The position numbers and the translations under genes are program-made. Under the pieces are notes generated by a model, which was given only the letters and a program-made list of their open reading frames with translations, was not told the DNA's origin and did not search any database. Below, one piece after another: positions 1 through 64,000 of a stretch of 64,000 nt of DNA. This DNA is from Erinaceus europaeus. Lineage: Eukaryota; Chordata; Mammalia; Eulipotyphla; Erinaceidae. The stretch lies in assembly GCF_950295315.1 (NCBI RefSeq), contig NC_080176.1, positions 30,697,669 to 30,761,668 of the forward strand, given 5' to 3'. The first letter of the stretch is position 1. Each line of letters starts with the position of its first letter.

Positions 1-295
1 CCTTTCCTCTCTATCCCACTGTGTCCACTGCCCCATTATACCTTCCCTTCCACATATACTTGATCCTTTTCCCCATGCCTCATTGCTCAGGTAGACATTA
101 AACCTTTGCCAAAGGCAGTGTTCCAGTTTCAATGTTGAGGATTGCTATTTACCAGTCCCTATACCCAATCTTTACTGATTTCTTATAAAAGCCCTCTGGA
201 AGAGAAGTATAAAGTTAGACATAGGATGGACACCTCAAATGTGTTACTGTGGGTATAAATTTATACCTATCCTTCTTCCCTCCTTCCTTCCTCTC
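1..295. other. single-copy noncoding DNA, window edge
   Basis: No open frame, RNA gene or young repeat is recognised here. The last 30 bases are a CTTCC-rich stretch leading into the SINE that follows. It may belong to an intron or intergenic DNA. Confidence 0.4.
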
Positions 296-418
296 CTTCC
301 ACCAGAACACTGCTCAGCTCTGGCTGATGGTGATGTAGGGGATTGAACCTGTGCCTTTGGAGCCTCCATCATGAGAGTCCCATTGCATAACCATTATGCT
401 ATCTACCCCCTGCCCTAT
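296..418 (-). mobile_element. tRNA-derived SINE, type D
   Basis: Read on the minus strand this has the type D plan: a head with 'gcataatggttatgcaa', then 'ctcatgatggaggctcc', a B-box-like 'ggttcaatcccc', and a 3' part 'cagagctgagcagtgttctgg'. The same order recurs at 8058, 11948, 35070 and 51765, which shows it is a dispersed family. It is moderately diverged and carries no coding capacity. Confidence 0.75.
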
Positions 419-1117
419 AAGCTTTATTTTTTACTTTGGATTCCTGAGTATTTTGTTCAGCCAGTATGGTTTTAAACTATTCTAGGAAGTGGTACTTTTC
501 TTTGCAATGCATTCCAGAATAAAACAGACCTCCTGATGCTAGTTTTTTTTTTTAAAGGAATCAGTACTACATTGATGTTGATGAAAGACCATACTAAATA
601 ATTGTTTTTCTTGATATCTATATCTGGAAGGTACATAGTCTGTCCTTTATTTCCTCTTTCATTATCCTGAGCACATTTGTGCTGTACAGGTTTGTTTGTG
701 CTACATGTATGCTGATGAGTATGCAGATTTTCTTTTTATGGAAATTCCAACTTTGATCTGAGTGACATACACTTTGAGATGTCATCTCATTTGTGGGCTA
801 AGATGGATCTTCACACACCTCATCTTCTAGGTTTAGGATTCTGACCTGTTTGATGACCATATATTGAGTAGTTATTACCCCCTTTAGACAGACAGACACA
901 CACACATACACACACCCTAAACTTTCAAAGATTTCTGGGTGAATATGAAGGTCATTCAAGTTAAATGCTTTTCTGCAGTCTCTTTTTGAAGTGAATTGGT
1001 AGTTTTCTTGATTTTGCTATATTCTAAGACATGCAGTCTTACCACTCTCTCACCAACTACTTCAGTGGTGCTCAATGGTCCTTTTGCTTACTCAAATGGA
1101 AATATAGTAGAGCTCTG
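419..1117. other. single-copy noncoding DNA
   Basis: AT-rich sequence without a supported gene. A short impure (CA)n run lies at about 893-915. No splice-flanked open frame or structured RNA was recognised. Confidence 0.4.
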
Positions 1118-1405
1118 TTTTTTTTTTTAATTTGCTTTTTTCCCCCTTTTGTTGCCCTTATTTTTTAAATTGTTGTTGTAGTTATTATTGTTGTTATTGG
1201 TGTCATCGTTGTTGGATAGGACAGAGAGAGATGGAGAGAGGAGAGAAAGGCAGAGGGGGAGAGAAAGACACCTGCAGACTTGTTTCACCAACTGTGAAGT
1301 GACTCCCCTGCAGGTGGGGAGCTGGGGTTTTTGAACCGGGATCCTTACGTGGTCCTTGGGCTTCGCACCACGTGTACTTAACCCACTGCACTACTGCCCG
1401 ACCCC
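1118..1405 (-). mobile_element. tRNA-derived SINE, type A
   Basis: Minus-strand copy of the abundant type A SINE. The tail ('ttttgttgcccttattttt') is at the left, then 'ggataggacagagagag', the CTGCAG-containing body, and the tRNA-like head ending near 1404 ('ctactgcccgacccc'). The poly(T) at about 1120-1129 is the reverse complement of its A-rich tail. It is nearly full length and diverged. Confidence 0.85.
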
Positions 1406-1502
1406 CTAGAGTTCTGCTTTCAACTGAGTTTGTGATTGTAAGGGAGACTCAAGTCACATCATCTTCTTTGATGTTGCAGCTTCAGCTATAAAAATTTAGT
1501 GT

Positions 1503-1640
1503 AATAAAAGTGACAAGAGGACTTAGTGGGGGTTGTATTGTTATATGGAAAACTGGGAAATGTTATGCATGTACAAGCTATTGTATTTATTGTTGAATAT
1601 AAAATGTTAATTCCCCAACAAAAAATTTTAAAAAGTGCTC
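1503..1640 (+). mobile_element. L1 3' end fragment
   Basis: Contains 'agaggacttagtgggggttg', 'ttgttgaatataaaatgtta' and a final A-rich run. It matches, in opposite orientation, the L1 3' UTR end at 17817-17950 and the plus part of the twin-primed L1 at 23581-23651. It is only the last ~135 bases of the element, with no ORF2. Confidence 0.75.
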
Positions 1641-2759
1641 TCATACTTGAATCTTATATGTTTTAATATGATAAGCAATAAGTGTATAGTATACATTTTA
1701 AATTGTCTAGGACTGGTTTCAAATTGTAAACTTTGGTGGGCAATATATATTTGTATAATTTTCCTTGTGTACTTTATCTCTGATGGATGGATTATAATGA
1801 CTCTATCCTGATGTTTTCAACTAAGGAAATATACTGTGAACTGGACTGATAGAGATGGGTGTCAGTTTTGTTTCAGCACAGTGGGTGTCCTCTATTTACA
1901 GATGAACATTACTTTAGTGTTATTGTAAATTTCTACATCTGCTGCCCATATTTCACTGATAATACTATTTCATTTAGTATGGTGTACCTGAGATTAAGAA
2001 CAGAGAAATATGTTTACTCAGACTGATTTGGAAATTACATTGTTGAAATATAGCCCATATGGCCATTGTAAAATAGTACTGCATATAATTGCCTTCCCAA
2101 TGATGTGCTTAGTCATTACTTCCATCTTCCAAGAAGCACTTCTGTATAGCATGCTGATAGCAATGGCATCATTAGAAAACATACGGACATGCAAAGACAT
2201 TAAATTGTCTTTAGTTTAAGAATTAGATTACAGCATTAGAGGATGGGTCACCACATTGTCAATCGATAATTCTTGCTTAGTTCAGCTCTGCTAGACTGGA
2301 TGATAAAGATTTGCATAAGTATCACCTGTTTGCTGGGTGTGTTTCACATTTTCCCTGCCAACTGTGAGTTCTTTTAGCCACATATAAGACCTCATCACAA
2401 TATAATAGCTGATTTCTCTGTAATGTTTTTTTTTTCTAACTATTCTTGCATTGTGTGGAGTTGTTTTCCCTCAAACTCAGCTTTCTGAATGTACACTCAA
2501 TAGTAAGCTAAATCAGAGGGTCATATATTGATAGATGAAGAAAGATACTGATTAGTAGAATCAGGAGGCCACTAGTTTGGATTCCATGTTGCCTAGGCTT
2601 GTGTTCTTTTTTGTATAGCATTTGTCTCCTCAAATCCACTATTCTTGTTTACTCCATAGAAGCAGTGAGTTTTTTATAACCTTGAGTCTCATTATTAGGT
2701 TTCCTATGCCCAGGGACCATGTGTCAGGGCACAGAAGGAGGTGATCCCTACTATTTACT
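1641..2759. other. single-copy noncoding DNA
   Basis: No repeat or gene is recognised with confidence. A 69-codon open frame at 2010-2219 has an overlapping open frame on the other strand and no recognisable domain, so I treat it as chance. Confidence 0.4.
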
Positions 2760-2940
2760 GGTTAGCTATCTTTCCTTCCCCTTCCCCCTTCCCCTTTTCC
2801 CTTTCCAACTATCTTTCCTTCCCCTTCCCCCTACCCCCTTTCCCTCCCTTCCCCTCCTTTCCCCTCCCCTCCTCTCCCTTTCCCCCTTTCCCCTTTCTTC
2901 CTCTCTTCCTTTTCCTCTTTCTTTCTACCTTCATCTCCTC

Positions 2941-2977
<37 letters not shown>
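2760..2977. repeat. polypyrimidine tract with (TC)n
   Basis: About 200 bases almost purely C and T on the plus strand, starting with CCTTTCC-type units and ending in a run of about 18 TC repeats (2941-2976). Open frames across it are low-complexity artefacts (Pro/Leu/Ser one way, Arg/Lys/Glu the other). It sits at the tail end of the minus-strand SINE that follows, so it may have grown from that tail. Confidence 0.85.
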
Positions 2978-2979
<2 letters not shown>

Positions 2980-3293
2980 TCTAGGGTTATCGCTGGGGCT
3001 CAGTGACTGCACTATAAATCCACTGCCCTGGAGGCCATTTTTCCCATTTTATTGACCTTGTTGTTATTGTTGCCATTGCTGTTGTTGTTGGATAGGGCAT
3101 AGAGAAATAAGGAGAGGAGGGGAAAACAGAGAGAGGGGTGAGAAACATAGACACCTGCAGACCTGCTTCACCGCTTGTGAAGCGACCTCCCTGCAGGTGG
3201 GAAGTTGGGGGCTTGAACCAGGATCCTTACATAGGTCCTTGTGCTTCGCTCCATGTGCGCTTAATCCTCTGCACAATCTACCACCCAGCCCTC
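2978..3293 (-). mobile_element. tRNA-derived SINE, type A-long
   Basis: Minus-strand copy carrying the longer 3' extension: 'cctctagggttatcgctggg' at the left edge and 'ctggaggcc' before the usual GTTGTTGGATAGG body. The head ends at the 'cacccagccc' near 3292. Confidence 0.85.
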
Positions 3294-3659
3294 AGTTGAG
3301 GTTATTTTGAAGATGCAGCAATTCTGAGGCATATGGTATGCTTTGATTATTTTTTCCCCAGGGCCCTTTTGTAATGTGCCAGTGAATAATAAGTGAAATT
3401 ACAGAATGGAAAGTCATTCATCAAATTTAATGTTTCTCTTTAGAGTTTAACAGAAATAATGAGGATGTGGAGACTTTCTGAGCAATAAGTGACTTTGGGA
3501 ATCATTTGGGCAGTGGTTTTGAGCGCCCCAGGGAACAAATCAGTTGAGGGGAGGCCTTGACTTCATTGAACTAGATAGAGTTCTACCTTAACTGTTTTTA
3601 TTTACTAGAGTAAATTTTTCTTTGAGAATAAAAAGGTCTTGGGATTCTTCTTCCCTCCT
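3294..3659. other. single-copy noncoding DNA
   Basis: No recognisable repeat, gene or RNA. Confidence 0.35.
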
Positions 3660-3870
3660 CCCCTCCCTTTATAGACACAGAGAGAATTTAAGAGAGAAGG
3701 GTGAGATAGGAAATAGAGCTACTTGCAGCACTATTTCACTGCTTGTGAAGTTTTCTCCCCCCACTCCTATAAACAAACAAAAAACAACCCTGAAAGTGGC
3801 CTCAAAGAGCAGTGGATTTGTAGTGCAGGCATTAAGCCCCAGCAATAACCCTGGTGGCAAAACAAACAAT
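3660..3870. mobile_element. mosaic of two old SINE pieces
   Basis: The left part (about 3663-3765) reads on the minus strand as a type B body ('agacacagagagaattt' through 'cactgcttgtgaag'). The right part (about 3785-3870) reads on the plus strand as the type A-long 3' extension ('gcagtggatttgtagtgcag', 'agcaataaccctggtgg'). The two pieces are in opposite orientation, so this is either two insertions or an inverted one. No TSD was found. Confidence 0.6.
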
Positions 3871-4217
3871 ACCCACCCCTCAAAAAAAGAAAAGAAAAAT
3901 AAAAAGAAACATGGATAGCTATAGCAGACATTCTAGGAGAAAAGAGAGCGGCTGTGAAGGAGTGGTGTGCTGTGTAATTGTAGGATGCCAGGCAGGCTTG
4001 AGTAGAGTTGGTGAGGAGAGAAGGGGCCTGTAGAACTTTAATTTTAAACCAGAATGACTTGAAAAGCTTAAAAACAGCTGAAAACAGCTATGTAAGGGCA
4101 TTATTTCCTAGCAGAAGTCTTAGAACTTCCCAAAATTTCCCTTCTGGTGTTACAAGATCTGATCTAGAACTTAACATGTTATATTTGTTTATGGGAATTT
4201 CCCCTTGTACCCAGAAC
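3871..4217. other. single-copy noncoding DNA
   Basis: A-rich start (tail of the preceding SINE piece), then sequence with no feature that I recognise. Confidence 0.35.
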
Positions 4218-4386
4218 GCCCTCATATTTAGCCCTCAAACAACCCTGTGCAGTAGCATTATTTAATCCTCATTTTGGAGATGGGGGAACAGGCTTAGAGA
4301 CATTTGATAACATCCCTATGACCATATAAGCAGAAAGTTGCAAAGCTAGGATTTGAGCCCATTCTAATTCCAGGATGTGTAATGCC
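4218..4386 (-). mobile_element. MIR fragment
   Basis: Contains 'caaccctgtgcagtagcatt', 'cattttggagatgggggaac', 'gcttagagacatttg', 'aaagctaggatttgagccc' in the order of the reverse-complemented MIR SINE. MIR is an ancient mammal-wide tRNA-derived SINE; the divergence here fits. Confidence 0.75.
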
Positions 4387-5446
4387 TCTATGATGAAAAG
4401 GAAGGGAATGAATATGTCTGTGGTTACATTTTCATTGACATAAACTCTCCTCACCTTCACGTGAGATGGTTCTAGAGCTGGCCCTGGGTAACTGCCTATC
4501 TCTAGGCATGCAGTGTTTGATTATAGAGAGCATTTCTCTCCCAACTTGGGGCAGCTGTGGCAATTCTGCAGATTTTAGGTGGATTGCTGGCTAAGCAGCT
4601 ACCTTTTGATCTTTTGGAGATGAGTTTGACTCTTGAAATTTTCAAGATGTATACTGTGAATGCCAGTGATTTTAAGTCAACAGACTCAATTGAACTGATA
4701 ATCCCCCCCCCCCAAGTGAAATCTTTAGATAACTCTTCTTAGGAGTATAAAGTTCTATTTTTAGTACCCATGCTTTTGAGGACTTCGATGTATGATGATA
4801 GATTTTAGAATATTTTTGTGTAAGAGACACAATTGTATATATGTGTTTCTGCATATATAAGTCTAAAGAATATTTAAAATATTCTGAGGGTCGAGGTGAT
4901 TGTATACAGTTGAATGCACACATCACAGTGCACAAGGACAGGGGCTTATCCCCACTTGCAGGGGAGGGGGAAGCTTTACAGTTGGTGAGGCAGTGTGGCA
5001 GGAAGGTCTCTCTTTCTTCTTTCTCAACTCATCTGTCCCTGTGCTCCCTCCCAAAAAATTATATGAAATAGTTTAAAGCAATATAACCAACACCTGTGTA
5101 TTCCCCTCACTACCAGTTCTAACAAGGTTTAACAAATTACTTATATTAGAATTATATTGATGTTAGATAATTTTTAGTATGTACTGAGGAGCAAATGAAT
5201 CAGTTGTAAGCTTAAAAATCAGGAATTCTTAAATTTGACTGTCCCTTGGAGGTACTTTTCATAAAGTGTTTCTACCACATGGGAGGATTGAGAGAGCCAC
5301 GCTTCCAGAACTTTGGAAGAGCTTCTTTCTTAGGTGATTCTTTTGGCTAGTCAGGGTAGAGGCTCTCTGTCCTGAGGTGGCGCCTGTTAGTATTTCTTAC
5401 TAGGTTCTCTCAGATGCCTATACACCTAGTTTTTATTTTTAATTTT
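4387..5446. other. single-copy noncoding DNA
   Basis: A C10 run at 4705-4714 is the only simple repeat of note. Short open frames occur on both strands across the same bases, so none is supported. Confidence 0.4.
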
Positions 5447-5483
5447 CTCTGTCAAACTTAAATTTTAAAAATTATCTTTATTT

Positions 5484-5756
5484 GGGAGTCGGTCTGTAGC
5501 ACAGCGGGTTAAGCGCAGGTGGCGCTAAGCTCAAGGACCGGCGTCAGGATCCCGGTTTGAGCCCCCGGCTCCCCACCTGCAGGCAGGTCCCTTCACAGGT
5601 GGTGAAGCAGGTCTGCAGGTGTCTGTCTTTCTCTCCCCCTCTCTGTCTTCCCCTCCTCTCTCCATTTCTCTCTGTCCTATCCAACAACAACGACATCAAT
5701 AATAACTACAACAATAAAACAACAAGGGCAACAAAAGGGAATAAATAAAATAAAAT
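5484..5756 (+). mobile_element. tRNA-derived SINE, type A, nested
   Basis: Plus-strand type A copy starting 'gggagtcggtctgtagcaca' and ending in (AATAAA)n. It is flanked by a perfect 16-base TSD and lies inside the A-rich tail of a type B SINE. A-box-like 'tagcacagcggg' and B-box-like 'ggtttgagccc' are visible. Confidence 0.9.
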
Positions 5757-5950
5757 AAAATTATCTTTATTTATTTATTGGTTAGAAACAGCCAAAAATT
5801 GAGAGGGAAGGGGTTGATAGAGAGGGAGAGAGACACCTGCAACACTGCTTCATCACTCACAAATCTTTCTCCCTGCAGGTGGGGACCAGGGTCTCATACC
5901 TGGTCCTTGTAACATGTGCACTCAACCAGGTGCGTCCCCACTCGGCCCCC
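5757..5950 (-). mobile_element. tRNA-derived SINE, type B
   Basis: Minus-strand type B: tail 'tttatttatttattggttag', then 'aaaaattgagagggaagg', 'cctgcaacactgcttcatca', and a tRNA-like head ending in 'tcggcccccc'. It differs from type A in having GCTTTCCCCCTGCAG-type body and a TATTGGATAGAGACAG tail. Confidence 0.85.
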
Positions 5951-5963
5951 CTCTGTCAAACTT

Positions 5964-6275
5964 TTTTTCCTTTTTTTTTTGGCCTCCAGGGTTATTGCTC
6001 GGTGCCTGAATCTACTGCTTCTGGAGGCTATTTATTTTCCCCTTTTGTTGCCCTGTTGTGGTTATTATTATTGTTGTTACTATTGATATCGTTGTTGGAT
6101 AGGACAGAGAGAAATGGAGAGAGGAGGGGAAGACAGAGAGGGAGAGAGAAAGATAGACACCTGCAGACCTGCTTCAGTGCCTGTGAAACAATTCCCCTGC
6201 ATGTGGGGAGCTGGGGGCTCAAACCGGGATCCTCATGCCATGTGCACTTAACCCACTGCACTACCACCCAACCCT
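5964..6275 (-). mobile_element. tRNA-derived SINE, type A-long
   Basis: Minus-strand, from 'tttttggcctccagggttat' to 'ctaccacccaacc'. Both edges abut copies of ctctgtcaaactt, a clear TSD. The 146-codon open frame across it is a translation of the SINE and not a gene. Confidence 0.9.
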
Positions 6276-6288
6276 CTCTGTCAAACTT

Positions 6289-6987
6289 TTTAATGTTGTC
6301 TGCTCTCCCAAGATTCTGAGGGCAATGCTCTGGGTGTTCTCTTCCTTCTCTCTGACTGAGGTGTGGAGGAATATATTTACATATCAGTTACAAAGCATTT
6401 TAGATACTAGGTGTGAAGCATTAGAACAGGGAAGTGTAAGATTTACAGGTCTTGGGAGCTACTGTCCCAAAAAATGTTTGAGATGAGCTCATAGTTGCTA
6501 AAAAATTCTACCTCAGAAATCACTGGGTACACAGGGTTTCATTAAAAAAAAAAAACTGGAGATGCACACAACTTTGTGTGAAGACTGAATTATCAGATGG
6601 CAGTTGAGGGCTTTTTTTTTTTTCCCTGAGTCACTGCTTTATCAGTAAGATGCGCTCTGCCACTAGAGTGGTCACTTCTCTGTGAATACATCTCAAAAGA
6701 CACCTTTCAGAAGTGCTGTCAATTCTGGATTATGAGGGGCCTGGTTATCTCTTGTGGCCCTTAGTTCCATAAGGACACCCATACTGTACTGCTTCTCTCT
6801 ACTCAGTAAATAGAAGGAATTTTTTTTTTTCTGTGCCATTCACTTCTGTAGGCACTGAGTTATACAGGAATGGCATGGAGGGAGGAGTATTTTTGTATCC
6901 CATTGTTTGTTATGTGTAACAGAAAAGAAGATGGAGGATTTATAAATATCCTTTAGTAAAGTTCTGCTGTTTAGCATGTAAGAAGTG
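6289..6987. other. single-copy noncoding DNA
   Basis: Several A or T homopolymers (about 6544, 6613, 6818). Nothing else is recognised. Confidence 0.35.
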
Positions 6988-7465
6988 TTTTTGCCTAATT
7001 TTTGCCATGGCTTAAATTCATAAATGTGACTTTAGCCAGAACAGAGGCCAAAACAAACAAGGCTGAGCAAAAATGCAGTCACACGGTTATGTGATCAGAA
7101 CCTCCTTAGTACCAGGAAGAAGGCACATGACCAAAACCTCCTCAGTACTGGGAACAGATTTGTAATCTACCTTGATTAAGAACTTTGATAGAGAAATTTC
7201 CCATCATCTACTCCAGGCTCTGGACCACTGCTGATGAAGGGTTTGATAAGGAACCCTGTCTCCATCCAGAAGATAAGGAAGGAAGAAGTAGTTTTCTTGA
7301 GCAGCCCCAAGAGAATGTAGCCATGGAAATTATAGGCATAAATACAGATCCTTCTCAGCACTGAGTTGGCAGTTGGTACTTTACCAACTGCCTGCTTTGA
7401 TGACTAATTCTTCACTTGTGTATTCTAATAAATTTTCACCATATCTACAGTAGGTCTGTCTGCTT
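6988..7465 (+). mobile_element. possible old LTR-like sequence
   Basis: The stretch has an AATAAA at about 7427 followed by 'ttttcaccatatct', an imperfect internal duplication ('gatcagaacctccttagtac' near 7099 against 'gaccaaaacctcctcagtac' near 7129), and a perfect 11-base hairpin just upstream of the AATAAA. This layout resembles a retroviral LTR with a polyadenylation signal, but no second LTR, TG...CA ends or viral coding sequence is visible. It could equally be single-copy DNA. Confidence 0.25.
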
Positions 7466-8057
7466 GTTGCTTTTTTTCCTTTAGGTCCCCCATGTATTTA
7501 GTCACCACCACTGACCAGAAGTACATTATTAAAAGTGCATCAGTGTTCTTTAAATTGTTTTTTTCCCTGGATGATTTCAGTTACAAGTGTTTACAGAAGC
7601 TTATTTCTTCATTTAGATACTTAAAACATTCAAGTTTGGAGGGAATTTTGGAATTAGTTGAATTTTATTACTGTCTTAACATAATGAGAATGAACTAGAT
7701 GAGCAGTTTAAGGTTCTAGCATGGGGAAGAGGCTAGACAGATAATGATACTCTCTTCTCTTTCTGCCATTACCACTATATGGACTCCCCTAATTCACCTA
7801 TATGTTTGTACATTTGACAGAAAGGATGTCAGAAAAGGAAAGTTAATATCTAGGGTTCCGTACTGGACCAGGATTTGGGATTACTTTTACTGTAAAGATT
7901 TAATCAGAAGTGAAGCTTAAATTTTTTCCAGCTTCCCTAACAGTGTAGAGCTTGGACAGTGAGTAAAACCACTGGATACCTGAATAGGGACTACTTTTAG
8001 GATAATATCTGGAATCAGTCAATAAAATAGATTGCAAGAATATGGAAAGTTTCATAT
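7466..8057. other. single-copy noncoding DNA
   Basis: No supported gene or repeat. The open frame at 7492-7698 has no recognisable domain and no start or splice context. Confidence 0.35.
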
Positions 8058-8180
8058 GGGTGGAGATGGCATAATTGTTATGCAAAGGGACTGTCATGCC
8101 TGAGACTCCAAAGTCCCAAATTCAATCCCCCATAAACCAGAGCTGAGCAGTGCTCTGATAAGAAAAGAAAAAAAAAATTT
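8058..8180 (+). mobile_element. tRNA-derived SINE, type D
   Basis: Plus-strand copy: 'ggcataattgttatgcaaag', 'catgcctgagactcc', 'attcaatcccccataaacca', 'gagctgagcagtgctctgat' then an A-rich tail to about 8177. Confidence 0.8.
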
Positions 8181-8849
8181 GTAAAGTTTGAGGAAGTAAA
8201 TATTGAAAAAAATCTGACAGCTTTGGGACTATTTGGAGAGAGGAAATACAGGTGAATTTGATTTCCTTGCTGGATCATCTTCATTAGAAAGGGTTGGTTG
8301 CTGACATAAAAGAGGTGGGGGGGGGTGATCAAATAAGAAACTCTTCATACTTATGAAGACAAAAAGAAACATGTAAGATGAATTTTAAGAAATAAAGCAT
8401 TTGTAGTCTTATGAACTCTGTTGGTAAAGTAGACTTTGACCTCAGTGTGTGAAAGGATAGGTAAAATGGTGCTGCTACCTGGTGCTGGGGTTGAAACCTA
8501 AGATCTTGTAACATACCTACAACTGGGTGAGTAACCTTTCTGTCTAAGATTATTTTTTGGTTATCATTGTTCAAAGGATGAAATTAGTTTCTTTTTCCAT
8601 TTTAAGCTTTTGTTGTGTAGTTAGTAACATGTCCTTGGAGACTGTGTATGTAGTTAAATAAAGTCCAATACTTATATGCCTATGTAAATTGACAGGATTG
8701 GGAATAAGAGCATTGGAAGGATCCACGGAAGTAGAAACTGTACCATACTCGAGTTGAGATATTATATCGTTTTACTCTTAGATCAGAAAGGACATGAAAA
8801 TACATAGTTGTCAACTTTTTCTGTCTGCTTAGTATTCATCAGTCAGTGA
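8181..8849. other. single-copy noncoding DNA with a weak SINE trace
   Basis: Near 8440-8550 ('aaatggtgctgctacctggt', 'cttgtaacatacctacaact') there is a faint tRNA-SINE resemblance, too diverged to type. The rest is unassigned. Confidence 0.3.
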
Positions 8850-9062
8850 TGATACCTTACTTCTGTTGAACACATGTTGTGTGTGAGGTTTTGTTCTAAT
8901 TGCTTAAATCAACTTGTATTCCTCACATAGTGGCTTCACAAAACAGGTATTTTGATCCCTGCTTTATAGGAGAAAAAACAACTACAAAATTATGTCCAAA
9001 GCTACAGTGTATAGTTTGGAGCCTATGTTTTAACTTCAGAGCTGGATTTGAACCACTGCATC
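8850..9062 (-). mobile_element. MIR fragment
   Basis: Read in reverse this follows MIR: 'aacaggtattttgatccctg', 'gaaaaaacaactac', 'agctggatttgaaccactgc'. It is strongly diverged, as expected for this old family. Confidence 0.6.
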
Positions 9063-9194
9063 AGAGAACTAATAAAATACTGGAATTATTTTTTTCCCTT
9101 TCTTTTTTCCTGGTTTTGATTTAAAGTGGGCTTTGACCCTTTTTAATGTTCACCTCTTCTTCTCTGAATGTTTTCAGAGTGGCCATATACCTTA

Positions 9195-9340
9195 CTATAG
9201 ATCAGAGAACTGCAATCTAGAAAATTATGTAATCTCTCTGTATGACCTAAGGAATTAGTGAGTTAGTGGTAAAATAGGAATGTGGAACCCAGGCTTCTCA
9301 TATATAGGTCACTGCTTTTCCCACTGCACTAGATAGCTTC
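9195..9340 (-). mobile_element. MIR fragment
   Basis: Core matches to reverse MIR: 'aaaattatgtaatctctctg', 'aggaatgtggaacccaggct', 'ggtcactgcttttcccactg'. It lies 130 bases from another MIR piece in the same orientation; they could be two insertions. Confidence 0.5.
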
Positions 9341-10954
9341 CATCATTTTTTTAACTTAACTAAATTTTATCAATTTAATTTGTGTCATTCCTGTTGATGA
9401 GCTGAATTAAAATAGCTAGGCTATACATGATTTTGCCCTAGGCCTGGAAGCAGGTAGGAATTTTGGAAACTAACATTTGCCCTTGGGGTTCTCAGATTCT
9501 TTTCTAGTCTTTGGTAGGTTTATTTAAAAGTGGAGAGACAGTGTTTAAAGGGAATAGAAGAGCCATTCTCATACTTGGGTTTTATGTGATCTAAGGACTT
9601 ATGCAAAAGGAAGTCTTTGTCCCCCCACCCCCCACCCCCTTTCTTTTTTTGAATTTGAGTTAGTGTCCACTTGAGGTGAAAGTAACCAGGGCCTAAGAGA
9701 GGAGAGGGAAAAAAAAAAAACCTTAGTGGTAGCATTCTCTTACTCTGCCCTACCCCTCCCTTTTATTTAGGTCTTACAAATAAGATTTTCAGAAAGGTGG
9801 AAAGATCTACCTTGATTCTTGGAGTTTGGGTTTTTGTTTTTGTTTGTTTTTTCTTTTGGTCCAGAGATTCCTTTTATTGTAGCTTTTATCCTTGGATAAT
9901 GCTTTGTTTAAAAACAAATGCTCTGGTATTCTAAAACAAATTATCCAGCAGGCTCCCTGATTGTGCTCTCAGAGATAAAAGACCCTGGAGGTAGTGCTCT
10001 AACTCTGAATTGTGGTAGCCTGTGCTTGCCCAAGAGCAAGATTCAGTTTATTGTGGATCTTCTTACTTAGATTAATGTAGTCATTTTAAAAGAGAGAATA
10101 TACATTTGAAAGAAGAAACATCAGGACCTCTAAAGGGAAGCTAGTTTATAAGTGGGTAGTAGAGTTTTGTTTCATGTTGGAACCTGAGCTTTGTGGGTTT
10201 TAATTTTTCTAAGCCAAAAAGTTTTGGTAGAATTGCTAACCCTTGGAAGTGTAATTGCTCAAGGACATGATGATGATAAAGAGAATTAGGGCAGGCCCAC
10301 AGCCTGTGCTGTGGAAAAAAATGTTCATATTCTGCCAGTGACCCCAAATCCCATGTGGCCACAGAGCAGTTATTTAATTTCACAGTTTCTGTTCTTAAAG
10401 TTGCAGGTTGAGGTTCCCAGTAGGAGTAACTTTATGATTGTGACAAATCAGCTTCCTTTTAAGGGAAGATACTGTAATTGTGAGAAAAGAAAACCTTCAT
10501 TCAAAGTTGTAGTCAAGGGTGACAGAAGAAGCTTTTTAGTTATTAAACCTCCAATTTTTTCCCCCAGATAATTATACTTCGGTCTTCCCATGTTGTGTAT
10601 AAGAACAAGGATGGTTTCAATTTGTTCAATTCAATGGTTTTCAATTTGTGAATCTCAGGTACTTCTTGCTTTATGCAGTGGTTCCAAATCCTTTTATATG
10701 TCTGCACCCCCAAGGAACTTTCTTCGTTATTGTTTTTGTCTCTGGGTACTTCCAAGCACTCAGCCCACTTCTTAGAGAAACAAAGAGACAGAGCAAGAGA
10801 GAAATATACCACAGCACCTAAATTTCCGTCAGTGTGATGGGGGTTGGACAAAAAACAGGTTGTCTGTATGACAAAACTAGCACTCTCCCAGGTGAGATGG
10901 CTTGCTGGTGTTGTGTGTGTGCCTGTGCGGGTGTGCACTGCACTTCCAGGGCTT
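9341..10954. other. single-copy noncoding DNA
   Basis: About 1.6 kb without a recognised repeat. It holds homopolymers at 9620-9640 and 9707-9720. Open frames at 10141-10571 lie on both strands over the same bases and have no recognisable domain. Confidence 0.35.
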
Positions 10955-11105
10955 TGCACCTGTGCAGACATTTTCCTTCTAAAATTTGGTTATTAATGAG
11001 GGAGACAACCAAAGCATTATTCTGGCACATGTTATGTTGGGGAGCAAACTTAGCACTTCATGAATGAGGGTCCAGTGCTTACCTACTGTGTTGTCTCTTG
11101 GCATT
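10955..11105 (-). mobile_element. tRNA-derived SINE, type C, old
   Basis: 'tattctggcacatgttatgt', 'caaacttagcacttcatgaa', 'agggtccagtgcttacctac' follow the minus-strand type C order seen more clearly at 14465 and 51580. It is heavily diverged. Confidence 0.5.
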
Positions 11106-11119
11106 TTTCTTTTCTTTTT

Positions 11120-11280
11120 TTGCCATCGCAGGAAAGACACTCTAGCACTGCTCCACCACCCTTGAAGCTTCCCCTTCACATAGTGGTCCCGCCTTGTGGC
11201 TGAGGGCATTACCCAGATCCTCATGTGTAGTAAAGTGTGCCCTCTACCTGGTGAGCTGTTTCCTGGCAACCCAGAGGGTA
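11120..11280 (-). mobile_element. tRNA-derived SINE, type E-like, old
   Basis: 'cactgctccaccacccttga', 'gaggg' and 'ccctctacctggtgagctgt' match the reverse of a second old SINE type also present at 12070, 45555 and 46233. Confidence 0.5.
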
Positions 11281-11362
11281 GTTTAAACATGTAGATATCT
11301 GGGCTCTGTTCCTGACTGAGTAGGCCAATCCCCACTGTGGGACTCTCTGTCAGGCATTCTTT

Positions 11363-11636
11363 TAAAAAATATTTTATTTATTTATTTATTTTCCTTTTTG
11401 TTGTCCTTGTTGTTTTTTATTATTGTTGTTGTTATTGATATTGTCATTGTTAGATAGGACAGAGAGAAATGTAGAGAGGAGGGGAAGACAGAGGGGGAGA
11501 GAAAGATACACACCTACAGACCTGCTTCACTGCCTGTGAAGCAACTCCCCTGCAGGTGGGGAGTGGAGGCTCTAACTGGGATCCTTATGCTTCATGCCAC
11601 GTGTGCTTAACTGGCTGTGCTACCTCCGGACTCCTT
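11363..11636 (-). mobile_element. tRNA-derived SINE, type A
   Basis: Minus-strand copy from 'tttatttatttattttcctt' to 'tacctccggactcc'. The 10-base TSD ggcattcttt flanks it at 11353-11362 and 11637-11646, so the boundaries are well supported. Confidence 0.9.
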
Positions 11637-11947
11637 GGCATTCTTTATAGTAACAAAAGTTTTGTTACTCCTACAAAAGTTGTAGAATGGTTGCTTTAGA
11701 AAAAATTTTTGGATGTTTTTATGGGTTGGCAGTAATGGTGACATATCTGATGACAGGTAATGAGTTCAGGGCCTATGCAAATGTGTGATATTGCTGAACT
11801 GCCTTTTCTAATTTTATAATTCTGTGTTTCTTAAAATTAAATAATTTATTTTTACCATGGCACTTCTCATTTCTGACTGTGGTGGTGTCATGATTGAACC
11901 TGGAGTCTCTCACATGCGCTGTATTATCTCCTTGACCTCCCCTCCCT

Positions 11948-12062
11948 TTTTTTTCTCAGCACTGATCATCTCTGGCATAGGATTGAACCTGGGACTTTAG
12001 AGACTCATGCATGAGAGTCTGTCTCTTTGCATAACCATCATGCTATTTACCCCACCCCTTTA
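11948..12062 (-). mobile_element. tRNA-derived SINE, type D
   Basis: Minus-strand: 'ctcagcactgatcatctctg', 'gattgaacctgggactttag', 'tgcatgagagtctgtctctt', 'taaccatcatgctattt'. Diverged. Confidence 0.7.
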
Positions 12063-12069
12063 TTCTATA

Positions 12070-12265
12070 TTTGTGTGTGAAGAGACAGAAACTGTGACAA
12101 GGACACAAACTAGTGTACTGCTCCACCATCCAGTAGTTAGTTCCCTTGGTGGAGCACTGTGGAGCTGTCCATGGTTTTCCCATGTGATGTAGGGAATTGA
12201 ATCTAGGTCCTCTTTCATTGCTAGAACAGGTGTATTTTTACCAAGCCTGAATCATCTCCTAGCCC
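12070..12265 (-). mobile_element. tRNA-derived SINE, type E
   Basis: Contains 'ctgctccaccatccagtag', 'ttagttcccttggtggagca', 'tgtccatggttttcccatg' and 'agggaattgaatctaggtcc'. The same order recurs at 45555-45725. Old and diverged. Confidence 0.55.
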
Positions 12266-12459
12266 CTAGTGATAGTGATTTAAAATAAGTACTTTTTCTA
12301 TTACTAAACCCTTTCTGAAAACAAAACATTTCTGAATATTTGGTTTTAAAACCTTGCATATTGTGAAATAGAACACATCTTACAGTGTACAGCTTCATTA
12401 CATTTTCTGTCACAAACACTGAGATAACTAAACACCTAGGTAAAGAAATAGAAAATTGA

Positions 12460-12816
12460 GGGGCTGAGCGGTAGCACAGTGGGTTAAGTGCACATGGTGC
12501 AAAACTCAAGGACTGTTGTGAGGATCCCGCTTCAAGCCCCCGGCTCCCCACCTGCAGGGGGGTCGCTTCACAAGCAGGGAAGCAGGTCTGCAGGTGTCTT
12601 TCTTTCTCTCCCCTTCTCTGTCTCCCCCTCCTCTCTTGATTTCTCTCTGCCCTATCCAACAACAACAACAGCAGTGGCAACAATAATAGTAAACTAACAA
12701 GGGCAACAGAAGGGAAAAAATAGCTTCCAAGAGCAGTGGATTCTTAGTGCAGGCACTTCTTCTTCTAGCGTTTGCCCAGTGCAGGCACTGAGCCCCAGCA
12801 ATAACTCTGGAGGCAA
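12460..12816 (+). mobile_element. tRNA-derived SINE, type A-long
   Basis: Plus-strand: head 'ggggctgagcggtagcacag', body 'ccccacctgcaggggggtcg', 'gccctatccaac', and extension 'gagcagtggattcttagtgc' to 'aataactctggaggc'. The extension is interrupted by a 20-base insertion with its own TSD (separate entry). The tail has grown into an (AAAG)n array. Confidence 0.9.
12746..12789 (-). mobile_element. 20-base micro-insertion of the Jockey/CR1-like 3' end
   Basis: The SINE sequence agtgcaggcact appears twice, at 12746-12757 and 12778-12789, around the insert tcttcttctagcgtttgccc (12758-12777). Undisturbed type A-long copies read straight through at this site. The insert is identical to the 3' terminus of the element at 40602-42064: the last codons, the TAG stop and the start of the (AAG)n tail. 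I infer a target-primed insertion that stopped after 20 bases. Confidence 0.9.
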
Positions 12817-12817
12817 A

Positions 12818-12897
<80 letters not shown>

Positions 12898-12899
12898 AA
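12811..12899 (+). repeat. (AAAG)n microsatellite
   Basis: About 20 near-perfect AAAG units at the 3' end of the type A-long SINE, a common outcome for A-rich tails. An all-Phe/Leu/Ser open frame on the other strand is an artefact of it. Confidence 0.97.
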
Positions 12900-12937
12900 A
12901 TTGGGGGAAGAAATAGAAAAATCAAAAGAAATAGAAA

Positions 12938-13130
12938 ATTGGGTCAGTGAGAAGGTTCACCTGGGAAAGTAGCTACTTTGCCACCCCAGGGTCAAGCCTC
13001 TGACTCCCATGGCATTAGGGAAAGCTTCAGTACTGTGTTGTCTCTTGGTTTTTGTCTTCCTCTCTTTCTGAAAAAATCAGCCTGGAGTGGTAAAGCCCTG
13101 GCAATGACCAGATAAAACCAGCTAGAATAG
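12938..13130 (+). mobile_element. old tRNA-derived SINE
   Basis: Plus-strand: 'gggtcagtgagaaggttcac', 'agctactttgccacccc', 'gtcaagcctctgactcccat', then 'cctggagtggtaaagccctg' and an A-rich end. The overall plan is that of the tRNA SINEs here, but it is diverged and of uncertain type. A related copy lies at 19148. Confidence 0.5.
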
Positions 13131-13287
13131 AGAAAAAGAATTGCATGGAAACCTTGATCACTCATATGTTCCTCACATTTTCTGCTTAAAACTAATTAGT
13201 AAAAGGCAAATGTAAATGCTATTCTTACTTTCTGTACTAGGTTCATTTGCTGCTGCTTTTCTTTCTTTCTTTCTTTTTTTTTTTAAG

Positions 13288-13447
13288 ATTATTTATTTGT
13301 TACTAGAGGGAAATGGGATAGGGCAGAGAAGACCAAAGCAGTGCTTATTTCTGACATAAGGTGATACTGAGGATTGAACCTATGGCCTTTGGTGCCTCTA
13401 GGATGCAATTTGGTCCTCTTACATCCTGAGTTATCGCCTCTATCCTC
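13288..13447 (-). mobile_element. old tRNA-derived SINE
   Basis: 'attatttatttgttactaga' then 'ggttcaatcctcag'-like reverse ('actgaggattgaacctatgg') and 'tgagttatcgcctctatcct'. Minus orientation, with a T-rich tail at 13259-13287. Diverged. Confidence 0.5.
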
Positions 13448-14464
13448 TGTACTGGCTGCTTTTTAATGAGTTTCCTTTACGTAAGTTTTTGGGGGTGTTT
13501 ATACTGCTTATGTGTTTTGGTTTGGTCTTAAGTCATTTCCTGGTAATGATGATCTATTACTACTTACAGCATATTTTTTATATTAAGCTCTGAGTTCTTT
13601 GAAATCTGATTCACTGAAAATATTGTCATGATAGTTTAGGTATATAAGGCTAGTAAATAAATGAGTTGTTATTACTACCCAGGTAACTTAGTCCATGTTT
13701 TCAGTAGCCACATGTCTTTTATCTTGGTATGTGAAGAGAGGTAGCTTCTTGGTTAACAAAAGAAAAGTTATCTCCTCTCTGTCCACCCGAAAATACTCCC
13801 TCTTCGTTTGCATTCTGTTCAGAATATTTAAAGCCAAAGGTTCAAAGCTTAAGGTTTCCCTACAGTTTTTCTTTCTCTTCTCCTTTTAATCCTCTAGCTC
13901 CTTTACCAATGAAGAATAATTAGGTTCTTAGTGGGAGGAATTCTAAATGTGCTAAATAGCCACCTTGCTTGTTTTCTTTGGAAGTCGATGCTATGGTGTA
14001 GAGACAGGAGCACACCTTGCACAGGTTGACGTGTTCTGGACAGGGGCTGTGTTCTGGTGGAGGGAGAGAGCTGTCCTAGGCTGCAGGCCCTGGTGACTAA
14101 TGATAATGTGCCAGCAGCTGCACACTTGCAGTTTCCTGACAGGCCCATGGGGTCTGTGGATGTAAGAACTGCCCCCTCTTCACCTTGGTTATCTCAGGTA
14201 TAAACTAGACAGGTGACAAGACTCCAATCACCTTGCTCTGAATGGCTTTCTATCTTTCCAAAAGTACACCAGAGGCTTGTTTTGTTACAGCACATTGATT
14301 AAATATTCCTGTGTGCACAAAGGAGCTGAAATCTGTTATGGCACTCAGCAGTTATCTATCAGTAGTGAAGAAACTACTACCTACCCCCATTCCTTTATTC
14401 TTTCTGTTGTGCATATTCTCAGAGGTGAAAGTGACAAATTCTGTAAACGGCCTTTTTTTTTTTT
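13448..14464. other. single-copy noncoding DNA
   Basis: No recognised repeat. The bases from about 14000 to 14160 are more GC-rich than their surroundings but show no exon-like frame with splice sites that I can support. Confidence 0.35.
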
Positions 14465-14608
14465 TTTAAAGAATTTATTTTCTAGAAAGATAGGAGGAGA
14501 GAAAGAACCAGATGTCACTCTGGTACATGTGCTGCTGGGAATTGAAATCAGGACCTTATGGTTGAGAATCCAGTGCTTTATCCACTGTGCCACCTTCCAG
14601 ACCACCTG
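14465..14608 (-). mobile_element. tRNA-derived SINE, type C
   Basis: Minus-strand: tail 'agaatttattttctagaaag', 'gatgtcactctggtacatgt', 'gctgctgggaattgaaatca', 'gaatccagtgctttatccac', 'ccaccttccagaccacc'. The head corresponds to a tRNA-like 'gtggataaagcactggattc'. Confidence 0.75.
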
Positions 14609-16597
14609 TAAACTGCTTTTTAAGGTGTGTTTGAAGCAGGGGGATAGTGTCATGCACTTGGGTGCGGTATGCTCTTGGGATATTACTCAACTATTGCCCA
14701 ATGTGTACGGCTAATAGAAGAGCTTGGGGCTTGGGGTGGTTTAGCTTTTGAGTTGCTGAACATCCCTCCCCCCAAAAAAAAAAAAACACCAAACAACTTA
14801 GCAGAATTGTATACTAGAAGGTATCTCTCTTTCACAGCAAAGGATGCTTTTGGCTTCTAATTCATTTTATGTGTCTGTGTCTGGCAGTGGAAACCACAGC
14901 CTCTGTGAAACTTGGCCCCATTGTGTTTACTTATTTACAAGTTTCCTTCAAATTGCAGTGGCCAAAGAGACCCTCACTACTTGGTCACATTATTTGTGTA
15001 AAGGGTCCAGATGTGGAATAGCAAGAATTCTAGTCATAGTTGAACTAGTAGTTTTCACTTGGGGAATGAAGATGAATGTATTTAAATAAAAAACATAACT
15101 GCTTCAGAAAGTGTTATTTGAAATCCTTTACGTATGAGCTGTCACCCCCTCTAAGTAATAAAGAATGGATAACATATACGATAAGTATGAAGTGATCAAT
15201 GTTCTCTTTTTCATACAGGACATTGAAAGACCCAGGACAGGGAAGGGAGAATTAAGATAGCAGGGAAGATATTATGAAAGAAGTGTTACATGGAGAGAGA
15301 AATGTGGCAAAGAAGAGGTTGAAATATTAGCAACTCCTACCATCTACTGTTAAGAAGGGACTCCTCAACAGAAATGAGATGACTGCCCTTGTGTAGCTGT
15401 GACAAAAAATTCTAAGAAAACCTTATATTGGTGTGAATGGCAGAGGCATATAAGTAGGGAAAATGTTGTAGTAGATAAAGTGAAATCTCTTAGAATGTGT
15501 CTCATCCTACTGACTGTGGGTAATTAGTTGGAAATGACATTAACCTGAGCTTAATTGTAATTTTGCATAGTAACAACATGCCAGCTGTTCACTGTATTCT
15601 TTCCTGGTGGTGTGGTTTAATTATTATTATTTTTTTGCTATCTTTTAAGCTCTAATTTTCTGTTGTGTTTTCCTTTAACCCCTCCTTGCTGCCATGTCCA
15701 CAGCCCCCACAGTTTAGCAGTAATGTCATTTCTGCTGCTTCAGTGCCCACTTCATGTGGAGGCCCTGGGATGCTCTTGGTTTTTGCTAATTATAATTAGT
15801 TAGCATTTTAAAAGGCCACATTGCAAAGTTACCAAGACAAATATAGGTGATTGGAAATCTTGTTGTGTATTGGGCTCCTCTAGAAGGTTTTAGCTTTTAG
15901 TATAAATAATGTGGATAATTCTAACCCTTCAAAGGTTGTCAAAAATCAAATGAACAAGCCAAAAGAGAAGTTAATTACTGAATGGTGATTGCTCTGATAT
16001 AACCAATTATTGGATCATTAAATGTTTATTACCTTTTATATGCTTCTTCCCCCATTAGGGCAGTTTCTTTTTTAAGTCATTAAAACAAAAATGAGATTAA
16101 AAAAAAATTCTGCTTAAAAATTTCCACAAGACTGAAGTATTAAAAAGGTCTTGTGTGATCTGACAGCTGAATAGCCTGTTTTTCTTTGGTCTGTTGAATT
16201 AGTAATTAATGAAATGTATTGCCTGAGCAAAGAAAAATAAGGTTAGTTTTGCTTAGAAAACAAAAGCAAAGCAAAGCAGTAACAACTAAATGCAGGTGAA
16301 TATTAAAGTATAGCATAAGACCTATAAGGGTAGATTCTCCTTGAATGATAATGTTCCTTTAATTAATTCATCATTTTCTTGAGTGTCAGCATTATGCTTA
16401 GAAGGAATAGGGTTAGGAATAGGTATATATGAAGGGACCCAATCCTCACTGAGCCTCTGGGTTACCAGAACAGTTAACCCAGATGCTTTTATAACCATCA
16501 CTGGTGTCAAAAGTGGAAGTGTTAATAGGTACATGTACATTTCTTTGGGGGGGGGGGTAGGGGAGTGGATGAAAAGAGAATTAATTAATTAACTTTT
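14609..16597. other. single-copy AT-rich DNA, possible conserved noncoding element
   Basis: Two kilobases almost free of repeats, unusual for this window. Around 15500-15850 there are dense TAATTA-type homeodomain core motifs ('gtaattagttgg', 'tttaattattatt', 'gctaattataattagttagc') and a repeat-free 'ctgctgcttcagtgcc' block. That is the texture of a conserved regulatory element, but conservation cannot be judged from one sequence. A G10 run is at 16549-16558. Confidence 0.35.
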
Positions 16598-16745
16598 GCC
16601 ACCAGGGTTATTGCAGCCTTATTCCCTCCATCTTTCCCTTCCTATTGTATTTGATAGGACAGAGAGTAACTGAGAGGAGAGGGGGAGGTAGTGAGAAAGA
16701 CAGATACTGCAGATATGCTTCACCACTTGTAGAATGGAAAAGTAG
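16598..16745 (-). mobile_element. tRNA-derived SINE, type A/B, truncated
   Basis: 'gccaccagggttattgcagc', 'tttgataggacagagagtaa', 'gatatgcttcaccacttgta'. The tRNA head is missing. Confidence 0.65.
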
Positions 16746-17004
16746 TGCTGCAGGACTTTTTTGAAGTTAAACTGAGTTACTAAGGACATTTGACAGTGCA
16801 CAGCATCTAAAGAACATCTGAGGTGCTTGTAATGGTGTCTGTGGTGGTGTCACTTTTGTGGAATAATGCAACATAATTCTTTCTTAAGGGAACTGGTAAT
16901 TTAATTGGAGGCTGAGGAATGGAAAGATGTTTCAGGAATTTCTTGTATTGTCATGTGTAACCACATATTTATAATGCCTACAGTAATATGTGCTTATGTA
17001 GCAC

Positions 17005-17110
17005 GATTGTCAAAAGATTACAGAGGGCATTTATAGCCATTTATTCTCAGAATAGTCCTCTGAAGCAGGGAGAGTATTTATACACATTCTCTGAGGTGTG
17101 AAAAGCTGCA
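17005..17110 (-). mobile_element. MIR fragment, weak
   Basis: 'gaatagtcctctgaagcagg' and 'ctgaggtgtgaaaagctgca' fit reverse MIR order. Low similarity. Confidence 0.35.
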
Positions 17111-17394
17111 GAGCCCAAGCCCAGCATTGCCTGCAACTGCTTTTTAATTGAGGTGTGCTCCAGTTTGGCTTTATTATAGGTAAATTAGTCTTCTGGAAAG
17201 AGAGAACTTTTACATTTTAAAAATTAAATTTAAATCTTTCAAGATTTTTAAATTCTTAATTTGAAAGTTTGCATTTGTGAATAGCTATGTTGTGGTTAAA
17301 TAAATTATAAAGATATTTTCTGTAATATTTAGCAGTAGTGAAATTTATTCCTAAGTTTGCTAGATCACAGACGGTTGAACTTAGAGGATGCTCA

Positions 17395-17524
17395 TAATCA
17401 TGATAACAGCACACTTGTTGAAATACTGTCTATACTTTAAGCCCCTCATAATAGTCATCATTCTAACATTGTCACTTTTATTTTCTTTATTCTGTAGATG
17501 AGGAAATGGAAGCACTGAGGCTTT
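17395..17524 (-). mobile_element. MIR fragment, part 1
   Basis: 'tttattctgtagatgaggaa' and 'tggaagcactgaggc' are a clear reverse MIR core. The element resumes after the type B SINE as 'gtaagtcatgtagcagtgta' (17732-17751), so the SINE inserted into this MIR. Confidence 0.65.
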
Positions 17525-17722
17525 TTTCAATATTTATTTTATTTGTTTATTATTGGATAGACATAAATTGGGAAGGGAGGGGGAGATAGAGGAGAGACAC
17601 CTGCAGACCTGCTTCACCTCTAATAAAGCTTCCCCCTGTAGCTGGAGACCAGGGGATTGAACCTGGGTCCTTGTACACTGTAATGTGTGTGCTTAACCAG
17701 GTACGCCACTGCCTGGCTTCCC
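17525..17722 (-). mobile_element. tRNA-derived SINE, type B
   Basis: Minus-strand: 'gtttattattggatagacat', 'cctgcagacctgcttcacct', 'cttccccctgtagctggaga', 'ttaaccaggtacgccactgc'. It splits an older MIR. Confidence 0.85.
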
Positions 17723-17795
17723 TGAGTTCAGTAAGTCATGTAGCAGTGTAGATCTAGGCACTGATGTTTTCCTTGCATTTCCTATTAGTTTATAT

Positions 17796-19020
17796 AGACC
17801 ATTTCATCTTTTTTTTTTTTAAAAAAAAACGTGTTTATTGGGGGATTAATGTTTTACATTCGACAGTAAATACAATAGTTTGTACATGCATAACATTTCT
17901 CAGTTTTCCACGTAACAATACAACCCCCACTAGGTCCTCTGCCATCCTTTTTGGACCTGTACTCTCCCCCACACCCACCCCAGAGTCTTTTACTTTGCTG
18001 CAATATACCAACTTCAGTTCAGGTTCTACTTGTGTTTTCTCTTCTGATCTTGTTTTTCAACTTCTGCCTGAGAGTGAGATTATCCCATATTCATCTTTCT
18101 GTTTCTGACTTATTTCACTTAACATGATTTCTTTAAGCTCCATCCAAGATGGGCTGAAAATGGTGAAATCCCTATTTTTAGTAGCTGAGTAGTATTCCAT
18201 TGTGTATGTATACCGCAACTTGCTCAGCCACTCATCTGTTGTTGGACAGCTGGGTTGCTTCCAGGTTTTGGTTAATACAAATTGTGCTGCTGTGAACACA
18301 GGTATACATAAATCTTTTTGGATGGGTGTGTTGGGTTCCTTAGGATATATTTCCAGGAGAGAAATTACAGGATCATAGGGTAGTCCATTTCTATCCTTAT
18401 GAGAGTTCTCCAGACTGCTCTCCACAGAGGCTGGACCAGTTTACATTCCCACCAGCTGTGAAGGAGGGTTCCTTGGACCCCACAACTTCTCCAGCATTTG
18501 TTGCTGCTACCTTTTCTGATGTATGATGTTCTCACAGGAGTGAAGTGGTATCTTGTTGTATTCACCACACAGCCCCACTGCTAGGCCACTGAGGTGTACC
18601 TCTTTTCCTGAGTTTCCTGGTCAGTTCTCTGTTCCCAGATGTCAGTGCATGGCTTCCCCTCTGCTGCTCCAACCTCTGAGAGCAGTAGCGATGGAGACTC
18701 ACAGTTGCATTTGGTGAATCTTAGGGGAGTCCTTTCCTCCCTTTAGCCGTCTTTTTGTTGGTGAAACAGACTGGAGGTGGTGTCTCAACTGGTAAACTGC
18801 CAGATTGTTACAAGCCACTCAATCTCTCCTTAGGCTCCTCCCTGTCCATGAGCCACATGGCGTTTGTACTCACTGGTGGTTTGGTGGGTTCCTGAAGTCG
18901 TTATAGTCCTGCCATGTTGCGTTCCCAGGTGGTCTCCTTTGGTATTCCTAGTTGACTAGGGAGAGGAGAGGAGTGAAACACAGCTGCTGCTGCTGCTGTA
19001 TAGCCAGACCATTTCATCTT
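17796..19020 (-). mobile_element. internally deleted L1 retrotransposon with TSD
   Basis: The 15-mer agaccatttcatctt flanks the insertion (17796-17810 and 19006-19020). Inside, on the minus strand, the 3' part (17811 to about 18563) is L1 ORF2 C-terminus plus a short 3' UTR. ORF2 remnants read as the Cys-rich C-terminal segment (18365-18568) and the final '[14 protein letters not shown]' to 'YTMEYYSATKN' block (18057-18425), with a frameshift between them. The 5' part (about 18564-19005) matches nothing else in the window; it is GC-richer and ends in a CAG-repeat-like stretch. I infer an L1 5' UTR joined directly to ORF2, with ORF1 and most of ORF2 missing. A chimeric cellular RNA at the 5' end is the alternative. 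Confidence 0.8.
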
Positions 19021-19147
19021 GACTTGTGTTTTTACTCAACACTCTTTGAGTAGGGGTGAATCCCTCCATTTTATATGGAGAAAGGGAGGTTAGAGTGTGG
19101 GAAGTTTGAGGATCATCTTTGTGAGTTTAATTTATTCATTACATTTT

Positions 19148-19332
19148 GAGCTGGTGTGCTGGCAAGATAGCTAGCTCACTTGGATAGTGCACATACTTTG
19201 AAATTCAGGTTGGAGCCTGGACTCCACTTTACTGGGGGAAGTTTTGTTGTTTACATCTTTCCCTGACTCTTTCTAGTTGGAAAAAATCTATGGAGTTGTG
19301 AATCCTCGGTGATAAAAAAAAAAAAAAAAGTA
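19148..19332 (+). mobile_element. old tRNA-derived SINE
   Basis: Plus-strand: 'gctggtgtgctggcaagata', 'gcacatactttgaaattcag', then a CT-rich middle and 'gtgaatcctcggtgataaaa' with an A17 tail. Head and tail layout are those of a tRNA SINE; type uncertain. Confidence 0.5.
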
Positions 19333-19479
19333 GTACTTTAAAAAAAAGTAGTGGTGGCTATTTTAAATTCTTTCATTACTCCAAGCATTGTCTCAGAATC
19401 TTATCAATTGTCTTAACAATTTTCAGGTCTTAAACATTGTTCAGAGTTTGGATGAAACTTTGAGTCTATGCAATACTTG

Positions 19480-19645
19480 TGTAGTCTGAACTCAGATAGA
19501 CTTGTATGTGAACCTAGGGTCTACAACTTAACAAGATATGTCACTTTCCCTAACATTAATTTTAGAATATGCTTGTTGGTCTGTTTCTTACCTCTCTTGG
19601 GGGTTGTTTTGAAGATCATGTAGGCAAAATACCCATACATACTGC
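19480..19645 (+). mobile_element. MIR fragment
   Basis: 'tatgtcactttccctaacat', 'ggtctgtttcttacctctct', 'ggggttgttttgaagatcat' follow MIR in the forward direction. Confidence 0.55.
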
Positions 19646-19799
19646 CAGCTCTCCACCAACAGTAAAGTAGGTGAGATTCTTTTTAGTTAGTTCAAACCTG
19701 GGGTCACAGGAGGCTGGGCCTAGGCCTGCTGACTCCTCTGGGCCCTGGCTCTGAAACACATATGCTATTTTTGTGGGGATGAAGAAGATACTATTTTTT

Positions 19800-19998
19800 T
19801 AAAAAAAATTTTATTATCTTTGTTTATTGGATAGGAACAGCCAGAAATCAAGAAGGAAGCAAGAGATAGAGAGACACCTGCAGCCCTGCTTCACCACTTG
19901 TGAAGCTTTCCCCCTGCAGGTGGGGTCCAGGGGCTTGAACCCAGGTTCTTTCCCACTGTGCCATGTCGCTCAGCCAGGTGCGCCACTACCCAGCCCCG
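19800..19998 (-). mobile_element. tRNA-derived SINE, type B
   Basis: Minus-strand: 'atctttgtttattggatagg', 'cagccctgcttcaccacttg', 'ctttccccctgcaggtgggg', 'caggtgcgccactacccagc'. One of the better preserved type B copies. Confidence 0.9.
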
Positions 19999-20628
19999 AA
20001 GAAGATGCTATTGTAATGAGGTCTGTGTTGATCCCTTAGCAGAAACTACAACTCTGATTCTCTGGACTCATCCGGCTGACATCAGTATGAAATGTAGTAG
20101 CTCCAGTTAAGGATTTTGTTGTTTTCATTAAGTAATTTCCTGAAGTAACTAACCTCAGACAGTAGACTGAGCATCATGAAAGCAAGGGGCCTGCTCTCTG
20201 CAGTTTATACTGTACAGAGGGTCTGGAAGGAGAGAAGAGGGGAAGAAAGGAAGGAGAAAGTGAATGAATGACTCTCATTGAACTGTTGAAAACGTAATTT
20301 TTTAAATTTCAGGAAAGTCCAGTTCTCTTAATCATCAGGTCTTATCAACAGGGCATAAATAATGCACTTGAGGGTAACAAAATTTTATGCAGTTTAAGAA
20401 TTTCTTCTAAATTAGAGCATATTCATTCCTAATTTGTAGTTTGAGCCTGTGGAGACAGAACTTGTCAGGAAGGTTTAGCAGAGCTGTACATCTAATGATG
20501 TGGCGATCTCCCTGGCAGCTGTGCTAAATAAACTCTTGCTGTAAACTAGCTGCAAGTAGATGTCTGGCTGGGAATCACTGCATGACCTTTCACGCAAAAC
20601 AAACAAAACCACCAAGCACACTAAGAAG
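19999..20628. other. single-copy noncoding DNA
   Basis: Near 20220-20265 there is a GGAAGGA-type purine stretch. No gene or repeat is recognised. Confidence 0.35.
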
Positions 20629-20644
20629 CCAGCCAGCCAGCCAG

Positions 20645-20691
<47 letters not shown>

Positions 20692-20726
20692 TCCTTCCTT
20701 CCTTCCTTCCTTCCTTCCTTCCTTCC
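20629..20726 (+). repeat. compound microsatellite (CCAG)n(CCTG)n(CTTC)n
   Basis: Three CCAG units, then about 12 CTGC/CCTG units (to about 20690), then about 9 CTTC units. The unit changes by one base at each junction. Open frames across it on both strands are artefacts. Confidence 0.97.
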
Positions 20727-20814
20727 CAGGATTGTAAAATCTGCCACTTAATATCTGGTCAGACCTCCTTCCCTAGCAGTTGAAAACTTCCTTTTCTCAT
20801 TTTGTGGGGGCACT

Positions 20815-20866
20815 TGGATATATGTGTCTTTTTTTAACAATGGATATATGTGTCTTTTTTTAACAA
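20815..20866 (+). repeat. perfect 26-base tandem duplication
   Basis: The unit beginning tggatatatgtgtc and ending in taacaa occurs at 20815-20840 and again at 20841-20866 with no mismatch. It contains a T7 run, so slippage or microhomology repair could have made it. Confidence 0.97.
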
Positions 20867-22904
20867 TACAGTAGAAGACATTGTTGCTTTTCCTTCACTT
20901 AGTTAAGGTACACTGTCTCCTAATTTTCATGAAACTAAAAAAAGTACATATTCCTGAGTTGCACAATAGATCAACTGATTTTGAGCCTCTCAGATGGTAG
21001 GACCCAAGAATCTTTTCTGAAGCACATCCCTAATTATTTTATAATTAATCAACTTTGGAATCCACTAAAATAGACAACTGCAGTGTTGTGTTTCCACATT
21101 CCACATTCATTCATTTATACATCCATGTCATGAGTATATGAGCATTGGTTACTCATGGGATTGTGATCATCTTAAGGACTGGGCATAGCAACCAGATTTA
21201 GAACACTCTTTCCCTTTAATCCACGGCTTAAAAGATGACTATAGGTTGAGTTTTAAGGTTTTCACAAACTTTTGAAAAAACACCGGCAGATAATTTTGTG
21301 TACATATGTTTTCTAGCTTTCATCAGACTCTCTAAGGGGTCAGTGACCCATAAAAGGTTAAGAACCATGTCTAGAGCTTATCCAGCTGTTCTGAAAACAG
21401 TGAAGAGGGTAGTGTTTCTACTGCCACCTACTATGCTTTTGACCTTTTGAGAGGCAATTGCAGCTTGAGAATTGCACCTATTTTCTACCCCATTTAAAAT
21501 ATTTAGCACCACTCTTTAACCAACTGAGCTAACTGGCCACCCACCATTTAAAATATTTATGAAGAAGGGAAAATAGTGTAACACTTGGGTTGTGGCCAGA
21601 ATTAAGACCCAGAGAGATAGAAAATACCTACTTTGTGAGCTATATAACATTTAATCTTAAAGAGTGGCTGACAGTAAAACAGTCCAGTGGACATTTATTC
21701 TGATGGAACAGCTTCCATAAACTAGGATAACGTGAGGTCCACTCCACTTTTCTTGTAATATATAACTAACTGAATTATAGATAACAATTTTCACCCCATG
21801 AATATATATATATATTACATATATGAAGACTAATTATCTAGTTTTTGTTGTATTCTATCCCCAGCATGTCCATGGGCTTGCTTAATTCCAAAATAACTTT
21901 GCCAGCAGTACTGCTGGTTTATCCTTCCTTAGTTCTTAAAATCCCCAAGTAACACTGTTTATTACAGAACAGAATTAGATATTAGAAAGGTTCACCTTGA
22001 ACTGCTGCAGATGGTTTACTTAGCAAAATACTAGGACCGTATGTGTATAATGTTCTGATCCCTAAGGATAACTTTGTAATTCAAGTTTAATTAATTTTCT
22101 TCTCCTCTTCCTTTTTTTTTCTTTAATTTTTTTAGGTGACCTTATATGTTCCTTTGGAGAATAAGAATTTCACAGATATTGTAGTTCTAGTAAAGCTACA
22201 TCTGCTCTTCTCACAACCTGCAGTGTTTTATGGCCCTGCAATTACATTGCTCTGGTGAACTTATTAAAACTTCTGGTAGTGTCAGACAGAGTGACACACA
22301 GCAGGGTTTCTCCCCACTCATGGAGCATCCCTTCATATCATACATGTTGGGCATTAGGCCTTGACCTGGACCCTGCTTTTCACATATGGCAAAATGAGCT
22401 GTCTCTTAGACTCTGGAAAAGCTTCACTCTAGTGTTGGAATAATTTAGTGCAATTTTGAATGGTCAAATTACTGGGCCATTTATTTTGGTTATAGTTCTT
22501 TTGAGGTGAGAAGGGGGTAAGAGACTTATTTCACTGAAATCCTGTAAAACCTACTTAGGTTGTTCAAATATCTGTATTACTTATTTTGAACTACCTTGTG
22601 TTATTCTTTTTTAAAAGAGATGTTTTATCTCCCTACGTAGAGTTTAACTTACTGCACAGTGATTTTGTATTCTAGATCTTTATAGATCTTTATTAAACAT
22701 ACTGAGCATATGATAGATAGTAGTATGTGTTTGATTAATTGGATTATTATCTTTGAGCCTTGGATTCCCAGGAGACCAGAAGATGGACTTAATATGTTTT
22801 TAGAGCTTGATACATTCTTGGAGCAGTAGAATTGTAAAATGGATTGTCAAGTCTGTCTCTTAGGCTTATTCTATGTTCTTATTCCCATTCACTCTGTGTC
22901 TCTG
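20867..22904. other. single-copy noncoding DNA
   Basis: Two kilobases with no young repeat. It includes a short (TA)n at about 21805-21816 and a 10-base tandem duplication tagatcttta near 22674. A splice-acceptor-like tract precedes an open stretch at 22137-22258 (see findings). Confidence 0.4.
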
Positions 22905-22965
22905 TCTCTCTGCCTCCAGGGTTGTCTCTGGGGCTCTGTGCTGGCACTACAAAAATCTGGTAAAA
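22905..22965 (-). mobile_element. type A-long SINE fragment
   Basis: 'gcctccagggttgtctctgg', 'gctctgtgctggcactac' is the 3' extension of type A-long on the minus strand, cut off after about 55 bases. Confidence 0.5.
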
Positions 22966-23224
22966 GAAACAAAAAAACCCCTCACTCTTAGGTGCTGTTT
23001 GTTAGTATTTAATCTCATGGTTATTATTTGGTCCAGACTAACCTGCTCTAGCCCTGTCATCTCTCACTCTCAATTAGCCTGAGCTTTTATGGGTAAAGTC
23101 ACTTAACAGCAGCAGTTTGCCATTTTCTGTACTGGAGCTTGCCTGTGTGTTTGAAAATCAAAATGGTAGTTGAGTTCAGTTATTTGGTGTATATAGATTT
23201 TTATTTTAAGTAAAAGATGTTCAT

Positions 23225-23326
23225 GCTTTATAATGAGACTCCACTTAAGAAAACTGCCAGACCAAAGGTCCCAGGTTTAAGCACCAGCACCACCACAAAC
23301 CAAAGCTGAACAGTGCTCTTTTTAAA
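23225..23326 (+). mobile_element. tRNA-derived SINE, type D
   Basis: Plus-strand: 'gagactccacttaagaaaac', 'caaaggtcccaggtttaagc', 'aaaccaaagctgaacagtgc'. The tail has become an (AACAC)n array. Confidence 0.65.
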
Positions 23327-23367
23327 ACACAACACAACACAACACAACACAACACAACACAACACAA
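23327..23367 (+). repeat. (ACAAC)n pentanucleotide repeat
   Basis: About eight AACAC units forming the tail of the preceding SINE. Confidence 0.95.
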
Positions 23368-23502
23368 CCCTGCCAGTCCGATGCTGTTCAGAAAAGTATT
23401 TTGTGATGCCTGAAAGTATCTTTCGTTAAATGCAGTTAGATTTACATTGATGATTGGTCATTACAGAAAATAGTTTATTTCATAAAATGAGGTTTGGAGG
23501 TT

Positions 23503-23665
23503 AAAAAATGGGATGGCATTCCCCAGATTCCCATATAACAATACAACCCCCACTAGGTCCTCTGAATCCTTCTTGGACCTGTATGCATATACAAACTATT
23601 GTACTTACTGTTGAATGTAAAACATTAATTCCCCAATAAAAAATAGTAAAAAAAAATGGGATGGA
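23503..23665 (+). mobile_element. twin-primed L1 3' end with TSD
   Basis: TSD aaaaaatgggatgg at 23503-23516 and 23652-23665. The left part of the insert (23517-23580, 'ccatataacaatacaacccc', 'actaggtcctctgaatcc') is L1 3' UTR on the minus strand. The right part (23581-23651, 'atgcatatacaaactattgt' to the A-rich end) is the adjacent L1 sequence on the plus strand. The inverted 5' part joined to a direct 3' part is the established signature of twin priming during L1 integration. Confidence 0.9.
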
Positions 23666-24744
23666 TGTATACATATGAGTCAGTCTTACTAGGAAAGTTG
23701 AAATGAAGTCTTTAGTCTCCAAGAATCAAGGGCACTGTGAATTAATGCACTGGGCCCTAATTCAGTGTCCCTCCTTAGACACTTGGCACTGATTTGTTCA
23801 TCTTAGAACTGAAGTCTTAAGGATTAAGAGAAGAGAGAATGAAAATGCATCATTTTCTCTGCCAAAGGAGGTACTTAAACTGAGAAAGGAGTAGGGGATG
23901 TTAACAAATCAAGCCTTGGCAAGGAAATCTGTCATGAATCAGAGTGACTTGGAAAGCCTCTGTTCTGTATTTTACAAAACCAAACATTTGCTACTACTGA
24001 CATTTGTTTCTTTCTTACCTTTAGGATCAGCTTAGGTCATTCTGTGTAAGGAAGGAATTCATTTTATTTTTTAGTTTTTTGTTCATTTTTGACAACATCA
24101 GGCAATTAATTTATGAACAGCTCAATTAGAGTCCAGCCCATACAGTGTGTGCATGGCCTTTTAAAGAGCTTTTGTTTTGATGCTAATTGAAACAGGGACA
24201 GCCAAACAATTTACATTTATCTCTGGCAGGACACAAGGGTGCTCCCTTGGTATGGATGGTCACAGTTTCTTTTCTTTCTACCAAGTCTGGTAATCAAATG
24301 TTGTGTGTGTGTTTAATTAAAAATGGCAAAAACATATACACTATAGACAAATTGGAAGGCTTGCATAAACAAGCAAAAAACAAGAGAGAGAGAGAGAGAG
24401 AGCATACATAGAGAAAAGTACTTATAGCCTGACATTTGTCTTTTAGTACACATTCCTCCCTATTTAAGAGAATGCTTGCAATTCTCGAAATGATATGGAT
24501 GTTTTTATATGTTCTGTTTTTACAAAAAGGATATAGCATTATATAAACTGAATTGTTGTCTTTTTCCACTTCAGTTGGAAAGACCATATCATTTTATAGA
24601 AGATTATTGTACAGCATTTTAAATAATTGCACAGCAGTCCATTGTGTATATATTCCAACCAAAATGTTTTCAACCAGTTTAGTTCATTCTAGAATTTTAT
24701 ATTGTAACTAACATTGTGATAATATATTGTTACTGAATTTTTTT
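23666..24744. other. single-copy noncoding DNA with (GA)n
   Basis: Contains a (GA)n run at 24383-24402. The stretch 24590-24740 weakly resembles an old L1 3' part ('gcagtccattgtgtatatat') but is too diverged to call. Confidence 0.35.
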
Positions 24745-24991
24745 TCAGTTTTTTTATTTATTCCCTTTTGTTGCCCTTTTTTATTGTTGTAGTTGTTGTT
24801 GTTATTGATGCTGTTGTTGGATAAGACAGAGAAATGGAGAGAGAAGGGGAGAGAAAGATAGACCTGCTTCACTGCTTGTGTAGTGATGTCCCTGCAGGTG
24901 GGGAGCCGGGGGCTCAAACTGGGATCCTTATGCTGGTCCTTGCGCTTTGTGCCATGTGTGCTTAACCCACTGAGCTACCACCTGACTCCCT
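24745..24991 (-). mobile_element. tRNA-derived SINE, type A
   Basis: Minus-strand: 'tttatttattcccttttgtt', 'ggataagacagagaaatgga', 'ccctgcaggtggggagccgg', 'gagctaccacctgactccc'. The host word gttactgaatt occurs on both sides (near 24730 and 25002), a likely TSD, although short extra sequence lies between SINE and right copy. Confidence 0.9.
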
Positions 24992-25458
24992 GAATTTTTT
25001 TTTGTTACTGAATTACAAAAAAAACAAAACTTGTTGCAGCTAAGTTTCTAGGTATATAGTTATTTGGACAGGGATATGCATGCTTTCATTTTTTTTTTTT
25101 GCACATTACAGTATTTCTCAGGGTGCACCAATTTTCATATAAGAGAACTTTATGTTTATTCTTGATTTTTGAGAGCACAGTACAAAAAGAATTCACTCAA
25201 CTCTATTTTTCAGCTATATAAATCTTTTGCTCCCCGTGTCAGGCAAAAGAAGCTATTTTACCTTGCATAGTGTAATTGGGTTTTGCTCATTGAAGTAATG
25301 GTATATTATTTTGTTTTGAAAAGGCATAAATAATAAAATCAAGCAACTACTTCATTAAGTCATAAATGATTTGCTTCTCTAAGATTCTGGAACAATACAT
25401 TTTCATATGAATAAGTACCAGCCTAAAGAAAATAAGACTCAAGTTAAAACAAGATATG

Positions 25459-25489
<31 letters not shown>

Positions 25490-26184
25490 TCCTTGAGGTG
25501 ACAAAACATATGGCTAGAGGAAGAGGATAAATTCTGGTTATCTTCATCCAGGATAATACTTTGGAGAAACCATCATAACACCTTGTTAAAATTTGCTGGA
25601 TTGCTGAGTGCTTTGTTCTGTATTCTCCATATTTGCTTAAACCACGAGTCTGGAGTTCACAAAAAACTGATATTCAGTCCTTTTTTTGCAGTGTCTGACT
25701 CTTGGACATGTAGTTGGATACTTAATAGATGTGCATTGTTCACAGAATAGGCTAGGTATGTAAGAGAGTGATGATTAACATCATCTGGGGACTCCATCAT
25801 TTTATTGCTAAGGAAACCAAGAGATTCAGTGACTCTTAACAAGTTAAACGGTCCACACGGAAGGTGGAAGTCTCTTATCATTGTAATTCTCAGATTCTTA
25901 TAGTATAGGATTGTGTTTCTCCCAGCATGGTACTTAATATGATTGTATTTAAAATCAATAGTAAGATTATTATCTCAAATATAGTACAGCTTCCCTAACT
26001 CTGGTTAATACACCCTCAGTTTTTGTTAAAGTCCAACACACTCTTAATTCGTATTTCTTATTTTTCCTTCCTTTTCCTCTCCAATTTAAAATGTTTTAAT
26101 TTACTTTGAGTAGTATTGCCACCCAGATGTCAAAATGTATTGATCTCTTTCTTGAAGATTCTTGTCTTTCTCTTTTTTATTTTA
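24992..26184. other. single-copy noncoding DNA with (CA)n
   Basis: A (CA)14-15 run lies at 25461-25489. Otherwise AT-rich, with no gene recognised. Confidence 0.4.
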
Positions 26185-26438
26185 TATTTATTTACTTTCC
26201 CTTTTGTTGCCCTGTTTTTTTTATTGTTGTTGTAGTTCTTATTGTTGTTGTTATTGATGTTGGCATTGTTAGGACAGAGAGAAACGGAAAGAGGAGGGGA
26301 AGACAGAGAGAGGGAGAGAAAGACATCTGCAGACACCCCTGCAGGTGGCAAGCTGCGGGCTCAAACCGGGATTCTTAGGCAAGTCCTTGTGCTTTGCATC
26401 ACCTGTGCTTAACCTGCTGCGCTACCGCCGGACTCTCT
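26185..26438 (-). mobile_element. tRNA-derived SINE, type A
   Basis: Minus-strand: 'ttatttactttcccttttgt', 'aggacagagagaaacggaaa', 'cctgcaggtggcaagctgcg', 'gcgctaccgccggactc'. About 25 bases between the two CTGCAG sites are deleted relative to other copies. Confidence 0.9.
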
Positions 26439-26639
26439 CATGTCTCTCTTGTCTCGGAAATGAGGGCTTTAGGTAGGAATTAAGGCAGGTAAGTTTTCTT
26501 GTAGAAAGTTGCTTCTGAGTACAGTTGCTGTCTGGAACTTTTCATTTTGCTATTGCCAAAGAATGTCTGCAGTAAGAATTTGTTTTAGGATGAACAAGGA
26601 GAAAAGAGGAATTAAAAAGAAATTATGAGGTGTTTTTTA
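26439..26639. other. single-copy noncoding DNA
   Basis: Short spacer between SINEs with nothing recognised. Confidence 0.3.
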
Positions 26640-26838
26640 AAAATTGATTAATTAATTATTGGGTAGAGGCAGAGAAATTGAGAAGGGGGAGATAGGAATA
26701 GAGACAGAGAGACATCTGCAGCTCTGCTTTACCACTCATGAAGCTTCCCCCCCTGTAGGTGGGGACTGGGGGCTTGAGCCTGTGTTCTTATACTCTGTAA
26801 TGTGTGTGCTTAACTAGGTGTGCCACCATCTGGTCCCC
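26640..26838 (-). mobile_element. tRNA-derived SINE, type B
   Basis: Minus-strand: 'ttaattattgggtagaggca', 'ctgcagctctgctttaccac', 'ttaactaggtgtgccacca'. Full length, moderately diverged. Confidence 0.85.
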
Positions 26839-26917
26839 CATTCTGATATTTCTTTATCTTATATTTTCCCCCATGACATTAGCCTTTCCCTTTTCTTTTT
26901 TGTATGTATATATATAT

Positions 26918-27177
26918 ATATTATTCATTCCCCTTTGTTGCCCTTTTTTATTGTTGTAGTTGTTGTTGTTATTGATGTCATTTTTGTTGGATAGGACAGA
27001 GAGAAATGGAGTGGAAGGGAAGATAGAGAGGGGGAGAGAAAGACAGATATACCTACAGACCTGCTTCACTGCTTGTGAATCGATGCCCCTGCAGGTGGGG
27101 ACCCGGGGGGCTTGAACCGGGATCCTTAGGCCGGTCCTTTCTCTTTGCACCACCTGCTGCACTACTGCTTGATTCCC
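26918..27177 (-). mobile_element. tRNA-derived SINE, type A
   Basis: Minus-strand: 'attcattcccctttgttgcc', 'ggataggacagagagaaatg', 'cttgaaccgggatccttagg', 'tactgcttgattccc'. Preceded by a short (TA)n at 26906-26920. Confidence 0.9.
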
Positions 27178-28019
27178 ACCTTTCCCCTTCTTACTGAATT
27201 ATTGTAGGGTTTCTTAAATTTCTAAGTTGTAGAAATTAGACACTGTGGTAGTTAGACCAACATGGGATATTGTATGCTTAGATTTCATAATATTTTATAG
27301 TACATCTCTTTATTGTATTTTAAATGATAGGGAAGTATAATAAAAAGTACCTAGAGAGTACTTACCAATTTTATGTCCTGTAACATTCAGTACTTGATGC
27401 AAATGTAGTAGATCTCAAGTTAAAAAGAAACAGACCTTGGGTTCTAGCCCAAGAGACAGAATTATAAGTTATTTGTTGCTAGCATAAATTCAGCAAAATC
27501 CTACAATTTGGAATACTAGGGAACCTTTGTAACATCTAGCCTGTCCCTTTATTGAAAGATACAGGAAGAATTAGCAGGGTTATTCAGTAGGTTTAGACTT
27601 ATTCTGGAGGTTGGAGACAGAAGTGTGAGTTGCATCTAAAACTTAAGTCCACTCTGCTGTATTTTTCATTTTCTGACCATTGTTGAAGCTTTTAGTCTAG
27701 TCTTTCTACCAATGCACATACTATTTGATGTTTGTTGGCTTGTAGTCTATGCCCAGTGGCATCCCTAGGATACCCTGCTGCTCATGTTTCCTGGTTGCCC
27801 AGATCGTTTCCATGCCTCTTTTGAGGGTGGGTTTGGATATGAAGGAAGTAAAAGCTGTGTTGTGATAGTGTTTACAGAGTTGTCTTCTTTTTCTAATTTT
27901 CTACCAAGACAGGATGACTCTTTGTCTAGTTAGGAATGCAGTGAAAAGATAGTTAAGGAGGGAGACTTACTTCCTAAAGGCATTGACTGCATCAGGAGAA
28001 GGACTTGGTGGCAGATGGT
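27178..28019. other. single-copy noncoding DNA
   Basis: About 840 bases with no repeat or gene recognised. Confidence 0.4.
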
Positions 28020-28640
28020 CAAAACCTGTCTTGTGACAGGTGTTGGTGAGGCTGTGGAGAAAAAGGGATTCTGCTACATTGTTGCCCCTTTGGAAGACTG
28101 TTGGAAAGTCCTTAAACAAATAAAAATGGAATTACCCTCTGCTCCATTTACCTAAATGATACACCAATTAGAAGGGACATAGGCACCCCTATGTTTATAG
28201 CTATATTATTCACAATAACCAAAGAGTGGAAGCAGCCTAAGTGTCCATCATCAGATGACTGGCTCAAGAAGTTAAGGGGGATATTATATTGCATGGAATA
28301 CTATTCTGCGATCAAAAAAGATGATACTGTATCCCTTGGAACAAAATGGATGGTGATCATGCTTAGCAAAATAAATCAAGAGATGAAAGACAACTACCAT
28401 ATAGTTTCACTCATGGAATCTAGAGATCTGATACACATGAAATTGAAAAACAAAACAAAACAAAATACAGAAGTAGTAGACTGTTCCTAAGACTGTGTGA
28501 GAACTATGGTGGTTACCTTTGGGGGGGGTTTGAGGATACAGAACTTTGGTGATGGGTGTGGTGTAGAACTATATGCTGTAATCTTGTAATCTTCTAACCT
28601 TCTATTAATCACAAATAAAACAAAAATTTTAAAGAAAACC
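28020..28640 (+). mobile_element. L1 ORF2 C-terminus and 3' end, 5'-truncated
   Basis: Plus-strand L1. The open frame 28191-28490 reads 'KEWKQPKCPSSDDWLKKL' then 'MEYYSAIKKDDTV', the conserved end of L1 ORF2, continuing upstream in broken frames ('gttggtgaggctgtggagaa'). The 3' UTR follows, with 'tttggtgatgggtgtggtgt' and an A-rich end at about 28640. It is an older subfamily than the copies at 35.5, 51.9 and 58.5 kb, with a much shorter 3' UTR. Confidence 0.85.
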
Positions 28641-28799
28641 TGCCTTATGCATTGCTGCTTTCCACATCTGAAAATCTTTGATTCATAATCTTAATTTATA
28701 TTTCTACTTTTATCGTTAAGATGTTGGTCTAGGCACCCCACCTCTTTGACCTTTGTATACATTGAGGATATTATTCAAGGGATTAAAGCATAAGACTTT

Positions 28800-29085
28800 T
28801 TTTTTTTTTTTTTTTTTTTGCCACCGGGGTTATCTCTTGGGTTCAATGCTTGCACTATGAAATTATCCCCGGCTTCCATCCCTTCCTACCCCTGCTTTTC
28901 TATTTTCTTTGGTAGGACAGAGGGAAATTGAGAGTGGAGGGGGAGATAGGGAGGAAAAAAAAAGCTGCAGACCTGCTTCACCAATGGTGAAGAATCCCCC
29001 ATGCAGGGGAAGAGGGGCTCAAACTCTGGTCCTTGTGCATGGTAATGTGTGTGTGCTCAACCAGGTGTGCCAATGCCAGGCCCCA
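28800..29085 (-). mobile_element. old tRNA-derived SINE, type A/B-like
   Basis: Minus-strand: T20 run at 28799-28818, 'gccaccggggttatctcttg', 'tggtaggacagagggaaatt', 'gcagacctgcttcaccaatg', 'caaccaggtgtgccaatgcc'. It combines an A-long-like 3' end with a B-like head, and is diverged. Confidence 0.7.
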
Positions 29086-29394
29086 AGTGGAAGAATTTTA
29101 TCCAGGCGGTTCTAGGGCCTGGAGTTTATGAAAACAAGTGTTTTTATCCACAAGTTTAAATGACTAAACATGAATTCCTAGCCATGTATTTTATTACTGT
29201 TTTGATTTTGGTTTTCATGGGAATATAGAATGTCTACAGACTTAACTGTGATCAAGCTGCTAAATGTTATTTATAGAACATTTCACCAGGTGTTTGGGTA
29301 CTATAAAAGAAATAGTGTCCTGCCCTCAAGGAGACTAGAAAGTGTTCTTTATCTCCTAAGCCTGGGATGGGGAAATTTCTCCCTTTCCACTGGA

Positions 29395-29490
29395 TTTAAA
29401 CTGTTTGAGTGTAGGGACTTTGACCCCCCTCATTTCTATTTTAGTAAGTCTGGGCTCAATAAATATTGGCTGCATGAATCAAACAAAGAC
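29395..29490 (+). mobile_element. L2 3' end fragment
   Basis: 'ctgtttgagtgtagggactt' and 'gggctcaataaatattggct' then 'gcatgaatcaa' follow the well-known L2/MIR 3' terminal region. Old, mammal-wide. Confidence 0.6.
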
Positions 29491-30838
29491 TTAACTTCTC
29501 AGTGTTGCTTATATTTATTAAAAATGTCCGACTGAACTTTATTATTTTCTTCAGCCTGTAAATTCTGTTAACTTGAATAAATTTCCTGCAAAATAATGTT
29601 CACTTTCCAAAAAGGATCAAACTAAGAAACTCAGAAGCTAAATGAAAAGACATAAGTGTTAACATTCCATTAAAAAATCAGTTAATATTAGCATATTGAA
29701 AATATTGAAAACACCATGTTTACCTTCAAATATCTTTGTATAAACCTGACATTTCCCAAGCTTATTTGGACTCAGAATCCCATCCAATTTAATAGTTAAC
29801 ATCCTATAAAATTTTGACTTGTGAAAGGATAGGACTGATGCAGAGAATAGTGATACAGAACATTAGCAGTGACAACATTAGTTAAGAATAATTAATTCAA
29901 CACTGACAAAACATATGAGTTAAGCACTGCACTTGCCAGCCCTGTGTGAATTTGTGGTAGAGTGACCTGTAGGGATATTCTTTTTTTCTTCAAATAACTA
30001 TTTATGTTTCATCAGAGATAAGAGGTTGGGTGTTAAACTAAAGGAAGTTACAAGTGACCTAATAGCTACTTTTCAGTTATAGAAATTCAGTGGTGGAGCT
30101 TAAACTTGTGTTAAGGGTATTCCTGCAGGTACTGCGGGAGAATGGCCATGAAAGGAGTCTGTGTCTAATTCCTCAGGAGCTGGCTGTCCAGTAGAGAGAG
30201 AATGTGAACAGAGTATAGCAATACCATACTCAGTGTGTAAGGAACAGAGAGGAATGGTACAACACCTCCACCCCCACCTCACCCCCAATTTAGAACTGGA
30301 TTGCTCCTTGTACAGGTAGCCAAAACCAGAATAACCAGAATCCCTTTAGATCCTCTAGACAAAATTCTGGTCATATACCAAGACTCAAATGAGCAGACTT
30401 CTCTATGGTTTCCTTGCTCCAGAATTAATTGTCTCATGTGTACTTCTATCAGAACCTTGCCTATACCTCTATCATTGGTCTTATTGCTGTCTACCTTGTG
30501 TCTTGAGTGTATGTAGGCACAGTGTGTACCAATAGTCTTACAGTGCATACTGACTTTCGCATACGTTTGGGGTAAGGTATTGGGACAGTGACCATCATAT
30601 ATGTTTTGTTAACTCAACAGATAGAAGTAGGCTTATAGACAGAACATATATTTGGAAGGTATTATTAAGGGTATGACTCCTTTCATTAGCAACCCCACCC
30701 CATGTCTGAGTATCATGTCATTAAGAAATCAGTTACATTTTTGTAGGAGCTTAAACAGTTCCATATTGTTAAGTGCACTTATTTCATATGAATACTTTGC
30801 TGTCATTAGTTTTTGTAGGACCTTTTTTGTAGTTTTGT
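29491..30838. other. single-copy noncoding DNA
   Basis: About 1.35 kb without a young repeat. Overlapping open frames on both strands at 30279-30548 carry no recognisable domain. Confidence 0.4.
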
Positions 30839-31097
30839 AGGACCTTTCTCTTTTTTAATTTTTTAAAATATTTATTCCCTTTTTGTTGCCCTTGTTGTTT
30901 TTATTGTTGTAATTACTATTGTTGTAATAATTGTTGGATAGGACAGAGAGAAATGGAGAGAGGAGGGGAAGGAAGAAAGGGGGAGAGAAAGATAGATACC
31001 CGCAGGCCTGCTTCACCACCTGTGAAGCGACTCCCCTGCAGGTGTGGAGCCAGGGGCTCGAACCGGGATCCTTGTGTTTTGCGAGGACCTTTCTCTT
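30839..31097 (-). mobile_element. tRNA-derived SINE, type A, head-truncated, with TSD
   Basis: The 14-mer aggacctttctctt is at 30839-30852 and 31084-31097. Between them lies a minus-strand type A SINE that stops within the tRNA head ('gaaccgggatccttgtgttt'), so it is 5'-truncated. The perfect TSD shows it is fairly recent. Confidence 0.93.
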
Positions 31098-31299
31098 ATA
31101 TCACACATTTCTTCTGGCATGTCCTCAGAATATGATCAGTTTGGTGTTCTGCTTCCTAATAGGGTATTTGTGTTTGAGGCCCAAGGTCAAGGCATTGATT
31201 AATGTCATTTCCTTTGAAGTATTTGTATCCATATATAATTTGAGGCAGAGTGATTTCAAGTATGGCGTGATGGAAATAAGACAAGTGGAAGTCAACTTC

Positions 31300-31440
31300 A
31301 TTTAGTTTTGTATATAACTTTCTCATGTCCTTGAGCAAGTTGCTTAACCTTCCAATAACTGAGGAGGTTGGACCAGAATTAGCACAGTCTCTTCTAATGC
31401 TGACATTCCTGGATTCTCTGGGGAGGATTCACTTCCATGG
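31300..31440 (+). mobile_element. MIR fragment
   Basis: 'tgtccttgagcaagttgctt', 'aaccttccaataactgagg' and 'ggttggaccagaattagcac' match MIR in the forward direction. The open frame through it (31325-31564) is a frame of this repeat. Confidence 0.65.
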
Positions 31441-32149
31441 AGAAGGTTTAAAAGTAGATACGTTTTTTAGGTTAAATGGCTTTGTTCATTTGGTTTTCTT
31501 TCCCCTCATAGCCCATTTTGGAGCATTAAGACTGCTTGTCCTGGAGAAAAATGAAATTTCTTAGAGCTTTCAAAAGATTGAACTTCTTATCCTATTTTTT
31601 ATTTTGAGAAGAAAAATATGACAACAAAACAAGCTTGTCAGTACCCACAAACCAGGACAAATATATCCCATTTTTCTTATCCAAAATCTTAACTGAAAGG
31701 AGATATTTGATTATTTGCCATCTTATATCTAGGAAGAATTGTACTGGGTAGATATTTTTGAGGACAGTTATCTAGAGTTAAGACAAGAGTTTGTCTTGAT
31801 GGAAAGGCCTTGGTGTAGGATGCTGACCCTCATATTTATAAGTGCACAGTGTATTCTAGGATATGTCATTTCAGTGTCCTCAAGACTTTCATTCGGTCTT
31901 ATTTTGATTTCTAATGGCTCTGTACTTACACAATCCTAGACATTAATTTCAGGCTCCTTCCTGTTCTTTTCCTTGAAATATGAACAGTATCTCCACCCAC
32001 TCCTTCACATAGTCCAAGGCAGTTATTGATTTGTGAGGGAAAGGTGTATTTCAAAACATTTCTCTTGAATTTGTTTTTCAGCTATCTTAACACTGCTGCT
32101 ACAAACTTAGTATTTTGTTTTTACTGGGCCATCACTGCTCTGTACAGAT
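31441..32149. other. single-copy noncoding DNA
   Basis: No repeat or gene recognised. Confidence 0.35.
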
Positions 32150-32345
32150 TCATTCTCTCTCTCTCTCCCTTTTTTCTTTTTTCCTCTCTTTCTTCCTCTT
32201 TCCTTCTATCTTTCTTTCTTTCTTTCTTTCCTTCTCTCAAGACACCATCGCTCTGAAACTGCCCCCAGTTTCATGGGGGCTGGGGCTTGAATCAGGGTTA
32301 ATGTGCATGGTGAAGCAGGTATGCTCCCAGGTAAGCTATCTCAAT
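32150..32345 (-). mobile_element. old SINE with pyrimidine-rich expansion
   Basis: A CTTT/CTCT-rich run (32152-32236) precedes 'caccatcgctctgaaactgc', 'gggcttgaatcagggttaat', 'gctcccaggtaagctatctc', which reads in reverse as a degenerate tRNA SINE head. Confidence 0.5.
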
Positions 32346-32369
32346 GACTCTGCAAATTTAATTTTTTAG

Positions 32370-32518
32370 TAGTTTTATTTGTTTAATCTGAAGGGGTAGA
32401 GATAAAGGACCAGATGCTCAATTCTGGCATAAAATGGCACTGGTGATGGAACCTTTGCCTTCTGGGGCCTCAGACATGTAAGTTGGTGCTGTAAGAGGCT
32501 GAGATGTCTCCCTGGATC
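32370..32518 (-). mobile_element. old tRNA-derived SINE
   Basis: 'ggaccagatgctcaattctg', 'tgatggaacctttgccttct', 'ggggcctcagacatgtaagt'. Minus orientation, strongly diverged. Confidence 0.45.
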
Positions 32519-32959
32519 AAAACAAAAAAATTGTAACTTATGAAAACATATTCATTATTTCATACTTTCTCTGGGACAGGATTCTGGATGTAGCTTAGCT
32601 TGGTCCTCTGCAAAACTGAAGTTGCCTTATCTGAATGCTTGCTTAGGGTAGGATCCATTACCATGTGTACTGCGTTGTTAGTTGAATTCATTTCCTTGCT
32701 GTTATAGGACTGAGCGCCTTATTTTCTTCCTTGTTAACTTGGTTCCTTGTCATTGAAGTCACATGGCTGCTCACTTCCTGATAGTCAACTAGACAGAGAA
32801 TAAGGCAGATAATACAGCTTTTGTAATGTGATGATATAATCAAGTATAGCTGTCATCTATGCTGACTCCTACAGGATAAAAGAAATGACAGGACCCTCCC
32901 TCTCAAGGAGATAAGATTATAGGAAGGCATGTGCACCAGGAGGTAGAGATTATGTGGGT
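32519..32959. other. single-copy noncoding DNA
   Basis: No repeat or gene recognised. Confidence 0.35.
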
Positions 32960-33530
32960 TTAAGAATCTCTCCATGGAAATAAAGACAGCAATGAGATAC
33001 CACTTCACCTCTTTGAGAATGTCATGTATCAGAAAGGCTAGCAACACAAATGCTAGAGAGGTTGTGGGGGTAGAACCCACCTGTAACTGCTGGTGGGAAT
33101 GTAAATTGTAAGGAGTCAAACACACCCATCCAAAAAGATCTGTGTATACTTACGCTCAGTGTCCACCAACAACAGATGAGTGGCTGAGAAAGTTGTGGTA
33201 TGTTACTTGGCTATTAAGAATGATGTATTCACCATCTTCACTTCATCTTGGCTGGAGTTCAAAGAAATCATGTTAAGTTACAAAGAGAAGGATGAATATG
33301 GGATGATCCTACTCATAGACAGAAGTTAAGAAATAAGAACAGAAAGGGAAAAGCAGAACTTGACTGGGTTTGGAGTGTTGCACCAAAGTAAAAGAGTAGG
33401 GGTCAGGAGGATGGGCTTTCAGGTCCACTATAGGGGGTTGGGGGTAGGGACACAGACCTTTGGTGGTGGGAATGGTGCTAACCTATACTCCTATTAATTT
33501 ATAATCTTATAAATCACTATTTATTCAGTA
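32960..33530 (+). mobile_element. L1 ORF2 end and 3' UTR, decayed
   Basis: 'gacagcaatgagataccact', 'actgctggtgggaatgtaaa', 'caacaacagatgagtggctg', 'gaaggatgaatatgggatga' are the forward L1 ORF2 C-terminal region. The 3' UTR includes 'cctttggtggtgggaatggt'. Reading frames are destroyed. There is an internal deletion relative to the copy at 59.8-60.5 kb, since the block from the Cys motif to the final part is shortened. Confidence 0.8.
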
Positions 33531-33764
33531 TGCCAGGGGAGAAATAGATTATTTCAAGTTCTTAAACTGCCTAGATTTCAGTTCTCAGTATATATTCTAA
33601 GCATTTAATATTTCAGATTTGTAAACTGATTGAATTCTGACACTGGGCTTAAAATGTTAAAGAGTTATTTCTAAAAATATTTAAGTACTAAGTTACTTAC
33701 AGCTTTTGACCTGACAGAAAATATAGATAGATATTTATAGAAATGGTAGTCAGCTCATATCTGT

Positions 33765-33907
33765 GACTGTGGGAGAGCTACTACAGTTTCCACTGGAGGG
33801 TATGTGAATATAGAACTCTGGTGGTGGGAAGGATGTGGAATTGTACCCCTGTCATTTTATAATTTTGTAAATCATTATAAAGTCACTAATAAAATTTTAA
33901 AAAGGAT
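33765..33907 (+). mobile_element. L1 3' UTR end fragment
   Basis: 'agaactctggtggtgggaag', 'gtggaattgtacccctgtca', 'aataaaattttaaaaagg'. Forward L1 3' end only, old. Confidence 0.65.
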
Positions 33908-34239
33908 CTTTCAGTCATACATATGAAAGGCAGTAGCTATACTTAGATGTTTGAGTTTATATCTTCTTGTGAAACTGTATTTAAGCATCTTACTTTGTAG
34001 TAGAGCTTAACATGAGCTGATTGAAAATTGTTCTCAGTTAAAGCTTCAGGACTGTGGTGTTTTTCAGTATTTAATTATTATGAAAAATTAGTTCTTCTTA
34101 TAAGTTCACAGTTAGATACTGGTGAAGGTAAGGTTTGATCCTATTTATTTGCCGGCCTCTCTGTAGTGCCTGCAGGTTCAGTGACAAGTGTTGAAGTATT
34201 GTAGCAGCACTGAGTTTATTTGAAGAAAGTCTTCACTAG

Positions 34240-34560
34240 AGAATTATGAACTGTGCCCTTTTAGTTTTTATGTTGAAACTCTAGCCCTAAATATGATGAT
34301 ATTTGGAGGTGAACTGTTGGGAAGTTAGTAAGTTTAGGCAAAACCATGAGGATGAAGCCGTCATGTTGCAATAAGTAGGAAGAAATACTGAAAACTTGTT
34401 TACCGTCCTAGTTCTGTGAAATATGAGCCTGGAAAAAAAAGCACTCTAGCAAAAATTGACCATGCTGGCACCTTGATCTTAGATGTCCAATCTCCAGAAC
34501 TTTGAGAAAATAAATGTCTTGTTTTAGCATTTCATTTTGGTAATCTGAGCTAGATTCCTA
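34240..34560 (+). mobile_element. MaLR-type LTR (MLT1/MST-like), solo
   Basis: In order: 'tatgttgaaactctagcccta', 'atatttggaggtgaactgtt', 'aaaaccatgaggatgaagcc', 'caccttgatcttagatgtcc' and 'tctccagaactttgagaaaa' then 'taaatgtcttgttt'. This is the known layout of the mammalian ERVL-MaLR LTRs, including the AATAAA-like site. No internal viral coding sequence is present beside it; it is an old solo LTR. Confidence 0.7.
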
Positions 34561-34597
34561 CATGACCTTCCTATGTGACTGATAGACAACTAAATAC

Positions 34598-34635
34598 AAA
34601 GATTGCAGGATGGGGGGAAAAAAGATTGCAGGATG
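34598..34635 (+). mobile_element. 15-base duplication flanking an 8-base insert
   Basis: aaagattgcaggatg occurs at 34598-34612 and 34621-34635 with gggggaaa between. Duplication length fits a retrotransposon TSD and the insert ends in A residues. Slippage or a repair duplication is the other explanation. Confidence 0.6.
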
Positions 34636-34734
34636 ATAAGCGAGCAGGCAAAGATGTGTTGAATTGTAGCTATTTCCATTATTTTTGTTGTTGTTCTGAT
34701 ATTTTACTATTCTGAACTACTTTTTTGTATAATT

Positions 34735-34855
34735 AGCTATAGAGGCACCCAGTACCAAAGCTTCCCATAGTGCTGTAGTATTTTCATATGGTGTACTGGG
34801 AACTTGAACCTGGTCTGTGTACATGGCAAAGTAAGTACCTTTACCAGTCAACTAT

Positions 34856-34857
<2 letters not shown>
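34735..34857 (-). mobile_element. old tRNA-derived SINE
   Basis: 'gaggcacccagtaccaaagc', 'gtactgggaacttgaacctg', 'aagtacctttaccagtcaac' in the reverse order of a SINE head. Diverged. Confidence 0.45.
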
Positions 34858-34897
<40 letters not shown>

Positions 34898-34898
34898 T
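34858..34898 (+). repeat. (ATT)n microsatellite
   Basis: About 13 perfect ATT units. Confidence 0.97.
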
Positions 34899-35069
34899 TG
34901 AACTTTAGTCATAGCCACATGTAGAAGACCACTAAACTTCCCCCTACCCAAAGACCCTCTACCCTACACCTCCAGGGAAAATGATGATACAAAACATACT
35001 GCTTTTGGATTTTAAGTGCTGGACTGCCAAACAACACTTAGTGAAATAAAAATGTTGCTCTTGAACCTA

Positions 35070-35190
35070 TTAGAGCACTAACTCACATGCCTGAGGCCAC
35101 AGAGGCCATAGGTTCAGTTCCTGGCATCCCCTTACCTAGACCTGAGGAAGTATTTTGTTCTCAGTCTCTTACTCCTTTCTAATAATAAAT
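35070..35190 (+). mobile_element. tRNA-derived SINE, type D, old
   Basis: 'tagagcactaactcacatgc', 'ctgaggccacagaggccata', 'ggttcagttcctggcatccc'. A CT-rich 3' part follows. Confidence 0.5.
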
Positions 35191-35506
35191 TTCTTTAATA
35201 CTCATAGTAAATCTTTTTTATTTTTTAAAAAAGTAAGTATGTCCTTGAAAAGTCTTGGTGGGAACTTTATATAATAAATTTTTAAGTTTTATTTTTCCTC
35301 TTGGAGTTTTATTCTTCTATTTAAGAAAAATTTGGATTGGGAAGCTCATGTAATAGGCAATTGCTGAATGACAATTTGACTGTAAAGGAATGATTAACAT
35401 GTTACATTTATTTATTTGATTTCATTCATCATACCACAGCAGTGGCATGGTGTAATTTATTAGGGTTCTCAGTGAACTAAGGGGAAAGGAGCCAAGAAAA
35501 TCTCAC
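35191..35506. other. single-copy noncoding DNA
   Basis: AT-rich; nothing recognised. Confidence 0.35.
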
Positions 35507-37340
35507 TGTTTTCACTAATTTTTTTTAAATTTTTTATTTAAGAAAGGATTAATGAACAAAAACATAAGGTAGGAGGGGTACAACTCCACACAATTCCCAC
35601 CACCCAATCTCCATAACCCACCCCCTCCCATGATAGCTTTCCCATTCTCTAGCCCTCTGGGAGCATGGACCCAGGGTCATTGAGGGTTGCAGAAGGTAGA
35701 AGGTCTGGCTTCTGTAATTGCTTCCCCGCTGAACATGGGCGTTGACTTGTCGGTCCATACTCCCAGTCTGCCTCTCTCTTTCCCTAGTAAGGTGTGTCTC
35801 TGGGGAAGCTGAGCTCCAGGACACATTGGTGGGGTCTTCAATCCAGGGAAGCCTGGCCAGCATCCTGGTGGCATCTGGAACCTGGTGATTGAAAAGAGAG
35901 TTAACATATGAAGCCAAACAATTTGTTGAGCAATCATGGATCCCAAGCTTGGAATAGTGGAGAGGAAGTGTTAGGGAGGTACTCACTGCAAACTCTAGTG
36001 TAGTCCTGCTTTCAGGTATATATTTTGCAGTAGTTTATAGATAGGTGTGAACATAAGCTCTCTCTCACAGAAACTGGTGTATATCTAGGTTTTGGGACTT
36101 TGTTAGAAAGTGAACTACCTGAGATGAAATTAGAGTGTACTATAAAAGGAAAAGTCTCACCCGAGTAATGAAGCTGAAGGGTTGTCATTCCACACGTGAA
36201 GTCTCTGGACACAGTCTGAGGTGAAGCATGTTGAGGTGGCAATCGTTGCGCTGGTTAGGTTGTGATCGGCGGATGCAATATTATTTGGTTTGGATTGGGA
36301 GATGCATACGGGAAAGTGGGTCCTATCCAAGGGTTCCAGGACTGGGGGAGGTAGGGGCTCTATAGTGGAGATGTGAGGTTCCTGCTGTCTTAGGGTTCAA
36401 AAAGACAATCGATAGTTAATATTATCATCACATTATTTGTTAATTGGGTTAACTTTGAAAAGTCCTTTTGTTAGGGTTTGCTGTACAGTATCCAGTATCT
36501 TGTATATAGCTGTGCTATTGGATGCTTCTAATCTACTTGGTCTAGGCTTTTGAGAGAGTCCGCATATCAAATACACAGCCTATATATTAAAAAGATTCAG
36601 TTTGTGTTTTGAGAAACTTTGAGACATACAACTGATTTTCCCCCTCTCATATTAATTAACTACTGATTTATATTTCTACATTTTGCTAGGAGTGTACATA
36701 AACACCATTCAAACCACCAAAAGACTGTGACCCATCCCTCCCACCCACTCCCACCCCCCACTGTCCCAGGAAGCTGCATGTCTACCCCTCTCCACTGGGT
36801 TTTTACTTTGGTGCCCTACTTACAGTTTGATCAGGTCCTGCTTTTAGTTTCCCTTTCAGATCTTCTTACTCAACTTCTGTTGATGAGTGGGATCATCCCA
36901 TACTCATGTTTATCTTTCTGACTTAGTTCACTTAACATAATTCCTTCTAGCTCTGTCCAAGATGGGTCAGAGAAGGTGGGTTCATTGTTCTTGATAGCTG
37001 CATAGTATTCCATTGTGTATATATACCACAGCTTTCTCAGCCACTCATCTGTTGTTGGGCACCTGGGTTGCTTCCAGGTTTTAGCTATTATGAATTGTGC
37101 TGCTATGAACATAGGAGTACACACCTCTTTTTGGTTGGGTGTTATGGAGTCCTTGGGGTATAACCCCAGGAGAGGAATTACTGGATCATATGGAAGGTCC
37201 ATGTCTAGCCTTCTGAGAGTTTTCCAGACTGCTCTCCACAGAGGCTGTACCAATTTACATTCCCACCAGCAATGTAAACGGGTTCCTCTGTCCCCACATC
37301 CTCTTCAGCATTTGTTGCTGCTTGTTTTCACTAATTTTTT
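35507..37340 (-). mobile_element. young 5'-truncated L1 with TSD
   Basis: TSD tgttttcactaatttttt at 35507-35524 and 37323-37340. The element is on the minus strand: T-rich (poly(A) complement) at 35521, a long 3' UTR of about 1.35 kb (35545-36870), then the ORF2 C-terminus. The open frame 36870-37253 runs from '[13 protein letters not shown]' near its start through '[17 protein letters not shown]' to '[12 protein letters not shown]' and the final 'GMIPLINRS'. It is almost identical in protein to the copy at 59839-60525, so both belong to a recent subfamily. Antisense open frames here are shadows. Confidence 0.95.
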
Positions 37341-37544
37341 AAAATGCAATTTTTAATTAGTGATTTTAAAATGCTTTACAAGACTATTAGATTACAAGGA
37401 TATAGTTCAAAACCCACCACAGAAGTTCTGTGCTCTTAACCCTAATCACTGTAGTTCTCCTAAAACAGTTTGACTACTTCTCTCTCCTGAAGTTTATGTG
37501 TTTTAGTTATCTATATTCCACATATGAGCATCATCTTTTAAAAT
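37341..37544. other. single-copy noncoding DNA
   Basis: Short spacer, possibly an old L1 trace; nothing certain. Confidence 0.3.
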
Positions 37545-37771
37545 TATGATTTAAAATTTTTATTTTAAAATAAAATACTGGATATTGACAGAGAAATTGA
37601 GAGCAGAGGGGGACACAGAAAGGGAGAGAGAGAGAGAGAGAGAGACACCTGCAGCCCTGCCTCACCACTCGTGAAGCTTTCCCCCTGAAGGTGGGGACCA
37701 GGGGCTTGAACCCAGGTCCTTGTACACTGTAACATGTGTGCTGAACCATGTGTGCCACTGCCTGGCCCCGA
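37545..37771 (-). mobile_element. tRNA-derived SINE, type B
   Basis: Minus-strand: 'actggatattgacagagaaa', an (AG)n run at 37623-37643, 'ctgcagccctgcctcaccac', 'gtgtgccactgcctggcccc'. Confidence 0.88.
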
Positions 37772-37885
37772 GCATCATATTTAAAAATTGCACAGTAGTG
37801 AGTATATACTTCTTTATTCACTGTGCATCACTAACGAGCTTCCTTTTACTTGAAAACAAATCCTGAATCCTTCAACTGCTAGTTA

Positions 37886-38211
37886 ATTTTTTTTTTTTTT
37901 TTTGCCTCCAGAGTTATCATGGTGCACTACAAGTCTACTGTACCTGGAGGCTATTTTTTCCCTTTTGTTGCCCTTGTGTTTTATTGTTATTGTTGTTATT
38001 ACTGTCCTTGTTGTTGGATAGGACAGGGAAATTGAGAAAGGAGGGGAAGACAGAGAGGAGTAAAGACAGAGAGACACCTACAGATTTGCTTCACTGCTTG
38101 TGGGACGACCTTCCTGCAGGTGGGAAGTCAGGGGCTGGAACCAGGATCCTTACACGCATCCTGCACTTCCCACCATGTGTGCTCAAGCTGTTGTGCTACT
38201 GCCCAGCCCCT
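37886..38211 (-). mobile_element. tRNA-derived SINE, type A-long
   Basis: Minus-strand: T18 run, 'gcctccagagttatcatggt', 'ttgttggataggacagggaa', 'tcctgcaggtgggaagtcag', 'ctactgcccagcccc'. Moderately diverged. Confidence 0.88.
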
Positions 38212-39597
38212 ATTTAAAATATTTTAAGACACAGAATTTATTTGTTTTTAGTAATTTCCATCAAACTGGGACTTAATTATAAGGGAGAGACTCAGATTCT
38301 TTAAAGAAAAGATACTTATCTTGTTTTTACAATTTGAGAAGTCCTTTCATTTTATAAATTAGGAGGGTGAGGACATTGTGTACTGACATAATCTTGTGGA
38401 AGAGAGGAAACAGATGTCATAAATCTTGTCATTTATCCAAGCTCAGCATTTTCAGTAATTTTGTTGAAACAAACACTAAACAAATTTAGATATGTGAAAT
38501 CTACTCTCTGGTCAACCTGGCCCCCAAGGCTTATGGCATTTTTGAATTGAAGGGAGGTTAGGAATCTGTTCAGAATTCAGCGCCCCAGTTAAAGGTTAAA
38601 GGCTGGGGGATGTGAACAATGGAATTCCATCCTAAGACTCCTGCTGTTTCCTGAGGGGATTTAGGGCCTGTAAAAACACATGTAGGTCTCTGAGTGTCAA
38701 CAAATAAATAGCAATGACCCTTAATTGAAAGGGAAGAGACTAAATGGCTCAGAGGTCAGGACTTTACTTTACCCTCTCTAGTCCTTTTTCTCTTCCTGGA
38801 TTTGGAAATCCTAGAAGGGAAAGTGATGATTAAGTAAACTAAATACGATATGATGGTCTCAGTGTGGGCTGGCCTTTCAGAGAGGGGAAGGCCCCCCAAG
38901 CCGTACTAAACTTAATGTATCACTACTTGATTGCTACCTGCAGTTTGCCAATTACCCAATTATGACACAAATTTGCACATTTTAAAAAAAGGTAGACTGC
39001 CACCATTCTTTACAAGGATTTTAGTCACTGTACATCTTGTGTCTTTAAATAATGTATTAGGGACATTTTCAAGTCTGTAAGTGCTTTTTTAATGAGAGTG
39101 TGAAGATTTTAATGGGACTAGATTGCTTTTCATGACATTTCAGAGTGACTTAATTGTAACAATGTTGAGAGGCTGTATTTTAAAGTTTGCTAAGTATGTC
39201 TGCTGTGGATTATAGTCAGGCACTTAAAAGGACGGATGGATGAATAGTGGAGCAAGATAGCTTTTTCCTCATTTCTTTCTTCCAAATATTAGCTCTCTGC
39301 AAATACACATATATCACACCAGGCATGGCTCAGAGTTCTTAAACTTCTTAATTTTAAAGTAGGAACAAAAGCAAATAACTGAAGCTAGTGTGGGAGAGTT
39401 TCAGAGCAAAGTTCTTTTAAAATTTGGGCAGTAGTATTTGAGGGCATTTCCTGTGTCCTTCTACAGGGCAGAAATTCAGGTCATTTCTGTCTACGCTCCT
39501 TGTTAATCTCTAAACTCTTCTCTGTTCATTGACTATACCTCTCAATGCCTCATTGTTTTCCCCAGATATTTTACTGAGTTTATTTAAGACTTCTTTT
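38212..39597. other. single-copy noncoding DNA, possible conserved element
   Basis: 1.4 kb without recognisable repeats. The part 38890-39190 ('tgccaattacccaattatga', 'taaataatgtattagggaca', 'gagtgacttaattgtaacaa') is AT-rich with ordered, non-repetitive texture and several ATTA cores. This might be a conserved noncoding element; only alignment can tell. Confidence 0.35.
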
Positions 39598-39817
39598 TAA
39601 AAAATTGTTTATTTATTTATTTATTTATTAATTATTGTATAGAGACAGAGAGAAATTGAGAGGGGAAGATAGAAAGGGAGAGAGACAAAGAGACACCTGT
39701 AGCCCTGCTTCACCACTCATGAAGCTTCCCCCTACAGGTGGGGACTAGGGGCTTGAACCTGGATCCTTGTGCATTGTAATGTGCACGCTTAACCAAGTGT
39801 GCCACCGCCTGGCCCCT
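39598..39817 (-). mobile_element. tRNA-derived SINE, type B
   Basis: Minus-strand: (TTTA)n tail complement at 39608-39627, 'gtatagagacagagagaaat', 'gtagccctgcttcaccactc', 'gtgtgccaccgcctggcccc'. Well preserved. Confidence 0.92.
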
Positions 39818-40345
39818 CTACTTAGTGTTTCTAAAACATTGTCACTGCCAGCTGCCAGTTTACTTTTTAAATGAGGAGAATTTCATTTTGTGAAACTCAG
39901 ATTTTCCCCATTATCTTTCAAACCGGGTTTTCAGTGGTCTCCTGTGCACATACTCTTAGGATTCTAAAACCTATGGTAGCTAACTCAAAATTAGCTTAGG
40001 TGGTCAGACCCTTTAAGGATCACTGTTACTGGGGATTTGTCTCTTCTAGGACTCCATTCATTGTGACGTGTGTAGGTCCCCACCCCCTGTTGTATGTGTG
40101 TGTGTGTGTGCATGTGAGCACATGCTTGTGTCTTAAAGCAGCAGAAATGCCAGTCATACCTTAGAAATATAGATATACTCAGATTCAATTCCAGACTGAC
40201 ATAGTAAAGTATAATAGTAACACAAGACACAATTTTTTTGGTTTCCCAGTACATATAGATTTATGCTTTCTCTATACTATAATTATGTCTGAGGTAGCAT
40301 TGTTTCTAAAAAAAGAAAAAAAAAGAAGTGTACATAACCTAGTTT
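39818..40345. other. single-copy noncoding DNA with (GT)n
   Basis: A short (GT)n lies at 40096-40110. No gene recognised. Confidence 0.35.
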
Positions 40346-40361
40346 AAATATTTCATTGCTG

Positions 40362-40601
40362 GGAGTTGGGCGGTAGCGCTGCGGGTTAAGCGTGGTGCAA
40401 AGCCCAAGGGCCAGCTTAAGGATCATGGTTCAAGCCATGATCACCCACCTCCCAGCTCCCCACCTGCAGGGGAGTTGCTTCACAAGTGGTGAAGCAGTTC
40501 TGCAAGTGTCTCTTTCTCTCCTCCTCTGTCTTACCCTCCTCTCTCCATTTCTCTCTGTCCTATCTAACAATGACAACATCAATAACAACAATAATAACTA
40601 C
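40362..40601 (+). mobile_element. tRNA-derived SINE, type A (outer, 5' part)
   Basis: Plus-strand: 'ggagttgggcggtagcgctg', 'gttgcttcacaagtggtgaa', 'caataacaacaataataact'. It is interrupted at 'actac' by the retrotransposon and resumes at 42065 ('actacaacaatt'). Confidence 0.92.
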
Positions 40602-42064
40602 TTCTTCTTCTAGCGTTTGCCCTTCTTCCGTAGCCAGTCAACAGCGTCAGGCTGAGCCTGATGTAAAGTTTCGAGACCTCCTTTGAATCTGGAGAGGTGG
40701 CAGTCGTTGACTATGTGGGTCATAGTCTGTCTGTAGCGGCAGGGGCAGTTTGGGTCGTCTCTGGCTCCCCAGCGATGGAACATAGCGGCGCACCGGCCAT
40801 GGCCTGTTCGATAGCGATTGAGGAGGGCCCAATCATAACGTGCTAGGTCAAAGCCAGGTTGATGCTTGCAGGGGTCTGTGATGAGGTGTTTGTTCTTTAC
40901 CTCAGCTGACTGCCAACTCTGTTTCCAAGAGTCTGGAACAGAGAAGTTCAGTGTAGGCGTAGGGGACCAGATTGGGTGACGAGACGTCAAGGGTGGGTGA
41001 AGATATCCGTGTATATTGGCAGGTCCGGTCGAGCGTAGACATGGGAAATGAACTTAGATGATGCCGCATCCCAACGAATATCTGGCAGGGCGATGTTGCT
41101 AAGAACTGGCAGCCATGGAACCGGGGTGGAACGGATGGTTCCAGAAATTATCCTCATGGAGGAATATAATTTGGAATCGACCAAGTGGACATGGGGGCTA
41201 CGGAACCATATTGGGGCACAGTATTCTGCAGTGGAATAGCATAATGCCAGGGATGATGATCATAGTGTGGAAGCGCTCGCACCCCATAAGGGGCTGGCCA
41301 GTCTTGCTGTTATTCCTTGATGTTATTCCTCGCGCCCACCTTTGCTGCAGTTTTTATGAGATGTTCGTGAAATGACAGAGTGCGATCGAGGGTAACGCCA
41401 AGACTGGCTGGGCTTCATGCCGGATTCTCGTATCGCCAAGCTGCACATTAAGCTCACGCGAGGCTGAGGCATGGTGTAGATGGAAAACAGATGATATCAT
41501 TTTTGCAGTGCTAGGGATTAGTCGTCATTTTTTACAGTAATCAGATATCAGAGACATGTCTTTCGTGAGTTTTTCCTCGAGGATGTCGAACTCTGATGCC
41601 TGAGTTGCACAGCAGATGTCATCGGCGTAGATGAACTTCCTTGAAGAAGTTTCTGGGAGGTCATTGATGTAAATATTAAATAGTGTAGGAGCCAGAACAG
41701 AGCCCTGGGGGAGGCCACTTGAGACAAGTCTCCATCTACTAGACTTTCACCCAGATGCACCCGGAATCTTCTGTTTTGGAGAAGAAACGATATAGTGTTG
41801 GCCACCCATGGAGGCAGGCATCTTGAGATCTTGACTAGGAGACCACGGTGCCAGACCGTGTCATAGGCTGCTGTGAGATCAACAAAGACAGCACCCTTCT
41901 TTAAATTCTTCTGGAATCCATTTTCAATGTAAGTTGAGAGGGCCAGGGCTTGTTCGCAGGTAGATCTTCCTGGGCTGAAACCAGCTTGGGCGGGTGATAG
42001 GAATTTATCTGTAAGATGAGAAATAAGTGAGAGAAGCAGCCTCTCAAGGAGTTTGTAACACACT
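40602..42064 (-). mobile_element. Jockey/CR1-group non-LTR retrotransposon, 5'-truncated copy 1
   Basis: Minus-strand fragment of a reverse-transcriptase ORF. Starting near 42060 the frame reads [10 protein letters not shown], then [36 protein letters not shown] and [11 protein letters not shown] one-base shift follows at about 41725, after which the catalytic region continues as [16 protein letters not shown], then [10 protein letters not shown] (41620-41645). The C-terminal part has WGARDDPNCPCRYRQ and MTHIVNDC, a Cys/His knuckle-like motif (40640-40800). The ORF ends KKGKR-stop and the (AAG)n tail starts at once, with no 3' UTR. TSD is short: actac. The GT-rich palm motifs and Y-A-D-D context fit the Jockey/CR1 side of non-LTR elements; they do not fit L1, whose motifs differ (see 62.3-62.6 kb). 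Frameshifts and stops make this copy dead. The exact clade is uncertain. Confidence 0.85.
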
Positions 42065-42084
42065 ACTACAACAATTAAAAAAAC

Positions 42085-42491
<407 letters not shown>

Positions 42492-42504
42492 ACAACAACA
42501 AGGG

Positions 42505-42788
42505 TGGGAGTCGAGCGGTAACGCAGCTGGTTAAGCACAGGTGGTGCAAAGCGCAAGGACTGGCATAAGGATCCTGGTTCGAGTCCCCGGCTCCCCACGT
42601 GCAGGGGAGTCGCTTCACAAGTGGTGAAGCAGGTCTGTAGGTGTCTTTCTCTCCCCCTCTCTGTCTTCCCCTCCCCTTTCCATTTGTCTGTCCTATCCAA
42701 CAACGTTGACATCAATAACAATAACAATAATAACTACAACAATAAAACAAGGGCAACAAAAGGGAATACACAAATATTTAAAAAACAG
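42505..42788 (+). mobile_element. tRNA-derived SINE, type A (third, nested)
   Basis: Plus-strand: 'gggagtcgagcggtaacgca', 'gggagtcgcttcacaagtgg', 'caacaataaaacaagggcaa', tail 'caaatatttaaaaaaca'. After it comes a second 'ggcaacaaaagggaaaacaa', probably the displaced tail of an outer SINE. Confidence 0.9.
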
Positions 42789-42835
42789 GCAACAAAAGGG
42801 AAAACAAATAAATATTTAAAAATATTTCATTGCTG

Positions 42836-44084
42836 AAAAAATAAACATTGAAGAAAGCACATTATTGGAAAAATGTTTTATGGACATATTCAACCTATTA
42901 CTACCACAGATCTTCAGTTTTTAAAAAGCTCATTATTACACAACAAAGAAATGTCTGAAAAAAGAAAAAAAGAGATGTCTGCTTGTATATTGTCTTCTAG
43001 TGATGGTTGCTTCAAGTCTGAAATCAAGACACTAGCACGGCCACATTCCTTTTGAAACATGTTGGGAATTCCTCCTCTCCCCCCCCCCCCCTTTTGTATT
43101 TTCCTATGTAGTATATACTAATGGCTTGTTGGCAGTCTGGTGTTCCTTGACTTGCTGCTACTTAACTTTTCACTCCCTCCTCCCTGCTCATTCCCCCTCA
43201 TCACATTATTGTTTCTTCCTGTTCTCTCTGTCTTCACAAGGCTATCTTGTAAAGAAGGCAAGAATATTGGGTTAGAGGTCCATCATGACCTCATCTTAAT
43301 CAGTTACATGCAATAACATTGTTCCTCACATAAGATCATATTCTGAGTTACTGAGAATAAAGATTTCAACATAAAACTTTTGGGGAGAGAGTGAATGTAT
43401 ATGTGTGTGTGCACTCATGCGCAAGCATGCCCACAATTCAACTTGTAAGAGGATTCTATTTTTAAAAAATACAGAGGAGATTCTGATGCAGCCTGTGTAG
43501 GTTTCCAAAGCATGCCATCTCGTCCTATGTGTATAGAATTCATGTTGAACATTAGGAGGAAGAAAACATGGTTGAAAGAAGAAAAGAAATCTCAAATTCA
43601 TATTTACTACCCAAGTAAAGAAATAAAATATTACTGATACCTCTGAAAGCCTGAGGAGTTTGCTTAAACAGCTCAATTCTCTCTGAGGAATTACATCAAG
43701 ATTGGAAGTTACAGTGAAGATTTGGATTACTTTTTTACCCCCTCCCCCAGTGTGTTTTTAAGTTTGTATTGAAAATTTAATTTTGGAGTAGGAAGGAATT
43801 TTTTTTCTTTAATTACAGAATAGAAAAAATGCAAGAGGACTTTGACTTTTTTCAATATGATGAAACAGTCATTTAATTCCCCCTCTGTTTGGGATGACTT
43901 CTTAAAAAAAACACCTCACTTCTAATTTTCTGAATTACTTTAGATGTGTGGCTTAGAGAGACTTAACAGTGGTGTACACTTGGATTTGTGGGAGGGAAAG
44001 TGTGCATGTGTGAAGGTAAGGAACCTGTTATTGATTACACTTCTTTCATTCTTGTCTTTCTCCTGAGATTTTTGAGGATTAATA
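42836..44084. other. single-copy noncoding DNA
   Basis: Homopolymer C run at 43080-43092. An open frame at 43326-43676 has no recognisable domain. Nothing else is recognised. Confidence 0.4.
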
Positions 44085-44165
44085 TCTGCTGGAAAATTTT
44101 AAGTTTGTAAAATGTCTTGAGTTCCTTGGGGGAAGCTGTTATATAAATGCAAATAAATTATGCAG
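44085..44165 (+). mobile_element. old MIR/L3-like 3' end
   Basis: 'aaaatgtcttgagttccttg' and 'agctgttatataaatgcaaa' resemble the conserved 3' end shared by CR1/L3 and some MIR-like SINEs (…TATATAAATGCAAAT). Low-confidence assignment. Confidence 0.4.
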
Positions 44166-44635
44166 TAACTGAATTTGGTTGTTCATCATTTCTTATAATG
44201 TGTTTTAATTAAGTAGTTAGTACTGTTTAAGTTGGATGACTAGGGAAAGGCCTAAATCACTCAAAGATGGTTAAATAATTATGTGGGTGCAGCGTCCAGG
44301 CTAGAACTTGTAAAAGAAGAAATTAACAGAACTTCAAATGAAAATTGGTAATTTCCCATGGTACTTGCTGAGCTCTCAGTTAATGTCTCCTCTCTTAGGT
44401 TTACATGCACTGCTAGAGAAATAGACCCCACCTGCCTTTTTTTTTTTGGCCAGTGATTAAACCAACGGCTTCACACAGTGAAGTATGAGCTCTACTACTG
44501 ATCTACAGCTCCTGCCCACTCATCCATCGCTCTTAAAAACAAGAAAACATACACCCTCCCCCAACACCGATTTTGTTTGCCCCAGGATTTCACATACCTC
44601 TGGCTTTCTTGAGTGAATTGAAAATCCTTTTTTTT
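44166..44635. other. noncoding DNA with an old SINE trace
   Basis: Near 44440-44520 'ttggccagtgattaaaccaa' and 'tgagctctactactgatcta' suggest a degenerate minus-strand SINE. The rest is unassigned. Confidence 0.35.
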
Positions 44636-44846
44636 AAAAATTTTTTTTGTATTTATTTATTTATTTATTCCCTTTTGTTGTCCTTGTTGTTTTATTGTTG
44701 TAGTTATTATTGTTGTTTTTACTGATGCTGTTGTTGTTGGATGGGACAGAGAGAAATGGAGAGAGGAGGGGAAGACAGAGAAGGGGAGAGAAAGATAGAC
44801 ACCTGCAGACCTACTTCACTGCGCTACCGCCTGTCTCCCCCCCTTT
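44636..44846 (-). mobile_element. tRNA-derived SINE, type A, internally deleted
   Basis: Minus-strand: 'tttattcccttttgttgtcc', 'ggatgggacagagagaaatg', 'cctgcagacctacttcactg' then directly 'cgctaccgcctgtctcccc'. About 100 bases between the body and the head are missing, so most of the tRNA-like part is lost. Confidence 0.88.
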
Positions 44847-44893
44847 TTAAATCTTATTTTTAAGCCAAGTGTATCTTTTTTTCAAAAAAAAAT

Positions 44894-45250
44894 GTCGGGA
44901 GTCGGGCGGTGGCGCAGTGGGTTAAGCGCAAGTGGTGCAAAGCGCAGTGACCGGTGTAAGAATCCCGGTTCGAGCCCCCGGCTCCCCACCTGCAGGGGAG
45001 TCGCTTCACAGGCGGTGAAGCAGGTCTGCAGGTGTCTATCTTTCTCTCCCCTCTCTCTCTGTCTTCCCCTCCTCTCTCCATTTCTCTCTGTCCTATCCAA
45101 CAACAAAGCAACGTCAACAATGGCAATAATAACCGCAACGAGGCTGCAACAACTAGGGCAACAAAAAGGGGAAAAAATGGCCTCCAGGAGCGGTGGATTC
45201 ATGGTGCAGGCACTGAGCCCAGCAATAACCCTGGAGGAGAAAAAAAAAAT
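44894..45250 (+). mobile_element. tRNA-derived SINE, type A-long, well preserved
   Basis: Plus-strand: 'tcgggagtcgggcggtggcg', A-box-like 'tggcgcagtggg', B-box-like 'ggttcgagccc', 'ggggagtcgcttcacaggcg', 'atggcctccaggagcggtgg', 'agcaataaccctggagg', A-rich tail. With the copy at 56213 it is among the youngest SINEs here. Open frames on both strands are translations of the SINE. Confidence 0.95.
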
Positions 45251-45252
45251 TG

Positions 45253-45455
45253 TCACCAGGGTTATTCGCTGCTCCCAACAGCCATTAGAGGGGTCCCCTA
45301 CCCCCAATTTTTTTATGGATAGAGACTGAAATTGAGAAGGGGGGTCAGGAATAGAAAGGAAGAAAGAAACACTTGGAGCACTCATGAGCCCCCTATTCAC
45401 GTGGGGATTGGAGAATGTATGTGCTTTACAAGCTGCACCACTGCCCAGGTCCCAG
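45253..45455 (-). mobile_element. old SINE, type B-like
   Basis: Minus-strand: 'gtcaccagggttattcgctg', 'tggatagagactgaaattga', 'gctgcaccactgcccaggtc'. Diverged. Confidence 0.6.
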
Positions 45456-45554
45456 TTGCCCTACTTTTAATACGTTGATGAAGAATGAACTTGGGGCTTT
45501 AAGAGAATGTCTGATACTACCAAGTGGCCTCCCAGTTTTGTTTTTTTTTAATTC

Positions 45555-45725
45555 TATAAATTTAGTGAAGGGAGTGGGGAAAGTCAATGAAGCATGGCTC
45601 CACCATCCATGGAGTTCCCTTGTACTGTCTGTCCATGGTGCTTCCACATGGTACTGGGGATCAAACTTAGGGTCTCACACACATTAAAGTATGTGCTTTG
45701 CCTGATGACCTATTTCCTGACCCTT
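45555..45725 (-). mobile_element. tRNA-derived SINE, type E
   Basis: Minus-strand: 'gctccaccatccatggagtt', 'tgtccatggtgcttccacat', 'gtactggggatcaaacttag', 'tatgtgctttgcctgatgac'. Confidence 0.7.
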
Positions 45726-45900
45726 TGTCACTCTTTTCATATATAAGAAGTAATAAAGTGTATGTATCTTATTTCTTAACTTTGGATACCATAAATATGC
45801 TGGGAGTCTGTTAAAAATTTACTCTTCAAAAGCTACCTGTCTTCCTTTTTAAATAATATACTCCAGGGTCTCAAGTATGTATTAGATCACTGCCCTGTGT
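45726..45900. other. single-copy noncoding DNA
   Basis: Short AT-rich spacer. Confidence 0.3.
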
Positions 45901-46232
45901 TCATTCTTTATTCCTTTTTTTTGGTCTCCAGGGTTATTGCTGGGGTTACAAGTCCACTGCTCCTGGAGGCTGTTTTTTTCCCTTTTGTTGCCCTTGTTGT
46001 TTATTTATGTTATTGCTGCTGTTGTTGGATAGAACAGAGAGAAATCGAGAGAGGAGATGGAAGACGGGGAGAGAAAGATAGATACCTGCAGACCTGCTCT
46101 ACCACTTGTGAAGTGACCCCCCTGCAGGTGGGGAGCTGGGGGCTCAAACTGGGATCCCTATGCTGGTCCTTGCACTTTGCGCCATATGTGCTTAACCCAC
46201 TGCACTACTGCCTGGCCCCCTCATTCTTTATT
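45901..46232 (-). mobile_element. tRNA-derived SINE, type A-long, with TSD
   Basis: TSD tcattctttatt at 45901-45912 and 46221-46232. Minus-strand: 'ggtctccagggttattgctg', 'tcctggaggctgtttttttc', 'ggatagaacagagagaaatc', 'cactactgcctggccccc'. It has inserted into the tail of the type E SINE to its right. Confidence 0.93.
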
Positions 46233-46360
46233 TATTTTTGAGAGAGGAAGTCACCACAACACCACTCCACTATCCATGCAGCTCTCTTGGTGTCATCCAT
46301 AGTACCTCATACAAAGCAAGGTGTGTCCTAGACCAGGTGTGCTGTCTCTTGGCCCCTCAC
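46233..46360 (-). mobile_element. tRNA-derived SINE, type E
   Basis: Minus-strand: 'ttgagagaggaagtcaccac', 'caccactccactatccatgc', 'gaccaggtgtgctgtctctt'. Shortened relative to the 45555 copy. Confidence 0.6.
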
Positions 46361-46369
46361 ACACCCCTT

Positions 46370-46575
46370 TTTAAAGAAATGTATTTATTATTGGATAGAG
46401 ACAGACAGAAATTGAGAAGGGAGGGGGAAATAGAGAGGGAGAGATATAGAGCCACTTGCAGCTCTACTTTACCACTTGTTCTGGTTTGTTTTTTCCTCCC
46501 TTCCTCTACTCCTTCCTCCACCCCACCCTCTTTGTCTTCCCCTCTCTCCCCGCCCCATCTCCCCCCCCCCCCCCT
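46370..46575 (-). mobile_element. type B SINE fragment and pyrimidine-rich run
   Basis: 46372-46480 reads on the minus strand as type B ('atttattattggatagagac', 'cagctctactttaccacttg'), with the head lost. From 46490 to 46575 the sequence is almost all C/T and ends in C14. Confidence 0.75.
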
Positions 46576-48567
46576 TTCTGCTGCCCTCCTATCCTGACTT
46601 AAAGTCTCAGGCATCAAAGTCTTTTCCATAACCATAATTCTTGACCTGACCTGCTGAAGAATATTAGCAGTAGTACTCCTTGCTGCTATTGCAAGACAAG
46701 TGCCACATAACTATGTGATTAAAAAGGAGGCTTTTCATTATTCCAGCCCCTCCAGTCTCCTGCTAGACTACCCATCGTCTGTCATCACCAGTAGCATCTA
46801 TATGATTTTTGGGGCCCAGGGTAGATAGAGAGTCCTTATTAGAAAAAAAAAAAGAATGTCAAGAGGGCAACAGAGAACATTAAAAAAATGTGGGACTCTT
46901 TGGAGTGTGAGGTCCTGGAAGGCTATAGGTGAGTCCCAAGAAGATGCTGGGCTTGTTCACCATTCACATTTACCATTTTAGGGCAGATGAACTGTGTATT
47001 GCTCCTTGTGCAACACACTGCTGCCTTTGTCCCTTGAGTCTCACTGTATGAAGTGCTGTTTTTCATCTCTTCTAACACCTACTTCTCAGGTTCCTATATA
47101 AGTTGCCACTGGCAAGACAAGTGTTTGCTGAGGGTCTTGCTTTTTCTCATTCTTGAAACTTTTGCCTTCACTGAGATTCTAAGTTGCTTCCTAGAATGTT
47201 TGCTGAATAAAATATTTCAGCCTGAATGCATTTCTTAAAATTAAAGCAGTTTGTGGGCCCCTGGGAATGTAATTGGGTTAAGAGTGAAGTGTTGGAGACA
47301 GTGTTGCCCGGACAGTGTTAGGTGAGGGATCAGGGTTGTTTGAGCAGTACTGGTGTGAGACAGTGTGGGAGCTGAGGTGTGAGACAAATCTGTGACAACT
47401 CTGATAAGTTGTTCTGATCCTTTGTAGTTGATACCATCAGTAACTGCTACCCTTCCTCTGATGACCAGTGTTTTTTTCTTGGATCTCATTGGCCTCTGCC
47501 AATGGGAGGCTTTTACCAAGCCACTTAAGTTCAAATGCTCTGCTAGAAAAATCTCAGGGAAAACTTTGTTTTTGTGTGTGTGTGTTGGTGGTATAAAGGT
47601 GACCATTTTGCTCAGTGGTTAATTTTTAGTTGAGACTAGACATACCTTGGTTGAGTTTGTTCTGGAGGTTTTCCAAAGTTGGATGCACTTGATAAATGAA
47701 GTGACTTTTTAGGCTGAACCTAGGGGTAGCTATGAATTTGAACAAGAGGCCCATGACACCTTTTCATCTTGCAGATGGATGAGCAGTGGGGAGTTTAGAG
47801 GAGTTAAACAGCATATTTAAAGTTGATTTCCATACTGAGTGCTTGAGCTGGCACTGGCTCTTGCTTCTTTTGATGCCTCATTAAATATTTGTTCAGAGTG
47901 TTCTACTCTTACTTTGAGCAATATCACCTGATCAGTTTAATATAATGAAATATACATATTCCCCCATTGAAATTGTTTTGAGGAGTAAAGTGGAATAGTG
48001 TTTAAGACAGTGCCACATACATCATTTACAAAAGAGCCACATGAAAAGAAACTATTGAAATTAATTTTAATAATTTATTTAAATTGACACAAAACTTTAA
48101 ATCATTTTTATATACAATCAATGTGGAAAAATGCTTATTATTTTCAGTGTAGCTATGATGCAGGATAGTACACATGTAAAGTATGTCATTTCTATTTTTC
48201 TCTTCCTTTCTTGTTTTAACTTGTAGTTAGCACATAAGCTTGGTGAGTGGGTATGAGACTAGAGCATGGGAAACTGGAGAATTTATTAGTTCTGGTGTGC
48301 CAGTTGAAGGGGTCAGGTGAGTGCAGAATGATCTAGCATGAACTTACTGCTGTATGCTGGGCATCTGAAGTCAGTGTTTGCCTCCTTGTAGGGGATAGAA
48401 ACCACATTACAAAGCAACATAGGCTCTCAACTTAGGAGACTTTCTAATTAGTCAGCCTTGGCTTTGATCTGTAGACACACAGAGCTTGGTACTGAGTTAG
48501 ACCCTTGGTTCTCTTAGAGGGGGAATTGAGAAGGAAGGTATGGGCTTTTGTATAAGATTGCAATCAA
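46576..48567. other. single-copy noncoding DNA
   Basis: Two kilobases with no young repeat. A weak reverse MIR trace may lie at 47755-47820 ('tcttgcagatggatgagcag'). The open frame at 47241-47606 has no recognisable domain. No RNA gene seen. Confidence 0.4.
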
Positions 48568-48866
48568 CTGGGGGCTGGGCCATGGTGCATGGGGCTAAGC
48601 ATACGTAGTGTGAAGTACAAAGACTGGTGCAATGATCCCAGTTCAAGCTCCTGGCTCCCTACTTGCAGGGGGGTCGATTCACAAGCAATGAAGCAGGCCT
48701 GCAGGTGCCTATATTTCTCTCCCCCTCTGTCTTCTCCTCCTCTCTCAGTTCTCTCTGTCCTATCCAACAACAACAATAACAACAGCAGCAACAACAGTGG
48801 GAAAAAGATGGCCGCCAGGAGCAGTGAATTTGTGGTGCACTCCCAGTAATAACTATGAAGACAAAA
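48568..48866 (+). mobile_element. tRNA-derived SINE, type A-long, diverged
   Basis: Plus-strand: 'gggggctgggccatggtgca', 'aagcaggcctgcaggtgcct', 'ccaggagcagtgaatttgtg', 'ccagtaataactatgaag'. Older than the copy at 44894. Confidence 0.85.
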
Positions 48867-50419
48867 AAAAGACTACAGTCAACTTTCGAAATCTCCTTTT
48901 TGCCCTTTAATTAAGATTTAAGCATCAAGTAGATAGTATAGTCACTTTTTAACCTAGGTATGTCATGGAAACTATCAAATAGATAGCAGAATGACCCCCC
49001 CCACACACACACACACACACATACACACATTTATAGTCAGGTCTGCAGTAAGTTTTAGATAAAGGTTAGTATATATCTGGTCAGCAGGCCATTATTTGAA
49101 TGGAAGTTTTTCCTTCATTTTTCACAAGACGACTTCTTAAAGCTCACTGACAGAATATGGGGAGACAGCCTTGATTAGATTAAGCCAGAGTGGATTAAAT
49201 AAAATGGTTAAAGCCTTTGGAGCCTTTAGCTTGTAGGAGACATCATAATGGCCTTCATAGCGTCCCTAAATCCTATTAGGTCAGTTAATCTTATTGAAGA
49301 ATTTAGGTCTGCATAAAGCAGCATTGCTCTTATACTCTGGTGATCTGTGGCTGTTAAGCCAAATGATAGATATTAACCTCTTTGGAATAGGTTGGTTATG
49401 TTGGTTTTGGCAAATTATTTGGCAAGTAGATACCTGCAGTTGACAGAGGAAACATTCCATGTAGGAAAACAGTTCCCTGGCCTCCCTTTGGCATGGCTAT
49501 TATAGCCAGGGTTTCTTTTGGTCCTGATTTAGGAAAAGAAATCAGAAGAGATGTGTGTAAATAGTTATAAATTTGGCTGCTGTATCATTATGCCCAATAT
49601 GGGGGTGGGTGGGTGGCTAGGTGGGAGCTTTTTTTTTTTTTAACTTTTTCTTACAGCTTTACATAGTTGATATCCATTTTAGAGGTTGTCATTAAGACAT
49701 GTGGAGTATGTATTATGGCTGAGACACTGTGTTAGTTATTGACAGTAAAATAAAGAATTTTGAAATGTGGATGCTTAGAGGCACATTTATTTGTGGTGTT
49801 CTGGCTTGTAGCCTTCCTGTAAGTGTGAGATGGCTCTTGGTCACAGGACACCACTCCCCCCTCTTACTTGTGAGTTTATGGACAGGGAAGATTTTACAAA
49901 GACACATAAATTATGCACATTTTATTATAGATTTATTGTTTTAAAAGGGAAATGCAAGAAATTGAAACTATGCTGCTCTATAGTAAAGACTAAGGTATTG
50001 TGAAAAAAAAAAGCTTCATCTTTGATAAAGGTAGTTTGGTTAGACATGGACACTCTCAAGACCCACGGTGATTAATATATACTGGCTTGGTCTCCAGAGG
50101 TTTAGAAGCTTTTTTCAAGTCATTGAAGAAATAAGTTGCATAGTGTCTCAGCTAAGGAGTTCTCCACTAGGACCCAAAGTAGTGTGGTTCACAAGCAGAA
50201 ATTGAGGCATCTGACGGTGTGGTGTGTCTCCCTGCTCAGAATCACCAAGTGAAGATTCCTACATCCAGTGGACTGAGCTCAGACTCAGACCTGAGTACTT
50301 CCAGTGCTGCTGTGGAGTGGGGACTTCCTTCTCGATAGCTCCTAGGGAACTAGTTAGCTCTTTGTTTTCCTGTTTGGGTTCTGTCTGTTCATAGGCCAAG
50401 AACTGAGTCAAGCTTACTT
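48867..50419. other. single-copy noncoding DNA with (CA)n
   Basis: A (CA)n run lies at 48997-49028 after a C9 run. The interval 49100-49560 is repeat-free. No supported gene. Confidence 0.4.
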
Positions 50420-50757
50420 CTCTTTTTTTTTCCTCCAGGGTTATTGCTCGCCTGCACCATGAATCAACTGTGCCTGTAGGCCATTTTTTCCCCCTTTTGT
50501 TGCCCTTGTTGTAGCCTCCTTGTGGTTATTATTATTGCCATTGTTGATGTTGTTCATTGTTGGATAGGGCAGAGAGAAATGGAGAGAGGAGGGGAAGACA
50601 GAGGGGGAGAGAAAGGTAGACATCTGTAGACCTGCTTCACTGCCTGTGAAGTGGCTCCCCTGCAGGTGGTGAGCCGGGGCTCGAACTGGGATCCTTACGC
50701 TGGTCGTTGCACTTTGCGCCACATGTGCTTAACCCACTGCGCCACCGCCTGACCCCC
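50420..50757 (-). mobile_element. tRNA-derived SINE, type A-long
   Basis: Minus-strand: 'cctccagggttattgctcgc', 'ttgttgtagcctccttgtgg', 'ggatagggcagagagaaatg', 'gcgccaccgcctgaccccc'. Good copy; candidate TSD 'aagcttacttct'/'caaacttacttct' (50412 and 50757). Confidence 0.93.
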
Positions 50758-51229
50758 AAACTTACTTCTTTTAACCTTTGTGGTGTGGCAGCCCTGCCTC
50801 TGTGTCCTGTTAACAAAGACTGAGGAAAATTTAAAGCGTGGGTCAGATGTGTAGTCTGAAGAACAGTTAGAACACATGAATGGTTTTGGTTTGCTTTTAG
50901 AAGAAAAGTGCAGCGAGTCTATTGGATGAAGATAATATCTCTTTCCAGCCCTTCTCTATCAAGTGTATGGTGTTCTTTTCCTGTATAGCACTTGTATTTC
51001 AAGAACTAGGGTCATTGACAGAACACTTCAGAGCATAGCAGAGTACACGTGTCTGAAGTCAGAAATGTAATTTTCTCTAAGTGTAGTAAGAACTGCTCTA
51101 ATTCTTTGTATGTGTATGCACATGCTCACACAACTGTGTGTTTCATGCTCTTTGTAAAAGAACACTCCCTCTTTTAAATTGATTTTGATTGCACATTTCT
51201 CAGGGTTACCTTTATTGAGAAGCAGCTTT
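50758..51229. other. single-copy noncoding DNA
   Basis: Nothing recognised. Confidence 0.35.
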
Positions 51230-51505
51230 TGGGGGACTGGGTGGTGGCACAGCTGGTTGATTGTACATGTTACCATTTGCCAAGGACTCAGGTTTGAGCC
51301 CCTGCTCCCCACTGGTAGGGAGAACACTTCATGAGTAGTGAAGGACTGCAGGTGTTTTTCTCCCGCCCTCCCTCCCTCCCTCCCTTCCTCCTCCTCCTTC
51401 TTCTCCTCCTCCTCTTCTTTTCTTTTCTCTTCTTCTTCTTCTCCTTCTCCTCCTCCTCCTCCTTCTTCTTCTTCCCCTCCCCCTCCCCTCCCCTTCCCCT
51501 GAGGA
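51230..51505 (+). mobile_element. tRNA-derived SINE with (CTT/CCT)n expansion
   Basis: Plus-strand head and body: 'ggactgggtggtggcacagc', 'gactcaggtttgagccc', 'cccactggtagggagaacac', 'gtgaaggactgcaggtg'. The usual CT-rich segment has expanded into a pyrimidine tract of CCT and CTT units (51357-51500). The Ser/Phe/Pro/Leu open frame there is an artefact. Confidence 0.8.
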
Positions 51506-51548
51506 GGGTATATAGGAAAATATTTGATTAAGTACTTTATATTCTTTT

Positions 51549-51732
51549 GTAAAAATATTTTTATAACATTTAAAAATTTTTAAAGATTTTTATTTATTAA
51601 TGAGAAAGATAAGAGGAGAGAGATAAAAAGAAGCAGACATCACTCTGGTACATGTGCTGCTGGGGCTCAAACTCAGGACCTCATGCTTGAAAGTCCAATG
51701 CTTTATCCACTGCGCGACTTCCTGGACCACAG
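51549..51732 (-). mobile_element. tRNA-derived SINE, type C
   Basis: Minus-strand: 'aaagatttttatttattaat', 'gacatcactctggtacatgt', 'ctcaaactcaggacctcatg', 'gctttatccactgcgcgact'. It is bounded by the first and second copies of the local target site. Confidence 0.88.
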
Positions 51733-51748
51733 CACTTTATATTCTTTT

Positions 51749-51886
51749 CTAATTTCTTTTTTTAAATCAGAGTACTGTTCAGTTCTGGCTTATGGTGGTG
51801 TGGGGGGATTGAACCTGGGGCTATGGAGCCTCAAGCATGAGAGTCTCTTTGCATAGTAACCATTATGCTATCTACCTTCCACCCAG
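51749..51886 (-). mobile_element. tRNA-derived SINE, type D
   Basis: Minus-strand: 'cagagtactgttcagttctg', 'gattgaacctggggctatgg', 'agcctcaagcatgagagtct', 'taaccattatgctatctacc'. Bounded by the second and third copies of the target site. Confidence 0.88.
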
Positions 51887-51902
51887 TACTTTATATTCTT
51901 TT

Positions 51903-53195
51903 TATTAAATTTTATTTTTATTTATTTATTTATTTAAAAAAGGAGACATTAACAAAACCGTAGGATAGGAGGGGTACAACTCCACACAGTTCCCACCACC
52001 AGATCTCTATATCCCATCCCCTCCCCTGATAGCTTTCACATTCTCTATCCCTCTGGGAGTATGGACTCAAGGTCATTGTGGGATGCACAAGGTGGAAAGT
52101 CTGGCTTCTGTAATTGCTTCCCCGCTGAACATGGGCATTGACTGGTTGATCCATACTCTCAGTCTGCCTCTCTTTTTCCCTATTAGGGTGGGGTTCTGGG
52201 AAGCGGAGCTCCAGGACACATTGGTGGGGTTGTCTGTCCAGGGAAGTCTGGTCGGCATCATGCTGGCATCTGGAACCTGGTGGCTGAAAAGAGAGTTAAC
52301 ATACAAAGCCAAACAAATTGTTGAACCATTATGAACCTAAAGGCTGGAATAGTGCAGATGAAGTGTTGGGTGGTACTCACTGCAGACTGTTGTGTACTTC
52401 TGCTTTCAGGTATATATTTTGCCTAGTTTATGGATACCTGTGAACATGTGCTCTATCTCAGGGGACCTGGTCTATATCTAGGTTTTGAGACTTTGTTAGG
52501 AATTGAACCACCTGGAATGGATTTAGATAATACTATGAAAGGAAAGGTCTCACCCGAGTAATGAAGGTGAAGGGTCCTCATTCCACACTTGAAGTCTCTG
52601 GACACAGTCTGAAATGAAGCATGCTGGGGTGGCAATTGTTGCGTTAATTAGGTTGCGACCGGCGATGCAATATTATTTGATATGAATTGAGAGAAGCATG
52701 TAGGAAAGTGTGCCCCACTATAAAGTTCCAGGACTGGGGGAAATATAGGCTCTATAGTGGAAATGTGAGGTTCCTGGTGTCTTAGGGTTCAAGAAGACAA
52801 TGGATAGTTATTGTTATAATCACATTATTTGGTAATTGGTTTAACTTTGAAAGGTCCCTTTGTTAGGGTTTGCTGTATAATACCCAGCATCTTATATATA
52901 ACTGTGCCACCGGTTGCTTCTGTTCTACCTGGTCTAGGCTTTTGAGAGAGTCAAAAGACTCAGCCTATGTATTCAAAAGACTCAGTCTGTGTTTTAAAAA
53001 GTTCGAGACATACAATCAATTTTCCCCTCATATTAATTAAATGGTGATTTATATGACTACAGTCTAATAGGAGTGTACATAAACACTATTCCCACCACCC
53101 AAAGACTGTGTCCTGCCACCCCACCCCCCACCCGCCACCCAGGGGAGAAGAATGTCCACCCTCCCCCTCACCACAGGGTTTTTACTTTGGTGCCC
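51903..53195 (-). mobile_element. L1 3' UTR, 5'-truncated
   Basis: Minus-strand, beginning with a T/A-rich tail complement and 'acattaacaaaaccgtagga'. It then runs through the same long 3' UTR as 35545-36870 and 58545-59840 ('cccgctgaacatgggcattg', 'ggtctcacccgagtaatgaa'). It stops just before ORF2 at 'tttttactttggtgccctac', so it has no coding sequence. It is somewhat more diverged than the other two. Confidence 0.92.
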
Positions 53196-53211
53196 TACTT
53201 TATATTCTTTT

Positions 53212-54180
53212 TTAGGTTTTTCTACTTGTGTACTGTACTTACTGAGTCATTGCAGACTATTGTGCTCTTCAATTTTAAGGTATATATTTTCCTTTAACTT
53301 ATGGGTACATGTGCACATATGCCCTGTTCCTTAGGCCCTGGTCTATCTATATCTAGGTTCTGTAACTTTGTTGAGAAGTGCACCATTTTAAAAGGAACTA
53401 GACAGTCCCATGAGTTAGGAAAGGTCTCACCAGAGTATTGGAGCTGGAAGGCTGACATCCTAGGCCTGATGTCTGGACAGAGTCCAAAGTGAAACATGTC
53501 AAGGTGGCACTGGTTGCTATGTTTTGGTTAAGATCAGCAGATGCAGTATCAAATGGTTTATTTGGGTCAAGAGAAACATGAAGGTAAATGAGCAAAGCAC
53601 TAGGGGTTCCAGGACTGGGAGATATTGTTGAGAGTGAGGAAGGTTCCTTGCTGTCTTAAGAGTTTAAGGAGGCAATAGATAATTATTATTATTATAACCA
53701 AGTTATTTGGGAACTTGGTTTACTTTGAAAATACCGTGGTTAGGATTTACTGTACCATATAAGACTCTATCTTATATGCTGACAGGACCAGTTGCTTCTA
53801 GTCTTTCTGGTCTAAGATTATAAATGATATAATATTTCAAAAAAAGTTATTACGAGAAATGCAATAACAATTTAACCCCATTATTAAAATTCAGTCAGTT
53901 TACTAATCTGAAACCTGAAGTGCTTAAAAGAATATATACTCAGAACTGAGATCTATGCATTTAAGACCTCACAACATTCAATCTGTTTTTCCCCCTCATA
54001 TTGATTAGTGATTTATAAGAGTATAAGTTAAGGGCAACAAAAGAGAATAAATATTCAAAAATTTTAAAGAAAGAGTGTAAGTTAATTAGGAGTGTATATT
54101 AACATCATTCCTGCCACCAAAGGTCTGTCACTACCTCCACCCCCCTATAGTGGAACTGGAAATTACTCCTCCCGAGTTTT
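53212..54180 (-). mobile_element. older L1 3' UTR
   Basis: A second, older copy of the same 3' UTR lineage: 'aggtatatattttcctttaa', 'ggaaaggtctcaccagagta', 'aaacatgtcaaggtggcact', 'tttactttgaaaataccgtg' parallel 52404-52860. The young L1 inserted directly at its end. A 40-base SINE tail has inserted at 54032. Confidence 0.8.
54018..54085 (+). mobile_element. 40-base SINE-tail insertion with TSD
   Basis: agagtataagttaa (54018-54031) and agagtgtaagttaa (54072-54085) flank 40 bases beginning gggcaacaaaagagaataaa and ending in A-rich sequence. That insert is only the last bases of a type A SINE, so reverse transcription stopped almost at once. One mismatch in the TSD. Confidence 0.88.
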
Positions 54181-55217
54181 TTTTTTTCTTTTTTCTTTGT
54201 TTCAACACTCCAAACATAGTCCAATTCAGTACAGGTACTTTGTATATACATTGGTCCCACATAATGTCCTTTCCTTATGGATGGGAATGCTGAAACATAG
54301 GTTAATTAGCTTGCTTGAGATTTTATAGATTTGAGCAAACCCCCCTCCCCCCCAAAAGTTTCACACCCATATCTGTCTAATTTCAGCCTTTTAGTGGTTT
54401 ATACCATTCCAATTTCTTTGTGTTTGTTTCTTGGAGGCTTCATATTGAAAAACCATGTATATCTAATTATACCATTTTGTGAATATAGCTCTTCCCATTT
54501 TCACCAGGTGTCTCTCTCATGCTTGTTACTCTGTATAACATCTTTGCTTCTGTGAGTTTCCGATGTCTCTAGATTTCAACCATATAGATCAGTATCAAAT
54601 TGATCTCACTACTTAGAGAGACTTAGGTAGGAGATAAGAACTAACATGTCTTGCAAAGCCAGTGACCTTGACCTAATTAAAACACTAAATCTGATATGGA
54701 GGTATGTATGTGTCCCCTCCTTCTCTCAGACACTCCAGAGGACTCTAAAAGGAGACATTAAGAAACAACATTCCAGGCTTAGAGCCTCCCCACATTCCTT
54801 GGGTTCTGGTGGAGGACTTCTTGGCAGTGTTCAAAGAAGCCTGTGTTTCCCTATTAGTTTTCTATCCTGGGCCACCTGCTTTCCTCGTCCTTGCTGTTTT
54901 CCTATTGTGCCAGTATGGCTGGTGCTCCTGGGGCTTTTTACAATGTCTTTTATCATTTATTATCACTGAGTTTTTACTCAGGAATGTTCAGATTTTGATG
55001 TTTGACACGGTTACAGACTTGTATTTATCTGTGTTTATTATGTTGACTCTGGACCTTTTTGGACTTTATAATAGCAACCTCCAGGACAGTAAAAACAAAA
55101 CCAAACAAATTCTAGGCTACACCAACAGGCAGAGAGTATGATAAAAATCAGTTACTGACATCTCAGGAGGAAGATCCTAACTGTTGATGAATTTTGAATT
55201 TACTTATTTGGGGGCAT
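54181..55217. other. noncoding DNA with a possible MIR trace
   Basis: Around 54265-54345 'ggatgggaatgctgaaacat' and 'attagcttgcttgagatttt' fit reverse MIR weakly. Two overlapping open frames at 54646-55141 have no recognisable domain and no splice or promoter support. Confidence 0.4.
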
Positions 55218-55425
55218 GACTCTTTAAAAAATATTTATTTATTTATTTGATAGAGGCAGACAGAAATTGAGGGGGGGAGATAAAGGAGAGAGAGACACCT
55301 GCAGCCCTGCTTCACCACTCATGAAGCTTTCCCTCTGCAGGTGGTAGGGACCAGGGTCTTGAACCTGGGTCCTTGCACACTGTAATATGAGCACTTAGCC
55401 AGGTGTGTCACCACCGGGATCCTGA
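55218..55425 (-). mobile_element. tRNA-derived SINE, type B
   Basis: Minus-strand: 'atttatttatttgatagagg', 'ctgcagccctgcttcaccac', 'tagccaggtgtgtcaccacc'. Confidence 0.88.
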
Positions 55426-56202
55426 GGGGACATGACTAATGTCAATGAGAAGTTCATTTTGGAAAAGGTGCTGATGTGTATGTGGCTGTTGTAAAGATAG
55501 TGTTGAACCAAGGCAAAGGAGTTGTGCATTTCCACCTTTTAACCTTCATTATACAGGGAACATAGGAAACTCCACTGAAAAGTGAGAAGCCTGCAAATCA
55601 AAGTAGTTAGACCACATCTGGGGGAAAGCCTATGTCCTACATGGCTGAGATTTGGAAAGTTTATTGTTCCTGCTTGTAGAAAATTCTGCGGAGAGTTCTA
55701 TACATGTAGCCAATCCTTTTGATCTCTACAAAAAATAAAGTAGACTCTAGAGAGCAATGAAAACTGCAAGATGGGGAGGCACGGAGATTCAGAAAGACCT
55801 TTTCTTGAGGGTGATTTTGCCTTATCAAAATATTTTGAAAATTATAAAGAAAAGAGAGCAAGATATTTTAGAAAAGAAAAAACCTTCAAGGTTTTAATTT
55901 GAAAAGTGAAAGGTCTGTCCTTTCAACAGTGGTTCTTTGATACGCTAGGGTGGTTGCTGGAGATGAAGTGGAATATTTGAAACCTGACTTTCTACTGCAC
56001 CTTCTGGTTATCAATCTCAACTCTTTAGTACTTGAGCCATCTGCTGCAAGTTGTTTTTTGAATCACATGACCTGCTTCTGCAAATAAATTGAACTACTAC
56101 TGTGATCCTTTTTTTTAACCTTCTGGGTGAAAGGTACATAGCCACAGGAAAGAAACATTGCTGTCTCCATTCCCATTGTGCTCTCATGGTTTCTTTTCTT
56201 TT
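55426..56202. other. single-copy noncoding DNA
   Basis: No repeat or gene recognised. Confidence 0.4.
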
Positions 56203-56563
56203 AAAATTTTATGGGGGTCGGGCGGTGGCGCAGTGGGTTAAGCGCATGTGGCGCAAAGCGCAGGGACCGGCATAAGGATCCCAGTTCGAGCCCCCGGCTC
56301 CCCACCTGCAGGGAAGTCGCTTCACAGGCGGTGAAGCAGGTCTGCAGGTGTCTATCTTTCTCTCCCCTTCTCTGTCTTCCCCTCCTCTCTCCATTTCTCT
56401 CTGTCCTATCCAACAACGAATTGCGTCAACAAGGGCAATAATAATAACCACAACGAAGCTACAACAAGGGCAACAAAAAGGGGAAAAAATGGCCTCCAGG
56501 AGCGGTGGATTCATGGTGCAGGCACCGAGCCCAGCAATAACCCTGGAGGGGGAAAAATTTTAT
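56203..56563 (+). mobile_element. tRNA-derived SINE, type A-long, near consensus, with TSD
   Basis: TSD aaaattttat at 56203-56212 and 56554-56563. Plus-strand SINE 56213-56553: 'gtcgggcggtggcgcagtgg', A-box-like 'tggcgcagtggg', B-box-like 'agttcgagccc', and the full extension 'ggcctccaggagcggtggat' to 'agcaataaccctggaggggg'. It agrees closely with the 44894 copy, which makes these two the best local guide to a consensus. The tRNA-like region lies within a SINE, so it is not a tRNA gene. Confidence 0.95.
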
Positions 56564-57360
56564 TAATGACTTAATATTGATTATGAAATTATAACGTAAC
56601 AGGTATAATTCCACACTGTCCCCACCACTAGAGTTCTGTATCCCCATTCCCTCTACTGGAATCTACAGTAGTTCTCCCAAGGTTGCAGATATGGGTTGAC
56701 TGTTATTTCTGCAACTGTCTATATTTGTATACATTTACCCTTTTTTTAATGGTCCTGCCTTCTCTTTCTGAGTCACACCTACACCAATTACTACTTCCGA
56801 ATGTCCTTCCTTTTTCCTCTTCTTTCTTTGAATCCTAGTAGAGCTAGAGTTCAGAGCCCATATGGCCCAAAATTCCCTTTAGGGTGCAGAAGGAGGGAGA
56901 TCTGGCTTCTGTAACTGCTTCTCTGCTGGATATGGATGTTGGTAGGTTGAACCATGCCCCCAGAAGGTTTCTGTCTTTCCCTAGTGGTGTAGGGCTCTTG
57001 AGAGGTGAGGTTCTAGGACACCTGGACAGTGGTGAGGTTGTCTGTCCAGGGAAGTCAGCATGGAATCATGATAGCTTGGTAGCTGAAAGGCAGTAAGATA
57101 TAAAGCAGGACAAAATGATTAATGAACAGGAATCAAAAAAGTAGGAATAGAGCAGATGAGAATAGGGATCTTAGGATGGAAAGAAGCAAGGAAGTCTATT
57201 CCTTGGGGCAAGGGAATATTCCATGGTAGAAGAAAGACTAGAATTGCCTGTTCTAGATGATGTCCTTGGGTATAGAAACATGCTGCAAGTGTTCCATCTG
57301 GAAGATGTTCCTGAGCTATGTCTGTCTTTGCCATTTACTCACTGTCTATAATGGTAGTGC
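56564..57360 (-). mobile_element. old L1 3' UTR
   Basis: Minus-strand: 'cacactgtccccaccactag', 'gatctggcttctgtaactgc', 'tctttccctagtggtgtagg', 'tctgtccagggaagtcagca' parallel the young L1 3' UTR at 58580-58900 with many changes. The SINE at 56213 inserted into its T-rich end. The right boundary is vague. Confidence 0.7.
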
Positions 57361-58167
57361 AGAACCACTCTATGACAGTGTTATTTTAATGTGAAATGGC
57401 ATTAGGGTTAGGAGAAGATACCTTGTGAATGTGAAAGGGATATTCTCCTGGGTGCCTCTAATTGTGATGATTTGAAATGCTTTCACATATTTGTAGGAGA
57501 GGGTAATTTTTCTTCTTTATATGCTCCTTTTAGCTTGTTCTAAAGCCAGTAATACCTCTCCTCCCATTTCCCATATATATTTTTATTCTCTCTCTCTTTC
57601 TGCACTTTAAAGAAAACCTTTCCTAGTAACAAAGGTATTTGGAACTTGTTGCTTTTATTAAGCATTAATTTTTGGTGATTTAATACTACAGAGGAGATGA
57701 GGACCATTGTGGCCATTTGGTAATAATTGCTTCTTGGAAGAGTCAAACGTCTGGCAGACCAAGGGGGGCTGTTGCTCTTGGACATTATTTTTCAGTACTA
57801 GGTGCTTTTTCTGTGTTGATAATAATGATGGAAACCCCCCCCCCCCAACTTTGAGCAGAGTCTTCAGCACTGTTGACACTTTAAGTTGGATTGTTCTTTC
57901 TTGTGTGTGTGAATGTCTTCCGTGTTAATGCATGTTTGGCCGCATCCTTGGCTTCTATCCACTATACGCCTGTAGTACCCTTCAAGTGTGACAGCAAAAA
58001 ACACAACAACAACAACAAAACCCCAAAAAACCTCTAGACATTGACATATATCTGAGGAAGCAGAATCATCATGGTAGAATCACAGGCTTAGAAGAACAGG
58101 GAGCCAGTAACTTTTGAGCATTAGAGCCTTCTTTTCCTTTGGATGCTTTAGTACATTGAAAACACTT
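57361..58167. other. single-copy noncoding DNA
   Basis: C10 run at 57837-57846, (CAA)n at 57999-58017. Open frames on both strands at 57540-57928 overlap and have no recognisable domain. Confidence 0.4.
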
Positions 58168-58209
58168 AGAATACCAGTTCTTCTTCTAGCGTTTGCCCAG
58201 AATACCAGT
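58168..58209 (-). mobile_element. 20-base micro-insertion of the Jockey/CR1-like 3' end
   Basis: agaataccagt at 58168-58178 and 58199-58209 flanks tcttcttctagcgtttgccc (58179-58198). The insert is identical in sequence and length to the one at 12758-12777, yet the target is unrelated. It equals the 3' terminus of the element at 40602. Confidence 0.92.
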
Positions 58210-58509
58210 GATAAGAGCACATTTTGATAATTGGAATTCCTGTGTAATTCGTACCTATCATTTTAGCTTTTGGCATTAACTTCCTAGTAGTAAAAGCATA
58301 GATATTTCCAAGATGAAGTCTCACACCTTCACATTTTATTATTTTAGTTGCAAAATAGACATCTTGTGCAGTTACAGAGCAGCAGAATTGTTTTTTTGCA
58401 ATTATTTAATGTACTCCTATCAATTCTTTATTATGAAATTTTCATAAATAGATCAGACCAGAAAAAGATTGCCTTTTGCAAGTGGGTATTATTATTATTG
58501 TTATATATA
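58210..58509. other. single-copy noncoding DNA
   Basis: AT-rich, ending in a (TA)n run at 58502-58515. Confidence 0.35.
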
Positions 58510-60485
58510 TATATTTATTTTATTTTTTATTTAAGAAAGGATAAATTAACAAAACCATAGGGTAGGAGGGGTACAACTCCACACAATTCCCACCCAATCT
58601 CCATATCCCACCCCCTCTCCTGATAGCTTTCCCATTCTCTATCCCTCTGGGAGCATGGACCCAGGGTCATTGTGGGTTGTAAAAGGTGGAAGGTCTGGCT
58701 TCTGTAATTGCTTCCCCGCTGAACATGGACGTTGACTGGTCGGTCCATTCTCCCAGTCTGCCTTTCTCTTTCCCTATTAGGGTGGGGCTCTGGGAAGCGG
58801 CGCTCCAGGACACATTGGTGGGGTCTTCAGTCCAGGGAAGCCTGGCTGGCATCCTGATGGCATCTGGAACCTGGTGACTGAAAAGAGAGTTAACATACAA
58901 AGCCAAACAAATTGTTGAGCAATAATGGACCCAAAGCTTGGAAAAGTGGAGAGGAAGTGTTAGGGAGTACTCACTGCAAACTCTAGTATGTTTCTGCTTT
59001 CAGGTATATATTTTGCAGTAATTTATGGATACATGTAAACATATGCTCTCTCTCACAGAAAGTGGTGTATATCTAGGTTTTGGGACTTTGTTAGAAAGTG
59101 AACTACCTGGGATGGGATTAGAGAATACTATGAAAGGAAAGGTCTCAGCTGAGTAATGAAGCTGAAGGGCTGTCATTCCACACGTGAAGGCTCTGGACAC
59201 AGTCTGAGGTGAAACATGTTGAGGTGGCAATTGTTGTGTTGATTAGGTTGTGATCGGCTCATGCAATATTATTTGATATGGATTGGGAGAGGCATACGGG
59301 AAAGTGGGCCCTATCCAAAGGTTCCAGGACTGGGGGAAGTAGAGGCTCTATAGTGGGGATGTGAGGTTCCTGCTGTCTTAGGGTTCAAAAAGACAATCGA
59401 TAGTTAATGTTATCATCAGATTATTTGTTAATTGGGTTAACTTTGAAAAGTCCTTTTGTTAGGGTTTGCTGTACAGTACCCAGTATCTTGTATATAGCTG
59501 TGCTATTGGTTGCTTCTGATCTACTTGGTCTAGGCTTTTAAGAGAGTTCGCATATCAAATACACAGCCTATATATTAAAAAGACTCTGTGTTTCAAAAAC
59601 TTCGAGACATACAATTAATTTTCCCCCTCTTGTATTAATTAACTAGTGATTTATATGACAACACTTTACTAGGAGTGTACATAAACACCATTCCCACCAA
59701 CAAAAGACTGTGACCCATCCCTCCCACCCACTCCCACCCCCCACTGTCCCAGGAAGCTGCATGTCTACTCCTCACCACAGAGTTTTTACTTTGGTGCCCT
59801 ACTTACAATTTGGTCAGGTCCTGCTTTTAGTTTCCCTTTCAGATCCTGTTAATGAGTGGGATCATCCCATACTCATCTTTATCTTTCTGACTTAACTTAC
59901 TTAACATAATTCCTTCTAGCTCTGTCCAAGATGGGTCAGAGAAGGTGGGTTCATTGTTCTTGATAGCTGCATAGTATTCCATTGTGTATATATACCACAG
60001 CTTTCTCAGCCACTCATCTGTTGTTGGGCACCTGGGTTGCTTCCAGGTTTTAGCTATTATGAATTGTGCTGCTATGAACATAGGAGTACACACCTCTTTT
60101 TGGTTGGGTGTTATGGAGTCCTTGGGGTATAACCCCAGGAGAGGAATTACTGGATCATATGGAAGGTCCATGTCTAGCCTTCTGAGAGTTCTCCAGACTG
60201 CTCTCCACAGTGGCTGGACCAATTTACATTCCCACCAGCAGTGTAAAAGGGTTCCTCTGTCCCCACAACCTCTCCAGCATTTGTTGCTGCTGTCCTTTTT
60301 GATGTATGCCATTCTTACAGGAGTGAGGTGGTATCTCAATGTTGTCTTAATTTGCATTTCTCTGACAATCAGTGACCTAGAGCAGTTTTTCATATGTTTG
60401 TTAGCCTTTTGGATCTCCTCTGAGGTGAATGTTTTGTTCATATCCTCTGCCCATTTTTGGATGGGGTCATTTGCTTTTTTGGTGC
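58510..60485 (-). mobile_element. young L1: 3' UTR and ORF2 C-terminus
   Basis: Minus-strand. 58545-59840 is the long L1 3' UTR. The open frame 59839-60525 holds the end of ORF2: '[17 protein letters not shown]', the Cys/His motif C83-x3-C87-x7-H95-x4-C100, '[16 protein letters not shown]', '[17 protein letters not shown]' and '[12 protein letters not shown]'. The first ~17 residues of that frame come from the inserted foreign element and not from L1. ORF2 is the L1 endonuclease/reverse transcriptase; this C-terminal domain binds nucleic acid. The element continues on the far side of the insertion at 61319. Confidence 0.95.
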
Positions 60486-61318
60486 TTCTTCTTCTAGCAT
60501 TTGGCCTTCTTCTGTAGCCAGTCAACAGCGTCAGGATGAGCCTAAATTAAAGTTTCGAGACCTCCTTTGAATCTGGAGAGGTGGCAGTCGTTGACTATGT
60601 GGGTCATAGTCTGTCTGTAGCCGCAGGGGCAGTTCGGGTCGTCTCTGGCTCCCCAGCGATGGAACATAGCGGCGCACCGGCCATGGCCTGTTCGATAGCG
60701 ATTGAGGAGGGCCCAATCATAACGTGCTAGGTCAAAGCCAGATTGACGCTTGCAGGGGTCTGTGATGAGGTGTTTGTTCTTTACCTCAGCTGACTGCCAA
60801 CTCTGTTTCCAAGAGTCTGGAACAGAGAAGTTCAGTGTAGGCGTAGGGGACCAGATTGGGTGACGAGACGTCAAGCGTTGGACAGGGTGGGTGAAGATAT
60901 CCGCGTATATTGGCAGGTCTGGTCGAGCGTAGACGTGGGAAATGAACTTAGATGATGCCGCATCCCGACGAATATCTGGCGGGGCGATGTTGCTAAGAAC
61001 TGGCAGCCATGGAACCGGGGTGGAACGGATGGTTCCAGAAATTATCCTCATGGAGGAATATAATTTGGAATCGACCAAGTGGACATGGGGGCTACGGAAC
61101 CATACTGGGGCACAGTATTCTGCAGTGGAATAGCATAATGCCAGAGATGATGATCGTAGTGTGGAAGCGCTTGCGCCCCATGAGGAGCTGGCCAGTCTTG
61201 CAATGATGTTATTTCTCGCACCCACCTTTGCTGCAGTTTTTATGAGATGTTCGTGAAATGACAGAGTGCGATTGAGAGTAACACCAAGATAGACTGGCTG
61301 GGCTTCGTGCTAAGTTTG
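60486..61318 (-). mobile_element. Jockey/CR1-group non-LTR retrotransposon, 5'-truncated copy 2
   Basis: Minus-strand, 3' end at 60486 with an (AAG)n tail immediately after the stop codon. The open frame 60542-61225 covers the post-catalytic part: 'GARNNIIARLASSSWGASAS', 'CYSTAEYCAPVWFRSPHVHL', 'VPWLPVLSNIAPPDIRRDAA', 'YDWALLNRYRTGHGRCAAMF', 'WGARDDPNCPCGYRQTMTHI'. The last part has the C-x-C...H-x4-C knuckle-like pattern. It lies inside L1 ORF2, with a short TSD (gtgct), and both L1 halves join cleanly when it is removed. Against copy 1 I count about 14 substitutions and one 10-base gap in the first ~530 bases, many at CpG. Confidence 0.88.
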
Positions 61319-63230
61319 CTGAGCTCTTTATATATTTTGGTGATTAGTTTCTTGTCTGATGTCTGGCATGTGAAGATCTTCTCCCATTCTGTGAGGGGTC
61401 TCTCTGTTTAATAGTTTCTTTGGATGTGCAGAAGCTTTTCAATTTGATGTAGTCCCATTGGTTTGTTTCTGCTTTAGTCTTCCTTGCAATTGGGTTTGAT
61501 TCATCAAAGATGTCCTTGAGGTGTAGGTGGGAAACTGTTTTACCAATGTTTTCCTCTAAGTATTTGATTGTTTCTGGTCTCACATCTAGGTGTTTGATCC
61601 ATTTGGAGTTGATTTTTGTTTCTGGTGAGATAAAGTGGTTCAATTTCATTCTTCTGCATGTTACAACCCAGTTTTCCCAGCACCATTTATTGAAGAGAGC
61701 CTCCTTCTTCCATTTAATGCTTTGGGCCCCCTTATCAAAGATTAGGTGCCCATAGGTGTGGGGATTTATTTCTGGGCTTTCAATTATGTTCCACTGGTCT
61801 TTGTGCCTATTTTTGTTCCAGTACCATGCTGTTTTGATGATGATGGCTTTATAATATAGTTTAAGGTCTGGGAGTGTGATGCCTCCATTTCTGTTTCTTT
61901 TCCTCAAGATGGTTTTGGCAATTCTAGGTGTTTTCTGGTTCCAGATAAATGATTGTAGTGTTTGTTCTATTCTCTTAAAGAAGCTTGGTGGAACCTTGAT
62001 GGGTTTTGCATTAAATTTGTATATGGCTCTGGGGAGAATATTCATTTTGATGATATTTATTCTTCCAATCCATGAGCATGGGATATCTTTCCATTTCTTG
62101 GTATCTGTTTCTATTTCCTTGAGTAGCGACTCATAGTTTTCAGTATACAAGTCTTTCACTTCTTTGGTCAACTTTATTCCAGGTATTTGATTGATTTTGC
62201 TGAAACAGTAAATGGGAGTGATTTCTGGATGTCTTCTTCTTCAGATTTAGTGTTTACATAAAGAAATGCCACTGATTTTTGTACATTGATTTTGTAGCCT
62301 GATACCTTGCTATTGCCTAATAACTTCCAGTAGTTTTCTGCTGGATTCTTTAGGTTTTTCTATGTATACTATCATATCATCTGTAAATAGTGAGAGCTTG
62401 ATTTCTTCCTTTCCAATCTGTATTCCTCTGATTTCTTTCTCTTGCCTGATTGACATGGCAAGAACTTCCAATACTATGTTGAAGAGTAGTGGTGACAGTG
62501 GACATCCCTGTCTAGTCCCTGATCTGAGGGGGAATGATTTGAGCTTCTGTCCATTGAGTATGATTTTGGCTGTAGGTTTGCTATATATAGACTCCACTAT
62601 CTTGAGGATACTAACTGTACTAACAGTACTAACTGTTTCCTGAAAGTTTTGTAGAATTCGTTTGTGAAGACATCTGGTCCAGGACTTTTGTTGTTGGGGA
62701 GATTCTTAGTAACGGTTTCAATTTCTTTGTCTGTGATTGGTGCATTTAGATTTTGTAGTTCTTCTTGGTTCAGTTTTGGAAGGGCATATGTTTCTAGGAA
62801 TTGTTCCAATTATTCCAGATTCTCTAGCGTGGTGGCGTATAGTTCTTCATAGAAGTTTTGCCTGATTCTCTGGATTTCTGTGGTGTCATTTGTGATATCT
62901 CCTCCATCGTTTACAATTCTATTAATTTGAATCTTCTCTCTTTTTTGTTTGGTGAGTCTGGCTAGGGGTTTGTCAATTTTGATTAATCTTTCAAAGAACC
63001 AACATTCAGCTTCACTGATCTTTTGTATGTTTTCGATGTTGTTTATTTCTGCTCTAATTTTAGTGATTTCTGTCCTTCTGGTTGCTTTAGGGTTCCTTTG
63101 TTCCTCTTCCTCTAAGTCCTTGAGGTGTGCAGTAAGGTCGTTCATCTGAGCTTTTTCTTGTTGTTTAATATGTGATTATATGGCTATAAGTTTCCCTCTC
63201 AGTACTGCTTTAGTTGTGTCCCAATGTTAT
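61319..63230 (-). mobile_element. young L1: ORF2 reverse transcriptase region, decayed
   Basis: Minus-strand continuation of the 58510 element. Segments in order from the 5' side: 62810-63145 (endonuclease-RT linker, 'KDLEEEEQRNPKATRRTEIT'), 62597-62809 ('[20 protein letters not shown]'), 62310-62597 ('[20 protein letters not shown]', '[13 protein letters not shown]'), 61344-62171 ('[20 protein letters not shown]' to 'FNKWCWENW'). Several hundred bases of RT are missing at about 62600-62650, and the catalytic F-A-D-D reads F-T-D-D. ORF1 and the endonuclease are absent, so it is 5'-truncated. Confidence 0.93.
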
Positions 63231-63236
63231 ATTTTT

Positions 63237-63517
63237 TATTGCCACCAGGATTGTCCTTGGTACTTTGTGCCAGTAGTATGGATCCAGTGCTCCTGGTGAC
63301 TATTTTTCCTTTTTTCTATTTTGTTTTGTTGGGACAGTGAAATTGAGAGGGGAGGAGGAAGAGGTAGGGAGGGAGAGAGAAAGATAGATACTTGCAGACC
63401 TATTTACCACTCATGAATCTTCCCCCTGCAGGTGGGGAGTGTGGGCTTGAGCCCTGGTCGTTGCACGTGGTGATCTGATGTGTGCTCTTAACTGGTTTCA
63501 CCACTGCTTGTACCCCT
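63237..63517 (-). mobile_element. tRNA-derived SINE, type A-like, diverged
   Basis: Minus-strand: 'attgccaccaggattgtcct', 'ccagtgctcctggtgactat', 'gttgggacagtgaaattgag', 'ccctgcaggtggggagtgtg', 'tcaccactgcttgtacccc'. L1 sequence does not resume after it, so it lies at or defines the 5' edge of the L1. Confidence 0.8.
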
Positions 63518-64000
63518 ACAAGTGGACATTAAATGCTCACAGACATTTGTCAGAACAAACTTTTATGAAAATAATTATTTCTGTTTAGATAGCTATCATG
63601 GGGAGGTAAGAAAATATATCCGTCAACTGTCCTGTAGACTATTATTTTCTCAATAAGATTATTTGTGGGGGAAAAAATTAAATGATTTCCTTGGCTGATT
63701 AAATTGGTAAACCTATTCCAGCTGCTTTTTAAGGATTATGAAAGCACTGATTTTTTTCTTTTCTTGCCTGCATGAAAGGTGGTTAAGAGGGAAGTCTAAT
63801 ACTTTTTATGGGATTATATGCTTCACATGTGATGTGCCCAACCAGAAATAACAAGATACCAGATGTGAAGCTACCAGGTAATATAATTATGCAGTGGATC
63901 ATTTCCATCATTTGAGTGCTGAATTTCATTGTATTCATTTCTAGAGGGAGTTATATATAGTTGGTTATATTTGAATTGGGAGGTGAAGTGAAGTATCTAT
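63518..64000. other. single-copy noncoding DNA, window edge
   Basis: AT-rich, nothing recognised. Confidence 0.35.

Follow-up and report, generated by a model that had tools for sequence, protein, structure and literature searches.

A young Vingi-like LINE family of the hedgehog Erinaceus europaeus and its 20-bp micro-insertions

LINE copies in the window

The DNA analysed here is a stretch of 64,000 nucleotides from the hedgehog Erinaceus europaeus, referred to below as the window. It contains four copies of one LINE: two large copies, numbered 1 and 2, and two inserts of 20 bp that consist of the 3′ tip of the element alone. The relevant features are as follows.

40602–42064, minus strand: copy 1, a 5′-truncated, frame-broken Vingi-like LINE with RT, C-terminal part and the 3′ end TAG(AAG)n
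41722–42003, minus strand: upstream RT fragment of copy 1 (FLSPAQAGF...), Pfam RVT_1 match with E = 2.1e-7
41525–41746, minus strand: open stretch of copy 1 with a 14-residue RT motif and FIYADD (the RT catalytic motifs), Pfam RVT_1 match with E = 3e-9
40610–41053, minus strand: C-terminal domain of copy 1, an open reading frame with CPC...HIVNDC...KKGKR-stop
40360–42087, plus strand: SINE, presumably of the tRNA type, that hosts copy 1 in its tail (40360–40601, with the tail again at 42064–42087 by eye)
60486–61310, minus strand: copy 2, a shorter copy of the same element inside L1 ORF2 (93.6% identity over 833 bp)
59842–62240, minus strand: L1 ORF2 split by copy 2 (fragments 59842–60480 and 61347–62240, both with matches to L1 ORF2 in PDB)
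12758–12777, minus strand: micro-insertion of 20 bp, the 3′ tip of the element alone, with the 12-bp target site duplication AGTGCAGGCACT (12746–12757 and 12778–12789)
58179–58198, minus strand: micro-insertion of 20 bp with the same breakpoint and the 11-bp target site duplication AGAATACCAGT (58168–58178 and 58199–58209)

Copy 1 is a dead element of an APE-type LINE. Its RT is recognizable in two fragments, and since RVT_1 matches both of them (2.1e-7 and 3e-9), the RT motifs are not a chance resemblance. The C-terminal domain (40610–41053) gave no match in a Pfam search; the stop codon, TAG, falls at the extreme 3′ end of the element. The reading frame is broken by four indels (−1, −4, −10 and +8), and these are private to copy 1 in an alignment with three other copies and, over its overlap, with copy 2. 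Thus, the window copy decayed independently, as dead-on-arrival LINE insertions should. In composition the copy has a GC content of 49.5% vs. 40.0% for the window and an observed/expected CpG ratio of 0.61 vs. 0.16, and each of the top 13 sliding windows ranked by CpG ratio overlaps copy 1 or copy 2. A previous sequence-only reading of this DNA had reported the RT motifs and the CPC...HIVNDC motif, and had described the element as CpG-rich and GC-richer than its host; both motifs are indeed where it placed them on the minus strand (41525–41746 and 40610–41053), and the figures just given agree with its description.

Copy 2 lies within an L1 ORF2, and its two flanks match residues 761–1026 and 1063–1272 of L1 ORF2 in PDB (E about 1e-103 and 1e-92, respectively). 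Because copy 2 splits this L1 ORF2 gene, the element resides in host DNA and contamination is ruled out. These genuine L1 fragments also serve as a measure of how far the element stands from L1. The best L1 chain aligns with its RT across roughly 220 residues at no more than E about 1e-9, and the RT motifs of the two differ, so that the earlier statement that this RT is unlike that of L1 stands. The same reading had noted L1 motifs "a few kb" away; exact matches to them do exist, but solely at 62,387–62,519 (minus strand), about 20 kb from copy 1. Both L1 and the element are APE-type LINEs with 5′-truncated copies. L1 copies, which arise by target-primed insertion, finish with a UTR and then poly(A), whereas the element ends in TAG(AAG)n.

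Copy 1 is bounded by a short GTAGT duplication, and the target duplications of the two large window copies are only 3–5 bp long (both judged by eye). The surroundings are rich in SINEs: one SINE family has 30 matches across the 64-kb window, on both strands, some of them nested or chained. A 15-bp direct repeat, AAATATTTCATTGCT, occurs at 40346 and again at 42820 (span 40346–42834) and brackets copy 1 together with three SINEs and a (TATATG)n array of 148 bp; this region looks like a set of nested or chained SINE insertions. The hexamer array itself (42344–42491) comprises 24.7 copies with a 100% match and is flanked by two SINEs.

Anatomy, identity and origin of the family

Near-full-length copies elsewhere in the genome measure about 3.1 kb. 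One of them, L041, matches over 3,046 bp and has a 14-bp repeat at its ends, and L032 is another; both are near full length yet frame-broken. A 709-aa open frame in L031 matches RVT_1 (E = 1.7e-32), and a 179-aa piece of L032 matches Exo_endo_phos (E = 1.6e-11). The family therefore has the AP-type endonuclease and the RT that mark the Vingi clade, the two domains being seen in separate copies. Among the listed protein relatives, many that measure about 1000 aa combine PF03372, PF14529 and PF00078, and by analogy with these full-length relatives the endonuclease and RT of the hedgehog element probably lie in one protein. Pfam found no RNase H in the 709-aa frame of L031, which extends to the stop, and PF00075 occurs in none of the 120 listed homologues (the best 120 of 1,756, according to their precomputed Pfam lists). 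One listed relative, P0054, has PF17917, which we take to be an RNase-H-type domain, within a fusion to another element. Vingi elements have APE and RT and, unlike Ingi, no RNase H.

At the 3′ end, TAGAAG directly follows the last codon in 43 of 45 loci (the exceptions are L012 and L043). A loose automatic search found a repeat of 8–14 bp at both ends in 24 of the 45, a count that includes L001, judged spurious, and L045, which duplicates L017, and that was made with some 5′ ends lying beyond the sequence examined.

The family is both large and young. In the 2.72-Gb assembly the 18-base 3′-end sequence of the element has 26,976 exact matches (13,482 + 13,494) and the reversed control 0. A protein search of the same assembly gave 39,163 first-look candidates, and the 150 that were scored are 97–100% identical to the query. 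For an estimate of divergence, copies were taken from the 18-base matches by genome position and not by score. Among 30 such positional copies 21 were long enough, and over about 300 bp these differ from the majority by a median of 2.3% (1.9% outside CpG, range 0.7–3.0%), in a sample that the exact 18-base pattern biases against old copies. A second set of 43 copies is tighter, with a median pairwise difference of 0.9% outside CpG, as would be expected of a set whose members were mostly chosen by score. With a rate of 6e-9 per generation and a generation time of 3 years, the gymnure values given in the accessible text of PMC13052205, a divergence of 2.3% would correspond to an age on the order of 10 million years. 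The similarity of the copies and the youth of the family had been proposed from the sequence alone; the median of 2.3% among the 21 genomic copies bears this out.

A wider sample, made up of 80 of the first 100 listed 18-base matches (L050–L079 and L100–L149), contains at least 17 internal-deletion derivatives, sorted by eye, in which a 5′ region runs straight into the final tens of bases. One junction is common to eight or more of the derivatives, and this indicates at least one abundant non-autonomous family.

Copy 1, itself dead, belongs to a young family of non-LTR retrotransposons, which is very probably the hedgehog Vingi-1; identity with Vingi-1_EE is very probable on the basis of host, structure and literature, as distinct from a sequence match. 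The likeness to Vingi-1_EE and Vingi-1N, drawn by description and not by sequence, extends to the host group, the young expansion, the status of an extra non-L1 LINE, the internal-deletion derivatives, and the combination of APE and RT without RNase H. Vingi-1N families arise by internal deletion. The sequence-only reading had assigned the LINE to the Jockey/CR1 group, a label that the literature does not support: Kojima, Kapitonov and Jurka (2011), as cited in the accessible text of PMC3183009, PMC3747384, PMC5753468 and PMC3391268, placed the extra LINE of the hedgehog in Vingi, a clade related to Ingi. The LINE itself is therefore very probably the family known under that name and not a new Jockey/CR1 arrival, and PMC3183009, in its accessible text, also names Vingi-1N3_EE.

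Two reports on related animals are informative here. In the African hedgehog, the accessible text of PMC12026660 gives 4,476 I-Jockey copies (2.2 Mb), far fewer than the 26,976 3′ ends counted here, and does not contain the word Vingi; its broader class name probably covers the same family. The common shrew offers a parallel in RTE1_Sar, likewise a eulipotyphlan LINE ascribed to horizontal transfer, in its case from nematodes, which differs in that it belongs to the RTE clade and is reported to be absent from hedgehog reads (PMC6542046, accessible text).

A search of 5.8 billion proteins gave 1,756 matches, of which the best 120 were considered. The top match, P0001, is 96% identical to the element, lies on an ENA contig of 2,072 bp and is probably hedgehog material; the other 119 listed relatives show at most 60% identity. 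Those of the 120 that bear organism names come from Phlebotomus, Cordylochernes and Uroleucon, all arthropods, at 42–45% identity. In a careful 40-row tree three unnamed sequences join the element and P0001 in one group (support 99/97), with a path length near 1 change per column, inside a 28-row group from which the named arthropods are set apart by a 100/100 split, and a quick 95-row tree is concordant. Both trees are unrooted, and with mostly unnamed relatives in them they give no clade names. GTDB contigs contributed four distant loci (26–30% identity) and the viral contigs searched contributed no relatives; no close donor was found among the 120 listed relatives, the GTDB contigs or the viral contigs.

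Horizontal transfer of the hedgehog Vingi is the published view: the accessible text of PMC3183009 treats it as likely. Alternatively, the family may have been inherited vertically, an ancient LINE of vertebrates that persisted in hedgehogs, where it expanded anew, and became extinct in other mammals. Vertical survival keeps some probability because there are Vingi relics in human: the accessible text of PMC5753468 states that human keeps X12_LINE, classed as Vingi, and that Vingi is present in reptiles too, and that of PMC9004415 describes one pre-amniote Vingi fossil in human. It is also in line with the lack of any close non-hedgehog relative among the 120 listed. We nevertheless consider it rather unlikely, given the preference of PMC3183009, in its accessible text, for transfer and the single tight, young cluster that the 21 positional copies form (0.7–3.0% outside CpG), although the exact 18-base filter disfavours old copies.

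Transfer of a Vingi element, the published reading, is not the same as the event that had been proposed from the sequence alone, namely the recent transfer of an undescribed Jockey/CR1-group LINE, perhaps from an invertebrate or through a parasite. The named arthropod proteins at 42–45% identity would fit such an arrival, as would a family that is CpG-rich, young and very large. We think it very improbable, because a non-L1 LINE of this host has already been published as Vingi (in the accessible text of the papers above), the three named arthropods are excluded from the 28-row group of the element (100/100), and above 60% identity the 120 listed relatives include only P0001, itself probably hedgehog. 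Least credible of all is an SVA-like composite (SINE plus antisense LINE) of which the window copies would be part and which would be mobile as a unit; it was first suggested by the orientation and by the outer 15-bp repeat (40346 and 42820) that encloses three SINEs and a LINE copy, and we rejected it because the flanks of the 80 sampled copies varied, copies elsewhere sharing the 3′ tip but mostly not this SINE beside it, and because copy 2 is located in L1 and copy 1 breaks a SINE tail that continues beyond it (by eye).

Micro-insertions ending at GGG

Both 20-bp inserts of the window consist of the last bases of the element, GGGCAAACGCTAG, followed by the AAG tail, and both are flanked by perfect duplications. 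They end at one and the same template position, immediately before GGG. Genome-wide, 125 sites at this breakpoint pass a strict filter, which requires the exact 3′ end and then six bases, none of them continuing the element; the reversed control gave 0. The breakpoint control covers one neighbouring position, 3 bp further, where an equally strict filter passed 9 sites, at least three of which, judged by eye, seem to be copies running on past a small indel. With random flanks 18% of sites would pass the filter, so the 125 stand for about 700 (about 2.5–2.6% of the 26,976).

Twenty sites were fetched from the first 21 of the 125, and in 18 of them a target duplication marks the breakpoint; one of the two exceptions is an internal-deletion copy and the other lies inside a long TTC run. 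The common GGG end of the fetched sites follows from how they were selected. When L107 and the two window inserts are added, target duplications of 10–13 bp are found in 21 of 23 cases; two of these duplications contain a single mismatch, and a few are separated from GGG by 1–2 additional bases. A control with swapped flanks, taken from different loci, showed duplications in 2 of 506. The inserts are 18–25 bp in size, mostly 20 or 23, with tails of variable length. At 19 of the 21 sites the primer strand ends in T, and at 17 this end is followed by GA or AA, which is consistent with a nick made by an AP-type endonuclease.

The positional sample of 80 copies bears on how often this happens. Two of the 80 stop at GGG (L107, and L116, which is the same as L080), none in the first 30 and both in the next 50, in rough agreement with the extrapolated value of about 2.5%. 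One could ask whether random 5′ truncation of the ordinary kind produced the 20-bp scars, which would then have been noticed just because there were two of them in the window. Other short truncations do exist, in that 8 of the 80 copies break 8–94 bp beyond GGG, and the first 30 copies are without a scar. Those eight breaks, however, fall at eight different positions and would predict about 0.085 stops per position, against the two seen exactly at GGG, and the 125 filtered sites stand against 9 at the breakpoint 3 bp further. Random truncation is accordingly improbable as an account of the scars. The presence of two micro-insertions among the four copies of the window is above the genome-wide rate, for which we have no explanation beyond chance.

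An RNA hairpin as the cause of a fixed stop was considered and rejected, folding of the RNA around the stop having given it no support (z-scores 1.06, −0.58 and −1.31). In the literature we found no title on very short LINE insertions, which is a weak result since most subscription journals lie outside the coverage, and in the Vingi papers cited for Vingi-1_EE (PMC3183009, PMC3747384, PMC5753468 and PMC3391268) the accessible text does not mention fixed 20-bp insertions. Micro-insertions with a fixed breakpoint may be new, and we do not claim that they are unreported.

Possible mechanism and significance

The following course of events would fit the observations. The full-length element, about 3.1 kb long, would supply an AP-type endonuclease and an RT without RNase H, and its RNA would terminate with the stop codon and an (AAG)n tail. 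The endonuclease would nick the target after a T, mostly ahead of GA or AA, and the RT would prime at the nick and copy the RNA from its tail, by target-primed reverse transcription. The resulting copies would often be 5′ truncated, with target duplications of about 8–14 bp, and autonomous copies would have driven the burst. A minority, about 2.5%, would halt at a single template position and leave the 20-bp scars, most likely because the template RNA is broken at GGG or because the RT meets a fixed stop there. With a broken template, the 5′ end of the RNA would fall at GGGCAAACG.

The stop seems to be fixed by the template. The inserts have the same end with tails of differing length, which argues that it is the template and not the copied length that sets the stop, and a template-fixed stop in turn favours a template whose end was brought to GGG by cleavage or processing, or else a sequence-specific RT stop, over random loss of the RT. 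We regard as evenly poised the fuller proposal that the micro-insertions of Vingi form a class of their own, some 700 independent, target-primed events that stop 20 bases from the tail, by way of a short processed RNA whose 5′ end is defined or of a checkpoint built into the RT right after priming.

Mammals do not usually carry a young non-L1 LINE in such large numbers, and the hedgehog Vingi is a published case. This LINE is very probably already known (published in 2011, according to the accessible text of the citing papers), and its horizontal origin has been called likely in print; the part that may be new is the 20-bp scars, hundreds of which, nearly identical, the element seems to leave in this genome, the one unexpected finding here. 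If this is true, the LINE machinery leaves many clean 20-bp insertions with target duplications, too short for the usual repeat annotation, and insertion counts drawn from such annotation probably overlook one class of mutation. Fixed-breakpoint micro-insertions would matter more than the family itself, as a natural record of the commonest failure point in target-primed synthesis, and they would open the early steps of LINE insertion to testing.
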